Origin: Stenotrophomonas maltophilia
Lineage (GTDB): Bacteria > Pseudomonadota > Gammaproteobacteria > Xanthomonadales > Xanthomonadaceae
DNA length: 64,000 bases
NCBI RefSeq assembly: GCF_900186865.1
Contig: NZ_LT906480.1
Coordinates: 2,374,001 to 2,438,000 of the forward strand
Reading direction: 5' to 3'
The first letter of the stretch is position 1; each line of letters opens with the position of its first letter. The position numbers and the translations under genes were made by a program. Below, piece after piece: positions 1 to 64,000 of the stretch. The notes under the pieces were generated by a model. The model did not search any database and was not told the DNA's origin. It saw only the letters and a program-made list of their open reading frames with translations.

Positions 1-38
1 GATCATGAACCGGGACGCATGACACGGGAGTCGGGCCG

Positions 39-1178
39 ATGCAGGGTGCGAGCGTTCGCAGCAGCAGGGTATCCTCGCCTGCTGATGATCCAGCATGGTC
101 GAGAAACCAGGCGGAGTACGCGTTGAACATCGTCATTGTTGACGACCAGACGTCCGCGCGGACGATGCTGCGTCACGTCATCGAAGACATCGCGCCGGAA
201 CTGAGCGTGTATGACTTCGGTGATCCGCTGACCGCATTGGCTTGGTGCGAGGCGCACCCGGTCGACCTGCTGCTGCTCGATTACCGCATGCCGAAGATGG
301 ACGGGCTGGAGTTCGCCCGTCGATTCCGTCGCCTGCCCAAGCACCGCGATATCCCGGTGATCCTGATCACCGTGGTCGGCGACGAGCCGATCCGCCAGGC
401 GGCGCTGGAAGCGGGGGTCATCGACTTCCTGGTCAAGCCGATCCGCCCGCGCGAACTGCGCGCGCGCTGCTACAACCTGCTGCAGCTGCGCCAGCAGACC
501 GAGAACGTGAAGCAACGTGCGTTGTCGCTGGAGCAGCGCCTGCTGGCCAGCATGCACGAGGTCGAGGAACGCGAACGCGAGACCCTGTCGCGATTGGCGC
601 GGGCGATCGAGTTCCGTGATGCCGGCACCAGTGCCTATCTTGAACGCATGGCGCGCGTTGCGGGGCTGATCGCCGAGCAGCTTGGCCTGCCCGAAGACGA
701 CGTGCGCCTGATCGAGATGGCGGCACCGCTGCATGACATGGGCAAGATCGCCATTCCCGACGCGGTGCTGCTCAAGCAGGGCAAGCTCAATGACGAGGAG
801 CTGGCGATCATGCGCCGGCACCCACGCATCGGCCACGAGCTGCTCAGTGGCAGCCAGAACCGTTTCATCCAGGTGGGCGCGCTCATCGCGCTGCGCCATC
901 ACGAGCGCTATGACGGCAGCGGCTATCCCGACGGCCTGGTCGGCGAAGCGATCCCGCTGGAAGCGCGGATCGTTGCTGTCGCCGACGTCTTCGATGCGCT
1001 GATCTCGCCCCGTCCGTACAAGGAAGCATGGACCATGGAAGCCACACTGGCTTATCTGTACGCCCAGCGTGGGCGACTGTTCGATTCGCGTTGCGTGGAT
1101 GCGCTGATGCGCGGCCACCAGCAGTTGATGGATATCTGCGCCCAGCACTCGACGGCATCGACGCGACCGGGTGGGTGA
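39..1178 (+). CDS. rpfG: RpfG, DSF-responsive HD-GYP cyclic di-GMP phosphodiesterase
   Basis: Cytoplasmic response regulator that degrades cyclic di-GMP when phosphorylated by the DSF sensor RpfC. The 379-residue product has a receiver domain (about 30-150) with acceptor D81 in LLLLDYRMPKMDG. A C-terminal HD-GYP domain (about 185-365) follows, with the metal-binding pair H232-D233 and the signature HHERYDGSGYPDG near 287-299. From recall, Xanthomonas RpfG is about the same length. The ATG at 39 is supported by GGGAG eight bases upstream. The stop lies one base before the ATG of the sensor kinase, so the two genes are probably cotranscribed and translationally coupled. In Xanthomonas the order is rpfG-rpfH-rpfC; here no separate rpfH exists between them (see rpfC). 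The 38 bases before it are too short to assign. Confidence 0.96.
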   Translation: MQGASVRSSRVSSPADDPAWSRNQAEYALNIVIVDDQTSARTMLRHVIEDIAPELSVYDFGDPLTALAWCEAHPVDLLLLDYRMPKMDGLEFARRFRRLPKHRDIPVILITVVGDEPIRQAALEAGVIDFLVKPIRPRELRARCYNLLQLRQQTENVKQRALSLEQRLLASMHEVEERERETLSRLARAIEFRDAGTSAYLERMARVAGLIAEQLGLPEDDVRLIEMAAPLHDMGKIAIPDAVLLKQGKLNDEELAIMRRHPRIGHELLSGSQNRFIQVGALIALRHHERYDGSGYPDGLVGEAIPLEARIVAVADVFDALISPRPYKEAWTMEATLAYLYAQRGRLFDSRCVDALMRGHQQLMDICAQHSTASTRPGG

Positions 1179-1179
1179 C

Positions 1180-3903
1180 ATGCAGGACCTGTTCGCACGC
1201 GTGAGGCGTCGGCTGGCGCAGCGTCCGGATTCGGAACATGGCCAGGCGATCGTGCGGGTGGTGCTGATCTCGCTGATCCTGGTCTATGTTCTGTTGTCCG
1301 GCGCCCGCCTGCACCGGCTGGATCAGTACCAGGGCGCGCTGGCAACGGCGGTGACCGGGCTGGGCCTGTCGCTGCTGTTGTTCGGCTGGCTGCTGTGGAA
1401 GCCGCAGCGCTCGGACCCGCGGCGGGTGGCCGGGATGCTGGCCGATTACGGCCTGATCGCGATCGGCATGATCCAGATGGGTGAGCCGCTGGCGTGGGTG
1501 TATGCGGTGGTGATGTGGGTCACGGTGGGCAACGGCCTGCGCTTCGGGCCGCGTTACCTGACCGCTGCCATCGTGCTGGCGATGGTCAGTTTCGGCACTA
1601 CCGTGCTGTTGACTCCCTATTGGCAGGCCAACCTGGGGCTGGCCATTTCCCTGTGGTTGGGGTTGCTGGCAGTACCGTTGTGCTGCTCCTCCCTGCTGCG
1701 CCGAAGGATGCGACATCCAACCATGGATACGATTCCCGCCGCTGGATCCGACAAGCGCTCGCTGTTGGCCCGCTTCAAGCATCGCCTGTCCGGGCGCGAG
1801 GACAGCGAGCACGCGCAGAACCTGATCCGCATCATCATCACGGCACTGTTCATCAGCTATCTCGGCTGGCGCTCGCTGAGCGGCGGCGGTGAGGCGCTGA
1901 CGGCGACGTGGCTGATCCTCGCCTTCGAGCTGACCATTTCCGCCGGCCTGCTGACCGCGATCCTGGTCAATCCGGGCGTGTCGCATGTGCGCCGGGTGAT
2001 CGGCATGCTGACCGATTACACCTGCATGGCCTGGATCATGACCATCCAGGGCGAGCCGGCCGCACCGCTGTATGCGGTGATGCTGTGGGTGACGATCGGC
2101 AACGGCATGCGCTACGGCAGCACCTACCTGCGCGTGGCCACGGCCATGGGCTGCCTGGCCTTCCTGTGCACGGTGATGCTGTCGCCGTACTGGCGCGGCC
2201 ACGATTATCTGGGCTGGGGCCTGTTGCTGGGCCTGGGTGCGATTCCGCTGTACTTCGATTCGCTGCTGCATGCCTTGACCCGGGCGGTGGCCGAGGCGCG
2301 CCAGGCCAACGAAGCCAAGAGCCGCTTCCTGGCCAACATGAGCCATGAGTTCCGCACGCCGTTGAACGGGCTGGCCGGCATGACCGAAGTGCTGGCCACC
2401 ACCCGCCTGGACGACGAACAGCGCGAGTGCCTGAACACCATCCAGGCCTCGACCCGCAGCCTGCTGGCGCTGGTGGAAGAGGTGCTGGACATCTCCGCGA
2501 TCGAAGCTGGCAAGGTGCGCGTGGAGTGGCACGAGTTCGCGCTGGCCGACGTGCTGCAGGCGATCAACCTGATCCTGACCCCGCAGACCCGCTCCAAATC
2601 GCTGGATTATCGCGTGCAGGTGGACGACAACGTGCCGCCGCGCCTGCTCGGGGATGCCGGGCATCTGCAGCAGATCCTGCTGAACCTGATGGGCAACGCG
2701 GTCAAGTTCACCGACAGTGGCTACGTGCATCTGCGCGTGTCCAGCCCCGATGCGCTGGGCAGCGAGCGGATGCGCCTGCGATTCGAGATCGTCGATACCG
2801 GCATCGGCGTGCCGGTGGCGTTGCGCGGACGCCTGTTCAATGCCTTCGAGCAGGGCGATGTCGGCCTGGCCCGGCGCCATGAAGGCACCGGTCTGGGCAC
2901 CGCCATTGCCAAGGGCCTGGTCGAGTCGATGGGCGGGCAGGTCGGCTATGCGCCGAACAGCCCGCGCGGCAGCGTGTTCTGGGTCGAGATCACGCTGGAC
3001 GTCGCAGACACCTCATCAGCCCCGGCGGTTCCGTCCGAAGTGGCTGAAGCCGGCAATGTCATCGCGTTTTCCAACCCCTTCCTGCGCCATCGTGCACGGG
3101 TGCGGAGCCTGCGGGTTCTGGTCGCCGACGACCACGAGGCCAACCGCATGGTGCTGCAGCGGCTGCTGGAGAAGGCCGGCCACAAGGTCACCTGCGTCAA
3201 CGGCGGCGCTGAAGTGCTCGATGCGCTGGAGCAGGCCAGTTACGACGCAGCGATCGTCGACCTGCACATGCCCGGCATGAGCGGACTGGATCTGCTCAAG
3301 CAGTTGCGGGTGATGCAGGCCAGCGGCATGCCTTACGTTCCGGTCATGGTGCTGAGCGCAGACGTCACCCCCGAGTCCATCCTGCGTTGCGAGCAGGCCG
3401 GCGCCCGCGCCTTCCTTGCCAAGCCCGTGGTGGCCACCCGCCTGCTGGAAGTGCTGGCCGATGTCGCCGCCAACACCCGCGCCGAGCCCGGCATACAGTC
3501 GGTGCCTGCATTGCCGGTCGGCGATGGCGTGCTCGATACCGCGGTGCTGGACGAGCTGGCGTCGCTGGGCATGGGCGATGGCTTCGAACGCAAGTTCATC
3601 GACCAGTGCCTGGCGGACGTTGACGCGAGCATGGGCCAGCTGCAGGGCTGCGGCGAGCGCCAGGCATGGGAGGATTTCCGCGAGCACGCCCACGCGCTGC
3701 GTGGCGTGGCGAGCAACCTGGGGCTTGTCCAGGTTGCCGCCTCCAGTGGCGAAATCATGCGCATGGCGGACTGGCAGCTGAAGGGTGAATGGAGCTCCCG
3801 CCTCGGCAACTTGGCGACCGCTCTGCGCAACGGCAGGAATGCGTTGGCTGCCCGTAGTGCGGGGGCACCGCACCGCGACGACAGCGAGCGCAGCCCGTCC
3901 TGA
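1180..3903 (+). CDS. rpfC: RpfC, hybrid sensor kinase with doubled membrane input domain
   Basis: Inner-membrane hybrid histidine kinase that senses the fatty-acid signal DSF, represses its synthase RpfF by binding, and phosphorylates RpfG. Read from ATG 1180 it has 907 residues. Two consecutive copies of a roughly five-helix membrane module (about 1-175 and 190-370) start with alike segments, RRRLAQRPDSEHGQAIVR and KHRLSGREDSEHAQNLIR. They are followed by HisKA (H389 in NMSHEFRTPLNGL), HATPase, a receiver (D694 in VDLHMPG) and HPt (H838 in HAHALRG). Xanthomonas RpfC has a single module and about 726 residues. The first copy here looks like the separate Xanthomonas gene rpfH fused in frame. 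An internal in-frame ATG at 1723 with GAAGGA upstream would give exactly 726 residues. A GTG at 1171 is an alternative start. This fits the ten-helix rpf-1 type described for S. maltophilia. Confidence 0.95.
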   Translation: MQDLFARVRRRLAQRPDSEHGQAIVRVVLISLILVYVLLSGARLHRLDQYQGALATAVTGLGLSLLLFGWLLWKPQRSDPRRVAGMLADYGLIAIGMIQMGEPLAWVYAVVMWVTVGNGLRFGPRYLTAAIVLAMVSFGTTVLLTPYWQANLGLAISLWLGLLAVPLCCSSLLRRRMRHPTMDTIPAAGSDKRSLLARFKHRLSGREDSEHAQNLIRIIITALFISYLGWRSLSGGGEALTATWLILAFELTISAGLLTAILVNPGVSHVRRVIGMLTDYTCMAWIMTIQGEPAAPLYAVMLWVTIGNGMRYGSTYLRVATAMGCLAFLCTVMLSPYWRGHDYLGWGLLLGLGAIPLYFDSLLHALTRAVAEARQANEAKSRFLANMSHEFRTPLNGLAGMTEVLATTRLDDEQRECLNTIQASTRSLLALVEEVLDISAIEAGKVRVEWHEFALADVLQAINLILTPQTRSKSLDYRVQVDDNVPPRLLGDAGHLQQILLNLMGNAVKFTDSGYVHLRVSSPDALGSERMRLRFEIVDTGIGVPVALRGRLFNAFEQGDVGLARRHEGTGLGTAIAKGLVESMGGQVGYAPNSPRGSVFWVEITLDVADTSSAPAVPSEVAEAGNVIAFSNPFLRHRARVRSLRVLVADDHEANRMVLQRLLEKAGHKVTCVNGGAEVLDALEQASYDAAIVDLHMPGMSGLDLLKQLRVMQASGMPYVPVMVLSADVTPESILRCEQAGARAFLAKPVVATRLLEVLADVAANTRAEPGIQSVPALPVGDGVLDTAVLDELASLGMGDGFERKFIDQCLADVDASMGQLQGCGERQAWEDFREHAHALRGVASNLGLVQVAASSGEIMRMADWQLKGEWSSRLGNLATALRNGRNALAARSAGAPHRDDSERSPS

Positions 3904-3915
3904 CCCGCCAGACGA

Positions 3916-4785
3916 TCAGGCCGGGTCGCCATTGCGCCGGGCCTGCGCCCGTACCAGCCGATCCATGGTGCGCAGGGACTTCTCGCCGAGCTGCATCGCA
4001 GTGTCTACCCAGATCTCGGTGATCCGCATCATTTCATGCAGCGGCACCATGGTGGCGATCTCGTTGACCTCACGCATCGCCGCCCAGGCGTGCGGGATGC
4101 GTCGGCTTTCCTTGATCACCTGTTCGACTGCGGCAACACCTTCGCCCACCGGCACCACGATGTCGACCAGGCCCATTTCCTTCAGCTGGCTGGCGGTGTA
4201 GAGGTTGCCTTCCAGCATGATCTTCTCCGCCAGCCGCGGACTGATCCGCTGGCACAGGAAGGAGTAGGCACCCATGCCGGGGAACAGGTCGAACAGCACC
4301 TCCGGCAGGCCCATCAACACGCCTTCCTCGGCGACGATGGTGTGACAGCTCAGTGCGGCCTCGAAGCCGCCCCCCAGTGCATTGCCCTGGACCAGGGCAA
4401 TGCTGTGGGCACGGGTGCCCAGGCCGGCATGGAAGGCATGCACGCCGCGCACGCAGCGCTGGGCATAGTCGAGCAGGCGGGCGCGGTCGCCCTCGCGGAT
4501 CAGGCGGCAGAACAGTTCGAGATCGCCGCCCAGGTTGAACACGTCGCTGTCCGAGGCAAGCACGACATGGGGTGACAGAGCGTGCGAGGCGCTGAGGCGA
4601 TCGCCCAGTTCGCGCTGGTAGTCGACGATGTCATCGACCAGGCGCGAGGCGAAGCAAGGCCGGCCTGGCTGGTTGACCAGGCTGGCGTGCATATGGATCC
4701 AGTAAACATCCCGCTCGGGTTCTTCGGTGATACGCAGGGTAGGGTGCTGCGAGGGACGGGTAATGATGGGGCGTACTGCAGACAT
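3916..4785 (-). CDS. rpfF: RpfF, DSF synthase of the crotonase family
   Basis: Makes the diffusible signal factor, a cis-2-unsaturated fatty acid, from acyl-ACP by combined thioesterase and dehydratase activity in the cytoplasm. The 289-residue protein is full length and has the crotonase fold: oxyanion-hole region near 134-142 (GNALGGGFEAA) and the two glutamates E142 and E162 (GLPEVLFDLFPGMGAYSF), which match Xanthomonas E141 and E161. The ATG at 4785 is preceded by GGAGAA. It converges on rpfC with only 12 bases between stops. A rho-independent terminator separates it from rpfB upstream, so it should have its own promoter in 4786-4924; no clear consensus was found there. Activity is expected to be restrained by RpfC binding. 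Confidence 0.96.
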   Translation of the reverse strand: MSAVRPIITRPSQHPTLRITEEPERDVYWIHMHASLVNQPGRPCFASRLVDDIVDYQRELGDRLSASHALSPHVVLASDSDVFNLGGDLELFCRLIREGDRARLLDYAQRCVRGVHAFHAGLGTRAHSIALVQGNALGGGFEAALSCHTIVAEEGVLMGLPEVLFDLFPGMGAYSFLCQRISPRLAEKIMLEGNLYTASQLKEMGLVDIVVPVGEGVAAVEQVIKESRRIPHAWAAMREVNEIATMVPLHEMMRITEIWVDTAMQLGEKSLRTMDRLVRAQARRNGDPA

Positions 4786-4924
4786 GGGAGTTCTCCGTGT
4801 GACCGTCCGGCCAACCGCAGAGCGGACGGAGAGGAGTGAGGGGGCGAGCTGAACATGCGGCGGCGACTGATTCTATGCACCCGTCGTGAACCGCCCGCAA
4901 GCGCCGGGCCGGCCATGTTCCGGC

Positions 4925-4956
4925 AATAAAAAGACCCCGCCGTCTCCGGCGGGGTC
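4925..4956 (-). terminator. Rho-independent terminator after rpfB
   Basis: Reading leftward from rpfB, a GC-rich stem GACCCCGCCG/CGGCGGGGTC with a four-base loop is followed by a T-rich run (TCTTTTTATT on the minus strand). It lies between rpfB and rpfF and implies that the two are not a simple operon. Confidence 0.85.
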
Positions 4957-4985
4957 CCCTGTACTGTCGTGTTGCCCGGAAACCC

Positions 4986-6662
4986 TTACTGGGCGGGCGT
5001 ATCACGCAGCTCGCGACGGAGAATCTTGCCTACGTTGGTCTTCGGCAGCTCCTTTCGGAATTCTACGATTCTGGGGTGCTTGTAACCGGTCAGGTTGGCC
5101 CGGGCATGTTCCTTGACCATTTCCGCGGTCAGGCTCGGGTCCTTCTTCACGATCACGACCTTCACTACCTCGCCGGACTTCTCGTCCGGGACACCGACCG
5201 CAGCCACTTCCAACACGCCGGGCATCATCGCGATGACGTCCTCGACCTCGTTCGGGTACACATTGAAGCCGGACACCAGGATCATGTCCTTCTTGCGGTC
5301 GACGATGTAGAAGAAGCCCTGTTCGTCCATCTTCGCCATGTCGCCGGTGTGCAGCCAGCCGTCGGCGTCGATGGCGGTGGCGGTTTCCTCCGGGCGCTGC
5401 CAGTAGCCCTTCATCACCTGCGGACCCTTGATGCACAGCTCGCCCACTTCGCCCAGCGCCAGGATGTTGCCGTTGTCGTCCTTGATGCACGCATCGGTGG
5501 ACGGGATCGGCAGGCCGATGGCGCCGTTGTACTCGGGCAGGGTGAGCGGGTTGATGCAGGCTGCCGGCGAGGTCTCGGTCAGGCCATAGGCTTCGACCAG
5601 GGTCACCCCGGTGACCTTCTTCCAGCGTTCGGCCACGGCACGTTGTACCGCCATGCCGCCGCCGAGGGTGAACTTGACCGAAGAAAAGTCGATCTCGTCG
5701 AAGCCGGGCGTGTTGAGCAGGCCGTTGAACAGCGTGTTGACGCCGGTGATGGCGGTGAAGCGGGTGCCCTTGAGCTCCTTGACGAAACCCTTCATGTCGC
5801 GCGGGTTGGTGATCAGGTGGTTGCAGCCACCGAACTTCATGAAGACCAGGCCGTTCGCGGTCAACGCGAAGATGTGGTACAGCGGCAGGGCAGTGATGAT
5901 CACTTCCTTGCCCGGCTCGATGCCCGAGGTGGACAGCCACGCCGAGGCCTGCTGCATGTTGGCGATCAGGTTGCGGTTGGTCAGCATCGCGCCCTTGGCC
6001 ACGCCGGTGGTACCGCCGGTGTACTGCAGGAAGGCGATGTCGTCGTGGTCGATCTCGACAGGCGGAAGCGCGTGGCGGCTGCCCAGCTTGAGCGCCTGCC
6101 TGAAGCGGACGGCGCCCTTGATGTGGTAGTTGGGCACCATCTTCTTGACGTACTTCAGTACGAAGTTGACGATCGCGCCCTTGGCGCCGAGCAGGTCGCC
6201 CAGGCCGGTGGTGACCACGTGCTTGACCGGCGTATCGGCGATGACCTGTTCGACGGTGTCGCCGAAGTTGTCGACCACCACCAGCGCACTGACGCCCGCG
6301 TCGATCAGCTGGTGCTTGAGCTCGCGCGCGGTGTACAGCGGGTTGACGTTGACCACGGTCAGTCCGGCGCGCAGCACGCCGAAGGTGGCCACCGGGTACT
6401 GCAGGCAGTTGGGCATCATCAGGGCGACGCGGTCACCCTTCTTGAGCTTGAGCTCACCCAGCAGGTAGGCGGCGAACTGGGTGACCAGCGCATCGGTCTC
6501 ACCGTAGGTGAGCACTTTGCCGAAGCTGGAGTAGGCTGGACGGTCGCGGAATTTCGCGACGGAAGCGTCGAAGACCGAAGCTACCGAATGGAACTCGTTG
6601 ACGTCGATTTCGGCGGGAACGCCTTTCGGATAGCTCTGCAGCCAGGGACGATCCAGACTCAT
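4986..6662 (-). CDS. rpfB: RpfB, long-chain acyl-CoA synthetase
   Basis: ATP-dependent fatty-acyl-CoA ligase (FadD family). In Xanthomonas RpfB is linked to DSF turnover and fatty-acid recycling. The 558-residue product has the adenylation motif YTGGTTGVAKGAMLTNRN, the later motifs EAYGLTETSPA and GWLHTGDMAKMDEQG, and the C-terminal lysine region KTNVGKILRREL. The start was set at the ATG of MSLDRPW (6662), preceded by GGAGGGGG; an upstream in-frame Met at 6728 lacks such support. The length agrees with Xanthomonas RpfB (about 560). It lies upstream of rpfF, but a terminator separates them. The neighbouring gene on the other side is betA. Confidence 0.93.
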   Translation of the reverse strand: MSLDRPWLQSYPKGVPAEIDVNEFHSVASVFDASVAKFRDRPAYSSFGKVLTYGETDALVTQFAAYLLGELKLKKGDRVALMMPNCLQYPVATFGVLRAGLTVVNVNPLYTARELKHQLIDAGVSALVVVDNFGDTVEQVIADTPVKHVVTTGLGDLLGAKGAIVNFVLKYVKKMVPNYHIKGAVRFRQALKLGSRHALPPVEIDHDDIAFLQYTGGTTGVAKGAMLTNRNLIANMQQASAWLSTSGIEPGKEVIITALPLYHIFALTANGLVFMKFGGCNHLITNPRDMKGFVKELKGTRFTAITGVNTLFNGLLNTPGFDEIDFSSVKFTLGGGMAVQRAVAERWKKVTGVTLVEAYGLTETSPAACINPLTLPEYNGAIGLPIPSTDACIKDDNGNILALGEVGELCIKGPQVMKGYWQRPEETATAIDADGWLHTGDMAKMDEQGFFYIVDRKKDMILVSGFNVYPNEVEDVIAMMPGVLEVAAVGVPDEKSGEVVKVVIVKKDPSLTAEMVKEHARANLTGYKHPRIVEFRKELPKTNVGKILRRELRDTPAQ

Positions 6663-6758
6663 ATTCCCCCTCCAGGAATCGTGATGTATTAGGTTCCGGC
6701 CCTGAGCGTAGCGACAATGGCCGTTCATTGCAGCATACCCCGCCGTAGGGAAAACGCG

Positions 6759-6780
6759 AAGAGGCCCCGAAGGGCCTCTT
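6759..6780 (-). terminator. Hairpin terminator downstream of betA
   Basis: Perfect stem AAGAGGCCC/GGGCCTCTT with loop TTCG on the minus strand, followed after four bases by TTTT. It lies at the end of betIBA and shortly before the rpfB promoter region. Confidence 0.7.
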
Positions 6781-6785
6781 TGCTT

Positions 6786-6857
6786 GGTACTGCCGGCTGG
6801 CCGGCATCTGCGCTCGATCGGGATTCCGGTGGATGCCGGCCAGCGGCCGGCACGACC
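6786..6857. repeat. SMAG-type REP pair
   Basis: Two short palindromic units face each other: GGTACTGCCGGCTGGCCGGC at 6786-6805 and a longer one with stem GCCGGCC/GGCCGGC at 6828-6857. They match the GTAG-headed REP family of S. maltophilia and sit between the betA stop and its terminator, where they may act on mRNA 3' ends. Confidence 0.75.
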
Positions 6858-6881
6858 GTGTCGCCAAGCGGGGCGCTTGCG

Positions 6882-8564
6882 TCAGTCCTGCTTGCGCACC
6901 GGTGCACCGTTGGCCTTGTAGTACGGCGCGGTGCTGCGGGCCAGCGGGGTGCGGCCGCGGATCACGTCGGCCAGCTTCTCGGCCATCATGATGGTCGGCG
7001 CGTTGAGGTTGCCGGTCACCACCTGCGGCATGATCGAGGCATCGACGATGCGCAGGCCTTCCAGCCCGTGCACGCGGCCCTGGCCGTCGACCACCGCCAT
7101 CGGGTCATCGGCGTGGCCCATCTTGTTCGAGCACGACGGGTGATAGGCGGTCTCGGCATGTTCGCGGACGAACGCATCGATCTGCGCATCGGTCTGCAGC
7201 GCGCTGCCCGGGGAAATCTCTCGGCCGCTGTACGGTGCCAGCGCCGGCTGCGCGAAGATCTCGCGGGTGATGCGGATCGCCGCGCGGAACTCGCGCCAGT
7301 CCTGCTCATGCGACATGTAGTTGAAGAGGATGCTCGGATGTTCGCGCGGATCCTTCGAACGCACGTGGATGCGGCCGCGGCTGGGCGAGCGCATCGAACC
7401 GACGTGCATCTGGAAGCTGTGCGCCTTGATCGGGTTGGAGCCGTTGTAATTGATCGCCACCGGCAGGAAGTGGTACTGCAGGTTCGGCCAGCCGAATTCG
7501 GCGTCGCTGCGGATGAAGCCGCCGGCCTCGAACTGGTTGCTGGCGCCGATGCCGGTGCCCAGGAACAGCCACTCGGCGCCGATGGCCGGCTGGTTGTACA
7601 GCTTCAGTGCCGGTGCCAGCGAGACCGGCTTCTTGCACTCGTACTGCAGGTACATCTCCAGGTGGTCCTGCAGGTTGGCGCCGACGCCCGGCAGGTGGTG
7701 CACCAGGTCGATGTCCAGGCTGCGCAGCAGGTCGGCCGGGCCGACGCCCGAACGCTGCAGGATCTGCGGCGAGGCGATGGCACCGCCACACAGCAGCACT
7801 TCGCGGCGCGCGGTGGCACGCTGCGGCTGGTCGTTGTGCAGCCACTGCACGCCCACCGCACGCTTGCCGGAGAACAGGATGCGGTCGGTAAGCGCGTGGG
7901 TGACGATGGTCAGGTTCGGGCGCGGCTTGGCCAGGTCCAGGTAACCACGGGCGGTGCTGGAGCGACGGCCCTTCGGGGTCACCGTGCGGTCCATCGGGCC
8001 GAAGCCTTCCTGCTGGTAGCCGTTGAGGTCGTCGGTGCGCGGGTAGCCGGCCTGCACGCCGGCTTCGACCATCGCAGCGAACAGCTCGTTGTTACCGGCC
8101 TTCGGCGTGGTCACGCGCAGCGGGCCGTCGCCACCGTGGTAGTCGTTGGGGCCGATGTCACGGGTTTCCGCCTTGCGGAAGTATGGCAGGCAGTCCAGGT
8201 AGGTCCAGTCTTCCAGGCCCGGCATGCTGGCCCAGTTGTCGTAATCCATCGCGTTGCCGCGGATGTAGCACATGCCGTTGATCAGCGACGAGCCGCCCAG
8301 GCCCTTGCCGCGGCCGCAGTCCATGCGGCGGTTGTTCATGAAGGGCTCGGGATCGGTCTTGTACGCCCAGTTGTAGCGCTTGCCCTGCAGCGGGAAGGCC
8401 AGTGCCGCCGGCATCTGGGTACGGAAGTCGAGCCGGTAGTCCGGGCCACCGGCTTCCAGCAGCAGCACGCTGACATCGGCATCTTCGGTGAGGCGGGTAG
8501 CCAGCACGTTGCCGGCCGAACCGGCGCCGATGATGATGTAGTCGTACTCGTTGTGGGTGCTCAT
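6882..8564 (-). CDS. betA: Choline dehydrogenase BetA
   Basis: Membrane-associated FAD flavoprotein that oxidises choline to betaine aldehyde, the first step of glycine-betaine synthesis. The 560-residue GMC oxidoreductase has the N-terminal dinucleotide-binding motif [15 protein letters not shown], the first GMC signature [20 protein letters not shown], the second signature in [17 protein letters not shown], and the C-terminal active-site histidine region [10 protein letters not shown]. The length is normal for the family. It is the last gene of betI-betB-betA, 101 bases after betB, and should be controlled by BetI and choline. Confidence 0.95.
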
Positions 8565-8665
8565 GGGTGTCTCCTGCAGGCCGGGGCGCGCTGCATGCAG
8601 GCGGCCCGGCGGAATGTCGGATCGGCGCGGTGGCCGGACGAGGGTGCGCGCTCGGGGCGCGCCGG

Positions 8666-10138
<1,473 letters not shown>

Positions 10139-10176
10139 GGGGCGTACTCCTTGGAAGGGGGCGGGTGCTGAAGCGC

Positions 10177-10767
10177 TTATAGCGCGACAGCCTGCAACTG
10201 GAAGTCGATGTAGCCGTAAGCGATGCGCCGGGACTTCTCGGCGTTGAACTGGCCGCCGACCAGGCTGCCGCGCAGCCACAGGCCATCGATCATCGCGGCC
10301 AGCCCGCGGGCGGCCAGGCGGGCCTGCGGGTGGGGCAGCAGGCGGTTGAACTGGTGGCACAGGTTGGAGAACAGGCGCTGGTCGTTGGCGCGCTGCAGCC
10401 GGGCCAGTTCCGGCTGGTGCATGCTCGCGGCCCAGAAGGTGAGCCAGACGCGCATCGCGGTGCCGTTGATCTGGCTGTCGTCGAAGTTGCCGTCGACGAT
10501 GGCGCGCAGCTGCTCGCGCGGGTCGTCGCTGGCGTCGGCGCGGTAGCGGGTGACCGCGTCCTTCAGCTCGCGCAGGATCTGCCGCATTGCAGCATTGAGA
10601 AGGCCGTCCTTGTCGCCGAAGTAGTGGGCGACGATGCCGCTGGACAGCCCTGCCTTCTTCGCGATGGTGGCGACGGTCGCATCGGCCATGCCGATCTCGT
10701 CGATGGTCTGGAAAGTGGCCCGGATCAGCTGTTCGCGCCGTACCGGTTCCACGCCTTTCTTCGGCAT
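10177..10767 (-). CDS. betI: Choline-responsive repressor BetI
   Basis: TetR-family repressor of the bet genes whose inducer is choline. The start at ATG 10767 ([11 protein letters not shown]) gives 196 residues, close to E. coli BetI (about 195). The N-terminal helix-turn-helix is visible as [20 protein letters not shown]. An in-frame Met at 10839 would put the start inside the operator palindrome, so it was rejected. It is the first gene of betIBA and divergent from betT. Confidence 0.94.
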
Positions 10768-10819
10768 TGTCTCTCCACGGATTGCGACCCGAAGGATCGG
10801 GCTGCCCGCCATTATGCTT

Positions 10820-10847
10820 TTTATTGATTGAACGTTCAATCAATAAA
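10820..10847. promoter_or_regulatory. BetI operator, perfect 28-bp palindrome
   Basis: Perfect inverted repeat with half-site TTTATTGATTGAAC and no central spacer, placed 52 bases before betI and about 90 before betT. Its position between the divergent bet units and its AT-rich character, unlike the flanks, make it the expected TetR-type binding site for autoregulation and choline induction. Confidence 0.88.
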
Positions 10848-10937
10848 CCCTAGGATGCGCTCGCGCCCCACGCCATGGGCCCGGTTTACCGGTCCGGCCC
10901 CGCCCATGTGCTCCCTCGGACTTGATGAGACGACCCC

Positions 10938-12488
10938 ATGTCTTCCCTGGCTCATCCCAAGCGTTCGCCCCTGCGCTTGAACCGTTTTGTCTTCTTCAGC
11001 TCCTCGGTGTCGATCGGCATCCTCGGGCTGCTCACCGTTCTCTATCCCGAAGGCAGCGAGCACTGGCTGCAATGGGCGCAGGCCGAGGTGTCGGCCGCGT
11101 TCGGCTGGTGGTACATGCTGCTGATCGTGCTGTGCCTGGGCTTCGTGCTGTGGCTGGCGTTCTCGCCGTATGGCCGCATCCGCCTGGGTCACAACGAGGA
11201 ATCGGCGGCCTTCGGCTACGTCGCCTGGGTCTCGATGCTGTTCTCGGCCGGCATCGGCATCGCGCTGCTGTACTACGGCGCCTACGAGCCGCTGGACCAC
11301 TTCCTGCATCCGCCCGGGCAACCCGGCGGCACCGTGGCCGCCGGCCGCGAGGCGATGGTGCTGACCTTCCTGCACTGGGGCCTGCACGGCTGGGCGCTGT
11401 ATGCGCTGGTCGGCGTGGCACTGGGCTATTTCGCCTACCGCCGTGACCTGCCGCTGGCGCTGCGCTCGGCGCTGTACCCGATCTTCGGTGAGCGCATCCA
11501 TGGTCGCATCGGCGACATGGTCGATGGCTTCGGCATCCTCGCCACGCTGATCTCGATGGTCACCAACCTCGGCATCGGCGCGCTGGTGGTGCAGTCCGGC
11601 CTGGTCTACCTGTTCCACATCCCGGATACGCCGCAGGTGCTGGTGGCGATCGTGCTGGTGATGATGGTGGTGGCCACCATCGGCGTGGTCGCCGGTGTGG
11701 AGAAGGGCATTGCCTGGTTGTCCAACCTCAACGTGCGCCTGCTGTGCGGCCTGCTGCTGTTCGTGCTGGTCACCGGCCCGACCCTGCACCTGTTCGATGG
11801 CCTGATCCAGAACACCGGCGATTACCTCGGTGCGTTCGTGCGCAAGAGTTTCGACATGTACCTCAACGACCCGAAGGGCCGTGAGTGGATGGGCTCGTGG
11901 ACGCTGTTCTACTGGGCCTGGTGGATCGCCTGGGCGCCGTTCGTCGGCCTTTTCGTGGCGCGCATCTCGCGCGGCCGCACCATCCGCGAAGTGATCATGG
12001 GCGTGCTGCTGATCCCGCTCGGCTTCACCCTGGCGTGGCTGTCGATCTTCGGCAACACCGCCATCGACCTGGTGCTCAACCATGGCCAGGCGATCCTGGG
12101 TGACGTGGCCCAGCACGATGCGGCGATGACGCTGTTCAAGCTGCTGGAATACCTGCCCGCCGCGCCGTACGTGGCCGGTGCCGCAGTGGTGATCGGCTTC
12201 GTGCTGTTCCTGACCCCGGTCGATTCGGGCACGCTGATGATCGCCAACCTGTGTACCCGTCGCGTTGACGATGGCGTGGAAGATGGCCATGACGCGCCGA
12301 TCTGGCTGCGCGTGTTCTGGGCCGTCGGCATCACCGTAGCCAGCGTCGGGCTGCTGCTGGCCGGCAATTTCAGCGCAATGCAGACGGCGGTGGTGCTGTG
12401 CGGCCTGCCGTTCTCGTTCACCCTGGCGTTCTACATGTGGGGCCTGCTGATGGCGCTGCGCACCGACCCGGACGCGCCGCGCCGCTGA
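10938..12488 (+). CDS. betT: BCCT-family choline transporter BetT, short form
   Basis: Inner-membrane sodium- or proton-coupled choline uptake protein. The 516-residue sequence shows about 12 membrane segments and the BCCT tryptophan-rich segment WTLFYWAWWIAWAPFVGLFV (about 322-341). It stops shortly after the last helix (LLMALRTDPDAPRR), so it lacks the long cytoplasmic C-terminus that senses osmotic stress in the roughly 677-residue E. coli BetT. Uptake may therefore be constitutive or governed mainly by transcription. It is divergent from betIBA and shares the operator region. Confidence 0.93.
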   Translation: MSSLAHPKRSPLRLNRFVFFSSSVSIGILGLLTVLYPEGSEHWLQWAQAEVSAAFGWWYMLLIVLCLGFVLWLAFSPYGRIRLGHNEESAAFGYVAWVSMLFSAGIGIALLYYGAYEPLDHFLHPPGQPGGTVAAGREAMVLTFLHWGLHGWALYALVGVALGYFAYRRDLPLALRSALYPIFGERIHGRIGDMVDGFGILATLISMVTNLGIGALVVQSGLVYLFHIPDTPQVLVAIVLVMMVVATIGVVAGVEKGIAWLSNLNVRLLCGLLLFVLVTGPTLHLFDGLIQNTGDYLGAFVRKSFDMYLNDPKGREWMGSWTLFYWAWWIAWAPFVGLFVARISRGRTIREVIMGVLLIPLGFTLAWLSIFGNTAIDLVLNHGQAILGDVAQHDAAMTLFKLLEYLPAAPYVAGAAVVIGFVLFLTPVDSGTLMIANLCTRRVDDGVEDGHDAPIWLRVFWAVGITVASVGLLLAGNFSAMQTAVVLCGLPFSFTLAFYMWGLLMALRTDPDAPRR

Positions 12489-12528
12489 GCGCGCACCTGG
12501 CGCCCATCCCGGTGCCGCCGGAGATGCG

Positions 12529-12551
12529 GTAGAGCCAGGCCATGCCTGGCT
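12529..12551. repeat. REP unit, GTAGAGCCAGGC type
   Basis: GTAG-headed palindrome with stem AGCCAGGC/GCCTGGCT around CAT, just downstream of betT. It is a variant of the SMAG-like family seen elsewhere in the window. Confidence 0.65.
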
Positions 12552-12564
12552 GCAGAGAAACAGG

Positions 12565-12596
12565 AAGGGCCGGATCCGCGAGGATCCGGCCCTTTT
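12565..12596. terminator. Bidirectional terminator between betT and acnA
   Basis: Thirteen-base perfect stem AAGGGCCGGATCC/GGATCCGGCCCTT with loop GCGA, followed by T residues on the plus strand. It serves convergent betT (+) and acnA (-). Confidence 0.85.
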
Positions 12597-12601
12597 GTTG
12601 G

Positions 12602-12627
12602 GTAGTCGACCAGCGGTCGACTCTACC
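12602..12627. repeat. REP unit, GTAGTCGACC type
   Basis: Palindrome GTAGTCGACC...GGTCGACTCTACC beside the acnA stop codon; GTAG-headed like the other REPs of the window. Confidence 0.65.
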
Positions 12628-12639
12628 GAGAGCGGAACG

Positions 12640-15393
<2,754 letters not shown>

Positions 15394-15604
15394 GCGGGGT
15401 AACTCCTTCTTGCGGATGGCTTGCTCTGGCCCGTGCGTGCAGGGGCCTGCTTGCGGTCGCCGGTGGCATTCCGGCCCCGGATCCTGCCCAGTATCGGCGA
15501 TCCAGCGCCCGGCAATGACCCGGCTGGCTTGGAACGCAAGGTTACAGCGGTGTGTGTAGCATTCGTGTCAGCGCGTGCGGTCGTCGCCCGCTGGCCCGAA
15601 CGCA

Positions 15605-15630
15605 GACGGGACGCCCATGGGCGTCCCGTC
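15605..15630. repeat. Perfect 26-bp palindrome in the acnA upstream region
   Basis: Fully self-complementary sequence with half-site GACGGGACGCCCA. It lies after the stop of the small secreted protein and upstream of acnA. No T-run follows on either strand, so it may be an RNA 3' hairpin or a repeat rather than a standard terminator. The rest of 15394-15653 holds the acnA 5' region with no clear promoter. Confidence 0.55.
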
Positions 15631-15653
15631 CGGAAGTGCGTGTCGAGCAGGAC

Positions 15654-16025
15654 TTACTTGCCGTTGGCGGCATCCAGCAGCGGATTGCCGGTCTTGCCAA
15701 CAGCGTTGCTCTTGGACTTGGCCGTCAGCACACCCTGCTTGTTGAATTCCAGGACGGTCGCTTCCTGGATGTTCTTGCCGAAGGTCTTGATCTTCACGTA
15801 GTCGTAGTACCAGACCTGCGTGTCGCCCAGCTGTTCGCGGCGGCCGGGTGCGCCGAACTTCTCACGGACCTGGTCCTGGCTGGTCTTGCCGACTTCCAGG
15901 GTGTCCATCTGCTGTTGGGTGATCTCGACGCCGGTGGTGTAGGCGCCGAACGGATTGGCGTGGGCTGCCGTCGTCGAAAGGGCCAGCGGGGCAGCCAGCA
16001 TCAGGGCAAGGGTCAAGGCGCGCAT
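15654..16025 (-). CDS. Small secreted BamE/SmpA-like domain protein
   Basis: The 123-residue product starts with a clear signal peptide (MRALTLALMLAAPLALSTTAAHA, cleavage about residue 23) and has no lipobox cysteine, so it is probably periplasmic. The mature part resembles the BamE/SmpA fold: ITQQQMDTLEVGKTSQDQV, then KFGAPGRREQLGDTQVWYYDY. The same pattern (a turn after 'VGKT..QV...FG.P') occurs in OmlA-like proteins. It is shorter than typical BamE and unlipidated, so a role in outer-membrane assembly is only a suggestion. It lies between acnA and the toxin-antitoxin pair and is probably a single-gene unit. Confidence 0.75.
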   Translation of the reverse strand: MRALTLALMLAAPLALSTTAAHANPFGAYTTGVEITQQQMDTLEVGKTSQDQVREKFGAPGRREQLGDTQVWYYDYVKIKTFGKNIQEATVLEFNKQGVLTAKSKSNAVGKTGNPLLDAANGK

Positions 16026-16159
16026 GGAACATCCTTTTATGGCGGGTAGGTGCGGGCGGCACGCGGTGCGTCCAGCCCGGGGCCGCAGCAGGTCGCTGCG
16101 GAGCCAGTCTAACCCCCGGATGCGACCAGCGCAGGATCGCGGTCACGGATTGGGCGGGT

Positions 16160-16199
16160 TTGTTCCAGATGCTGCGAGTATGTATAATTCATGCATACT
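16160..16199 (+). promoter_or_regulatory. Toxin-antitoxin promoter with overlapping operator
   Basis: A sigma-70 type promoter is visible: TTGTTC at 16160-16165, 17-base spacer, and perfect TATAAT at 16183-16188. An inverted repeat with nine-base arms (AGTATGTAT at 16177-16185 and ATGCATACT at 16191-16199, one mismatch, five-base spacer) covers the -10 box. This is the arrangement expected for autorepression by an AbrB-type antitoxin complex. The antitoxin ATG follows at 16218. Confidence 0.82.
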
Positions 16200-16217
16200 T
16201 TTTGAGGCGTACCCCCC

Positions 16218-16442
16218 ATGGAAGCCACCGTTGCTGAACGCGGACAGATCACCCTGCCCAAGGCGGTGCGTGATGCCCTCGGCCTGACCAAGGGCACGCT
16301 GCTGAAGGTCGAGCTGGACGGCAGCCGCATCATCCTGCGCAAGAGTGTTGACGATGCCATCTCACGGGCGCGCGGCAAGTTCGCGCTGGACGGCTTCGAA
16401 TCGTCCGACGCGGCGGTGCGCGCGGTGCGTGACGAGGAGTAA
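16218..16442 (+). CDS. vapB: AbrB/MazE-type antitoxin of a VapBC-like pair
   Basis: The 74-residue protein begins with a SpoVT/AbrB swapped-hairpin DNA-binding domain (TVAERGQITLPKAVRDALGL, then LLKVELDGSRIILRK). It ends in an acidic tail (SSDAAVRAVRDEE) that should wrap the toxin. It neutralises the PIN-domain toxin encoded three bases downstream and likely represses their shared promoter through the operator over the -10 box. The pair sits between the two aconitase genes. Confidence 0.86.
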   Translation: MEATVAERGQITLPKAVRDALGLTKGTLLKVELDGSRIILRKSVDDAISRARGKFALDGFESSDAAVRAVRDEE

Positions 16443-16445
16443 GCG

Positions 16446-16847
16446 GTGATGATCGCCGTCGATTCACCAGTTCTGGTCGAGCTGCTCAGCAATGGTCCGC
16501 AGGCCGATGCGGTGGAAGCCATCCTGCGGCAGAGCCTGGTCGGCGGCCGCGTGGTGGTCTGTGGCGCGACGTTGGCCGAAGTCTGCGCATCGCTGCGCGG
16601 CGGTGCCGAAGTGCTCGAAGCGCTGGAAGAGATGGGCGTGCATTTCAACCCGATGGAAGCCAAGTCGGCACTGCGCGCCGGCGAGATGCACCGCCGTCAT
16701 CGCCAGCGCGGCGGCAGCCGCCGCAGCCTGGACGAATTCATGGTCGGCGCCCACGCACTGCTGCAGTGCGACGGCCTGATCACCTGGAACGACACGTTTT
16801 ACCGCGACTACTTCAAGGGCCTGAAGCTGATCGTGCCGCAAGCCTGA
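16446..16847 (+). CDS. vapC: PIN-domain ribonuclease toxin, VapC-like
   Basis: Probable Mg-dependent endoribonuclease toxin. The 133-residue protein has the acidic PIN residues D6 ([13 protein letters not shown]), E45 ([11 protein letters not shown]), D96 ([12 protein letters not shown]) and D116 ([12 protein letters not shown]), all in the expected order, so it looks active. Translation may start at GTG 16446 or ATG 16449, three to six bases after the antitoxin stop, indicating coupling. The family is AbrB-linked PIN toxins; the RNA target cannot be read from sequence. Confidence 0.85.
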
Positions 16848-16890
16848 GCCCACTTTGTTTTTTCAACCTACGCATTACCCGGGAGTTGTC

Positions 16891-19482
16891 ATGTTGGAAG
16901 CCTACCGCCACCACGTCGCCGAGCGCGCTGCGCTTGGCATCCCGCCGCTGCCGCTGAGCGCGCAGCAGACGGCCGATGTCATCGAACTGCTGAAGAACCC
17001 GCCGCAGGGCGAGGCCGAGTTCCTGCTCGACCTGCTGACCCACCGCGTGCCGGCCGGCGTCGATGACGCAGCCAAGGTCAAGGCCTCGTACCTGGCCGCG
17101 ATCGCGCTGGGCAGCGAGCAGAACCCGCTGATCAGCCGCGAGCGCGCCACCGAACTGCTGGGCACCATGCTCGGCGGTTACAACGTTGCGCCGCTGGTGC
17201 AGCTGCTTGACAACACCAGCGTCGGCACCATTGCCGCCAACGGCCTGAAGAAGACCCTGCTGGTGTTCGACGCGTTCCACGACGTGCAGGAAAAGGCCAA
17301 GGCCGGCAACGCCAACGCCCAGGCCGTGCTGCAGAGCTGGGCCGATGCCGAGTGGTTCACCAGCAACCCGGAAGTGCCGCAGAGCCTGACCGTCACCGTG
17401 TTCAAGGTGCCTGGCGAGACCAACACCGACGACCTGTCGCCGGCACCGGATGCGACCACCCGCCCGGACATCCCGATGCACGCCCTGGCGATGCTGAAGA
17501 ACAAGCGCGACGACGCGCCGTTCACCCCGGAAGAAGACGGCAAGCGCGGCCCGATCCAGCAGATCCTCGACCTGAAGGACAAGGGCCACCTGGTTGCCTA
17601 TGTCGGCGACGTGGTCGGTACCGGCTCCTCGCGCAAGTCGGCCACCAACAGCGTGCTGTGGTGGACCGGTGATGACATTCCGTTCATCCCGAACAAGCGC
17701 GCCGGTGGCGTCTGCCTGGGTTCGAAGATCGCCCCGATCTTCTACAACACCATGGAAGATGCCGGCGCACTGCCGATCGAGCTGGACGTGTCGAAGATGG
17801 AGCACGGCGATGTGGTCGAGCTGCGTCCGTACGAAGGCAAGGCGCTGAAGAACGGTGAAGTGATCGCCGAGTTCCAGGTCAAGTCCGAAGTGCTGTTCGA
17901 CGAAGTGCGTGCCGGTGGCCGCATTCCGCTGATCATCGGCCGTGGCCTGACCGGCAAGGCGCGCGAAGCGCTGGGCCTGGCCCCGACCAACCTGTTCCGC
18001 CTGCCCGTGCAGCCGGCCGACACCGGCAAGGGCTTCTCGCTGGCACAGAAGATGGTCGGCCGCGCCTGTGGCCTGCCGGAAGGCCAGGGCATGCGCCCGG
18101 GCACCTACTGCGAACCGAAGATGACCTCGGTCGGCTCGCAGGACACCACCGGCCCGATGACCCGTGACGAGCTGAAGGACCTGGCCTGCCTGGGCTTCTC
18201 GGCCGATCTGGTGATGCAGTCGTTCTGCCACACCGCCGCCTACCCGAAGCCGGTGGACGTGAAGACCCACCACACCCTGCCGGAGTTCATCTCCACCCGT
18301 GGCGGCGTTTCGCTGCGCCCGGGCGACGGCGTGATCCACAGCTGGCTCAACCGCATGCTGCTGCCGGACACCGTGGGTACCGGTGGTGACTCGCACACCC
18401 GCTTCCCGGTGGGCATTTCGTTCCCGGCCGGTTCGGGCCTGGTCGCCTTCGCTGCGGCCACCGGCGTGATGCCGCTGGACATGCCGGAGTCGGTGCTGGT
18501 GCGCTTCAAGGGCAAGATGCAGCCGGGCGTGACCCTGCGTGACCTGGTCAACGCGATCCCGCTGTACGCGATCAAGTCGGGCCTGCTGACCGTGGCCAAG
18601 GCTGGCAAGAAGAACATCTTCTCCGGCCGCATCCTGGAAATCGAAGGCCTGCCGGAGCTGAAGGTCGAACAGGCGTTCGAACTGTCCGACGCCTCGGCCG
18701 AGCGTTCGGCGGCCGGTTGCTCGGTGCGCCTGAACAAGGAACCGATCATCGAGTACCTGACCAGCAACATCACGCTGCTGAAGTGGATGATTGCCGAGGG
18801 CTACCAGGATCCGCGTTCGCTGCAGCGTCGCATCGAGAAGATGGAGGCGTGGCTGGCCAACCCGCAGCTGCTGGAGCCGGATGCCGACGCCGAGTACGCC
18901 GCCGTCATCGAGATCGACCTGGCCGACATCCACGAGCCGATCGTGGCCTGCCCGAACGATCCGGACGACGTGAAGACCCTGTCCGAAGTCGCTGGCGCCA
19001 AGATCGACGAAGTGTTCATCGGTTCGTGCATGACCAACATCGGTCACTTCCGTGCCGCTGCCAAGCTGCTGGAAGGCAAGCGTGACCTGCCGACCCGCCT
19101 GTGGGTGGCTCCGCCGACCAAGATGGATGCTTCGGAGCTGACCAAGGAAGGCGTGTACGGCACCTTCGGCGCCACCGGCGCCCGCATGGAAATGCCGGGC
19201 TGCTCGCTGTGCATGGGCAACCAGGCGCAGATCCGCGAAGGCTCCACCGCGATGTCGACCTCGACCCGCAACTTCCCGAACCGCCTGGGCCGCAACACCA
19301 ACGTGTACCTGGGTTCGGCCGAACTGGCCGCGATCTGCTCGCGTCTGGGCCGCATCCCGACCAAGGAGGAGTACATGGCGGACATCGGCGTGATCAACGC
19401 CAATGGTGCGGAGATCTACCGCTACATGAACTTCGACCAGATCGAGGAATACCAGGACGTGGCCAACACGGTCGCTGCCTGA
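16891..19482 (+). CDS. acnB: Aconitate hydratase AcnB
   Basis: Main TCA-cycle aconitase, also able to bind RNA as an apoprotein in E. coli. Start ATG 16891 ([16 protein letters not shown]) has GGGAG upstream and gives 863 residues, close to E. coli AcnB (865). The N-terminal HEAT-like domain and the early swivelling domain ([16 protein letters not shown]) are followed by the cluster cysteines C713 ([11 protein letters not shown]), C771 and C774 ([11 protein letters not shown]). It lies 43 bases after the toxin gene but has its own ribosome binding site; whether it shares the toxin-antitoxin transcript is not clear. Confidence 0.97.
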
Positions 19483-19486
19483 TGCG

Positions 19487-19510
19487 GTAGTGCCGGCCAC
19501 TGGCCGGCAC
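19487..19510. repeat. SMAG-type REP unit
   Basis: GTAG followed by stem TGCCGGCCA/TGGCCGGCA, four bases after the acnB stop: the canonical GTAG-headed S. maltophilia REP. Confidence 0.82.
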
Positions 19511-19520
19511 GCCGTTGAAA

Positions 19521-19554
19521 CGAAGAACCCCCGGTGAGAGCCGGGGGTTCTTCG
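19521..19554. terminator. Bidirectional terminator after acnB
   Basis: Fourteen-base stem CGAAGAACCCCCGG/CCGGGGGTTCTTCG with loop TGAGAG, T-rich at both outer edges. It serves acnB (+) and the convergent secreted-protein gene (-). Confidence 0.82.
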
Positions 19555-19573
19555 TTTGGGGGCGTACCCAGGT

Positions 19574-20518
19574 TCAGGCCTGGGTAACGGCCGCCGCTTC
19601 CTCGGTCACGGCCGGCGTTTCCGCCGGAAGCTCGGCTTCCACCGCAGGCTGCGGCAGAGCGCCATGGTCGGGGAACAGGCGGGGCAGCTCAGCCACGAAA
19701 CGCGCGATGCAGGCCTCGGCGAACTCACGCGACGCCGCCTTGGCCTTCGCGTAGTCGTCTGCCTGCCATTCCTGCAGCGGGGCAACCCGTGCTTCGTCCC
19801 GGCAGTGCACGCCCTGGCCGCCACTGGCGCTGCGGAACAGCTTGCGCACCACCGGGAAGCCGATGGTTACATCGTGGCGCAGCTCGTAGGGGGTCTCTGC
19901 ATCGCTGAGCTTCTGGTACACCAGCGACCACTGGCCGGCACTGGCTTCCACGGTGCGCTCGTCGCTGGGAATGGCGCCGGGGTGGGCCGCGAAATAGAGT
20001 GCCAGCTGCTCGCGGATCATGCCGGGCAATGCGCCGAAGGCCGGGCTGGGCACAGAGTGGATGTCCTCGCCACGGACGTTGTTCTTGCTGAAGCTGTTGC
20101 TGGTACCGATGTCACCCACGCCAGTGACGAACGCCAGAGCAGACAGGCCGACCTTGGCCGCGGTGACGGCAGCGGTGTCGGCACGCATCACCAGGCGCAG
20201 CACGTGATCGCCCACGCGATTGCCGTTGGGGCCTGCACCCAGTCCGGAGGTGACCTTGATGTGCTGCAGGCTGCTGTAGTCGACAGGAGGTGCCACGGCG
20301 GCTGTGACATTCCCGATGGCCGGATCGGCCGCGGTGGGGGCGTGCGCCGCGTCTGGCGCGGTCGCCGCATCCGTTGCTGGATCGAGCGTTGATCCGCTGG
20401 TGACCGCGGAATCCACGGAAGGCGTGGGTGTGGGTGCTTCGTCGTTGGCGTAGGCCGACGGCGCCAGCAGCAGGGTGGCCGCGATCGCGGCGGTGAGGCA
20501 GGTTGGGCGTAATGCCAC
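19574..20518 (-). CDS. Secreted protein of unknown function, paralogue A
   Basis: The family was not recognised. The 314-residue protein has a signal peptide (MALRPTCLTAAIAATLLLAPSAYA). A Pro/Ala/Thr-rich linker follows (about 28-75), then a domain shared with the next upstream gene: HIKVTSGLGAGPNG, GEDIHSVPSPAFGALPG, QWSLVYQKLSDAETPYEL and EWQADDYAKAKAASREFAEA, with paired cysteines near CRDEA and EACIA. The tail is acidic. The start is GTG 20518 with AAGGAG seven bases upstream. The protein is probably periplasmic. It lies 90 bases after its paralogue in the same direction and 55 bases from a shared terminator with acnB. Confidence 0.8.
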   Translation of the reverse strand: MALRPTCLTAAIAATLLLAPSAYANDEAPTPTPSVDSAVTSGSTLDPATDAATAPDAAHAPTAADPAIGNVTAAVAPPVDYSSLQHIKVTSGLGAGPNGNRVGDHVLRLVMRADTAAVTAAKVGLSALAFVTGVGDIGTSNSFSKNNVRGEDIHSVPSPAFGALPGMIREQLALYFAAHPGAIPSDERTVEASAGQWSLVYQKLSDAETPYELRHDVTIGFPVVRKLFRSASGGQGVHCRDEARVAPLQEWQADDYAKAKAASREFAEACIARFVAELPRLFPDHGALPQPAVEAELPAETPAVTEEAAAVTQA

Positions 20519-20608
20519 GGTAGTACTCCTTGGGGAAACGAAGATGAGGCGCTGTGTGCGCTCTGGTGGTTGATGCCCGGCGAAGGCCGAAGGCAGGGGA
20601 GCGATTGC

Positions 20609-22195
20609 TCAGTGCGGCGCGAATTCCCTGATCGGGAACGCATTGCAATGGGCGATCGCAGCGGCGATGTCGACCGGAGCATCGGCGGCGGCACTGCGGC
20701 GCCTGTTCACCGTGGCCGCCTCTTCCCACAGGCTGGGCAATACCTGCGGTGCGTCCAGTACGCGTTCGCGCACGGCATCGTGAAGGGCGCTGCTGTAATC
20801 GGTAGCCGGTACCACCACGCACAGGCGTGTGCCGGGATTGCTGCTGGCCTGCTGCAGCATCTTCCGCAGTGCCTCGGTGCTGCCCGCGTCGTCGGTCAAC
20901 CGTTCCGGTGCGCTGCCCTGGCGGGCATCCTGGATCTGCAGCTGGCCTGGGCTGAACAGCAGGACCTGCATGTCCTGCCGCGGTTCAACGCGCACCGGCG
21001 CACGCGTGCCCTCACAGATGCTGGGGGTCTTGCGCGCAACCTGTGGCGTCGTGCTGCCATCGGCGTGTACCTGGCGCAGATGCAGGCGGCACATCTTGTC
21101 GGCCACTTCCATTTCCACTTCGTAGTCCTGTCCGGGCCTGGCCACGAACTGACCCGACAACTGCCCGTCGCAGTACATGCGGCTTGATGCGTCGAAGCGC
21201 GCTTCGACGATCAGCGGCTTGCCGCCGGCGACTTCGTACTCCTGGTAGCTGAGCATGGAGAACCGCTCGTTCTCCTTGCTGCGCAGGGTTTCCGTGGCGG
21301 GGATGCCGAGCACGCCCTTGTCACCGGCGTTGTTGTACTTGACGTCGATCCTGTCGCGGTAGTCCTCGCGGCAGGCGGCGTCGGTGTACAGGGTGGTGGT
21401 CCGCCCCAGGCTGGCATAGATGCGCACCCGTGCCGGCGGCACGGCACCGCCTGCGTAGGCCGTGAGATCTTCAGCAGCAAGCGGGCGAGGGTACATCGCC
21501 GGTATTCGCTTGATGAGCTGCTCTGTGCACTTCATCGTGATCACCTGGGCGGCAATCTTGAGCCTGGCGTAGTCATTGGCCTGCCACTCGCCCAGGGTCG
21601 CCCGGTCGTCGCTGTCACTGCATCTGATGATTTCAGCCAGGGTGCCATCGGCACGGCGTTGCTCGATGGTGCTGACGTGGTTGAGGCGGTAAAGGGGATC
21701 CTTCCGCGTGTTGCCCTGGTGCACCAGCGCCCAGGTGTCTGCACTGAAACGCAGGGTGCTGCTCTGGTTGGGCAGCGCGTCAGGCGCATAGCTGAAGTAG
21801 CCACCCACCAGCGCCCTGGCTACGTTGGGCATCAGCGTGGTGGCGGGGCTGGCCTGGCTCTCGACGATGCTGCCGGGCAGGGTGTTGCGCCGGAAGTAGT
21901 CCGGCTCATTGCCGCTGAAGAGCAGTGCGAGGCCCTTTGGCGTGAGCGACTCGCTGTCATCGGGGGTGACGATGCGCAACGCCACGTCGGGTGCGTGGAG
22001 GCGCTTCGATGCGGTATCCGGACCACTCTGGATGTGGACGCGATCGGTCCAGGCGGTGCCCTTCGCGACGGGGGCGGGGGGAAGGCCCGGGGTGGCCTGC
22101 GGCGGTGCCGGCACGCCGGCAGCGGTAGCTGCCAGCGGAGCCAGCAGAGCGGCCGCCAGCAGTGACGGTTGGTAACGGAAGAGACGCAGGGCCAT
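20609..22195 (-). CDS. Secreted protein of unknown function, paralogue B
   Basis: The family was not recognised. The 528-residue product has a signal peptide (MALRLFRYQPSLLAAALLAPLAATAAG). An N-terminal domain related to paralogue A follows: VHIQSGPDTASKRLHAPD, LPGSIVESQASPATTLMPN, TWALVHQGNTRKDPLYRL and EWQANDYARLKIAAQVITMK. It also has about 300 further residues with a cysteine-containing beta-rich stretch (YTDAACREDY, RMYCDGQLSGQFVARPG, CRLHLRQVHADG). ATG 22195 has AAGGAG seven bases upstream; an in-frame Met at 22249 lacks it. It follows cheB after 92 bases in the same direction, so it may or may not belong to the chemotaxis unit. Confidence 0.8.
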   Translation of the reverse strand: MALRLFRYQPSLLAAALLAPLAATAAGVPAPPQATPGLPPAPVAKGTAWTDRVHIQSGPDTASKRLHAPDVALRIVTPDDSESLTPKGLALLFSGNEPDYFRRNTLPGSIVESQASPATTLMPNVARALVGGYFSYAPDALPNQSSTLRFSADTWALVHQGNTRKDPLYRLNHVSTIEQRRADGTLAEIIRCSDSDDRATLGEWQANDYARLKIAAQVITMKCTEQLIKRIPAMYPRPLAAEDLTAYAGGAVPPARVRIYASLGRTTTLYTDAACREDYRDRIDVKYNNAGDKGVLGIPATETLRSKENERFSMLSYQEYEVAGGKPLIVEARFDASSRMYCDGQLSGQFVARPGQDYEVEMEVADKMCRLHLRQVHADGSTTPQVARKTPSICEGTRAPVRVEPRQDMQVLLFSPGQLQIQDARQGSAPERLTDDAGSTEALRKMLQQASSNPGTRLCVVVPATDYSSALHDAVRERVLDAPQVLPSLWEEAATVNRRRSAAADAPVDIAAAIAHCNAFPIREFAPH

Positions 22196-22287
22196 GGTCA
22201 AACTCCTTGGAAAACACGACAGCCGTGCCGGCCCTTCCGGGGCCGGCATCTGAAAGAGGAAATCAGACGGTGCGATGCCGCGGACGA

Positions 22288-23361
22288 TCAGCCGCGGGCG
22301 AGCGCCAAGAGTCGTTCGGCGATCCGTTCCAATGGCACCTGTTCTTCGGCCGCTCCCAGTTTGAAGGCAGCGCCGGGCATGCCCCAGACCACGCTGGTGG
22401 CTTCATCCTGGACCAGCGTCGGCGCGCCGGCCTGGCGCATTTCCAGCAGGCCGCGCGCGCCATCGTCACCCATGCCGGTGAGGATGGCGCCGATGGCGTT
22501 GCCGCCCGCGCTCTGCGCGACCGAACGGAACAGCACGTCCACCGCGGGCTTGTGACGGTTCACCGCAGGGCCATCATCGACGCGGCAGCGCCAGCGCGCA
22601 CCGTCGCGGATGATCCGCAGGTGCTTGCCGCCCGGTGGCAGGTAGGCATGGCCAGGCAGCACTGCCTCGCCGTCGCTGGCCTCACGCACGGCCATCGCGG
22701 AATGCCGGTCCAGGCGTTCGGCGAAGGCGCTGCTGAAGCTGGCAGGCAGGTGCTGGGTCATCACCACGGCAGGCGCATCGGCCGGCATGCCTTCGAGCAC
22801 CACGCGCAGCGCCTCGGTGCCGCCGGCCGAAGAACCAATCGCGATCAGGCGGTCGGTGGTGCGGAACTGCGGTGCAGCCGGGCGCATTGCAGGAGCTGCT
22901 TCCAGCAGGAGTTTCGGAGCGGCAGCACGCACCAGCGGGCGCACCCGCGAGCGCGCCGCCATCTTCACCTTGGCGATGATCTCGTCGGCGTAGCCCTGCA
23001 GGCCGCGTGCAACGTCCAGCTTGGGCTTGGAGACGAAGTCCACGGCGCCCAGTGCCAGTGCCTGCAGCGTGGTATCGGCGCCGCGCTCGGTCAACGAGGA
23101 AATCATCACCACAGGTAGTGGATGCAGCCGCATCAGGTTTTCCAGGAAGGCGAGGCCGTCCATGCGTGGCATTTCCACGTCCAGCGTGATGACGTCCGGG
23201 GCCAGGCGCTTGATCTTCTCGCGCGCCAGCAGCGGGTCGGCAGCGGTGCCGACCACGTCGATGGCCGGATCGCTGGACAGGATTTCCGTGAGCATCTGGC
23301 GCACGACGGCGGAGTCGTCGACGATCAGGACCCGGCAGGGGGCGTTGCCGGTCAGGGTCAT
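22288..23361 (-). CDS. cheB: Chemotaxis methylesterase/glutamine deamidase CheB
   Basis: Response-regulator enzyme that removes methyl groups from chemoreceptor glutamates to reset adaptation. The 357-residue protein has a receiver domain with acceptor D61 ([13 protein letters not shown]) and a C-terminal esterase domain with the Ser-His-Asp triad visible in [21 protein letters not shown] and [13 protein letters not shown] 23361 overlaps the cheD stop by four bases (ATGA), so the genes are coupled. It is the last of MCP-cheR-cheD-cheB and the only cheB in the window. Confidence 0.96.
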
Positions 23362-23954
23362 TCGAACAACTCCACGCCACCGGTGACCGGGGCCTTGGAC
23401 AGGCGCGCACGCACTGCCGATTCGGTGGCAGCCACTTCGGCTTCGTGGGCATGCGGCAGGCGCTGCACCACCACGCGGCCGGTGTCGGCGAAGAACCAGA
23501 TCTTGCGCGGATGGATGCCGCACAGGTCCTCGGCGATGATCGGAATATGCTCGGCCTGCAGGTACTGGCGCACGAACTCGGCGTTACGGGTACCGACCGG
23601 ATTGCTGGTGAAGCCCTTCAGTACGTTGGCGCCGCCGAACACCTTGGCCTCGATGCGCTTGCGGTGCGCGCCGCGCTTGAGCATGTCGTTGATCAGCAGC
23701 TCCATCGCATAGCTGCCGTAGCGTGCGGGCGCGCCGTCGCCGGCGTTGCCCTCCGGCAGCAGGAAGTGGTTCATGCCGCCGATCTTCAGCACCGGGTCGC
23801 GCAGGCAGGCGGCCACGCACGAACCCAGGGTGGTGGTCAGCGCGGTGGTGTCATCGACCACCAGGTACTGGGTGGGCAGCAGCTTGGCGGCAAGGGTCTG
23901 GAAGCGTGCATCCTGGTAGCGCATCACGTCGTCGGTACGCAGTGAGGCGTTCAT
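23358..23954 (-). CDS. cheD: Chemoreceptor glutamine deamidase CheD
   Basis: Deamidates specific receptor glutamines and can work with CheC-type phosphatases; no cheC is seen here. The 198-residue product contains the catalytic cysteine in [14 protein letters not shown] and the histidine in [11 protein letters not shown]. The start is ATG 23954, overlapping the cheR stop by four bases. The combination cheR-cheD-cheB next to a pentapeptide-bearing receptor resembles the Che2/F7 cluster of Pseudomonas aeruginosa. Confidence 0.94.
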
Positions 23955-24820
23955 GCGCCGGCCTTTGCCGCGCGGCGGTACAGGGTGCGCCCGCAGGGCT
24001 GGATCAGGTCGGCGGCGTGCAGGTAGTTCTCCGAGTGTCCGGTGTAGAGCAGGCCATCGTCGGCCAGGTGCTGCACCAGGCGGCCGAGGATGGCGCGCTG
24101 GGTCGGCTTGTCGAAGTAGATCATCACATTGCGGCAGAACAGCGCGTCGAACGGGCCGCCGACGTCGTAGCGCGGGGCGAGCAGGTTCAGCGGACGGAAC
24201 TCGATCAGCTCGCGCAGCGCCGGCAGCACGCGGCACTGCCCCTCGTTGGGACCGCTGCCACGCTGGAAGTAACGGCGGCGCAGGTCCGGGTCGAGATTGG
24301 CGACACGGTCGATGTTGTAGACGCCGCGGCCGGCGGTGGCCAGTACCTGGGTATCGACGTCGGTAGCGATGATGCGCACCGGCGGCTTCAGCGTACCGAA
24401 GGCCTCGCAGGCGGTGATCGCCATCGAATAGGGTTCCTCACCGGTGGACGCCGCGCACGACCACAGCAGCAGCGGCGAACGGCTGGAACGCTGCTGCAGT
24501 TCTTCGCGCAGCTTGTCGAAGTGGTGCGGCTCGCGGAAGAACGAGGTCAGGTTGGTGGTCAGTGCGTTGGTGAACGCCTGCCACTCGTCACCGTCTTCCT
24601 GCTCAAGATGGTCCAGGTACTGCTGGAAGCTGCGCATGCCCAGCGTGCGCAGGCGGCGCGACAGGCGGCCATAGACCATGTCGCGCTTGGCCGGTGCGAG
24701 GGCGATGCCCACGCGCTGGTAGATCAGGTCGCAGACGCGGCGGAAATCACGGTCGGCGAACTCGAATTCGCGCGGGCCGGTGACGATGGGAGTAGGACTT
24801 TGCACGGGGGACGTGTCCAT
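23951..24820 (-). CDS. cheR: Chemoreceptor methyltransferase CheR
   Basis: Transfers methyl groups from S-adenosylmethionine to receptor glutamates. The 289-residue protein has the N-terminal helical CheR domain ([19 protein letters not shown]), the SAM site [16 protein letters not shown], and the late motif [17 protein letters not shown]. It lies 37 bases after the first receptor gene. All three receptors of the region end in DWQEF, the type of pentapeptide that docks such enzymes, so it should serve all of them. It is the only cheR in the window. Confidence 0.96.
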
Positions 24821-24857
24821 CGGCAGAGGCGGCGGCCGAAGCCGCCGCGGGTGGGTC

Positions 24858-27128
24858 TCAGAATTCCTGCCAGTCGCTGTCGCTGGCGGCGAAGGTGCTG
24901 GCGTTGCTGCTGCGACGTACCGGCGTGGGCGTGCTGGTCGGCTGCGGACGTGCCACGGTGGTGATGCGCGCCGGTTCGACGCGTTCGGCGACAGCCTTCA
25001 CCGCGGCCGAGACCTGGTTGTCGAGGCGGAAGATCGCCACGGCGTCGGCCAGCTGCGCGGCCTGGTCTTCCATCGCACGTGCGGCGGCGGTGGCCTCTTC
25101 TACCAGTGCAGCATTCTGCTGGGTGGTCTCGTCCATCTGCACCACGGTCTGGTTGACCTGCTCGATGCCGGCCGACTGTTCCTGCGAAGCGGCGGAGATC
25201 TCGGCCATGATGTCGGTCACGCGCTGCACCGAGGCGACGATCTCGCCCATGGTCGCGCCGGCCTTGTGCACCAGCGCCGAGCCGTCGTTGACCTTGCCGA
25301 CCGAATCGTCGATCAGGCCCTTGATCTCCTTGGCCGCCGCAGCCGAACGCTGGGCGAGGGTACGCACTTCGCTGGCGACCACGGCGAAACCACGGCCCTG
25401 TTCACCGGCACGCGCGGCTTCCACTGCGGCGTTCAGCGCCAGGATGTTGGTCTGGAACGCGATGCCATCGATGACGCTGATGATCTCGGCGATCTTCTTC
25501 GACGAGGCTTCGATGGCCGACATGGTGGTGACCACCTGGCCGACCACCTCGCCGCCCTGCGAAGCGACACCGTGCGCGCCGATGGCGAGCTGGTTGGCCT
25601 GGCGGGCGTGCTCGGCGTTCTGGCGCACGGTGGAGGTCAGTTCCTCCATCGAGGCAGCGGTTTCTTCCAGGTTGGCGGCCTGCTGCTCGGTACGGCGCGA
25701 CAGGTCGCTGTTGCCGGACGCGATCTCGCCAGCGGCGAGGGTGATGCTGGAGGCACTGGCCTGGATCTGGCCAACGATCTGGGTCAGCTGCGTAACGGTG
25801 GTGTTGGCGTCGTCGCGCATGCGTGCGAACACGCCCTGATAGTCGCCGTGCATGCGTGCGGTCAGGTCGCCTTCGGCGATGGCCGACAGCAACTGCGAGA
25901 GCTTGCCGAGGTTGTCATCGCTGACCGCCATCATTGCGTTGAGGTTTTCCAGCATCAGGCGGAAATCGTGATCGAAGCGCTGCGCATCACCGCGCTGGCT
26001 GAAGTCGCCGGCGGCAGCGGCACTGGCCAGCTGCTTGATCTCGGCATTGATGCGGCCGAGGTTGGCCTTGACGGTGTCGACGGTGGTGGTCATCGCCGCC
26101 TTTTCGCCGGGGTAGCGGGCGATGTCACGGCTCAGGTCGCCGACTGCGTACTGCTGTACCACGTCCAGCACGTCATGCAGGGTCTGCACATGGCTGCCGA
26201 CCAGGGTGTTGGTCTCCTGCACCATCAGCCCGTACTCGCCGGGGAAGACACTGGCGTCGATGCGGTAACTCAGTTCGCCGGCATCGTGGCGGCGGGCCAT
26301 TTCGCGCTGGCCGCCGATGACCGCATGCAGCTGCTGCTGCATGCCGGACATGGCCTCCAGCAGGCGACCGGGTTCGTCATGCGGCTGCGGGCCGATATGG
26401 CTGTCCAGCTTGCCGTTGGCGATGCCTTCGGCGACGGCGGTAGCCTGCTTCAGCGGGCGCGCGATACGGTTGCCGATGACCCAGCTCAGGGCCAGCACGA
26501 TCAGCACCAGCACACCACCGGAGATCGCCATGATGGCGGTGAACACCAGCGCCTGCCGCTGCACGTCGTCCATGTAGACGCCGCTGCTGACCACCCAGTT
26601 CCACGGCGCGAACAGGCCGGCGTAGGCGACCTTCTCGACCTCGCCCTTGCTGCCCGGCTTGGCCCATCGATAGTTGACGAAGTCACCGCCGGCCTTGGCC
26701 GCTTCGACCTGGTCGTAATAGATGCGCACGCCGTCGTCGGTGCGGAAGTCCTTCATGTCCTTGCCGACCAGGTCCTTGCGGAACGGGTGCATCAGCAGGC
26801 GGTAGCCGGTGTCGTAGATGTTGAAGTAGTACGTATCGTTCTCGGCGCGCATCCCTTCCAGGGCCTGCAACGCGGCGCTCTTCGCGGCGTCCTCGCTGAG
26901 TTCGCCGGTGCCGGCCAGGCGGTGGTAGTGCTGGAGGATGCCGTAGCTGAGTGCGACCTGGGTCTTCAGCGCGGTCTTGCGGGTCTCGGTGAGGTCCAGG
27001 TACTGCATGCGGGCGGCGATCACCGAGAGCGCGATCACGCCGAGCGCGATGAGCAGCGTCAGCAGGTTGAGCTTGCGCCGGACGGAGAGATTGCTGAAGT
27101 AGTGTTGCCAGCGATGCAGGAGATTCAT
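24858..27128 (-). CDS. Methyl-accepting chemotaxis protein, sCache_2 type
   Basis: Inner-membrane chemoreceptor of 756 residues. Helix 1 is at about 19-38. A periplasmic sCache_2 ligand domain follows (about 42-190; [32 protein letters not shown]), then helix 2 at about 195-217, HAMP, and a long signalling coil with the conserved tip [20 protein letters not shown]. The C-terminus SDSDWQEF carries a CheR-binding xWxxF motif. The signalling part is almost identical to those of the two other receptors in the window. A FliA-type promoter lies about 73 bases upstream. It heads the unit MCP-cheR-cheD-cheB. The ligand is not predictable; sCache_2 proteins often bind small carboxylates. Confidence 0.95.
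25066..25730. repeat. Direct repeat copy 1: receptor signalling-domain DNA
   Basis: A 665-base stretch within the first receptor gene. It aligns without gaps to 28064-28728 and 32769-33433, with few substitutions. Similarity to the third copy continues to about 25825. Confidence 0.85.
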
Positions 27129-27200
27129 CGAGCAGGACCAGGTCGAAACGGGCGGGCGGCGCCGAGCCGGTCAGCGGCGGGATACGCCGTGACACCCCCG

Positions 27201-27227
27201 TTATCGGCCGCTGGGGTGGGGGATTGA
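27201..27227 (-). promoter_or_regulatory. Sigma-28 (FliA) promoter of the first receptor unit
   Basis: Minus strand TCAATCCC-N11-GCCGATAA: a perfect -10 element and a partial -35, with the exact 11-base spacer. It leaves an untranslated leader of roughly 65 bases before the receptor ATG at 27128. Confidence 0.8.
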
Positions 27228-27352
27228 GGTGCGGTGTTCGAACGTATTCAGGTTTTCTTGCAGCGGCGGCTGCGGCGCTGCCTGCGGCAGGCTGGTTTTG
27301 AAGCAACAGCAACAGCAACGGCGCTTGGTCGGTGGTCAGGGGTTGCGAGAAG

Positions 27353-27728
27353 GGCCGGGCCAGGATGGGTTGGCGGGGGACGCCGTAAACCCGTCCTTGG
27401 GGGCTTGGCCGCGGCATCCATGCCGCGGACACCCCCGCCAACCACCCTTGCCCGGCCCATTCGATATCCCGGTGTCGGACGGCAAGAGCATTGGGTTTCC
27501 AAGTGGAAAGAGGGGTCAGATCCGTTTTCCTGCGGAAAACGGATCTGACCCCGGAAGCAATACGGCTGTTGCTCTTGCTCTTCTTTCTTCAATCCGGGGT
27601 GGACGCGCACGGAAACTGTCCGTGGCCGGGAGGGTGGGCTGCGCAGGGGCGTGAGCCGCATGGATGCGGCGACCGAGCTTACATGGACGTACTTGCAGCG
27701 GCCCCTGCGCAGCCTACCCTCCCGGCCA
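27353..27728. repeat. Three long inverted-repeat elements in a 733-base gene-free stretch
   Basis: The gap 27129-27861 has no gene. It carries three inverted repeats besides a FliA promoter and a terminator. Element 1 (27353-27457) has imperfect arms of about 27 bases around an inner palindrome CCGCGGCATCCATGCCGCGG. Element 2 (27512-27552) has perfect 19-base arms starting GGGGTCAGATCCG. Element 3 (27623-27728) has 28-base arms with one mismatch and an inner GCCGCATGGATGCGGC. They look like non-autonomous REP/MITE-like elements. Confidence 0.75.
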
Positions 27729-27803
27729 ACCCTCGCTAGCCAAGCGCTTTTCGCGACCCACCCCGAGGGGCTTCGCCGTTGGCTGGATAATCAGATACCC
27801 CGT

Positions 27804-27837
27804 AAACAAAAACGCCCCAGCACAGGGCCAGGGCGTT
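27804..27837 (-). terminator. Terminator after the PAS-containing receptor
   Basis: On the minus strand the stem AACGCCC/GGGCGTT with a GC-rich interior is followed by TTTTTGTTT. It lies 25 bases after the receptor stop codon. Confidence 0.78.
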
Positions 27838-27861
27838 CTCGTAACTCAGGTCAGGCAGGCA

Positions 27862-30237
27862 TCAGAACTCCTGCCAGTCTCCGTCGGCAAGCTCGGTGGC
27901 CATCGGGCGACCACCCGCCGTGCGGCGGGCCGGCGGGGCAGCCGGGGACGGGGCAGCCGGTGCAGCGGCGCGCGGCGCCGGGGCGGTGACGCGCGGGGCG
28001 GCGACGACCTCGGCTTCGTCCACCACGAAGATCGACACCGCTTCGCTGAGCTGACCAGCCTGTTCTTCCATCGCACGCGCGGCAGCAGTCGCTTCTTCCA
28101 CCAGCGCGGCATTCTGCTGGGTGGTTTCGTCCATCTGCACCACGGTCTGGTTGACCTGCTCGATGCCGGCCGACTGTTCCTGCGAGGCGGCGGAGATCTC
28201 GGCCATGATGTCGGTCACGCGCTGCACCGAGGCGACGATCTCGCCCATGGTCGCGCCGGCCTTGTGCACCAGCGCCGAGCCGTCGTTGACCTTGCCGACC
28301 GAATCGTCGATCAGGCCCTTGATCTCCTTGGCGGCAGCGGCCGAACGCTGGGCGAGGGTACGCACTTCGCTGGCGACCACGGCGAAGCCGCGGCCCTGCT
28401 CGCCGGCACGCGCGGCTTCCACCGCAGCGTTCAGCGCCAGGATGTTGGTCTGGAAAGCGATGCCGTCGATGACGCTGATGATCTCGGCGATCTTCTTTGA
28501 CGAGGCTTCGATGGCCGACATGGTGGTGACCACCTGGCCGACCACCTCGCCGCCCTGCGAAGCGACGCCGTGCGCGCCGATGGCGAGCTGGTTGGCCTGG
28601 CGGGCGTGCTCGGCGTTCTGGCGCACGGTGGAGGTCAGTTCCTCCATCGAAGCAGCGGTTTCTTCCAGGTTGGCGGCCTGCTGCTCGGTACGGCGCGACA
28701 GGTCACTGTTGCCCGAGGCGATCTCGCCGGCGGCCGAGCTGATCGCGCGGCTGGACTGCTTGATGCGGGTGACGATTTCACTCAGCTGCGCGGCGGTGGC
28801 GTTGGCGTCGTCGCGCATGCGGGCGAACACGCCCTGGTAGTCGCCGTGCATGCGCACGGTCAGGTCACCCTGCGACAGCGCGGCAAGCAGGCCGGAGATC
28901 TGTTCGATGCTGCCGGCATTGGCGTCCAGCAGGCCGTTGATCTGCTGGGCCAGCTGCAGGAAGAAGCCTTCCTTGTCGCTGGCGTCGATGCGGCCGGACA
29001 GGTCGCCGGCGGCGGCCTGGGCGATCACGCGCGCCACTTCGGCTTCGACCAGTGCTTCCTGGGTGCGGTCGCGCCATTCCACCACGTAGCCGACGGTGTC
29101 GCCGCCTTCGTTGCGGATGGTCGACACCACCTGCGCGAACTGGGCATCGCCGTACTGCATCGGGCGACGGGCGACGCCGTGGGCCTTCAGGTTGCCCAAC
29201 AGCGTCTGGTCCATCTCGCCGCGGTGTTCCAGCACGGTGACCGGCTTGCCGATCAACGAGGCCTGGGCGTCGAAGTCCGGCAGGTCGCGGCGTACTTCAT
29301 CCTGGTACTGGCTGAGGGTCTGCTGCAGGGCGCGGTTGCTGTAGACGATGGTGTTGCTGGTATCGGTCAGGTAGACACCGGTCGAGCTGTAGTCCAGCGC
29401 GGTGCGGATGCGCAGGTTCTCGCGGGCAACGGCCTGGTCGGTTTCGATGCGTTCGCGCAGGTCGCGCTGCATCCGCTGCATGGCCTGCATCAGTTCGCCC
29501 ACTTCATCCTGGCGGCTGACGTCGATGTGGCCATCGAGCTTGCCGCCGGCCACGTCGTTGGCAACCGACACGGCGCCACGCACGCTGCCGACCAGGGCGC
29601 GCGCGAACAGCCAGACCAGCACCAGGCCGAGCGCGGCGCCGCCCAGCAGGGCGATCACGGTCAGCACGGCGGAGGCGGAATAGGTGGACGCGGCCTCTTC
29701 GCGCGAGGCGCGGGCGAGGCGGTTGTCTTCGGCGATCAGCGCTTCCAGCGCCGATGCAGCCTTGCGGTGCTTGGTGCGGGTCTCGCCCACGAAGGTATCG
29801 ATGGCATCGTCCGGCAGGTCCAGCTCGAGCATCTCGGTGACGCTGTCGTAGGAGGCCAGGGCGTCCTTCCATTCCTTGGCGAAGGTATCGAACAGCTTCT
29901 TCTGCTGCGCGTTGTCGACCAGCTTCGGGTATTCCTTGATCGACGTGTCCATGCTGGTGCGCAGGTCGACGGCCTGCTTGCGCGCGTCGGACTTGACGTC
30001 ATCGCTGGCGCGGATCAGCTGCTGGTAGGCGGCATTGCGGTACTCGCCCAGCATGCCGCGCATCTCGCCGGCCATGCGGATGCTTTCCATGCGCGAACCG
30101 GCCAACTCGGTGGTGACGTTGTTCAGCGAATGCAGTCCGCGATAGGCGACGATGCCCTGCAGCAGCATCACCAGCAGGAGGACGCCGAAGGTCAACAGCA
30201 GCTTCGGCATCAGTTTCAGGTTGTTGATCCACGGCAT
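27862..30237 (-). CDS. Methyl-accepting chemotaxis protein, four-helix-bundle plus PAS
   Basis: Chemoreceptor of 791 residues with N-terminal helix (about 11-30), periplasmic four-helix-bundle region (about 33-185) and second helix (about 190-212). A HAMP segment follows, then a cytoplasmic PAS-like domain (about 270-390; [20 protein letters not shown]), and the long signalling coil with tip [16 protein letters not shown]. It ends in DGDWQEF, a CheR-docking motif. No conserved PAS haem or FAD residues could be identified, so the PAS cue is unknown. It lies 101 bases downstream of a small secreted-protein gene; a hairpin sits between them, so expression probably depends on read-through from the FliA promoter upstream. 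Confidence 0.94.
28064..28728. repeat. Direct repeat copy 2: receptor signalling-domain DNA
   Basis: Gap-free partner of 25066-25730 and 32769-33433; lies inside the PAS-containing receptor gene. It diverges from the other two just beyond its right end. Confidence 0.85.
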
Positions 30238-30294
30238 GGGCGTTGCGATCTCCTAAGGCAGACGCGTCCGGGCGTCGGGCCCGGTTGCAGCAGA

Positions 30295-30324
30295 AACCAC
30301 GCCGGCACAAGCTCCGGCGTGGTT
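30295..30324 (-). terminator. Hairpin between the OB-fold-like gene and the PAS receptor
   Basis: Perfect 11-base stem AACCACGCCGG/CCGGCGTGGTT with an eight-base loop, followed by TCTG on the minus strand. It is weak as a terminator because the T-run is short; it may attenuate or separate the two genes. Confidence 0.55.
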
Positions 30325-30338
30325 CGACGGACAGCGGA

Positions 30339-30722
30339 TTACTTGATGTTGGCCAGCTTCAGGCCCGCCGGCGAGCTGACTTCGATTTCCGCGCGCGAGG
30401 CGTCGCGCTGGATCTTGCCGATCACGCACACGGTCTTGCCTTCCAGGGTTTCCAGCGGGAAGGAGAACTTGCCGCGGTTCTCGCCGGCGATGCGGGCCGA
30501 GAAGGTGTGGCGCGGGAAGGCGCCGCCCATGTACAGGAAGGTCGGCTGGCCTTCGGAACCTTCTGCGTAGCGGGCCTTTTCGACCTTGCCACAGACCATG
30601 CCGTCCTTGCCGACCGAACGCGGGGCCAGTTCCGGCGGGATCATGTCGGCCGCCTGGGCGAACGCGGAGGAAGCGGTGGTGGCCAGGACAGCGGCCGAAA
30701 CGAACGCAAGCAGGGACTTCAT
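30339..30722 (-). CDS. Small secreted OB-fold-like protein in the FliA regulon
   Basis: A 127-residue protein with signal peptide MKSLLAFVSAAVLATTASSA (cleavage near AFA-QA). The mature part looks like a beta-barrel OB-fold of the kind found in extracytoplasmic nucleic-acid- or nuclease-associated proteins: MVCGKVEKARY, PTFLYMGGAFPRHTFSARI, then LEGKTVCVIGKIQRD. The two cysteines could form a disulfide. No enzyme motif is visible and the function is unknown. A good FliA-type promoter (30795-30821) stands 66 bases upstream and a chemoreceptor gene lies downstream, which ties it to motility. Periplasmic location is inferred. Confidence 0.78.
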   Translation of the reverse strand: MKSLLAFVSAAVLATTASSAFAQAADMIPPELAPRSVGKDGMVCGKVEKARYAEGSEGQPTFLYMGGAFPRHTFSARIAGENRGKFSFPLETLEGKTVCVIGKIQRDASRAEIEVSSPAGLKLANIK

Positions 30723-30794
30723 CGAGGTGTATCTCCGGGGATGGTGATGGTCGTTCCGGTTCCGCGCGCTCCTGCGCGACCGGCTTCTGTCCCC

Positions 30795-30821
30795 CTATCG
30801 GCACCGCTGGGGGGAACTGAA
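30795..30821 (-). promoter_or_regulatory. Sigma-28 (FliA) promoter of the OB-fold-like gene
   Basis: Minus strand TTCAGTTC-N11-GCCGATAG: seven of eight -10 bases, and a -35 keeping AGTT. It probably also drives the PAS receptor by read-through. Confidence 0.75.
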
Positions 30822-30858
30822 GGGTTTTGTGACCAGAACGTGAAGCAGGTCCGATGGA

Positions 30859-31350
30859 TCAGGCGGCAGCGTCTTCGGCGAGGGAGGCCTGACCCATGTC
30901 GGCGCTGTCGAGCAGGGTCTCGATGTCCAGCAGGATCAGCATGCGGTCGTCGTGGGTGCCGATGCCGGAGATGAAGCGGGTGTCGACTGCAGCGCCGAAC
31001 TCCGGGGTCGGGCGGATCTGCTCGGCCGACAGCGGGATCACGTCCGACACGCTGTCGACCACGATGCCGACCACGCGGTCTTCGACGTTGAGCACGATCA
31101 TCACGGTGAAAGCGTCGTAGCGGGCGTTGTCCAGGCGCAGCTTCAAGCGCAGGTCGATGACCGGCACGATGGTGCCGCGCAGGTTGATCACACCCTTGAT
31201 GTAATCCGGGGCGTCCGGCACGCGGGTGACCGCATCGTAGCCACGGATCTCCTGCACCTTGAGGATGTCCACGCCGTAGTGCTCGGCGCCGAGGGTGAAG
31301 CTGAGGAATTCGCCACCGGCGCTGGCGGCGGAGCTGGTCTTGTCGTTCAT
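30859..31350 (-). CDS. cheW: Chemotaxis coupling protein CheW
   Basis: Scaffold that links chemoreceptors to CheA in the array. The 163-residue protein is a single CheW domain: [20 protein letters not shown], then [19 protein letters not shown] and [13 protein letters not shown]. It has short flexible ends. A near-consensus FliA promoter lies about 43 bases upstream, so it is transcribed alone, apart from ycgR. It is the only stand-alone cheW in the window and may serve both CheA systems. Confidence 0.95.
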
Positions 31351-31392
31351 CGAGGGGTCCTGGTTCTGCCGGAAGTCCCGGTGTCAGGCTCG

Positions 31393-31419
31393 ATATCGGC
31401 CCCGCGTGGGGGGACTTTA
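31393..31419 (-). promoter_or_regulatory. Sigma-28 (FliA) promoter of cheW
   Basis: Minus strand TAAAGTCC-N11-GCCGATAT, one of the best matches in the window to TAAAGTTT-N11-GCCGATAA. Confidence 0.88.
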
Positions 31420-31436
31420 GGTGCCGGGGGAGAGGT

Positions 31437-31569
31437 ATCCACGCATGGCGTGGATCTGCCGCGGCGCGGCCGGCGCCCGTATATGGCGTGGATCCGCCGA
31501 AGATCGGTAGTGCCGGCCGCTGGCCGGCAACGGCGTCATGCGGGTTGCCGGCCGCCGGCCGGCACGAAC
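31437..31569. repeat. Cluster of REP units between ycgR and cheW
   Basis: ATCCACGC/GCGTGGAT palindrome at 31437-31455 (with a partial second near 31480), then a convergent SMAG pair: GGTAGTGCCGGCC... at 31506-31531 and its mirror at 31544-31569. They fill most of the 232-base gap and end 14 bases from the ycgR stop. Confidence 0.78.
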
Positions 31570-31582
31570 GGTCGAACGGGCC

Positions 31583-32356
31583 TCAGAGCTCGCCGTTGCG
31601 GCGCGCCTTGCGCTGGCGGTCGATGCGGAAGATGTAGCGCTGGATGGCGCTGTCGCCGCCGCGCGGCAGGCTGTCAAAGCGCATTCCCACGCGCTTGACC
31701 TCGATGCCATTGGGCTGTCGTTGTGGCAGCAGGTTGCAGACCACCAGTTCGATGTCCAGGTCGGGGCCATCGGGCAGCGACAGCTGCGCCGGGTAGCGCT
31801 TCTGCAGGCCGAATACGGCGCAGTCGTTGGGAACCACTACGGCCAGGCCGCCACCGCTGATGTCCACCACCCGCATCGACAGCGCTTCGGCACGTGCTTC
31901 GCCGGGTGGCAGCAGCAGATGCGGCGAGTCGGTGACCGGGGTCTCCAGCCGGTACAGCTCGCGGCGCTGCAGATGCACCAGTTCGTCCGGCAGCGGGGCG
32001 CGGAAGGCGACGTGGCCATCGTTGTCCACGCGCTGCAGTTCGTGCAGGCGGAACCGCACAAGGACACGTTCAAGCTGGGCGAAGCAGAGCAGGTGGTCGG
32101 CCTGCTCGGCGGCACGGTTCGATGCCTCCTGCGGGCTGCCGTCGAGCAGCAGGTAGTCTTCGTCCTCGTCGAGATCAAGCAGGGCGGTCGGGAAGGAACG
32201 ATCCCGGCCGTCGATATGCGCGTTGATCAGTGATCGCTGGTCGATCAGCGAGCGCAGCAGCTGCCGCAGCTGGCGGGGGTTGCGGACCAGGAAGCGTTCG
32301 TCCGCGGCGTCGGCCGCGTGGACATCATGCAGTTCAGTGTCGTGGCCGTCGGACAT
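31583..32356 (-). CDS. ycgR: YcgR-type flagellar brake, PilZ c-di-GMP receptor
   Basis: Cytoplasmic c-di-GMP effector that slows flagellar rotation by acting at the motor. The 257-residue protein has an N-terminal YcgR domain (about 25-125; [20 protein letters not shown]) and a C-terminal PilZ domain with both binding motifs: RRELYR (RxxxR) near 131-136 and DISGGG (D/NxSxxG) near 164-169. A FliA-type -10 element upstream fits E. coli, where ycgR is also a FliA gene. With RpfG and the MHYT-GGDEF-EAL protein it completes a c-di-GMP circuit within the window. Confidence 0.93.
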
Positions 32357-32410
32357 GGAGTCTGTGATCAGGGGCGGGCGCCAGCACGCGTTGGTGCAGG
32401 CTCGATGGGT

Positions 32411-32437
32411 ATATCGGCCTCTTCATTGGATTATGAA
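32411..32437 (-). promoter_or_regulatory. Probable sigma-28 promoter of ycgR
   Basis: Minus strand TTCATAAT-N11-GCCGATAT: strong -10, weak -35. The position, about 55 bases before the ycgR ATG, is suitable. Confidence 0.62.
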
Positions 32438-32466
32438 GTGAGATTTGCATCACTTTCCATGCATAA

Positions 32467-32506
32467 GGGGTCAGATCCCTTTCCCGTGGGAATGGGATCT
32501 GACCCC
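32467..32506. repeat. GGGGTCAGATCC inverted repeat
   Basis: Palindrome with 18-base arms (one mismatch) starting GGGGTCAGATCCCTTTCC. It lies between the third receptor gene and ycgR; a second copy of the element is at 27512-27552 and a third at 35070-35108. Confidence 0.75.
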
Positions 32507-32560
32507 GTGGCCCGCCATGCTGGTGCATCCACCCCATGGGCGGATGCTTTCTGCGTGGGG

Positions 32561-34810
32561 TCAGAACTCCTGCCAATCACCCTCGGCAGCCAGCGCCGGC
32601 TGGGCGGCCGACGCCCGCAGCGGCCGTGTCGGTGCTGCCTTGGTGACGGGCAGGGCGGCCGCGACCTGACGTGGCTGCGGTGCATTGGCCAACCGTGCCG
32701 GCGCAGCGGCGACGCCCTGCGATGCCAGCCGGAAGCGCGCCACGGCTTCGCCCAGCTGCACGGCCTGGTCTTCCATGGCGCGCGCCGCAGCAGTCGCTTC
32801 CTCCACCAGCGCGGCATTCTGCTGCGTGGTTTCGTCCATCTGCACCACGGTCTGGTTGACCTGCTCGATGCCGGCCGACTGTTCCTGCGAAGCGGCGGAG
32901 ATCTCGGCCATGATGTCGGTCACGCGCTGCACCGAGGCGACGATCTCGCCCATGGTGCTGCCGGCCTGGTGCACCAGGCTGGAGCCTTCGGCGACCTTGC
33001 CGACCGAATCATCGATCAGGCCCTTGATCTCCTTGGCCGCCGCAGCCGAACGCTGGGCGAGGGTACGCACTTCGCTGGCGACCACGGCGAAACCACGGCC
33101 CTGCTCACCGGCACGCGCGGCTTCCACTGCGGCGTTCAGCGCCAGGATGTTGGTCTGGAACGCGATGCCGTCGATGACGCTGATGATCTCGGCGATCTTC
33201 TTCGACGAGGCTTCGATGGCCGACATGGTGGTGACCACCTGGCCGACCACCTCGCCGCCCTGCGAGGCGACACCGTGCGCGCCGATGGCGAGCTGGTTGG
33301 CCTGCCGGGCGTGCTCGGCGTTCTGGCGCACGGTGGAGGTCAGTTCCTCCATCGAGGCGGCGGTCTCTTCCAGGTTGGCGGCCTGCTGCTCGGTACGGCG
33401 CGACAGGTCGCTGTTGCCGGACGCGATCTCGCCAGCGGCGAGGGTGATGCTGGAGGCACTGGCCTGGATCTGGCCGACGATCTGGGTCAGCTGTGCGACG
33501 GTGGTGTTGGCGTCGTCACGCATGCGCGCGAACACGCCGTTGAACTGGCCGTCCATGCGTGCGGTCAGGTCGCCGGCGGCGATCGACTGCAGCAGTTGCG
33601 AGAGCTGGCCGAGGTTGCCGTCGGCCACCTGCATCATGCTGTTGAGCTGCTCGATCATCACGCGGAAATCGTGATCGAAACGCTGCGCATCACCGCGCTG
33701 GCTGAAGTCGCCGGCGGCGGCGGCCGAGGCCAGCTGCTGGATCTGCGTGTTGATGGCCAGCAGGCTGGCCTTGGCCGCGTCCATCGACTCGTGCAGGATC
33801 GCGCGGCTGCCAGGCAGGCGGCGGGCGTCCGGGGCGAGGTTGCCGATGGCGTACTGGTTGAGTACTTCAATGGCATCGACGATCGCATCGAGGTGTTCGA
33901 AGATCACCGTGTTGATGCCGCTGGCCAGCTGGCCGTAGACGCCCGGGAAGTCTTCCGGAATACGGTGGCTGATGTCCGGGCCGGCATGCATCTGTGCCAT
34001 CAACTGGGTCTGTTCGCTGAAGCGGCGCAGCATCGCGGTCATCTCGGCGGTGGCGGCCAGCATCTTGCCGGCTTCGTCCTTGCTGGTGGCCTGGGTGCTG
34101 ACGCTGAGGTCGCCGCGGGCAACCGCCTGGATGGCATGCACGGCCTTGCCCAGCGGGCCAGTGACGGCGCGCGAGATGACGGTGGCCAGTGCGGCGGCCA
34201 CCAACGAAAGCAGCACGATGCAGCTGACGATCGCGATCATGCTGTTGCGATGGGTGGCGTTGGCGTCGGCGATCTTGCCGTCCATCTGGCCGGCGATGTG
34301 GGTGCCCAGCGCCTTCATCGCAGCGAACAGGTCGCGACGCGCCGGGCGCGACTGCTCGTCGGAGATCTGCTGGGCCCGAGCGCCATCACCGGCGGCCACG
34401 GCGTCGCGCATCGCCTTGTTGGCGGCGAAGTAGCGGTCCAGCTGTGCGCTGGCCGCGCGATAGAGTTCACGCTCCTTGGCCAGCGCCGGCAGCGCCGAGT
34501 ACGCGGCCAGCTCGTCATGCACGGCCTTGGCGGTGTCGTCCATGCGCTTGTTGTAGTCGGCGACCTTCTCCGGCTGGTCGAGCATGCTCAGCTGTGCAAG
34601 TTCATAGGTGCGGAATTCTCCCAGCTGCGAGCGCGCCTCGCCCAGGTGCTGGACCGAGGGGATGTCGTTGCCAGCCATCTCGCGCAACTGCGCGTTGGCT
34701 TCGCTCAGGCGCAGCAGTGCGAAGGCGCCGAGGATCAGGGTCATCAAGGTGGTGAGGGTGAACCCCACGGCCAGCTTGCGGGCGATGGGCAGATCTTGGA
34801 ACCACTTCAT
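32561..34810 (-). CDS. Methyl-accepting chemotaxis protein, four-helix-bundle type
   Basis: Chemoreceptor of 749 residues: N-terminal helix (about 12-33), periplasmic helical bundle (about 36-185), second helix (about 189-212), HAMP, further HAMP-like linker repeats ([20 protein letters not shown]), and the signalling coil with tip [20 protein letters not shown]. The C-terminus EGDWQEF is a CheR-docking motif. The signalling part differs from the first receptor by only a few residues (for example [17 protein letters not shown] against [17 protein letters not shown]). It has its own FliA promoter. The ligand is unknown. Confidence 0.95.
32769..33433. repeat. Direct repeat copy 3: receptor signalling-domain DNA
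   Basis: Gap-free partner of 25066-25730 and 28064-28728. Similarity to copy 1 runs on to about 33528, so copies 1 and 3 are the closest pair. Confidence 0.85.
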
Positions 34811-34919
34811 GCAGGGTGCTCCAGGTGGGCAGAGTGCCGGCGTCTGTGCGCCGGTTCGGGGGTGGTTGCAGAGCGAACGGGGGTGCCCGGTGGGGTTCGG
34901 TGACGACCGTCATTGCGAA

Positions 34920-34946
34920 ATAACGGCGCCGTCCGCGTGGACTTTA
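34920..34946 (-). promoter_or_regulatory. Sigma-28 (FliA) promoter of the third receptor
   Basis: Minus strand TAAAGTCC-N11-GCCGTTAT, close to consensus, about 110 bases before the receptor ATG. The rest of 34811-35180 holds a long leader, a GGGGTCAGA element and the cheA terminator. Confidence 0.82.
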
Positions 34947-35069
34947 TGGACGCAGATCACATTCGGTTGCGTAGGGATGACAGCGCGAAAGCGTTGCAGC
35001 GGCGTGCTTTCGCTTGGATGAAGTAGTTGCGCCCGCAACCATCATGGCGACGGAGTTCACAGAAGGGAT

Positions 35070-35108
35070 GGGGTCAGAGCTCTTTCCTGCGGAAAGGGAT
35101 CCGCCCCC
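35070..35108. repeat. GGGGTCAGA inverted repeat, diverged copy
   Basis: Imperfect palindrome starting GGGGTCAGAGCTCTTTCC with loop TGC and a partly degenerate right arm; related to 27512-27552 and 32467-32506. Confidence 0.65.
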
Positions 35109-35125
35109 CTTGGCAGAGCGCGCAT

Positions 35126-35157
35126 AAACAAAAACCGCCGCCCCGAAGGGCGGCGGT
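35126..35157 (-). terminator. Terminator after the STAS-cheY-cheA unit
   Basis: Minus strand stem ACCGCCGCCC/GGGCGGCGGT with a short loop, followed by TTTTTGTTT, 23 bases after the cheA stop. Confidence 0.88.
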
Positions 35158-35180
35158 CCAGTACACGCATGCAGCGTGGA

Positions 35181-37166
35181 TCAGGCGGCCTGCGGCATCC
35201 GCAACGAGCGCACCAGTCCGCCGATGTCGACGATCAACGCGACGCGGCCGTCGCCAAGGATGGTGGCACCGGACACCCCGCCGATGCGGCGGTAGTTGTT
35301 CTCGATGTTCTTCACCACCACCTGCTGCTGGCCGACCAGTTCATCCACTTCCAGTGCGATCTTCTGGCCATCGCCTTCGACCACGACCACCAGCGATTCA
35401 CTGCCCGGCGCACGGTTGCCGTAGCCGTAGTACTCGCTCAGCGAGAGGATCGGCAGGTACTCGCCACGTACGCGCAGCACGCGGCCTTCGCCGGCCATGC
35501 TGCGGATGTCCTCGGCCTGCGGCTGCAACGCCTCAAGCACATAGGCCAGCGGCAGGATCAGGGTTTCGCCGGCAACGGCCACGGTCATGCCGTCGAGGAT
35601 GGCCAGGGTCAGCGGCAGGCGGATCAGCGTGCGGGTGCCAGTACCCAGGCTGCTTTCGATCTGGACCTCGCCGCCCAGTGCCTGGATGTTGCGGCGAACC
35701 ACGTCCATGCCGACGCCACGCCCGGACAGGTCGGTGACCGCATCGGCAGTGGAGAAGCCTGGCTGGAAGATCAGGTCCCAGACCTGCGAATCGGTCGGGT
35801 TGTCCGGTACGGCCAGGCCGCGTTCGGTGGCCTTGGCCAGGATCTTGGCGCGATCCAGGCCGCGGCCGTCGTCGCTCACTTCGATGACGATATGGCCGCC
35901 CTGGTGCGAAGCGGCCAGGGTGATCGTGCCGGTTTCGTCCTTGCCTGCGCCGCGACGCACGTCGGGCATTTCCAGGCCGTGGTCGATCGAGTTGCGCACC
36001 AGGTGCACCAGTGGATCGGCGATCTTCTCGATCAGCCCCTTGTCCAGCTCGGTGCCCTCGCCGACGGTGCGCAGGCGCACCTGCTTGCCGAGGCGGCTGG
36101 ACAGGTCGCGGACCAGGCGCGGGAAGCGGCGGAACACCGCGTCGACCGGCAGCATGCGAACGCCGATCACCGCTTCCTGCAGGTCGCGGGTGTTGCGTTC
36201 CAGCTGGTCCAGGCCGGCGAACAGGCTCTCGGCGTGGACCGGGTCCAGCGCGTGCGAGACCTGCTTGAGCATGGCCTGGGTGATGACCAGTTCGCCGACC
36301 AGGTTGATCAGCGCATCGACCTTGTCGACGCTGACGCGGATCGACGTTTCGGCTTCCTGGGCGGCAGGCGCAGCAGGCGCAGCAGGCGCTGCCGGCACGA
36401 CGGCAGCAGGTGTGGAAGGGGATGCAGCAACGGGGGCCTGGGTTGCCAGGCTCGGCGGCGCTGCCGGACGGATGTCCAGCTCGCAGTCGTCCAGCACCCA
36501 GGCGAAGGTGTCTTCGATCTTGCTGCGCGGCACCTTGCCGACCAGGCCCAGGTCCCACGCCAGGTGGGCCTCGAGCGGGTCGAGCTGGGCGAAGCCCGGC
36601 AGGCGTTCCATGCGCGCGGCCACCTGCAGCGAGCCGAGGTGTTCCAGTTCGCGGATGATGCGCAACGGGTCGTTGCCGCTCATGAACAGCGAGGGTGCCG
36701 GGGTGAACCCGATCTGCCAGGCTTCCGGCGTATCGTCCACCTTGGCGGCGGCAGCGGCCGGCGCGCTCGGTGCGGCCTGGCCGGAGAGAACGGCTTCGAG
36801 GCGCGCCTTCACTGCGGCGACCGCAGCGGGGTCTGCGGCCTGGCCATGTTCGGCTTCGCGCAGCAGGGCGCGCAGCACATCCACCGAGGACAGCATGGCA
36901 TCGACGGCATGGCCTTCCAGGGCGCGCTTGCCGGCACGCAGCTCATCGAGCAGCGTTTCCAGCACGTGGGTCAGGCCGGCGATGGCATCGAAGCCGAAGG
37001 TGCCGGCGCCGCCCTTGATCGAGTGGGCGGCGCGGAACACCGAATTGATGATCTCCGCGTCCTGCTGCCCCGATTCCAGGGCCAGCAGGCCAGCCTCCAT
37101 CGCGTCGAGGCCTTCGCGGCTCTCCTCGAAGAAGGTGGCGTGGAAGCGTTGCAGGTCCATGCTCAT
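35181..37166 (-). CDS. cheA: Chemotaxis histidine kinase CheA of system A
   Basis: Array kinase that autophosphorylates in response to receptors and passes phosphate to CheY and CheB. The 661-residue protein has P1/HPt with H48 (FRAAHSIKGGAGTFGF), a P2-like segment (about 150-240), an Ala/Pro linker, P3 dimerisation (about 285-350), the P4 ATPase (LVHLVRNSIDHG, DDGRGLD, GRGVGMDVV) and a C-terminal P5 CheW-like domain. It belongs with the STAS and cheY genes just upstream and with cheR-cheD-cheB, and appears distinct from the flagellar-type cheA at 42027-43856. All domains are intact. Confidence 0.95.
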   Translation of the reverse strand: MSMDLQRFHATFFEESREGLDAMEAGLLALESGQQDAEIINSVFRAAHSIKGGAGTFGFDAIAGLTHVLETLLDELRAGKRALEGHAVDAMLSSVDVLRALLREAEHGQAADPAAVAAVKARLEAVLSGQAAPSAPAAAAAKVDDTPEAWQIGFTPAPSLFMSGNDPLRIIRELEHLGSLQVAARMERLPGFAQLDPLEAHLAWDLGLVGKVPRSKIEDTFAWVLDDCELDIRPAAPPSLATQAPVAASPSTPAAVVPAAPAAPAAPAAQEAETSIRVSVDKVDALINLVGELVITQAMLKQVSHALDPVHAESLFAGLDQLERNTRDLQEAVIGVRMLPVDAVFRRFPRLVRDLSSRLGKQVRLRTVGEGTELDKGLIEKIADPLVHLVRNSIDHGLEMPDVRRGAGKDETGTITLAASHQGGHIVIEVSDDGRGLDRAKILAKATERGLAVPDNPTDSQVWDLIFQPGFSTADAVTDLSGRGVGMDVVRRNIQALGGEVQIESSLGTGTRTLIRLPLTLAILDGMTVAVAGETLILPLAYVLEALQPQAEDIRSMAGEGRVLRVRGEYLPILSLSEYYGYGNRAPGSESLVVVVEGDGQKIALEVDELVGQQQVVVKNIENNYRRIGGVSGATILGDGRVALIVDIGGLVRSLRMPQAA

Positions 37167-37211
37167 GGCAGTGGTGGTCCGGAAGCGAAGAAGGGGAGCG
37201 GTGCGGGGCGA

Positions 37212-37577
37212 TCAGCCCAGCACTTTCTGCACGGTGGCGACCAGCTGTTCCGGATTGAACGGCTTGACCAGCCAACCGGTGGCACCGGCGGCCTTGCCTT
37301 CGGACTTCTTGTCGGCGGCCGATTCGGTGGTCAGCATCAGCAGCGGGGTGAACTTGTAGTCCGGCAGCTGGCGCAGTTCGCGGATCAGCGCGATGCCGTC
37401 CATGTTCGGCATGTTGACGTCGGTGACCACCGCGTTGAAGCGCTGGCCCTTGGCGCGACCGAGCGCGACCGCGCCGTCTTCGGCTTCTTCGACGGCGAAA
37501 CCGGCCGAGGTGAGGGCGAAGGAAACCATCTGGCGCATCGACGCCGAATCGTCCACCACCAAGATACGTGCGCTCAT
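37212..37577 (-). CDS. cheY: CheY-type response regulator of system A
   Basis: Single receiver domain of 121 residues with acidic pocket D9-D10 (VVDDSASMRQM), acceptor D53 (VVTDVNMPNMDG), a switch Thr in MLTTESAADKKSE and the lysine in GWLVKPFNPEQL. Its ATG overlaps the stop of the STAS gene by four bases, and cheA follows after 45 bases. It could be the output or a phosphate sink of the system A kinase. It differs clearly from the FliM-binding CheY at 44464-44856. Confidence 0.93.
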   Translation of the reverse strand: MSARILVVDDSASMRQMVSFALTSAGFAVEEAEDGAVALGRAKGQRFNAVVTDVNMPNMDGIALIRELRQLPDYKFTPLLMLTTESAADKKSEGKAAGATGWLVKPFNPEQLVATVQKVLG

Positions 37578-37882
37578 GCAGCGTTCTCCACAGATTTCAG
37601 GTTGTCATGGGTTACGTCCAGGCCCAGGGCCTGGGTGACGCCCAGCAGGCGTGCGGCGTCACGGAAGGTTGCGGTGCAACCGTGGAAGCCGGTGCCCAGG
37701 CCTGCCTCGCGGCGGGCCTGCACGAATGCACACAGCACCTGCACGGCGGCCGTGTGGATGCGGGCGACCTGGCTTGCATCCAGGGTCAGCTCGCCTGCCT
37801 GCGCCACCAGCGGGGCGAGGCGGTTCTTGAGCTCGGTGCTGCTCTCGATGCCGAGATCCTCACCCAGTTCGACAGTGCTCAT
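37574..37882 (-). CDS. STAS-domain protein lacking the usual phospho-serine
   Basis: A 102-residue single STAS domain. The core LTLDASQVARIHTAAVQVLC aligns with the anti-sigma-antagonist pattern 'D.S.V..IDSSG..VL', but the serine pair is replaced by Thr-Ala, so switching by the usual serine kinase is unlikely. Start ATG 37882 was preferred over an in-frame Met at 37897. It is first in STAS-cheY-cheA and has a FliA promoter 31 bases upstream. STAS proteins occur in several chemosensory clusters with unclear roles; here it may act as a scaffold. Confidence 0.87.
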   Translation of the reverse strand: MSTVELGEDLGIESSTELKNRLAPLVAQAGELTLDASQVARIHTAAVQVLCAFVQARREAGLGTGFHGCTATFRDAARLLGVTQALGLDVTHDNLKSVENAA

Positions 37883-37912
37883 CGTTGCTCCGGACAAACG
37901 GTTCCGTGATCC

Positions 37913-37939
37913 ATAACGGCACCCGGGCGGGGTTCTTTA
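37913..37939 (-). promoter_or_regulatory. Sigma-28 (FliA) promoter of STAS-cheY-cheA
   Basis: Minus strand TAAAGAAC-N11-GCCGTTAT, with intact TAAAG and 11-base spacer. Confidence 0.82.
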
Positions 37940-37944
37940 GAGGA

Positions 37945-38161
37945 ATCGACGCGGTGCGTCGATGCGGTCGCAGCTGAAAAGGGGACGGAGGGGATCAAGT
38001 CGCAAGCGACCTGGCTCTACTGCAGCCCCCTCGGCAACGGCGACCGCGCAGTGGGGACGTAAGGTGTTGATCCAACGGATCAACTCCTTGCGTCCCCGAC
38101 AGGCACCGCTTCGGCGCAAAGCGCCGAGCCACTTGCGACTTAATCCCCTCCGTCCCCTTTT
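37945..38161. repeat. Composite nested inverted-repeat element
   Basis: Outer arms of 30 bases (37977-38006 and 38132-38161, one mismatch) begin AAAAGGGGACGGAGGGGAT. Inside are a 21-base-arm hairpin with loop AAC (38053-38097, two mismatches) starting GGGGACGTAAGG, and a smaller hairpin TCGGCGC/GCGCCGA (38111-38127). A further palindrome ATCGACGC/GCGTCGAT lies at 37945-37963. The element fills the 286-base gap between parP and the STAS gene and has no open reading frame of note. Confidence 0.78.
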
Positions 38162-38168
38162 TTCCAGA

Positions 38169-39383
38169 TCAACTCAACAGCCGTGTGGCGTCCAGCAGGA
38201 TCATCGGGCGCTGGCTGACCCGGGCGACGCCGCGGAACAGATCATTGGAGATCTGGCAGATGCGGGCGGTATCCGGGGGTTCGATCTGTGAATCGGTGAG
38301 GTTGGCGACATCTTCCACTGTCGACACGCGCAGGCCGATGGTCTCGCCGTCCTCTTCCAGCACCACGATGCGGGTCTGGGCATCGTCTTCTGCCGCTGCG
38401 GCGCCGAGGTGCAGGCCGAGGTCCATCACCGGCACCACCTGGCCACGCAGGTTCATGATCCCGAGCATCGCCGGTGCCGTGCCACGCAACGGCAGCAGTG
38501 GCACCGGCAACACCACTTCCTGCACTTTCAGCAGTTCCAGCGCATAGGCCTGGGTCCCGCAGCGCAGGCGCAGCCAGCGCGAGGTGCGCTCGCCGGCGCG
38601 GCGGTTCTGCGGGTGCGGGCTGCTGGCGGGCTGGTGCGCCTGCGCCTGCAGCTCCTGCCAGGTACCGGGACGGTTGGTGGCCGGGGCATCCAGGGCAACG
38701 CGGGGCGGCGGCGCGGCGGCAGCACGCGCGGCCGGGGCGGGCGCGGGTGCAGGGCGCGGTGCCGGGGGCGCAACCACGGCCGGTGGCGGCGTGGGGACAT
38801 CCTCGCCACCAGCAGCGGCTTCGAACGCAGCCTGCAGACCGGGGCTGTCAGTGTGGGCGAGCTGATGGCTGTCGGCCGCGTCGGTCTCGTAGATCACTTC
38901 GTCGGGCAGGTCGTCCCAGGTGGGCTCCGGGCCGGTCTTGGCCGGGGCCGTCTCGTGGATCACCTCGTCAGGCAGGTCATCCCTGGTCGGTTCGCGCTCG
39001 GGAGCGGCGACCGGCATTGCGGCGGCCTCGAAGGCGGCTTCCAGTGCTGCCTCGTCCTGTGCCGGGGCAGCGGCAACAGTGTCCGTCTCATAGATCACTT
39101 CGGGGGGCAGATCGTCCCAGGTGGGTTCGCGCTCGGCCGTTGTGGCCGCCTCGAAGGCGGCTTCGAGCGCGGCGTTGTCCACGGCAGGCCCCGCGGCAAC
39201 GGTGTCGGTTTCGTAGATCACCTCGGCCGGCAGGTCATCCCAGGTCGGCTCGCGTTCCGGTTCCGATGTGCTGTCCGGAGCCGGGGCGGCGCTGTCCGGC
39301 GTTGGCAGCACGACGGCCGCCGGGGCGATCGCTTCGCCCAGCAGTTCGTCCAGGTAGTCGTCCAGTACGCCGGTGCTGTTCAT
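38169..39383 (-). CDS. parP: ParP-like CheW-domain protein with acidic N-terminal repeats
   Basis: Likely partner of ParC that tethers chemosensory arrays to the cell pole. The 404-residue protein has a C-terminal CheW-like domain (about 268-404; RWLRLRCGTQAYALELLKVQ, MLGIMNLRGQVVPVMDLG). The N-terminal 200 residues are low in complexity and carry four copies of EPTWDDLPxEVIYETD (about 45-60, 86-101, 131-146, 153-168), most alternating with LEAAFEAA modules. A Pro/Ala linker follows. The ATG overlaps the parC stop by four bases. The gene order motC-motD-parC-parP matches Pseudomonas and Vibrio. The repeats are not part of the ParP descriptions I know. Confidence 0.9.
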   Translation of the reverse strand: MNSTGVLDDYLDELLGEAIAPAAVVLPTPDSAAPAPDSTSEPEREPTWDDLPAEVIYETDTVAAGPAVDNAALEAAFEAATTAEREPTWDDLPPEVIYETDTVAAAPAQDEAALEAAFEAAAMPVAAPEREPTRDDLPDEVIHETAPAKTGPEPTWDDLPDEVIYETDAADSHQLAHTDSPGLQAAFEAAAGGEDVPTPPPAVVAPPAPRPAPAPAPAARAAAAPPPRVALDAPATNRPGTWQELQAQAHQPASSPHPQNRRAGERTSRWLRLRCGTQAYALELLKVQEVVLPVPLLPLRGTAPAMLGIMNLRGQVVPVMDLGLHLGAAAAEDDAQTRIVVLEEDGETIGLRVSTVEDVANLTDSQIEPPDTARICQISNDLFRGVARVSQRPMILLDATRLLS

Positions 39384-40162
39384 GCGGCCTGCTCCAAGGC
39401 ACGGGCATCCTCACCGAGGATCCAGTTCAGTGCGCGGCGATAGGCGGCCAGGCCGCGGCCCGGGTAGTCCTCACCAACGCTGGGCAGGGTCAGGCCTGCG
39501 GCATTGCTGATGCGGGTGTCGATCGGAATGGCGTCTTCCCACACGCGGGTGCCCTGGCGATCCTGCATCGTGCGCAGCGACTCGTTGCCGGCGCGGGTGC
39601 GGCGGTCGAACAGGGTCGGCAGGATCGAGATCGGCAGCGGGCGGCGGCGCGAGCGCTCGACCATCTCGCCGGTGCGGACCATGCCGTCCAGGCCATGCAG
39701 GGCCAGCGGCTCTGCCTGGGTGGGAATGATCAGGCGGTCGGCAGCGGCCAGCGCGTTGATCATCAACAGGCCAAGGGTGGGGGCACAGTCCAGCAGTATG
39801 TAGTCGTGCTGGCCCTGGTGACGCGCCAGTGCGTTCTGCAGGGCCAGGCCGAGGCCGGGCTGGTTGGCGCTGCGGCGCTCCAGCGTGGCCAGCGCCGACT
39901 GCGCGCAGACGTAGTCCAGGCCGTGGATGCTGCTGGCATGGCACAGGCTGGAAAGATCGGCCGGCGGGGCGCCGAACAGTTCCAGCACGCCCGCCGGTGG
40001 CGGATCCACCGGCACGCCGAAGGCGCGGCTGAGCGAGGCATGCGGATCGAGGTCGATCAGCAGCACGCGATGGCCAAGTGCGGCCAGGCCGCGGCCGAGG
40101 GCGAGGGTGGTGGTGGTCTTGCCGACTCCGCCCTTCTGGTTGGCGACTGCCCAGATGCGCAT
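39380..40162 (-). CDS. parC: ParC-type ParA ATPase for polar chemotaxis arrays
   Basis: MinD/ParA-family ATPase that positions chemosensory arrays and helps their inheritance at division in polar flagellates. The 260-residue protein has the deviant Walker A motif NQKGGVGKTTTTLAL at the N-terminus, a Walker A' segment LLIDLDPHASLS and a Walker B-like YILLDCAPTLGLLM. It lies four bases after motD and overlaps parP by four bases, so it belongs to motC-motD-parC-parP. It differs from FleN, the flagellar-number ATPase at 45654-46541. Confidence 0.93.
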   Translation of the reverse strand: MRIWAVANQKGGVGKTTTTLALGRGLAALGHRVLLIDLDPHASLSRAFGVPVDPPPAGVLELFGAPPADLSSLCHASSIHGLDYVCAQSALATLERRSANQPGLGLALQNALARHQGQHDYILLDCAPTLGLLMINALAAADRLIIPTQAEPLALHGLDGMVRTGEMVERSRRRPLPISILPTLFDRRTRAGNESLRTMQDRQGTRVWEDAIPIDTRISNAAGLTLPSVGEDYPGRGLAAYRRALNWILGEDARALEQAA

Positions 40163-40166
40163 CGGT

Positions 40167-41183
40167 TTACTCCTTCATTGCCGGGGGAACGGCGGCGCCG
40201 ACGCGGCTGCCAGCCGGCACCGGCGGCAACTTCACCGGTGCGATGGGGGAGGTGGGGGCGGTAGCCGGAGTTGCGGCGGCCTGTTCGGTGGTGTTGTCGT
40301 CGACGGCGCCGGTGGCCGCATTGAGGCGCTGGCCAAGCGGATCCACCGAGTGCGAGGTGTCGGCCAGGATGATGACCATCACCCGGCGGTTGCGGTTGCG
40401 CCCCTGCGCGCTGTCGTTCTCTTCGCGCGGACGGAACTGGCCATAGCCAACCATCGCCAGCCGTGATGGCTGCACGCCCTGGTCGGCGAACAGGTGCACC
40501 ACGCTGGCGGCGCGTCCGGCCGACAGTTCCCAGTTCGAAGGGAAGGTGGCGGTGGCGATCGGCACGTTGTCGGTATGGCCTTCCACGCGCACGCTGTTGG
40601 GCACGTCGCGCAGCACCTCGGCCAGGCTGGCCAGCGTCTGCCGTGCATGCACGTCCAGCGCGGCCGAGCCGGTGGGGAACAGGATGTCGCTGTTGATCTC
40701 CACTTCGATCCACAACTCGGTGCGGCGCACGCTGATCATGCCGCGGTCGATCAGCGGCGCCAGTGCCGCGGTGAGGCGGTCGGCGATGCTGTTGAGCTGG
40801 CGCTCGGCACGCGCGATCTGTTCCTGGTTGTGCACGGAGACCGGCATGCGCATCTGCGAGGCCATCGACGGCAGCAGGGTCGGGTCGTGCGACGGCGCGG
40901 GGGCGGAGGGGCCGATCTTGGTGCCGGACTTGATCACCGAGGGGCTGTCCCAGCCGCCACCCTGCACCTGCTTGTTACCCACCTGCACCGGATTGATGGT
41001 GCGCGGTGCGCCGCCGAAGGCATCGGTGAGCGCGTCGGCCATGATCCGGTACTTGCCCTCGTTGACCGAGGAGATCGCGTACATGACCACGAAGAAGGCG
41101 AGCAGCAACGTCATCAGGTCGGCATAGGGGATCGCCCATGCTTCATGGTTGGCGTGCTCTTCGTGGTGCTTGCGGCGGGCCAT
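40167..41183 (-). CDS. motD: Flagellar stator protein MotD (MotB family)
   Basis: Stator subunit that anchors the torque unit to peptidoglycan. The 338-residue protein has one N-terminal membrane helix with the essential aspartate D22 (WAIPYADLMTLLLAFFVVMY) and a C-terminal OmpA-like domain (about 150-290; VRVEGHTDNVPI, RNRNRRVMVIIL). A Pro/Ala-rich tail of about 50 residues beyond the OmpA domain is longer than in MotB. It starts one base after the motC stop. In Pseudomonas the MotCD stator is the one restrained by c-di-GMP, fitting the nearby ycgR. Confidence 0.94.
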   Translation of the reverse strand: MARRKHHEEHANHEAWAIPYADLMTLLLAFFVVMYAISSVNEGKYRIMADALTDAFGGAPRTINPVQVGNKQVQGGGWDSPSVIKSGTKIGPSAPAPSHDPTLLPSMASQMRMPVSVHNQEQIARAERQLNSIADRLTAALAPLIDRGMISVRRTELWIEVEINSDILFPTGSAALDVHARQTLASLAEVLRDVPNSVRVEGHTDNVPIATATFPSNWELSAGRAASVVHLFADQGVQPSRLAMVGYGQFRPREENDSAQGRNRNRRVMVIILADTSHSVDPLGQRLNAATGAVDDNTTEQAAATPATAPTSPIAPVKLPPVPAGSRVGAAVPPAMKE

Positions 41184-41184
41184 G

Positions 41185-41925
41185 TCAGTGCAGGAAGCCG
41201 GAGAGGTTGGTTTCGATGTTGCGCGGGTTCTCGCCCTGGGCGATCGAAATCAGGCCTTCAATGACCATTTCGCGGTCGCGGGTGTTGTGCGAGATCACGC
41301 TCTTGAGCTTGGCGGCGATCGGCAGGAACAGCAGATTGGCCGAGGCGATGCCGTAGATGGTGGCGGTGAACGCGGCGGCGATGCCGTGGCCGAGTTTGCT
41401 CGGGTCGGCCAGGTTCTTCATCACCGCGATCAGGCCGAGAACGGCACCGATGATGCCGAGCGTGGGCGCGTAGATGCCCATCGCTTCGAAGACCTTGGCA
41501 CCGGCCTGGTCCTGGTGCTCCTGGCTGCCCAGTTCGATCTCCAGCATGTGACGCATCGATTCGGGTTCAACGCCGTCCACCAGCAGCTGCAGGCCCTTGC
41601 GCAGGAACGGGTCCTGCTGCGCTTCCACCTGCGATTCCAGGCCCAGCAGGCCCTGGCGGCGGGCGATGTTGCTCCACTCGACGATCTGCTGGATCAGTTC
41701 GCGGCGATCGCTGTGCGGCGGGCGCACGACCCAGCGCACGATCTTGAACGCATGCTTGAACACCGCCGGCGAGGTGTGAAGCAGGATCGCGGCAACGGTA
41801 CCGACGATGACGATCACGAACGCCGCAGGCGACCACAGCGACGCCAGGCCGGCGCCCTTGAGGATGCTGCCACCGACCAGCGAGGCCAGGGCGAGAAAGA
41901 GTCCAATGAGGCTGAGTCTATCCAT
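41185..41925 (-). CDS. motC: Flagellar stator protein MotC (MotA/PomA family)
   Basis: Ion-channel stator subunit with four membrane helices, 246 residues as usual. Helices lie at about 1-20, 30-50, 145-168 and 180-200; the large cytoplasmic loop includes HMLEIELGSQEHQDQAGAKV. The channel segment APTLGIIGAVLGLIAVMKNL is intact. ATG 41925 gives the family-typical start MDRLSLIGLFLAL; an in-frame Met at 41964 would lie upstream of the promoter and is not supported. A FliA-type promoter ends only seven bases before the ATG, so the transcript would be nearly leaderless. Confidence 0.94.
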   Translation of the reverse strand: MDRLSLIGLFLALASLVGGSILKGAGLASLWSPAAFVIVIVGTVAAILLHTSPAVFKHAFKIVRWVVRPPHSDRRELIQQIVEWSNIARRQGLLGLESQVEAQQDPFLRKGLQLLVDGVEPESMRHMLEIELGSQEHQDQAGAKVFEAMGIYAPTLGIIGAVLGLIAVMKNLADPSKLGHGIAAAFTATIYGIASANLLFLPIAAKLKSVISHNTRDREMVIEGLISIAQGENPRNIETNLSGFLH

Positions 41926-41932
41926 GGTTCCG

Positions 41933-41959
41933 GTATCGGCTTGTATGAATGGGACTTGA
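41933..41959 (-). promoter_or_regulatory. Sigma-28 (FliA) promoter of motC-motD-parC-parP
   Basis: Minus strand TCAAGTCC-N11-GCCGATAC: good -10 and -35 and an exact spacer. It lies so close to the motC ATG that transcription should begin within about two bases of the start codon. Confidence 0.72.
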
Positions 41960-42026
41960 GACACCGGGAGAATGCGTACAGACGGTAGTCACAGTTTTCG
42001 GGTCGCCGGGCCTTGCCCGGCGGCGT

Positions 42027-43856
42027 TCAGCGTATGCCGTCCACGTCCAGGATCAGTGCCATGCGACCATCGCCGATCAACGTTGCACCGGCATAACCGC
42101 GCAGGCCGCGCAGGGCTTTTGGCAGTGGCTTGATGACCACTTCCTCGCGCCCGCGCACCTGGTCCACGACCAGGCCGAAGCGCGCTTCGCCGGCCTGCAG
42201 CACCACGATGGTCAGCAGGGTTGACGCGGCCGGCGTCACATCCAGCCACTGGCGCAGGTCGACCAGCGGCAGGGTGTGCGAGCGGCGATCAAGCACGGCG
42301 CGGCCATCGAACCAGCCCAGCGAGGTGCGCGGCGCGTGCAGCACTTCCATCACGCGTGCCAGCGGTAGCGCGTAGACGTCCTCGCCGGCCTGCACCAGCA
42401 GGGTCGGCAGGATCGCGAGGGTGAGCGGCACGCGGATCAGGAAGCGGCTGCCACGACCCAGTTCCGACTGGATCTGGATCTGGCCGCTCAGTTCGCGGAT
42501 GCGCGACTGCACCACGTCCATGCCGACGCCACGGCCGGAGATGTCGGTGACCTGCTGCTTGGTCGAGAAGCCGGGCAGGAACACCAGGTGCAGGCATTCC
42601 TCGCTGCTCAGGCGGGCGGCGGCTTCCGGATCGATCAGGCCTTTCTCACGCGCCTTCGCGCGCAGCTTCTCCGGGTCGATGCCGGCGCCATCGTCCTGCA
42701 CCTCGATGCTGACGTAGTCGCCTTCCTGCTGCGCCGACAGGCGTACATGGCCCATCCGCGGCTTGCCTTGTGCTTCGCGCAGGTCGGGCATTTCCACGCC
42801 ATGGTCGATGGCGTTGCGGACCAGGTGCACCAGCGGATCGGCCAGTGCTTCGACCAGGTTGCGGTCGAGTTCGGTTTCGGCGCCGACCAGCTCCAGGTCC
42901 ACTTCCTTCTTCAGCGAGCGGGCGACGTCGCGGGCGACCTTGGGGAAGCGCGAGAACACCTTGCCCACCGGCTGCATGCGGGTACGCATCACCGCCGACT
43001 GCAGGCGGGCAGTGGCGATGTCCAGCGTCGATACGGCGCGGTCCAGCTCCTCGTCGCGCAGGCGTGCACGCAGGGTCTTCAGGCGGTTGCGGGAAAGCAC
43101 CAGTTCGCCGATCAGGTTGACGATCGCATCCAGGCGCTTGGTGTCCACGCGCACGGTGTGCTCGGCCTCGGCCATCGGCTTGGCCGCCGGCTTGGCGGCG
43201 GGCGCCGGTACGGGCGCTGGGCGCGGTGCAGCGGCAGGCGCCGCCGCGACGGTGGCAGCAGGCTTCGCGCCTGGCGCAGCGCCGCCGTGCAGCTGGTCCA
43301 GCAGCGCTTCGAACTCGTCTTCGCTGATCAGGCCGTCGTCGGTCTTCCTGGTCGGCGCGACCGCGGTCGGTGCGTTGCCGCCATGCAGCTGGTCGAGCAG
43401 GGCCTCGAATTCGTCGTCGGTGATCAGGTCGCTGCCACCTGCCGCAGGGGCGGCCGCAGCGACCGGCGCGGCAGTGCCACCGTTCATGTCGAACTGCGTG
43501 ATCAGGTCCGGCGGCGCATAGCCTGGCTCGGTGCCGGAGGACACGGCGTCCAGCATCGACTGCAGGTAGTCCAGCGATTGCTGGGCGGCGTCGAAGTGGT
43601 GGGCCTGCAGCACCGCCTGCCCGGCACGCGCGATGCCCAGGGCCTCTTCAGCGGCGTGGCACAGTTCGACCATCGCGGTGACGCCAAGGAAGCCGGCACC
43701 GCCCTTGAGCGTGTGGTATCCACGGAACACCGCGTTGAGCTGCTCGGTGTCCTGCGGTGCCTGCTCCAGCGACACCAGCTGTTCGCCCAGGCGATCCAGG
43801 ATTTCCTGTGCCTCGATGATGAAATCGGCAGTGATGTCGTCGGATACCGCGCTCAT
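42027..43856 (-). CDS. cheA: Flagellar-type chemotaxis kinase CheA of system B
   Basis: Central kinase of the polar flagellum. The 609-residue protein has P1/HPt with H48 (FRGYHTLKGGAGFLGV). A linker in place of a clear P2 carries two near-identical copies of LIxxDEFEALLDQLHG (about 144-159 and 176-191), followed by an Ala/Pro tract. P3, the P4 ATPase (LVHLVRNAIDHG, DDGAGIDP, GRGVGMDVV) and P5 (GYAGATLIGDGRMALILDVD) follow. It is preceded by cheY-cheZ with a two-base gap. Unlike Pseudomonas, no cheB lies between cheA and motC. The linker motifs occupy the place where CheA proteins of ParC/ParP systems carry a localisation region (inference). Confidence 0.95.
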   Translation of the reverse strand: MSAVSDDITADFIIEAQEILDRLGEQLVSLEQAPQDTEQLNAVFRGYHTLKGGAGFLGVTAMVELCHAAEEALGIARAGQAVLQAHHFDAAQQSLDYLQSMLDAVSSGTEPGYAPPDLITQFDMNGGTAAPVAAAAPAAGGSDLITDDEFEALLDQLHGGNAPTAVAPTRKTDDGLISEDEFEALLDQLHGGAAPGAKPAATVAAAPAAAPRPAPVPAPAAKPAAKPMAEAEHTVRVDTKRLDAIVNLIGELVLSRNRLKTLRARLRDEELDRAVSTLDIATARLQSAVMRTRMQPVGKVFSRFPKVARDVARSLKKEVDLELVGAETELDRNLVEALADPLVHLVRNAIDHGVEMPDLREAQGKPRMGHVRLSAQQEGDYVSIEVQDDGAGIDPEKLRAKAREKGLIDPEAAARLSSEECLHLVFLPGFSTKQQVTDISGRGVGMDVVQSRIRELSGQIQIQSELGRGSRFLIRVPLTLAILPTLLVQAGEDVYALPLARVMEVLHAPRTSLGWFDGRAVLDRRSHTLPLVDLRQWLDVTPAASTLLTIVVLQAGEARFGLVVDQVRGREEVVIKPLPKALRGLRGYAGATLIGDGRMALILDVDGIR

Positions 43857-43858
43857 GC

Positions 43859-44464
43859 TTACAGCCCCAGATCCGACAACAGGTCGTCGGCGTCGTTCTG
43901 CGAGACCGCGTGGCGGTCCAGTCCCTTCAGTGCCGGCCCGGCCAGTTCCGGGTCGGTGCGATGCTGTTCCGGCGGCAGGCCGAGTGCGCCGAAGCCCTCG
44001 TGCACGCGGCGGACGATGCCGACCACGCGACGGATGATCTGCCCGGTCAGGTCCTGGTAGCTCTGGGTCAGGGCGATCTCGGTCAGGTTGTGGCGGATGC
44101 GCTCGAGCTGCGCGTCCTGGCCCGGCTGCAGGCCTTCAGCACGCAGCTGTTCAGTCAGGCTGCGGCATTCCTCGGCCAGGTCCAGGGTACGGTGCGTGGC
44201 CTGTTCGGTCATGGCCACCACGTGGTCCAGGCGTGCGCAGGCGTCGTCCAGCTCACCGGCCTCGCTGGGCACGGTCGGCAGCTCACCCAGTGCCTGCCCC
44301 AGCTCGCGGGCCAGCCGCGAGAGGCCGCTCATCATCGGCTGCGTTCGCAGCGCGACCAGTCCGTCGATGCGCTGCCGCCAGGCGGCCTCGTCACCGGACT
44401 CGAGTGCGTCCAGGGCTTCCTGCAGGCGCAGGGCGAGGGCGCTCTTGTCGACCGTGGTATCCAT
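43859..44464 (-). CDS. cheZ: CheY-P phosphatase CheZ
   Basis: Dephosphorylates CheY-P to end the flagellar switch signal. The 201-residue helical protein has the active-site region TEIALTQSYQDLTGQIIRRV, with the catalytic Gln-Asp pair in YQDLTGQ, and the C-terminal CheY-binding peptide NDADDLLSDLGL. It overlaps cheY by one base (TGATG) and belongs to fliA-cheY-cheZ-cheA. Confidence 0.95.
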   Translation of the reverse strand: MDTTVDKSALALRLQEALDALESGDEAAWRQRIDGLVALRTQPMMSGLSRLARELGQALGELPTVPSEAGELDDACARLDHVVAMTEQATHRTLDLAEECRSLTEQLRAEGLQPGQDAQLERIRHNLTEIALTQSYQDLTGQIIRRVVGIVRRVHEGFGALGLPPEQHRTDPELAGPALKGLDRHAVSQNDADDLLSDLGL

Positions 44465-44856
44465 CAGGCGCTGGCCGCCAGGCGTTCGAAGATCTTGCCG
44501 AGCTTCTCTTCCAGCGTCTGCGCAGTGAACGGCTTGATGATGTAGCCGTTCACGCCGTTCTGGGCGGCTTCGATGATCTGTTCGCGCTTGGCTTCGGCGG
44601 TGACCATCAGCACTGGCAGGGTCTTCAGCTTGGCATCGGCACGGATCGCCTTCAGCAGCTCGATGCCGGTCATCACCGGCATGTTCCAGTCGGTGACCAC
44701 GAAATCGAACGGCTGGCTCTGCAGCAGCGACAGCGCGGCATGCCCGTCCTCGGCTTCGGCGGTATTGGTGAAGCCCAGATCGCCCAGCAGGTTCTTGACG
44801 ATCCGACGCATGGTCGAGAAGTCATCGACGATCAGGATGCGCATGTTCTTGTTCAA
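44464..44856 (-). CDS. cheY: Flagellar switch regulator CheY (TTG start)
   Basis: Phospho-CheY binds FliM to change flagellar rotation. The receiver domain of 130 residues has D11-D12 ([13 protein letters not shown]), acceptor D56 ([12 protein letters not shown]), the switch Thr in [11 protein letters not shown] and Lys in [12 protein letters not shown]. The upstream TTG at 44856 has AAAGGA eight bases before it, whereas ATG 44844 is about 20 bases from it, so the TTG start ([12 protein letters not shown]) is preferred. It lies 57 bases after fliA. Confidence 0.94.
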
Positions 44857-44913
44857 AGCAGAGTTCCTTTGTTGTTCATTCCGGGCGGCCGGGGGCAGCC
44901 GCCTCGGGCATGT

Positions 44914-45657
44914 TCATTCTTCCAGGCCGGCGTCCGCCGCCTCGAAAATCTTGAGCCGGCCACGCAGGCGCAGCACCGCCTGGCCGTGGATCTGGCAGAC
45001 CCGCGACTCGCTCACGCCGAGCACTGCGCCGATCTCCTTCAGGTTCAGTTCCTGCTCGTAGTAGAGCGAGAGCACCAGCTGTTCGCGCTCGGGCAGGTGG
45101 CCGATGGCCTTGCCCAGCTCGCGGCCGAACTCACCACGCTCCAGTACCTGCTGCGGGGTCGGGCCGCCCTGGGCGACGGTGTCCAGCTCGCCCTGGTCCT
45201 CGATGCGCGACTCCAGGCTCAGCACCTGGCCACGTGCGGCGTCTTCCATCAACCGCAGGTATTCGGGCAGCGGCATCTCCATCGCGGCGGCCACTTCGGT
45301 GGCGCTGGCGGCGCGGCCGCTGCTCTGTTCCAGGCGGCGGATGGTGGCGGCGGCATCGCGTGCACGGCGGTGCACGGAGCGCGGCACCCAGTCGCCACGG
45401 CGGATCTCGTCGATCATCGAACCCCGGATGCGGATCGAGGCATAGGTCTCGAACGAGGCGCCCTGGTCGGCGTCGTAGCTGCGCGACGCTTCGATCAGGC
45501 CCATCATGCCGGCCTGGATCAGGTCGTCCACTTCAACGCTGGCCGGCAACCGCGCGGCCAGGTGGTGGGCGATGCGCCGCACCAGGTCCGAATGCTGGGC
45601 GATGACCTCGTTGGCCGCCGAGCGCTGGACTTCCCTGTACTGGGCTGCGCCTTTCAT
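44914..45657 (-). CDS. fliA: Flagellar sigma factor FliA (sigma-28)
   Basis: Directs transcription of late flagellar and chemotaxis genes; its probable sites are seen at seven places in this window. The 247-residue protein has region 2 (VEVDDLIQAGMMGLIEAS, then TYASIRIRGSMIDEIRRGDW), region 3 and region 4 (NLKEIGAVLGVSESRVCQIH). ATG overlaps the fleN stop by four bases. The gene order flhA-flhF-fleN-fliA-cheY-cheZ-cheA is that of polar flagellates. Confidence 0.97.
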   Translation of the reverse strand: MKGAAQYREVQRSAANEVIAQHSDLVRRIAHHLAARLPASVEVDDLIQAGMMGLIEASRSYDADQGASFETYASIRIRGSMIDEIRRGDWVPRSVHRRARDAAATIRRLEQSSGRAASATEVAAAMEMPLPEYLRLMEDAARGQVLSLESRIEDQGELDTVAQGGPTPQQVLERGEFGRELGKAIGHLPEREQLVLSLYYEQELNLKEIGAVLGVSESRVCQIHGQAVLRLRGRLKIFEAADAGLEE

Positions 45658-46541
45658 GCGGCCACCCCGCGCTGCTTGAGGATGCGCTCGAGGAAGAACT
45701 CGACGCCGCCACGCGGTTCGGTCGGCGCCTGCCAGCGTGCGGTGCGACGCGCGATCTCGGTGATCGCCAGCGCGGCAGGGCTGGACGGGTAGGCCTTCAC
45801 CACCGGCTGCTGGCGCTGCACCGACAGGCGCAGCCAGTCGTCCTGCGGCACGCAGCCCAGGTAGTTCAGCGAGACATCGGCGAGGAATTTCTCGCAGACG
45901 CGGGTCAGCTTTTCGTACAGCACGCGGCCCTCGTTGGGGTCGCGCACCATGTTGGCCACTACCTGGATGCGGTCCACGCCGCGTTCGCGCGACAGCACCT
46001 TGATCAGCGCGTAGGCGTCGGTGATCGAGGCCGGCTCGTCACAGACCACCACCACGGTGTCCTGCGCGGCCTGGCAGAAGGTCAGCACGCCGTCGGTGAT
46101 GCCTGCGGCGGTGTCCACCACCATGATGTCCAGTTCGCGTTCCAGCTCGGAGAACACGTTGACCAGGCCGACGTGCTCTGCCGGGGCCAGCTCTGCCATG
46201 TGCCGGCGGCCGGACGCGGCCGGCACCACCAGCACGCCGTTCGGGCCTTCGACGATGACGTCGTCCAGCGAGCAGCGGCCGGCGACCAGGTCGGCCAGCG
46301 TGAAGGTCGGGTTCAGCCCCAGGATCACGTCGATGTTGGCCAGGCCCAGGTCGGCGTCCAGCAGCAGCGTGCGCTTGCCCATGCCGGCCAGTGCCACCGC
46401 CAGGTTGGCGGACACATTCGTCTTGCCCACGCCGCCCTTGCCGCCAGTGACGGCAATGGTGCGCACAGGGCCGAGCGGCTCGCTGCGGGTGGCCGACAGC
46501 GGGAAGGTCTTGGTCAGCTTGGCGTACTCACGCGACGGCAT
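45654..46541 (-). CDS. fleN: Flagellar number regulator FleN/FlhG
   Basis: MinD-like ATPase that limits flagella to one or few at the pole, working against FlhF and, in Pseudomonas, on the activator FleQ. The 295-residue protein has the deviant Walker A motif TGGKGGVGKTNVSANLA, the segment LLLDADLGLANIDVILGL and the Walker B-like IMVVDTAAGI. The start overlaps the 3' end of flhF by 14 bases. An N-terminal stretch of about 26 residues precedes the ATPase fold, as in other FlhG proteins that bind FlhF. Confidence 0.94.
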   Translation of the reverse strand: MPSREYAKLTKTFPLSATRSEPLGPVRTIAVTGGKGGVGKTNVSANLAVALAGMGKRTLLLDADLGLANIDVILGLNPTFTLADLVAGRCSLDDVIVEGPNGVLVVPAASGRRHMAELAPAEHVGLVNVFSELERELDIMVVDTAAGITDGVLTFCQAAQDTVVVVCDEPASITDAYALIKVLSRERGVDRIQVVANMVRDPNEGRVLYEKLTRVCEKFLADVSLNYLGCVPQDDWLRLSVQRQQPVVKAYPSSPAALAITEIARRTARWQAPTEPRGGVEFFLERILKQRGVAA

Positions 46542-48144
46542 GGTTCAACTCCGGGTTGCAGGGCATATCGGCCGCGCGGCGCAAATCTTCAAGGCGAAGT
46601 ACGAGATTGGCCGCACTGGCCCGGTGCAGGTCCTCCGGAACGTCCTGGCCATCGGTCACCCAGGTGATCGGGAGGGCGTGGTCCACGGCCACTGACAGGG
46701 CGTTGCCGAAGCGGCCGGTCTCGTCCAGCTTGCTCAGCACCAGGCCCTGCAGGTTGGCGGCGCCGAAGCGGCGGACCACCTCGTCCATGTCGCCGAAGCT
46801 GGTGTTGGCCGGCAGCACCAGCAGGGTGCGTACCTGGCGGGCGGCGCGCAGCCACTGCAGCTGCGCGGCCAGCGCGCGGTCGCGCGGGCCCAGGCCGGCG
46901 GTGTCGATCAGCACCAGCTTGTAGTCCTTCAGGCGTTCCAGCAGCTGGTCCAGGTCGGTGCCGCTGTTGGCCTCGTGCACCGCGATGCCGAGCTGGCGGC
47001 CGTAGCCGTACAGCTGCTCGCGGGCGCCGATGCGGGTGGTGTCGGTGGTCACCAGGGCCACATCGCGCGGCGCATGCTTCTCGGCGAAGCGCGAGGCCAG
47101 CTTGGCGATGGTGGTGGTCTTGCCGGCGCCGGTCGGGCCGACCAGGGCGATCACGCCGCCTTCTTCCAGCGGGTCGACCGGGGCGATCGGCAGCTTGCGC
47201 GAGATCAGCCCCAGCATCAGGCCGCGGCCACGATGGGCTTCGGTCTCCAGCGGGATCTGCATGGCCACGTCGCGGGCCAGCCCGGCGTCGAAACCGTACT
47301 CGTCCATCAGGTCCAGCGCGGTGGCGCGCACCGGGCTGCCACGCAGGCGCTCGTCGGTGAAGCGGTTCATCTCGCGCTCGATCACCTGGCGCATGCCGGC
47401 CACTTCCTGGCGCAGCTGGCGGATCTCGGCGTCGTCCTGGGCAACCACGGTCAGCGTCGGTGCCGGGGCCAGCATGGGGGCCGGGCTGGCTTCGCCGGCG
47501 GCTTCGACCGCTGCCGGTTCGCTGGCGGCGATCCCGGGCTGCGCTTCGGTCACGGCAGCGGTCGGCAGCGGCGGCGGCTGCACGGCCGGGGCCACGCTTT
47601 CGTGATGGATGTCGTGCGGCGGGTCGATCTGGAAGCGGGCGCGGTTGGCCGGCACGGTAGCGGCCGGTGCAACGATGGCCTCGGCGAACGGGGCGAAGCT
47701 CTGTTCGGGTAGCGCCGGTTCGTTGACGGCGGCGCGCGCCAGGGTGGCGGCGAAGCCAGTGCTGCCACGAGTCGGCACGATCTCGTCGGCGCTGTCCAGG
47801 GTACGGCCGGTGGCCCCAACGGCCGCACGGGCGAGGGCGGCCACCGCCGAGGTGGTGGCGGCGACCGGTTCCGGCGCCGGGGTGCTGCTGCGGCGGCGGG
47901 TGACAGCGGCGATCACCGCGTCGGCGGCGGTGCGCGGCTTGGGTGCCGGCGGCGGTGCGACATCACGGCGCGAGGCTTCCAGTGCACGCTGCACGGCGCT
48001 CTCGTCGTAGTTGGCCGCGGCGACGATCTCGACGCCTTCCTCGATCCGGCGGTTGGACAGGATCACGGCGTCAGGACCATGTTCCTTGCGCACCAGGTTC
48101 ATGGCCGAGCGCATGTCGGCGGCGACGAATCGTTTGATTTTCAT
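46528..48144 (-). CDS. flhF: Flagellar placement GTPase FlhF
   Basis: SRP-type GTPase that recruits the first flagellar parts to the pole. From ATG 48144 (MKIKRFVAADMRSAMNLV) it has 538 residues: a basic N-terminal domain, a long Ala/Pro-rich variable region (about 70-240), then the NG domain with G1 VGPTGAGKTTTIAKLA, VALVTTDTTRIGAREQLYGY, G3 LVLIDTAGLGPRD and G4-like VLSKLDETG. An in-frame Met at 48210 would add 22 Ser/Thr/Pro-rich residues and is less likely. The gap 48145-48289 to flhA shows no clear promoter. Confidence 0.94.
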   Translation of the reverse strand: MKIKRFVAADMRSAMNLVRKEHGPDAVILSNRRIEEGVEIVAAANYDESAVQRALEASRRDVAPPPAPKPRTAADAVIAAVTRRRSSTPAPEPVAATTSAVAALARAAVGATGRTLDSADEIVPTRGSTGFAATLARAAVNEPALPEQSFAPFAEAIVAPAATVPANRARFQIDPPHDIHHESVAPAVQPPPLPTAAVTEAQPGIAASEPAAVEAAGEASPAPMLAPAPTLTVVAQDDAEIRQLRQEVAGMRQVIEREMNRFTDERLRGSPVRATALDLMDEYGFDAGLARDVAMQIPLETEAHRGRGLMLGLISRKLPIAPVDPLEEGGVIALVGPTGAGKTTTIAKLASRFAEKHAPRDVALVTTDTTRIGAREQLYGYGRQLGIAVHEANSGTDLDQLLERLKDYKLVLIDTAGLGPRDRALAAQLQWLRAARQVRTLLVLPANTSFGDMDEVVRRFGAANLQGLVLSKLDETGRFGNALSVAVDHALPITWVTDGQDVPEDLHRASAANLVLRLEDLRRAADMPCNPELNHAVA

Positions 48145-48289
48145 GCTGTGGTCACGGGACGAAGACGGCGGGGTGGCGGTCGGAGAACTCGGGTGGTCGG
48201 TGGTCTGCACGGTGCGGGTTCCCCTTGGTATCTGTCTGTTGCGTTGGTTCGAAGGTGGTGTCTGTTTTCTGGCGCATCGGTGGGCGGCG

Positions 48290-50398
48290 TCAGCTGATCG
48301 TTCCGACCAGCTTCAGGCGCTTGTCCTCCGGCACCTCGCTGTAGGCCAGGACCGACAACGACGGAACGCTGTGGCGGACCAGGCGCGCCAGCGCGGCGCG
48401 CACCGGGCCCGGTACCAGCACGACCGCCGGCTCGTTTCGCGCTTCCTGCTTGCTGACACATTCGGCCAGGCTCTGGTGCAGTCGCTCTGCGAGTCCGGGT
48501 TCCAGCGCGGCGCCGTTGCCCTGCGTGGACTCCTGCAAGACACGTTCCAATTGCGGGTTGAGGGTGAACACCGGCAGCTCCGCCGACATTCCGGCGATCT
48601 CCTGCACGATGAAGCGGCCCAGCGCGGTGCGCACGGCAGCGGTCAGCACCGCCGGGTCCTGGCTGCTGGGCGCGTGTTCGACCAGCGCCTCGGCGATCTT
48701 GCGCAGCTGTCGGATCGGGATGCGCTCGACCAGCAGGTTCTGCAGCACGCGCACCACCGCCGACAGCGGCAGCGCCTTCGGCGTCAGATCTTCGACGAGC
48801 TTGGGCGCGCTCTTGGCCAGGTTGGCCAGCAGGTGCTGCACTTCCTCGTGGCCAAGCAGTTCCGGCGCATGTTCGCGGATCAGGTGCGAGAGGTGGGTGG
48901 CCACCACGGTGGCCGGGTCGACCACGGTGTAGCCCAGCGTTTCAGCCTGGGCACGCTGGTGCGGCTGGATCCAGGTGGCATCCAGGCCGAACGCGGGATC
49001 CTTGCCGGCGATGCCTTCCAGCGCGCCGAGGGCACTTCCGGGGTCCAGCGCCAGTTCGCGGTCCGGGTGGATCTCGGCGGTGGCCACTGGCACGCCATGC
49101 ACCAGCACGCGGTAGCCGTTGGCCGGCAGTTCCAGGTTGTCGCGGATGTGCACCGAGGGAATCAGGAAGCCAACGTCCTGGGTCAGCTTGCGGCGCACGC
49201 CCTTGATGCGCGCCATCAGTTCGCCGCCCTGGTTGCTGTCCACCAGCGGGATCAGCCGGTAGCCGACCTCCAGGCCCAGCGGGTCGACCGGGCGCAGTTC
49301 GTCCCAGCTCAGTTCGGCGGTCGGCGCAGGTGCCGCCGGGCGGCCGAGTGCGTTGAGTGCGGCCGCGTCATTGCCGGCGGCTGCCGGGTCGGTGGCTGCG
49401 GCCTTGCCCTTGCGGTAGACCTTCCAGGCGATGAAGCCAAGGATCGCGGCCAGCGTCAGGAAAGCGACGTTGGGCATGCCCGGCACCAGGCCGACCACGC
49501 CGATGATGCCGGCGGTGATCGCCAGTGCGCGGTACTGGCCGAACACCTGGCCGGTCATCGCCTGGGCCATGTCCTGCGAGCGCGAGGCGCGGGTCACCAG
49601 CATCGCCACCGCGCTGGAGACCAGCAGGGCCGGCAGCTGCGCCACCAGGCCGTCACCGATGGACAGCAGGGTGTAGGTGGCAGCGGCTTCGCCGAACGGC
49701 ATGCCATGCTGCAACACGCCCACGGCCAGGCCGCCGAGCATGTTGATGAACAGGATCAGGATGCCGGCGATGGCGTCACCGCGGATGAACTTGCTGGCAC
49801 CGTCCATCGCGCCGTAGAAGTCGGCTTCCTCGCGGACTTCCTCGCGGCGCAGCTTGGCTTCTTCACGCGTCAGCAAACCGGCGTTGAGGTCGGCGTCGAT
49901 CGCCATCTGCTTGCCGGGCATCGCGTCGAGGATGAAGCGCGCGGTCACTTCCGAAACGCGGCCGGCGCCCTTGGTGATGACCACGAAGTTGATGATGGTC
50001 AGGATCGCGAACACCACGATGCCGACCGCATAGTTGCCGCCGATCACGAATTCGCCGAAGGCGGCGATGACCTTGCCGGCGGCGTCGTGGCCGTTCTGGC
50101 CGTTCAGCAGGATCACGCGGGTGGAGGCCACGTTCAGCGCCAGCCGCAGCATGGTGGTGATCAGCAGCACGATCGGGAAGATGGTGAAGTCCAGCGGGCG
50201 CTTCACGTAGACCACCGCCAGCAGCACCATCAGCGAGATGGCGATGTTGAAGGTGAACAGAGCGTCGAGCACCGGCGCGGCCAGCGGCACCACGACCATG
50301 GCCAGCAGGGCCAGCACGATCAGCGGCGCGCCAAGGCCCTGGCGGATCATTTCCAGGGCACGGCGGGTGTTGAAGCCGGTGGAGGGCTGGGCGCTCAC
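48290..50398 (-). CDS. flhA: Flagellar export apparatus protein FlhA
   Basis: Main membrane component of the flagellar type III export gate. The 702-residue protein has about eight N-terminal helices, with the conserved cytoplasmic loop of the FHIPEP family (AKLRREEVREEADFYGAMDG), and a C-terminal cytoplasmic domain (about 345-702) that docks chaperones and substrates. GTG 50398 overlaps the flhB stop by four bases (GTGA). The operon flhB-flhA(-flhF-fleN-fliA) is read from the candidate sigma-54 promoter before flhB. Confidence 0.96.
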   Translation of the reverse strand: MSAQPSTGFNTRRALEMIRQGLGAPLIVLALLAMVVVPLAAPVLDALFTFNIAISLMVLLAVVYVKRPLDFTIFPIVLLITTMLRLALNVASTRVILLNGQNGHDAAGKVIAAFGEFVIGGNYAVGIVVFAILTIINFVVITKGAGRVSEVTARFILDAMPGKQMAIDADLNAGLLTREEAKLRREEVREEADFYGAMDGASKFIRGDAIAGILILFINMLGGLAVGVLQHGMPFGEAAATYTLLSIGDGLVAQLPALLVSSAVAMLVTRASRSQDMAQAMTGQVFGQYRALAITAGIIGVVGLVPGMPNVAFLTLAAILGFIAWKVYRKGKAAATDPAAAGNDAAALNALGRPAAPAPTAELSWDELRPVDPLGLEVGYRLIPLVDSNQGGELMARIKGVRRKLTQDVGFLIPSVHIRDNLELPANGYRVLVHGVPVATAEIHPDRELALDPGSALGALEGIAGKDPAFGLDATWIQPHQRAQAETLGYTVVDPATVVATHLSHLIREHAPELLGHEEVQHLLANLAKSAPKLVEDLTPKALPLSAVVRVLQNLLVERIPIRQLRKIAEALVEHAPSSQDPAVLTAAVRTALGRFIVQEIAGMSAELPVFTLNPQLERVLQESTQGNGAALEPGLAERLHQSLAECVSKQEARNEPAVVLVPGPVRAALARLVRHSVPSLSVLAYSEVPEDKRLKLVGTIS

Positions 50399-51525
50399 GG
50401 GCGGCCTCCCTTGCCGAATTCATCCACGTGGATGTGCGGGGCGTCCGGCATCGGGCCAGTGCGCCAGGCGCGCAGCTGGTAGACGTAGGACAGGACCTGG
50501 GCGACGGCCGAATACAGTCTCACGGGGATTTCCTTTCCGAGTTGGCCTTCCCGATACAAGGCGCGTGCCAAAGGCGGGGCGGAGACGATCGCGACCTTGT
50601 TGCCGTCGGCCACCTCACGGATGCGCAGGGCGGTCTCATCCACGCCCAGGGCGACCACGGTGGGAGCATTCATGGTCCCACCCTCGTACTTCAGGGCCAC
50701 CGCGTAGTGCGTCGGGTTGACCACCACCACGTCGGCGGTGGGTACCGCCTCCATCATCCGGCGGTTGGCCATCTGCTGCTGCAGCTGGCGGATGCGGCCC
50801 TTCACCTCGGGGCTGCCCTCGCTTTCCTTCATTTCCCGGCGCAGCTCTTCACGGGTCATCTTCAGTTTGCGCATCCAGTTCCAGCGCTGGTAGGGCGCAT
50901 CGATGGCGGCCAGCACCAGCATCGCGCCGGCGGTGGCCAGCAGCAGGCGAAGGGTGAAGCCCAGGCCATCGGTGATGGCGGTTTCCAGCGGGTGGTGGAT
51001 CAGCCCGCGCAGGGTGTCGAAGCCGGTCCAGACCACCAGCCCTGCGGCGACGCCGACGAAGGCCACGCGCAGCAGCGATTTGGTGAATTCGGCAATCGCC
51101 TCCGGGCCATACAGGCGCTTGAGCCCGCTCATCGGGTTCATGCGGTTGATGTCGGGCAGCAACGCCTTCTGCGACCAGCGCAGGCCGCCCATCACCAACG
51201 GGGCGACGAAGCTGGCCAGCAGGCAGACCAGCACCAGCGGTGCGATCACCAGCATGAACTGCAGCAGCAGGTCGCCGAAGTGGCCGAACAGTTCCTTCGG
51301 GTTCTGCCGCAGGCCCTGTTCCGGGCTGAGCGCGTGCTTCATCCAGGCACTGGCGCCACGGCCGATCGAGCCGCTCATGGCCATCACCGCCAGCACGCCG
51401 GCACCGAACACGGCGGCGGTGCCAAGTTCGCGCGAGCGCGGCAGGTTGCCTTGTTCACGGGCGTCGCGCAGGCGCTTTTCGGTAGGTTGTTCGGTCTTTT
51501 CGCCGGCGGATTCGTTCTCGGACAT
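50395..51525 (-). CDS. flhB: Flagellar export switch protein FlhB
   Basis: Export-apparatus protein whose self-cleavage changes substrate class from rod/hook to filament. The 376-residue protein has the N-terminal EKTEQPTEKRLRDAREQG, four membrane helices, and the autocleavage site N270-P271 in VVVVNPTHYAVALKY. ATG 51525 (MSENESAGEKTEQ) was chosen; a Met three codons upstream is possible. It works with FliK, encoded at 60715-61872, for hook-length control. Confidence 0.96.
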   Translation of the reverse strand: MSENESAGEKTEQPTEKRLRDAREQGNLPRSRELGTAAVFGAGVLAVMAMSGSIGRGASAWMKHALSPEQGLRQNPKELFGHFGDLLLQFMLVIAPLVLVCLLASFVAPLVMGGLRWSQKALLPDINRMNPMSGLKRLYGPEAIAEFTKSLLRVAFVGVAAGLVVWTGFDTLRGLIHHPLETAITDGLGFTLRLLLATAGAMLVLAAIDAPYQRWNWMRKLKMTREELRREMKESEGSPEVKGRIRQLQQQMANRRMMEAVPTADVVVVNPTHYAVALKYEGGTMNAPTVVALGVDETALRIREVADGNKVAIVSAPPLARALYREGQLGKEIPVRLYSAVAQVLSYVYQLRAWRTGPMPDAPHIHVDEFGKGGRP

Positions 51526-51558
51526 CACAGGCACTGCGGCAGGGGATGCCGGGGTGCG

Positions 51559-51574
51559 TGCAAGAAGTGTTCCG
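51559..51574 (-). promoter_or_regulatory. Candidate sigma-54 promoter of flhB
   Basis: Minus strand CGGAACACTTCTTGCA: GG and GC doublets 12 bases apart, as in TGGCACG-N4-TTGCA, 34 bases before the flhB ATG. FleQ-type activation would be expected. Confidence 0.6.
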
Positions 51575-51590
51575 TGATGGGCCGTTGCCT

Positions 51591-51613
51591 ATCCACGCAT
51601 GGCGTGGCTCTAC
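51591..51613. repeat. REP unit spanning the hydrolase stop codon
   Basis: Palindrome ATCCACGC/GCGTGG followed by CTCTAC. The hydrolase stop codon (51610-51612, TAG on the minus strand) is formed by the REP itself. Confidence 0.68.
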
Positions 51614-53859
51614 TGGGGGGTGTCGCTGGTGGGGTGCAGGGGAATCGTCAGAACACTGTCGCTGTGCCAATCCACCTGCAGCGGGGCGCCCGCATCGGCG
51701 GCGGATTCGTCGCTGACATCGCGGCCGGTGCCGTGGTTGACCTGGTGCATGGCGTCCTTCAGCACATCCACCTTCACCAACAGGCGGCTGCCTGCAGCCA
51801 GGCGGCGGGCGACCATGCGCGTGCGATCGAAGGGCAGGTGGGTCCATTGGCCGGGCTGCAGCAGCTGGCGCGTGCTCGGGTCACGCACGTGGCTGGCCCG
51901 GCCCATGTAATAGGACAGCTGCATCCGGTGTCCATCGGCCATCAGCTCGTACAGGGTGACGGTGAAATCGAAGTCGCGCTTGTTGATGCGCACCTTGAGG
52001 TCTCCGGAGAAGCTGCCCACCAGATCCATCGGGCCGGTAAAGGGATCTGTGGCAAAGGACAGCGCGGTATCCCTTTCGTCCTGCGCCGCGATGATCGGGA
52101 ACGGGTAGTAGCCATGCCGCATTTCACCGCGGTCGGCCAGGTCCACGGTCTGCCCCAGCTGGCCCGGCGCTGGCGGCTGTTCCTGCAGGCGGTGGTAGCC
52201 ATCGGCGGAAGCGGGTGCGGCCGACAGGTGGTAGCGGTGGTGAGCGCCCGCGGCGGCGTCCAGTGTTGCCGCATGCCCCCAGCGGTTGGCGCCCATCAGC
52301 TGGTAGTTCACGCGGTCGGGCACCAGCGCCGGGCGAGGGGCGCCGCGCAGCACATGGTCCAGCCACTGGAAGGTCAGTGCGGGCGTGTCGAACTGCGCGA
52401 CGGCGTCCAGGTCGTATCCACGCAGCTGCATCGGCTTGAGCGCCGACTGCGCACCGCGGTGGTCATAGGGGCCGATCAGCAGGGAGTGATCGGCATCGGG
52501 GTGGTGCCGCAGGTGGTCCTTGAAGTACTGCAGTGCCGAGATCTGGCCGTCGTCGTAGTACCCGGTGATGGTCAGCACCGGGATGCGGATGTCGTCGAAC
52601 TGGTCGCCATAGGGAACCATCGACTGCCAGTAAGCGTCGTACGCCGGGTGATCGAGCCAGCGTTGCAGCCAAGGGTTGGTCGTGCCGTCGACCTGATCGA
52701 TCTGCCGATAAGGGCGGCCGGAGGCATACCAGCGGCGCGGCAACTGCGACCAGCGCTCGTTCTGGTTGTAGGTGTCGTTGTCCAGCATCGGGCCATTGGC
52801 CACATAGAACGCCCAACCGTAGTTGGCACTCAGGAACACGTTGTTCTCCATCGGCAGGCCCTGGCCGGGGATGGCGGCAACGTAGGGCACGATGGTCTTC
52901 AATGCGGGATGGTGATGGCGCGCCGCCGCCCAGGCGGTGAAGCCCTCGTAGCTGCCTCCATACATGGCGACCCGGCCATCGCTCCACGATTGACGACTGA
53001 TCCAGTCGATGGCCGCGTTGGCGTCCTCGCCATCATGTTCGTAGGGCGCGATGGTGCCGGTGCCCCGACCCTTGCCGCGTGCATCGACCACGATGCCGGC
53101 GTAGCCATGCGCGGCGGCCAGCAGCATCTTCTGCCGGTTCTTCTGCGGGTCGGTGTAGATGGTGAACAGCATTGCCGTCGGCAGGGGCACCGACGCGGCG
53201 CGGGGGCGGGCCAGCTGCGCCGACAGCACGACGCCATCGCCAACGGGGATGCGCAGCGCATCGTCGATGGCGAAGCGGCGCTGCTCTTCCGCCGCGACCA
53301 GCGGAGGGGCCAGTGCGGCGGCAAGGGTCTGTGCACGCAGTACCGCCCGCAGGCGCAGCAGTTCCAGGGCGACGGCCTCGGTGACGGTCGCGGCCCCCGC
53401 CTGCGCTGCGATGGCCTTCTCCAGCTGGGCGCGCACCGGGGCCGGTTCAGCCGAGAGCACGGCATCGGCCTGCACCGCGTCGACGTCGTCGAGGGCAGCG
53501 AAGGTGCTGTGGAAGGCACGCACATAAGCGGCGTTGTCCCGCTCGCCGGCAGTGGCGAGCAGCAGCATCGGCAGCCAGCGCTGCATCGCCGCGGTGTCGC
53601 CGTCGCTTGCCAGCGATGTGCGTACCCGCTGGATGAATTGCCGCGCTTCGGCCGTCTGACCCATCGCCAACAGCGCGTGGCCGCGCTGTGCATCGGTCAG
53701 GCCGGGGGACTTCAACACGCCCTTGCCGAGGACCTGCAGGGCGGCGTCGACCTGGGCCGGGGAAGCATCGGCTGGCAACGACCACGGCAGATCAGCGGCG
53801 GCGGCCTGGCCGACAGCAAGGGCCAGCAACAGGCCAGCAAGGGTGGTGCGTAGGGCCAC
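51610..53859 (-). CDS. Secreted CocE/NonD-family (peptidase S15-like) hydrolase
   Basis: Probable exported alpha/beta hydrolase acting on amide or ester bonds. The 749 residues start with a signal peptide (MALRTTLAGLLLALAVGQAAA). A helical N-terminal part of about 180 residues follows, then the S15/CocE catalytic domain: nucleophile Ser in AMYGGSYEGF, Asp in TGYYDDGQ and His in IGPYDHRGAQS. A jelly-roll C-terminal domain completes it (DLVGSFSGDLKVRI to the end). GTG 53859 with AAGGAAG upstream is the start. It has no known flagellar role and is an insertion between flhB and the fliR side of the locus. Substrate unknown; glutaryl-7-ACA or cocaine-esterase-like annotations would be guesses. Confidence 0.88.
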   Translation of the reverse strand: MALRTTLAGLLLALAVGQAAAADLPWSLPADASPAQVDAALQVLGKGVLKSPGLTDAQRGHALLAMGQTAEARQFIQRVRTSLASDGDTAAMQRWLPMLLLATAGERDNAAYVRAFHSTFAALDDVDAVQADAVLSAEPAPVRAQLEKAIAAQAGAATVTEAVALELLRLRAVLRAQTLAAALAPPLVAAEEQRRFAIDDALRIPVGDGVVLSAQLARPRAASVPLPTAMLFTIYTDPQKNRQKMLLAAAHGYAGIVVDARGKGRGTGTIAPYEHDGEDANAAIDWISRQSWSDGRVAMYGGSYEGFTAWAAARHHHPALKTIVPYVAAIPGQGLPMENNVFLSANYGWAFYVANGPMLDNDTYNQNERWSQLPRRWYASGRPYRQIDQVDGTTNPWLQRWLDHPAYDAYWQSMVPYGDQFDDIRIPVLTITGYYDDGQISALQYFKDHLRHHPDADHSLLIGPYDHRGAQSALKPMQLRGYDLDAVAQFDTPALTFQWLDHVLRGAPRPALVPDRVNYQLMGANRWGHAATLDAAAGAHHRYHLSAAPASADGYHRLQEQPPAPGQLGQTVDLADRGEMRHGYYPFPIIAAQDERDTALSFATDPFTGPMDLVGSFSGDLKVRINKRDFDFTVTLYELMADGHRMQLSYYMGRASHVRDPSTRQLLQPGQWTHLPFDRTRMVARRLAAGSRLLVKVDVLKDAMHQVNHGTGRDVSDESAADAGAPLQVDWHSDSVLTIPLHPTSDTPQ

Positions 53860-53891
53860 GGACGCTTCCTTGGATGACAGTGGGACGGCTC

Positions 53892-53956
53892 ATCCACGCA
53901 TGGCGCGGATCTACCGGGGATCGACACCAATGGTAGCGCCGGGCCATGCCCCGCGG
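53892..53956. repeat. REP pair upstream of the S15-type hydrolase
   Basis: ATCCACGC...CTACC palindrome at 53892-53915 and an inverted GGTAGCGCCGGGC-headed unit at 53932-53956, filling the gap between the hydrolase and the MHYT protein. Confidence 0.68.
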
Positions 53957-53975
53957 GAGCCGGGCGCGGGCTCGG

Positions 53976-56111
53976 CTACAGGGGGGCGTTGTCGCTGGGC
54001 GGTGGGCTCTGCGCCAGTTCCACCCGCGGCCGGGGCAGGTCGTGCAGTTGCATGAAGCGCGCCGCATCCACCGGGCGGCCGAGCAGGTAGCCCTGCAGGT
54101 AATCGCAGCCCAGCCGCTCCAGGTAGGCGCGCTGGGCGGCGGTTTCCACGCCTTCGGCGACGATGTCCATGTCCAGCGCGTGGCCCAGCGCCACGATGGC
54201 CGAGACGATCACCACATCCTCGGCACTGTGCTCCAGATCGCGCACGAAGGCGTGGTCGATCTTGATTTCGGTGGCCGGCAACCGCTTCAGGTACAGCAGG
54301 CTGGAATAGCCGGTGCCGAAGTCATCGATGGAGATGCCTACGCCCAGCGCCGACAGCGCCTGCAGCAGGCGCAGGCTGGTGTCGGTATCGCGCATCACCG
54401 TGCTTTCGGTGATTTCCAGCACCAGGTGGCGCGGGGCGATGTTGTGGCGTTCGATCACCGCGCGCACATCCTGCAGCAGGTGCGGCGAACTGAACTGCAC
54501 CGGCGACAGGTTCACCGACATCGACCAGCCTTCGTGACCGGCATCGTGCCAGCGCCGCAGCTGCAGGCAGGCCTGGTCCAGCGCCCAGCGCCCGATCTCG
54601 TTGATCGCGCCGCTGCGCTCGGCCAGGCGGATGAACCGATCGGGCGGAATCAGGCCATGCTCCGGATGGTGCCAGCGGATCAACGCTTCGGCACCGGCCA
54701 CCTTCTGCGTGGCCACGCGGATCTTGGGCTGGTAGTGCAGGAACAGCTGCTCGCTGCCGATGGCGCGGCGCAGGTCGGCCAGCAGCCGGAACTGTTGTTC
54801 GGCGCTGTCATTCATCCAGTCGGCGAACAGCACGAAGGCGTTGCGCCCGGATTCCTTCGCCTGGTACATCGCCGCGTCGGCAAAGGCCATCAGCTGCCGC
54901 TCGCTGGCGGCGTGATCCGGGCAGATCGCCACGCCGATGCTGGCGGTTACCTGCAGTTCGTTGTCCGGCAGCAGCGGTCCACTGCCGACCGCCTGCAGGA
55001 TGCGCCGGGCGAGGGTTGGCAGATCCTCATCGTGCTCGATGCGCACCACCAGCACGAACTCGTCGCCGCCCAGGCGCGCCAGCATGTCATGGGGGCGCAG
55101 CAGCTGGCGGGTGCGCTCGGCCACCGCCACCAGCAGTGCGTCACCCGCCTGGTGGCCATAGGCGTCGTTGACCTGCTTGAAACCGTCCAGGTCCATGAAC
55201 ATCACCGCGAAGCGGCTGCCGCCCTGTTCGGCCTCGGCCAGTGCCTGCACGATGCGGCGCTGCAACAGCAGGCGGTTGGGCAGGCGGGTGAGCGGATCAT
55301 GCAACGCGGCCTGGGTCAGTTCCTGCTGCGCATCGGTCAACGAAGTGCTCAGCATGGAATTGCGCAGCCGCAGCAGCTGCGCCTCCACCCGCTGGTCCAG
55401 CCAGGACACCACCAGCACCACCGCGAGGATCGCGACCGTCAGCACCACTACCAGCATCGCCAGCCACTCGTTCTGCAGGCCATCGCCGACCGCCGCGCCG
55501 CAGATGCTGCCTTCCGGAAAGCGTGCGGCGGCCATGCCGGTGTAGTGCATGCCAACGATGGCCAGCCCGAGCAGGCCAGCGGCTGCCAGCCGGTCGCCGA
55601 CACGGGTGCGCTGCGCGCGCAGGCGGAATGCCACATACAACGCAGTCCATGAGGCGGCGACCGCCACGATCAGCGAGAACAGCAGCCAGCCCGGGTCATA
55701 GTCGATGCCGGGTTGCATGCGCATCGCCGCCATGCCGACGTAGTGCATGCCGGCAATGCCGGTACCCATCAGCAATGCCCCGCCGGCCAGGCGTGGGTGC
55801 GGCAGGGTGCGCAGCGAAACCAGCCACAGCGCGAACACCGATGAGGCGATGGCCAGGGCCAGGGAGAGCAGGGTGATCGGCAGGTCGTAGCCGAGCGGAA
55901 TGGGCAGGTCGAAGGCGAGCATGCCGATGAAGTGCATCGACCAGATGCCCAGGCCCATGGCGAAGCCACCACCGAGGCGCCACCACCAGGCCGCGCCCTT
56001 GCCGGGTGCGGTGACCGTGCGCCCGGCCATCGCCAGCGCGGTGTATGACGCCATCACGGCAACCAGCAACGAGATCGCCACCAGCCACGGGTTGTACGTG
56101 CCTACCAGCAT
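53976..56111 (-). CDS. MHYT-GGDEF-EAL membrane protein for c-di-GMP turnover
   Basis: Inner-membrane protein that makes and/or breaks cyclic di-GMP. The 711 residues hold a seven-helix MHYT sensor (about 1-235) with the three motifs MHFIGM, MHYVGM and MHYTGM, thought to bind copper or a gas such as NO/O2. A GGDEF domain (about 265-430) has an intact RLGGDEFVLV site. An EAL domain (about 445-695) has AEALIRWHHPEHG, IDDFGTGYSS and VAEGVET, so both enzymes look active. The architecture resembles P. aeruginosa MucR/NbdA. It is convergent with no neighbour and lies inside the flagellar locus. Confidence 0.93.
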   Translation of the reverse strand: MLVGTYNPWLVAISLLVAVMASYTALAMAGRTVTAPGKGAAWWWRLGGGFAMGLGIWSMHFIGMLAFDLPIPLGYDLPITLLSLALAIASSVFALWLVSLRTLPHPRLAGGALLMGTGIAGMHYVGMAAMRMQPGIDYDPGWLLFSLIVAVAASWTALYVAFRLRAQRTRVGDRLAAAGLLGLAIVGMHYTGMAAARFPEGSICGAAVGDGLQNEWLAMLVVVLTVAILAVVLVVSWLDQRVEAQLLRLRNSMLSTSLTDAQQELTQAALHDPLTRLPNRLLLQRRIVQALAEAEQGGSRFAVMFMDLDGFKQVNDAYGHQAGDALLVAVAERTRQLLRPHDMLARLGGDEFVLVVRIEHDEDLPTLARRILQAVGSGPLLPDNELQVTASIGVAICPDHAASERQLMAFADAAMYQAKESGRNAFVLFADWMNDSAEQQFRLLADLRRAIGSEQLFLHYQPKIRVATQKVAGAEALIRWHHPEHGLIPPDRFIRLAERSGAINEIGRWALDQACLQLRRWHDAGHEGWSMSVNLSPVQFSSPHLLQDVRAVIERHNIAPRHLVLEITESTVMRDTDTSLRLLQALSALGVGISIDDFGTGYSSLLYLKRLPATEIKIDHAFVRDLEHSAEDVVIVSAIVALGHALDMDIVAEGVETAAQRAYLERLGCDYLQGYLLGRPVDAARFMQLHDLPRPRVELAQSPPPSDNAPL

Positions 56112-56275
56112 TCGTCAGTCTCCCGGACCTGCCTGTCGACGGAAACCACGGTGGGGCATGCATGAGGCAGGCCGACGCAGGGCGGCGGCCACGTGCGGCA
56201 TCCCCCCGGTTGCCGCGCATTCACTCTAGCGCGCAGACCCGGGGGAAGGGCAAGCAGTAAAACGTGATGATCGGG

Positions 56276-57067
56276 TCAGTGTGTGACCGCGTCCGCAGCC
56301 TGGAAGGCGGCATCGAACAGGCGCTGTACCGGCGGGCCCATTTCCCCGGCCAGCAGGGCCAGCAGGAACAGGCCCAGCAGCAGTGAGACCGGCAGGCCCA
56401 GCTGGATCGGATTCAGTGCCGGGGCAGCACGCGCCAGCACGCCGAAGGCGAGGTTCACCGCCAGCATCGCCACGGTCAGTGGAATGGCCAGGGTCAGTGC
56501 GCCGCGCAGCACGGTCAGCAGGAAGGTCGGAGCGATGCTGAAGAAGGCGTGCGGGTCCGGCAGCGGGGCGCCGATCGGCAGCGCCCGGTAGCTGTCCACC
56601 ACCAGCGAGATCAGCGCCAGATGGCCGTTGGCAGTGAAGAACAACAGGCCGAACAGCAGGTAGAACCACTGTCCGATCACGCCGGAGGTGCCGCCACGAA
56701 GCGGGTCGCTCATCTGCGCGAAGGCCAGGCCGGTGCCCTGGGCGATCAGTTCGCCGGCCATCGCGCCGGCCTCGAACACCAGCCGCAGCAGGAAGCCGAT
56801 GGACACGCCGATGGCCAGCTCGCGGGCGATGGTCAGTACGGTGGCAGCATCGAAGCCGGTCCAGTCCGGAACCGGCGGCAGCAGCGGTGCCAACGCGATG
56901 GCAAGGGTACCGGCCAGGATCACGCGGATCCGTGCCGGCACCGCACGGGTGCCGACCATGGGCATGGCCATGGCCACCGCGCCGATGCGCAGCATGGTCC
57001 ACAGCACGGTGCCGATCATGCCAAAGGCCTGCAGGCCTTCGGCAGCCATCTGGGTGGCGGCGTCCAT
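56276..57067 (-). CDS. fliR: Flagellar export protein FliR
   Basis: Part of the FliP-FliQ-FliR export-gate helix assembly at the base of the flagellum. The 263-residue protein has about six hydrophobic segments and the conserved stretches RIVL-like PARIRVILAGTLAIALAP and LIAQGTGLAFAQMSDP. It lies 13 bases after fliQ and ends the fliLMNOPQR unit; the next gene, the MHYT protein, has a 164-base gap. Confidence 0.95.
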   Translation of the reverse strand: MDAATQMAAEGLQAFGMIGTVLWTMLRIGAVAMAMPMVGTRAVPARIRVILAGTLAIALAPLLPPVPDWTGFDAATVLTIARELAIGVSIGFLLRLVFEAGAMAGELIAQGTGLAFAQMSDPLRGGTSGVIGQWFYLLFGLLFFTANGHLALISLVVDSYRALPIGAPLPDPHAFFSIAPTFLLTVLRGALTLAIPLTVAMLAVNLAFGVLARAAPALNPIQLGLPVSLLLGLFLLALLAGEMGPPVQRLFDAAFQAADAVTH

Positions 57068-57080
57068 CGAGGCGCGTGTC

Positions 57081-57350
57081 CTAGCCGATCAGGTGTGGAA
57101 TGCGCTGGAACAGCAGCGTGGTGAATTCAACCAGGTGGCCGATCAGCAGGCTGCCGAGCGCGAACAGCACCGCGGTCAGTGCCGCCGCCTTGGCAACGAA
57201 GGCGATGGTCGGTTCGTTGAGCTGGGTCGCGGCCTGCACCACGCCCACCACCACGCCCACCACCAGCACGGTGAGCAGCAGCGGGCCGGCCACCCACAAC
57301 ACGGTGATCAGGCCGCCACGCAGTTCGGTCAAGGCAAGTTCGGGAGACAT
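57081..57350 (-). CDS. fliQ: Flagellar export protein FliQ
   Basis: Small export-gate protein of 89 residues with two hydrophobic hairpins (LLLTVLVVGVVVGVVQAATQ and KAAALTAVLFALGSLLIGHL). The family signature QLNEPTIAFVAK is intact. A pair of REP palindromes separates it from fliP by 82 bases, unusual in an otherwise tightly packed operon. Confidence 0.94.
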   Translation of the reverse strand: MSPELALTELRGGLITVLWVAGPLLLTVLVVGVVVGVVQAATQLNEPTIAFVAKAAALTAVLFALGSLLIGHLVEFTTLLFQRIPHLIG

Positions 57351-57370
57351 TCGGGGTCCATCTGCTTGTG

Positions 57371-57426
57371 TGGAGTCGAGCCGCGCTCGACTGTGCTTCT
57401 GTAGAGCCGAGCCATGCCCGACTACC
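57371..57426. repeat. REP pair between fliQ and fliP
   Basis: Palindrome GAGTCGAGC/GCTCGAC at about 57371-57393 and GTAGAGCCGAGCC...ACTACC at 57401-57426. They are the only non-coding insertion in the fliL-fliR operon and may change the ratio of upstream to downstream mRNA. Confidence 0.7.
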
Positions 57427-57432
57427 TCTCAA

Positions 57433-58212
57433 TCACGCCGGATTGAAGCTCGCCGCCAACGTACCCACGGTCAGCACCCAGCCATCCACCAGCACGAACA
57501 GCAGGATCTTGAACGGTGCCGACACCAGCATCGGCGACAGCATCATCATGCCCATCGACATCAGCACGCCGGCCACGACCAGGTCGATGATCACGAACGG
57601 GATGAAGATCAGGAAGCCGATCTCGAAAGCGGTTTTCAGCTCGCTGGTGACGAACGATGCGACCAGCACCGGGAACGGGATGGCGTCGGGGCTGGCGTAG
57701 GTGCCGTGCCCGGCGATGCCGGCGAAGGTCATCAGGTCGGTCTCCCGGATCTGCGCCAGCATGAAGCCGCGCAACGGCGTGGTGGTCAGCGTCCAGGCGG
57801 TCTGGAAGTCGATCTCGCCATTGAGGTACGGCGCCATGCCGGTGCTCCAGGCCTTGTCCCAGGTCGGCATCATCACCATCGCGGTGAGGAACAGGGCCAG
57901 GCCCAGCAGCACCTGGTTGGACGGGGTCTGCCCGGTACCCAGCGCCTGGCGCAGCAGGCCCAGCACGATGATGATGCGGGTGAACGAGGTCAGCACCAGC
58001 AACATCGACGGGATCAGGGTGATCGCCGTCATCAGCAGCAGGGTCTGCAGCGGCAGGCTGACCGGCGCACCTCCGATCTTGCCGACGTTGATGTCCGGCA
58101 GTGGCGTGGTCGGTGCGCCGGGTGCAGCGCAGGCCAGTGCCGGCAACAGGCACAGGGCGAGCATCAGCAGCCACGGCATCAGGGTGGCAAGACGGGTACG
58201 GGTGACACGCAT
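57433..58212 (-). CDS. fliP: Flagellar export protein FliP
   Basis: Core of the export gate. From ATG 58212 the product has 259 residues with a cleavable signal (TLMPWLLMLALCLLPALACA) and four helices. Family motifs are TSFTRIIIVLGLLRQALGTG, PTWDKAW and FEIGFLIFIPFVIIDLVV. The frame is open further upstream, through fliO, but that part is a shadow. It starts one base after the fliO stop. Confidence 0.95.
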   Translation of the reverse strand: MRVTRTRLATLMPWLLMLALCLLPALACAAPGAPTTPLPDINVGKIGGAPVSLPLQTLLLMTAITLIPSMLLVLTSFTRIIIVLGLLRQALGTGQTPSNQVLLGLALFLTAMVMMPTWDKAWSTGMAPYLNGEIDFQTAWTLTTTPLRGFMLAQIRETDLMTFAGIAGHGTYASPDAIPFPVLVASFVTSELKTAFEIGFLIFIPFVIIDLVVAGVLMSMGMMMLSPMLVSAPFKILLFVLVDGWVLTVGTLAASFNPA

Positions 58213-58213
58213 G

Positions 58214-58633
58214 TCAGGGGTCCTTGCGCAGCCGCTGCTGCAGCAGCTGGGCGAAATTCGGAAGATTCTTGAAGTCCGGCACGCGCACGGGCGCGGGCGG
58301 CGGCAGCGGTTCGGGCAGGGTGTGCAGGGTGTTGATGCCGCCGGCGGTGACGCCCAGCAGCAGCTGCTGGCCGTTGACCTCGACCACCACCACGCGCTCC
58401 TTGGCACCGACACTCAGGCTGGCCACCACCTTCATGCCTTCGGCCGGGCGGAAACCACTGCCGGGCAGGCGCTTGAGCAGCCAGCCGAGGCCGATGACCA
58501 GCGCCAGCACTGCCAGCAGCGCCAGCACCGCGCCGAACAGGCTCGGTGCGGCGGCTGCGTGCTGGCCGATCTGCGGGCCGGCCGGAGCGGCGGTCTTGCC
58601 GACCGCCAGCAGGGCGGAGGCCAGCAGGCTCAA
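58214..58633 (-). CDS. fliO: Flagellar assembly protein FliO
   Basis: Helps to assemble FliP rings. The 139-residue protein has one membrane helix (about 33-53, VLALLAVLALVIGLGWLLKR) and a short cytoplasmic domain with KVVASLSVGAKERVVVVEV. ATG 58633 overlaps fliN by four bases. Confidence 0.9.
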   Translation of the reverse strand: MSLLASALLAVGKTAAPAGPQIGQHAAAAPSLFGAVLALLAVLALVIGLGWLLKRLPGSGFRPAEGMKVVASLSVGAKERVVVVEVNGQQLLLGVTAGGINTLHTLPEPLPPPAPVRVPDFKNLPNFAQLLQQRLRKDP

Positions 58634-58965
58634 CGCAGTCTCCGGATCCGCTCGCTCGGGCTGACCACATCGGTCAGGCGCACGCCGAAGCGGTCATTGA
58701 TCACCACCACTTCGCCATGGGCGATCAGGGTGCCGTTGACGAACACATCCAGCGACTCGCCGGCACCACGTTCCAGTTCCACCACCGAACCCTGGTTGAG
58801 CTGCAGCAGGTTGCGGATCGGCAGGCGCGCGCGACCGACTTCCAGCGACAGCGTCACCGGTACGTCGAGGATCACGTCCAGGTTCAGGTCCGGGCCGTTC
58901 GCCTCATCGGCCTGCAGGCTGCTGAACTGGGCCGGAGTGGGTTCGAGGGCGTCGATATCGTTCAT
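58630..58965 (-). CDS. fliN: Flagellar C-ring protein FliN
   Basis: Switch-complex component that also docks FliH. From ATG 58965 the product has 111 residues with a SpoA/SurfA fold: LDVILDVPVTLSLEVGRARL and LNQGSVVELERGAGESLDV. It overlaps fliM by four bases. The upstream extension of the frame is a shadow of fliM. Confidence 0.95.
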   Translation of the reverse strand: MNDIDALEPTPAQFSSLQADEANGPDLNLDVILDVPVTLSLEVGRARLPIRNLLQLNQGSVVELERGAGESLDVFVNGTLIAHGEVVVINDRFGVRLTDVVSPSERIRRLR

Positions 58966-59966
58966 TGCGGGTCTTCCTGGATGACGGGTACGCGCGGGCG
59001 GGTGCCCGGCGGATGGGTAGCGGTGATCTTCACGGCGTTCATGCCGTTGGCGATGCCGAACTCGCCGGTGAACACCGGGATGTTCTCCACGCACACCGGC
59101 ACCTGCGGGCTCAGCTCGATCGGCAGGATGTCGCCGACCTTCAGCTGGGTCAGGTCACGCAGGGTCATGCGCTTGCTGGCCAGTACGCTGGACAGGGTGA
59201 CTTCGGCGATGTTGAGCTGTTCACGCAGGGTCTTGCCCCAGCTCTCGTCGCGGTCGTTGCGGTCGCTCTGGATGCCGGCGTCGAGCAGCTCGCGGATCGG
59301 CTCCAGCATCGAATACGGCAGGGTGACGTGGATGTCGCCACCGCCGCCATCGAGTTCGACGTGCAGGCGGCACACCACCACGTATTCGCGCGGCGTCACG
59401 ATGTTGGCGAAGTGCGGGTTGATCTCCGAGTTGATGTACTCGAAGTCGACGTCCATCACCGGTGCCCAGGCCTCGCGCAGGTCGGCGAAGGTCTGCTTGA
59501 GCAGCAGGTGGATCACCCGCATTTCGGTGGCGGTGAACTCGCGGCCTTCGATGCGGGTGGGGTAGCGCCCGTCGCCACCGAAGAAGTTGTCGACGATGGC
59601 GAACACCAGGGTCGGCTCGAACACGATCAGGCCGGTACCGCGCAGCGGCTTGAAGCGGATCAGGTTCAGGTTGGTCGGCACATACAGCGAGTGCATGTAG
59701 TCGTTGAACTTGATCAGCTCGATGCCGCGCACCGACAGCTCGGCCGAGCGGCGGATCAGGTTGAACAGGCCGATCCGCCACAGGCGCGCGAAACGCTCGT
59801 GGACCATTTCCAGGGTCGGCATGCGACCGCGGATGATGCGGTCCTGGCTGGCGAAGTCGTACGAGCGCGCTTCGCCTGACGGCGGTTCCGGATCGGTTTC
59901 GACCGCGCCGCTGTCCACGCCGTGGAGCAGGGCATCGATCTCGTCCTGGGACAACAGATCATTCAT
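58962..59966 (-). CDS. fliM: Flagellar motor switch protein FliM
   Basis: C-ring protein that binds CheY-P and sets rotation direction. The 334-residue protein has the N-terminal CheY-docking peptide LLSQDEIDALLHG, the middle CheC-like domain (RGTGLIVFEPTLVFAIVDNF, DNFFGGDGR) and a C-terminal SpoA domain ending near VFTGEFGIANGMNAVKI. It lies 10 bases after fliL. Confidence 0.96.
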   Translation of the reverse strand: MNDLLSQDEIDALLHGVDSGAVETDPEPPSGEARSYDFASQDRIIRGRMPTLEMVHERFARLWRIGLFNLIRRSAELSVRGIELIKFNDYMHSLYVPTNLNLIRFKPLRGTGLIVFEPTLVFAIVDNFFGGDGRYPTRIEGREFTATEMRVIHLLLKQTFADLREAWAPVMDVDFEYINSEINPHFANIVTPREYVVVCRLHVELDGGGGDIHVTLPYSMLEPIRELLDAGIQSDRNDRDESWGKTLREQLNIAEVTLSSVLASKRMTLRDLTQLKVGDILPIELSPQVPVCVENIPVFTGEFGIANGMNAVKITATHPPGTRPRVPVIQEDPQ

Positions 59967-59976
59967 CGGTGGGCCC

Positions 59977-60492
59977 TTACTGGGTCACGAAGCTGGTGAA
60001 CAGCAGGTCGTCGGCACCATTGCTGCCGGTCTCGGCCTTTAGCACTTTCTGCACTTCGGCCAGCGACGCAGCCTGCAGCTTCTGCTTGCCGGCGACATCG
60101 GCGATCTGGTCCGGGCTGACCTGCGAGAACAGCATCAGCAGGCGTGCGCGGATGGCGGGTGCATGGGTCTTGATCGCTTCCAGCGCAGCCGGGTCACGGG
60201 TCATCAGCTGCACTTCCAGCTGCAGGTAGCGCGGACCGTCGACCGGGCCGTTGAGGTTGACCACGAATGCGGGGTCCAGCGCGAAGTACTGTGCCGGTGC
60301 CGGAGTGCTGGCCTTCTTCGGCGCCTGCGCGGCCTTGTCTTCGTGCTTGGACTGGGTGAAGAACCAGACGCCGCCACCGGCGGCAGCGGCGGCCAGTACG
60401 GCCACCAGCGCGGTGATCAGGATCGGACTGCGCGGCTTGGCGGCCTTGTCCTTCTCGGCGGTCTTCTTGGTTTTGTCAGCGGCTGCGGCCAC
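59977..60492 (-). CDS. fliL: Flagellar basal-body protein FliL
   Basis: Membrane protein around the stator that supports torque. The 171-residue protein has a Lys-rich cytoplasmic start, one helix (about 24-46, [20 protein letters not shown]) and a periplasmic SPFH-like domain (AQYFALDPAFVVNLNGPVDG, RYLQLEVQLMTRDP). The GTG start at 60492 has AGGAG nine bases upstream. It heads fliLMNOPQR with a sigma-54-type promoter 35 bases upstream. Confidence 0.93.
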   Translation of the reverse strand: MAAAADKTKKTAEKDKAAKPRSPILITALVAVLAAAAAGGGVWFFTQSKHEDKAAQAPKKASTPAPAQYFALDPAFVVNLNGPVDGPRYLQLEVQLMTRDPAALEAIKTHAPAIRARLLMLFSQVSPDQIADVAGKQKLQAASLAEVQKVLKAETGSNGADDLLFTSFVTQ

Positions 60493-60527
60493 GGGGTGAA
60501 GCTCCTGAGGGTTGCTTCACCGGGATA

Positions 60528-60543
60528 TGCAAGGGGTGTGCCG
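60528..60543 (-). promoter_or_regulatory. Sigma-54 promoter of fliLMNOPQR
   Basis: Minus strand CGGCACACCCCTTGCA, very close to TGGCACG-N4-TTGCA, with GG and GC 12 bases apart; 35 bases before the fliL start. Confidence 0.8.
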
Positions 60544-60684
60544 AAGGCGGGGCAGAGGGGTGCGACGGAATTCCGTCGGGGGGCGGTGGGGCCGTGCGGA
60601 GCAAGCTCCGCACCCACCAACGCGATACTGGCCGGTGCGGCTCCATTGCCCCGGTGCCCTGATGGGCGCCAACCGCCCCGCCCT

Positions 60685-60709
60685 GGTGGGTGCCAACCTT
60701 GGTTGGCAC
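60685..60709. repeat. REP unit downstream of fliK
   Basis: Palindrome GTGCCAACC/GGTTGGCAC, five bases from the fliK stop codon, a SMAG-like variant. The rest of the 222-base gap holds the fliL promoter and no gene. Confidence 0.65.
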
Positions 60710-60714
60710 GCCTG

Positions 60715-61872
60715 TCAGGCGTAGGCGTCCAGCAACCCGCGCTGGCGGATCAACTGCGCGGACGACACGTTGGTGTCGCCGGGCGACGGTTCTCCGTCAC
60801 CGGCGGTCCCACCGTTGCCAGATGCTCCCGACGCATTGCCGTCGCCCCCCGGGGCCTGGTGGCCAACATCAGCGTGTGCCAGCTGGAAGCCCTGTTCGCC
60901 CAGCAGCTCGCGCAGGCGCGGCAGGCTGCTTTCCAGAGCCTGTCGCACGTCCACGTGCGGGCTGCTGAAGCTGGCGTGCACCTTGTCGCCGTTCAACTGC
61001 AGGCGAACATCCACCGGGCCCATGTCATCCGGGCTCAGGCGGATATGGGCGTGGCCGATTTTCTGGTCGGCCAGCCAGCCCAGGCGTGCGCCAATGGCCT
61101 GGTCGAAGCCGTCGTCACCCAGCACCGGCTTCGGTGTGGGTTCGCCATTGAAGATCGCGTTGCCGGTGGCGAGCGCCGCCTTCAGGTCCTGTACGGCGGC
61201 CCCCGCCGGTGCATGCAGCAGTGGTGCACTGGCGCGGTCGCCAACGGCGGCCACGTCACTGCCTTCGCCGCGCTCGCTGCGCTTGCCGGGCAGGATCATC
61301 TCCGGCAGTGGCAGCGCGCTGGCATCGCCCGCGCTGGTCGCCGCCGGTTTGCCGTCGGCCGTCGCTGCGGCGGCCGCTGCTGGGGCAGTTGCAGGCAGTG
61401 CCGGATTCGCGGCAGGGGCAACGGGCAGTGCGCTGCCGTCGCTGGCCTGCGACGGTGCAGCGGTGGTCGGCAGGGCAGCGGCCGCATCCACGGGCGTCGG
61501 CATCGCCAGCACCAGGCCGGCCAGACCGAGCGGCGGCCAAGGGGCGTCTTCGGTCGCGGCGGGCTTGTCCTTGTCGGTAGCGGGTGCAGCCGGGGTCACG
61601 GCAACGGGCGGCAGCGGCGGCGCTTCAGCGGTTACCGCTTCGGCGTCGCTACGTTCGCCTGGTGCCTGGCCACTGCTGTCAGTGGTCGACGGCTGGCTCG
61701 ACGTGGATGGCGACGGCGTGGTGGCGCTGCCGGCAGGGGCGGGTGCAGAGGGCGCGCCATCCTGCAGCAGCTGGCTGAAGTCCTTTCCGCCTTCGCTGCG
61801 CGGGGCGCGCGCCGCACTGTTGCTGGTGGCCGGCGTGGCAGGGTTGGCGCTGCCGGCGAGTGGGGAGGGCAT
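60715..61872 (-). CDS. fliK: Flagellar hook-length control protein FliK
   Basis: Secreted ruler that measures hook length and triggers FlhB switching. The protein of about 385 residues has a long Ala/Pro/Ser/Thr-rich, low-complexity N-terminal two-thirds and a conserved C-terminal domain (about 255-330; HAHIRLSPDDMGPVDVRLQL, LRELLGEQGFQLAHADV). ATG 61872 shares one base with the fliJ stop; GTG 61875 is an alternative that overlaps by four. Confidence 0.92.
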   Translation of the reverse strand: MPSPLAGSANPATPATSNSAARAPRSEGGKDFSQLLQDGAPSAPAPAGSATTPSPSTSSQPSTTDSSGQAPGERSDAEAVTAEAPPLPPVAVTPAAPATDKDKPAATEDAPWPPLGLAGLVLAMPTPVDAAAALPTTAAPSQASDGSALPVAPAANPALPATAPAAAAAATADGKPAATSAGDASALPLPEMILPGKRSERGEGSDVAAVGDRASAPLLHAPAGAAVQDLKAALATGNAIFNGEPTPKPVLGDDGFDQAIGARLGWLADQKIGHAHIRLSPDDMGPVDVRLQLNGDKVHASFSSPHVDVRQALESSLPRLRELLGEQGFQLAHADVGHQAPGGDGNASGASGNGGTAGDGEPSPGDTNVSSAQLIRQRGLLDAYA

Positions 61873-62339
61873 CACGAGCGACCTCCCTGCTCGGTGCCGT
61901 CCTGGTCTTCGGCCTGGACCAGGCGCGCGCGGCGCGCACCGATATCGTCCATCTCGCGCTGGTCGCGGCGGTCGGTCACCACTTTTTCCTGCGCGCGATA
62001 GCTCGCGGCCAGCTGTTCCAGCACGGCCTTGTCACGGCTGGCCAGGATCAGCCGGGCGCGCTCGGCTTCCACCTTTTCGCGGTTGCCATTGACCGTGGCC
62101 TGCTGCTGTTCGACGGCACTGTCCAACCGGTCGAGGAAAGCGCGTCGGTTCAGCAGCTGCGCCGGGCTGGTGGCGGCCATCTGAGCGTTGGCGTACTCCT
62201 CGGCGTAGCGGCGCAGTTCGTCCAGTCGCGATAGATGGGTATCGAGCACGCGCTGGCGTTCGGCCAGGTCGCGGGCAACCGCGTCCTCGTGTTCCTGGGC
62301 CCGCTTGAGCAGGGGATCAATGCGCTTGGACTGGTTCAT
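61872..62339 (-). CDS. fliJ: Flagellar export chaperone FliJ
   Basis: Small coiled-coil protein that sits in the FliI ring and escorts export chaperones. The 155-residue protein is charged and nearly all helical (KRIDPLLKRAQEHEDAVARD, then REKVEAERARLILASRDKAV). It lies three bases after fliI. Confidence 0.9.
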   Translation of the reverse strand: MNQSKRIDPLLKRAQEHEDAVARDLAERQRVLDTHLSRLDELRRYAEEYANAQMAATSPAQLLNRRAFLDRLDSAVEQQQATVNGNREKVEAERARLILASRDKAVLEQLAASYRAQEKVVTDRRDQREMDDIGARRARLVQAEDQDGTEQGGRS

Positions 62340-62342
62340 GGC

Positions 62343-63728
62343 TTAATTCTCTTGTTCCACCAGGCGCTGCAGCGCCGCCTGGCTGTGCGGGAGATCTGCG
62401 GCCTTGGTAACGTCCTGGCCGAGGAACTCCATGATTTCCGGCCAGCGTTCCAGGGCTTCGTCGGTGGCCGCGTCGTTGCCGCGCTGGTAGGCACCGATGG
62501 CGATCAGGTCACGGTTGGCCGAGTAGGCCGAGACCAGTCGCTTCAATTTGCGGATGCGCAGGCGCCACGGCTCGTCGGCGATTTCCGTGACCACGCGGCT
62601 GACCGACGATTCAACGTCGATGGCCGGGTACAGGCCGCTGTCGGCCACGCGCCGCGAGAGCAGGATGTGGCCGTCGAGGATCGCGCGCGCCGCATCGGCG
62701 ATCGGGTCCTGCGGATCATCGCCTTCGGTCAGCACCGTGTAGAACGCAGTGATCGAGCCACGGCCCTTGGCGCCATTGCCGGCGCGTTCGACCAGTGCCG
62801 GCAGCTTGGCGAACACCGACGGCGGGTAGCCGCGGGTGGTCGGCGGCTCGCCCACCGACAGGCCGATCTCGCGCTGTGCCTGGGCAAAGCGGGTCAGCGA
62901 GTCCATCAGCAGCAGCACGTTCAGTCCCTGGTCGCGGAACCATTCGGCGATGGCGGTAGCGCGGTAGGCACCGTGCAGGCGCGCCAGCGGCGGCCGGTCG
63001 GCGGGACTGGCCACCACCACGGCGCGGCGCAGGCCTTCCTCGCCCAGCGTGGTCTCGACGAAATCGCGCACTTCGCGGCCACGTTCACCGATCAGGCCGA
63101 CCACGATCACGTCGGCGGCGGTGTAGCGGGTCATCATGCCCAGCAATGTCGACTTGCCGACGCCGGAGCCGGCGAACAGGCCGACGCGCTGGCCGCGGCC
63201 GATCGGCAGCAGCGCGTTGATCGCGCGCACGCCCACGTCCAGCGGCTGGGTGATCGGTTCGCGCGCCAGTGGATTGATCGACACGCCGGCCATGCCGACA
63301 TGGCCTTCGGCGCGGATCGGGCCCTTGCCGTCCAGCGGCACGCCATCGCTGTCGATGACGCGGCCAAGCAGGCCTTCGCCCACTTCCACGCCACCGCGGC
63401 GCGCCGATGGCACCACCCGCGCATTGGGCAACAGGCCATGCAGCTCGGCACTGGGCATCAGGTAAGTGCGCTCGCCGGCGAAGCCGACCACTTCGGCATC
63501 GACCCAGCCGCCGTCGACCACTTCCACCTTGCAGCTGGCCCCTAGCGGCGCCTCGCAGCCGACGGCTTCCAGGGTCAGTCCGACTGCGCGGCGCAGCACG
63601 CCTTCGCGGATCAGGCCACGGCCATGGGCGGTATCCACGCGCAGTCCATCGAGCCGACGGGCCAGGCGCAGGTTGCGGGCCATGGCCCAGTCGGCCGGTG
63701 GCGGCGTCGGCTGCGGATCGGGGTTCAT
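62343..63728 (-). CDS. fliI: Flagellar export ATPase FliI
   Basis: F1-beta-like ATPase that energises and orders flagellar export. The 461-residue protein has Walker A GLFAGSGVGKSTLLG, Walker B LNVLLLMDSLTRFAQ and the family signature PPSVFAKLPALVERAG. It overlaps fliH by four bases (ATGA). Confidence 0.97.
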   Translation of the reverse strand: MNPDPQPTPPPADWAMARNLRLARRLDGLRVDTAHGRGLIREGVLRRAVGLTLEAVGCEAPLGASCKVEVVDGGWVDAEVVGFAGERTYLMPSAELHGLLPNARVVPSARRGGVEVGEGLLGRVIDSDGVPLDGKGPIRAEGHVGMAGVSINPLAREPITQPLDVGVRAINALLPIGRGQRVGLFAGSGVGKSTLLGMMTRYTAADVIVVGLIGERGREVRDFVETTLGEEGLRRAVVVASPADRPPLARLHGAYRATAIAEWFRDQGLNVLLLMDSLTRFAQAQREIGLSVGEPPTTRGYPPSVFAKLPALVERAGNGAKGRGSITAFYTVLTEGDDPQDPIADAARAILDGHILLSRRVADSGLYPAIDVESSVSRVVTEIADEPWRLRIRKLKRLVSAYSANRDLIAIGAYQRGNDAATDEALERWPEIMEFLGQDVTKAADLPHSQAALQRLVEQEN

Positions 63729-64000
63729 GCATTGGCTCCGGTCTGGCGGATCACCGCGTCCAGCGCGCCGCGCAGGCGGGCTTCCAGGGTGCCGTCGATG
63801 CGCACGGCTTCGGCGTGCACGCGTAGATCGCCGCGGCTGAGGCTGGTGTCTGGCACCAGGCGCTGTTGTGGCGGCAGGCTCAACAGCGGGGCGAGGGCGG
63901 CGATGTCATCCGGATGCAGTCGCACTTCGACCTCGCGGGTGCTGCCACCCACCGCGTCGATGGCCTCACCGACCAGCTGTGCCAGCAGTGCCGGGTCAGC
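63725..64000 (-). CDS. fliH: Flagellar export regulator FliH, 3' part
   Basis: Only the C-terminal 91 codons are inside the window; the start lies beyond its right edge. The visible part reads ADPALLAQLVGEAIDAVGGS at the edge and continues with REVEVRLHPDDIAALAPLL, VPDTSLSRGDLRVHAEAVRI and a final helix. This is the V-ATPase E-subunit-like domain that binds and restrains FliI. It overlaps fliI by four bases. Confidence 0.88.
   Translation of the reverse strand, partial: ADPALLAQLVGEAIDAVGGSTREVEVRLHPDDIAALAPLLSLPPQQRLVPDTSLSRGDLRVHAEAVRIDGTLEARLRGALDAVIRQTGANA

Follow-up and report, generated by a model that had tools for sequence, protein, structure and literature searches.

How a bacterium outside Vibrio might hold its chemoreceptor arrays at the cell pole is a question raised by a gene of Stenotrophomonas maltophilia that directly follows parC. 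Polar holding of these arrays is known mainly from Vibrio, where ParP is encoded by the gene after parC in a chemotaxis cluster and consists of an N-terminal part for ParC, a proline-rich linker and a C-terminal SH3-like array domain (PMC5706961). The gene examined here lies in a stretch of 64,000 nucleotides (the window), and an earlier note on this DNA had called its product ParP and drawn attention to repeats in it. What kind of protein follows parC here, and what could the repeats be for?

The gene after parC and its C-terminal domain

The gene belongs to a chemotaxis cluster with the order cheZ-cheA-motC-motD-parC-hybrid gene, which relatives share as far as the fetched stretches extend. 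It lies directly downstream of parC, as is usual for parP, and its ATG overlaps the parC stop codon. The product begins with a helix bearing a YLxxLL motif, of which Y10 and L14 are invariant in 40 aligned relatives; the similar YLDxLL of canonical ParPs in other families is present there partly by selection, since the script that delimited those proteins demanded such a motif. Between this helix and a CheW-like domain is a linker of about 250 residues, mostly with pLDDT below 60 in the AlphaFold model and read as disordered, while the domain itself reaches a pLDDT of about 90 over most of its length. A second CheW is encoded at 30859-31350 of the window, so the protein need not be the sole coupling protein. 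The space between the gene and a neighbouring STAS-domain gene contains a 42-nt inverted repeat (86% complementary, arms 101 nt apart, 37977-38161) that looks like a palindromic repeat element.

The domain that defines ParP, the AIF domain, forms a clade of its own that is nearer to CheA P5 than to CheW (Alvarado et al., PMC5706961). In an unrooted tree of 58 domains, on which the AIF branches are long, canonical AIFs split from the xanthomonad, CheW and P5 rows at 99/97, and the xanthomonad rows group with CheW domain rows at 86/90. A CheW profile matches the window protein at 77.9 bits; an AIF profile has no match to it at E <= 0.001, and its matches to the hybrids of five other genomes are weak (20-35 bits). 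The tree grouping, together with the CheW match and the missing AIF match, is the reason for calling the domain, on sequence grounds, CheW-type and not the AIF by which ParP is recognized.

Individual residues can also be compared. A tryptophan that by eye matches W305 of Vibrio cholerae, a residue of the CheA interaction, is invariant in 11 canonical AIFs, although partly by selection, as their frames were chosen in part for a W-G near the end. By eye, the window domain has NDLFRGV at this site, and no tryptophan occurs after residue 270. It does have the NLRG of CheW, and both MNLRG and VPV are invariant in 40 relatives. CheW is typically a stand-alone single domain, whereas here it is preceded by an N-terminal extension of 269 residues. 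From these features, the protein looks like a natural hybrid of a ParP tether and CheW. The name ParP in the earlier note is therefore apt for the N-terminal motif and the place after parC, but not for the C-terminal domain, which is CheW-type and lacks the W305 residue.

Elsewhere in the Gammaproteobacteria, the families compared have the order parC-parP-cheW. Of 19 such loci with parC, 15 yielded a canonical ParP, in one case truncated by the end of its contig, with the YLDxLL motif at the N-terminus, then a short linker and then an AIF domain. The script took only frames that had this motif and also a W-G close to their end, which may account for some of the four misses. By eye, none of these 15 canonical ParPs has repeats like those of the hybrid. 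In the window's own family, a single gene follows parC in the loci read, except in two genomes of one genus (G034 and G085). The window protein has a match at E <= 1e-15 in 31 of 60 family genomes, which in two cases is a separate CheW. With the AIF profile, 24 of the 60 genomes give matches at E <= 0.001, strong only in G034 (3e-23) and G085 (5e-20); the next best is at 2e-9, and most of the remaining ones are the CheW of a second chemotaxis cluster. G085 encodes a short ParP ending in an RPWLAG motif, followed by a separate CheW. In G034, a CheW likewise comes directly after the probable ParP. With their order of parC, canonical ParP and separate cheW, read through in L327 (G085), these two loci (L326 and L327) are useful for comparison when asking how the hybrid arose.

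Table 1. Features of the hybrid gene and its cluster, with positions in the window and residues (aa) of the encoded protein.
Feature	Position	Strand	Basis
cheA, same cluster	42027..43856	minus	ORF, domain match and gene order
CheA LID motif copy 1, LITDDEFEALLDQLHGG, aa 144-160 of CheA	43377..43427	minus	sequence
CheA LID motif copy 2, LISEDEFEALLDQLHGG, aa 176-192 of CheA	43281..43331	minus	sequence
parC, ParA-type ATPase, directly upstream of hybrid gene	39380..40162	minus	AAA_31, E 4.4e-38
ParP-type tether/CheW hybrid gene	38169..39383	minus	ORF, 404 aa; Pfam CheW
N-terminal helix VLDDYLDELLGEA, aa 6-18, candidate ParC-binding site	39330..39368	minus	alignment of relatives
Repeat copy 1, EPTWDDLPAEVIYET, aa 45-59	39207..39251	minus	sequence
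ALEAAFEAA helix, aa 72-80, after copy 1	39144..39170	minus	sequence and AlphaFold model
Repeat copy 2, EPTWDDLPPEVIYET, aa 86-100	39084..39128	minus	sequence
ALEAAFEAA helix, aa 113-121, after copy 2	39021..39047	minus	sequence and AlphaFold model
Repeat copy 3, EPTRDDLPDEVIHET, aa 131-145, R for W and H for Y	38949..38993	minus	sequence
Repeat copy 4, EPTWDDLPDEVIYET, aa 153-167	38883..38927	minus	sequence
GLQAAFEAA helix, aa 182-190, after copy 4	38814..38840	minus	sequence and AlphaFold model
CheW-type domain, aa 270-404	38172..38576	minus	Pfam CheW PF01584 at 271-403, E 1.9e-30; domain tree; profiles

Copies of a 15-residue peptide in the linker

The linker of the hybrid contains four copies of a 15-residue peptide, EPTWDDLPxEVIYET. 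As had been claimed, all four lie in the first 170 residues, and most alternate with LEAAFEAA modules, which follow copies 1, 2 and 4. The consensus given for them describes the set, but the third copy departs from it at two positions (Table 1). In a 98% identical homologue (P0001), copy 3 has tryptophan where the window has arginine, and this arginine is a single case among the 144 copies compared below; copy 3 may be a decaying one. The best self-score of a 14-mer within the linker is 75, against 32.7 +/- 3.5 in 100 shuffles, and the four copies exceed the shuffled maximum of 43. TRF detects a portion of the array, with a 123-bp unit in 1.9 copies. No fold is predicted for the 15-mer. A search of the Stenotrophomonas genome with one pattern finds it in the hybrid gene only, so there is no second bearer that could point to a receptor.

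Copy number varies within the genus. A homologue search, in which 8000 candidates were scored, has five copies in 13, four in 87, three in 19 and two in 1 of the 120 homologues listed out of 1134, and all of those listed with a name are Stenotrophomonas. In a separate genus sample, 75 of 81 Stenotrophomonas genomes match at E <= 1e-40. Of these, 72 were read, the other three beginning at contig ends, and 69 were counted after three with a truncated gene or an insecure start had been excluded. Zero, one, two, three, four and five copies are found in 5, 25, 5, 9, 23 and 2 of the 69 genomes; at least two copies are present in 39, and at least one in 64, so the repeats are not confined to one strain. 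The single copy of many species sits, by eye, at the position of copy 4 in the window. Beyond the genus sample, the motif occurs in 26 of 94 loci, all from Stenotrophomonas by record title if [Pseudomonas] hibiscicola and a mislabelled Bacillus subtilis are included, and many of the 26 are strains already in the sample. The latter record, a contig titled Bacillus subtilis SK7B5 with a Stenotrophomonas-type chemotaxis locus, is mislabelled or contaminated. Comparison of Stenotrophomonas with Xanthomonas, as the earlier note had proposed, finds the 15-mer, within the sample, in Stenotrophomonas-type loci only; the Xanthomonas loci have other repeats or none.

The copies differ from one another mainly in silent positions. 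Between two window copies, the share of differing sites is 40-90% for synonymous and 3-11% for non-synonymous sites (pooled pN/pS 0.11). A genus-wide comparison covers 144 copies from 41 distinct genes with at least two copies each, detected by the DDLP core alone, so that the four core columns are conserved by construction. The nine motif columns outside this core have a pS of 0.45 and a pN of 0.037; 17 outer columns have a pS of 0.60 and a pN of 0.52, the latter inflated because these columns were compared without indel alignment. Neither pool includes column E(-3) (pN 0.025) or the free position x (pN 0.30). Constraint begins abruptly at E(-3) and stops just as abruptly at T(+11), the two ends of the 15-mer, and these edges are independent of the core-based detection. 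Within them, 13 of 15 positions hardly vary, four of these by construction, while adjoining positions drift. Since synonymous divergence between copies is about 0.5 and non-synonymous divergence 0.04, the copies look selected and unlike the outcome of recent slippage. An invariant DDLP core with a late aromatic, as first described, is too narrow a picture: the flanking E, P, T, E, V, E and T vary about as little as the core does, and histidine replaces the late aromatic in 29 of the 144 copies.

These data bear on the idea that the linker is a neutral, slippage-prone spacer of which length and disorder alone matter. Coding repeats rich in GC are prone to expansion, the type and number of repeats change fast among relatives, and the arrays of Silanimonas lenta and of the Xanthomonas bonasiae group are nearly identical in DNA. 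However, the window and genus copies are old by their synonymous divergence and yet nearly fixed at those 13 positions while their neighbours drift, and the sharp edges also argue against a neutral spacer, which we regard as improbable.

A resemblance to receptors deserves mention as well. The C-terminal xWxxF pentapeptide of chemoreceptors has a role in recruiting the adaptation enzymes CheR or CheB. Receptors encoded at 27862-30237 and 32561-34810 (minus strand) both end in DWQEF, and TWDDL and TWQEL of the hybrid protein have W-x-x-hydrophobic in common with this ending. It is nevertheless very doubtful that TWDDL mimics the pentapeptide to recruit CheR or CheB, as the motif is internal to the hybrid protein and not C-terminal; the candidate was rejected because the constraint covers 15 residues, including EVIYET.

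Peptides in the linkers of relatives and the LID of CheA

Self-matches above all 100 shuffles are found in 99 of 129 distinct linkers, 71 of which have at least three copies, and at five loci the best self-match is merely proline/alanine-rich. Four peptide classes, named by eye and counted by pattern, can be distinguished. WDDLPxEVIYET belongs to Stenotrophomonas; a LAEMDADPAF/LLDELMNDPAL/FDDLLDEL-type class is found in most Xanthomonas loci and in other Stenotrophomonas clades; and an ELEAAFEAA-type class is another repeated linker peptide among relatives. The fourth, DEFEALLDxLHG, is the LID peptide of CheA, and it occurs in the hybrid linker of some genera: two copies in Silanimonas, two or three in 5 of 9 complete Pseudoxanthomonas loci, four in Lysobacter sp. 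CAU 1642, and three each in Pseudomarimonas and one MAG. The AlphaFold model of the Silanimonas hybrid has blocks with LID helices at pLDDT 81. The linkers of Luteimonas and several Lysobacter are short and lack such repeats.

The classes were placed on a tree of ParC plus the CheW domain, whose 128 rows came down to 80 after thinning at 97% identity; along it, the dominant class switches 15 times. At least two copies of one of the four classes are present in 48 of the 80 relatives. The other 32 have fewer than two copies of any class, so the array is not required in every species. Pattern-detected copies within classes have pN/pS of 0.05-0.15, and some arrays are recent (pS 0.0 for the LID copies of Silanimonas lenta, 0.09-0.14 in the X. 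bonasiae group). Since relatives have arrays of other peptides in the same place, it appears that the number of grips on the tether matters.

LID is the part of CheA that binds ParP (PMC5706961, PMC7534058). The window CheA has two DEFEALLDxLHG peptides and the window hybrid has none; those in CheA probably correspond to the LID of the Vibrio papers, judging by their place in CheA and the link to parC/parP. In other families, 14 of 15 CheAs carry one to seven LID peptides by pattern, with seven at a single locus, and the fifteenth is cut at its start. LID itself thus looks like a multi-copy motif array, and the available parts of PMC5706961 and PMC7534058 contain no description of it as such or as part of a tether. 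Within the family, the thinned tree includes 63 CheAs, 59 of them with one LID or more. The four without are those of a Silanimonas, Lysobacter sp. CAU 1642, Coralloluteibacterium and one further locus (L162). The hybrid beside the first carries two LID copies and that beside the second four, while the third and fourth have five ELEAAFEAA-type and six ELDAAFDQA-type copies, respectively, although as many as 24 of the 80 rows have an array of at least two LID or LEAAFEAA-type copies in any case. The CheA of X. populi also lacks LID, next to a hybrid with five LAEMDADPAF-type copies, and six other relatives have LID in both proteins. Around its LIDs, the window CheA is 50-60% identical to three LID-bearing hybrid linkers. 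The distribution of LID, which offers few independent pairs, suggests a possible swap between CheA and tether.

At two loci an intact CheA was found by translation but missed by BLAST. At seven Xanthomonas loci, BLAST finds no complete cheA upstream of motC in the stretch fetched; translating 2 kb upstream gave no cheA at one of these either, and at another, X. hortorum jj2001, only the 3' part of cheA lies upstream of motC.

A tentative history can be drawn for the Xanthomonadaceae (Lysobacteraceae). ParP may have lost its array domain and joined a CheW-type domain, with LID docking portable to CheA, the tether or both and exchanged by lineage for WDDLPxEVIYET, LAEMDADPAF or ELEAAFEAA, such that selection would keep the valency of the tether and not one peptide. 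The CheA of Stenotrophomonas keeps conserved LIDs, while the AIF-type partner known from Vibrio is not found there, and LID may consequently have another receptor. No resemblance of the WDDLP 15-mer to LID was shown.

The peptides could instead be extra sites for ParC or for a polar hub protein. They would then make the tether bind the pole with higher avidity, and array units would not be what they grip. In sister lineages, FDDLLDE (7 distinct segments) and LLDELxNDP (11) resemble the N-terminal helix more than do 488 and 487, respectively, of 500 column-permuted profiles, and WDDLPDEVIYE aligns by eye with LDDYLDELLGE. However, the resemblance of WDDLP to the helix is reached by 52 of 500 permuted profiles, which is not beyond composition, and for the repeats of the window protein it is therefore unproven. 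The corresponding numbers are 69 for Xanthomonas LAEMDADP, 77 and 89 for LID in the hybrid and in CheA, and 112 for the LEAAFEAA type. We consider additional pole-binding sites unlikely, though less so than a neutral spacer. The broader proposal that all repeats are copies of the N-terminal helix is kept as a lead only, the permutation test being weak for the window motif.

A proposed multivalent tether and its relation to known systems

The reading that we favour, by a little, is a polar tether and coupling domain with a multivalent docking array. The N-terminal helix probably binds ParC at the pole, by its position and by analogy with Vibrio (PMC5706961), and the CheW-type domain, like others of its family, would sit in the chemoreceptor array. 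Peptides of the flexible linker would each bind a putative partner, several at once, so that one ParC-bound molecule could grip several partners and hold or nucleate array units at the pole. The first choice for that partner would be an SH3-like array domain, because LID, which sister lineages have at the same site, has an SH3-like domain as its binding partner in Vibrio; the strongest competing candidate is ParC. The multivalent docking motif proposed in the earlier note fits well with conserved, separately selected copies in a disordered tether. Natural copy numbers from 0 to 5, and the other peptides of sister lineages, are material for asking if array positioning depends on valency.

The earlier note knew of no description of such repeats. 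No description of the repeats or of the hybrid was found in titles and abstract starts on ParP, ParC, LID and xanthomonad CheW, a set with short coverage of subscription papers, and the main text of PMC5706961 has no word starting with "repeat". Work on ParC/ParP of Pseudomonas putida is cited as prepublished in PMC12918733.

Several known systems are comparable in part. The hybrid has the gene place of ParP in V. cholerae and V. parahaemolyticus and, with its candidate ParC-binding part, the same tether/linker/SH3-like layout, but it differs in its CheW-type rather than AIF-type domain, in having the repeats and a far longer linker, and in the absence of a W305 equivalent. The window repeats are, like the CheA LID, short acidic linker peptides, and LID occurs in tandem in many of the CheAs compared here and also in the tether linkers of some relatives; the peptide itself is a different one. 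Alvarado et al. 2017 (PMC5706961) joined the ParC-interaction part of ParP to CheA P5, and polar clusters returned in 65% of cells with this chimera; a tether fused to another core-unit domain can therefore work. The hybrid similarly joins a candidate ParC-interaction part to a core-unit SH3-like domain other than AIF, but it is natural and not built in the laboratory, and its domain is of the CheW type. Finally, CheV is a CheW fused to a CheY-like domain (PMC7534058). The hybrid is likewise a CheW domain with an added module, which in this case is a tether with repeats.
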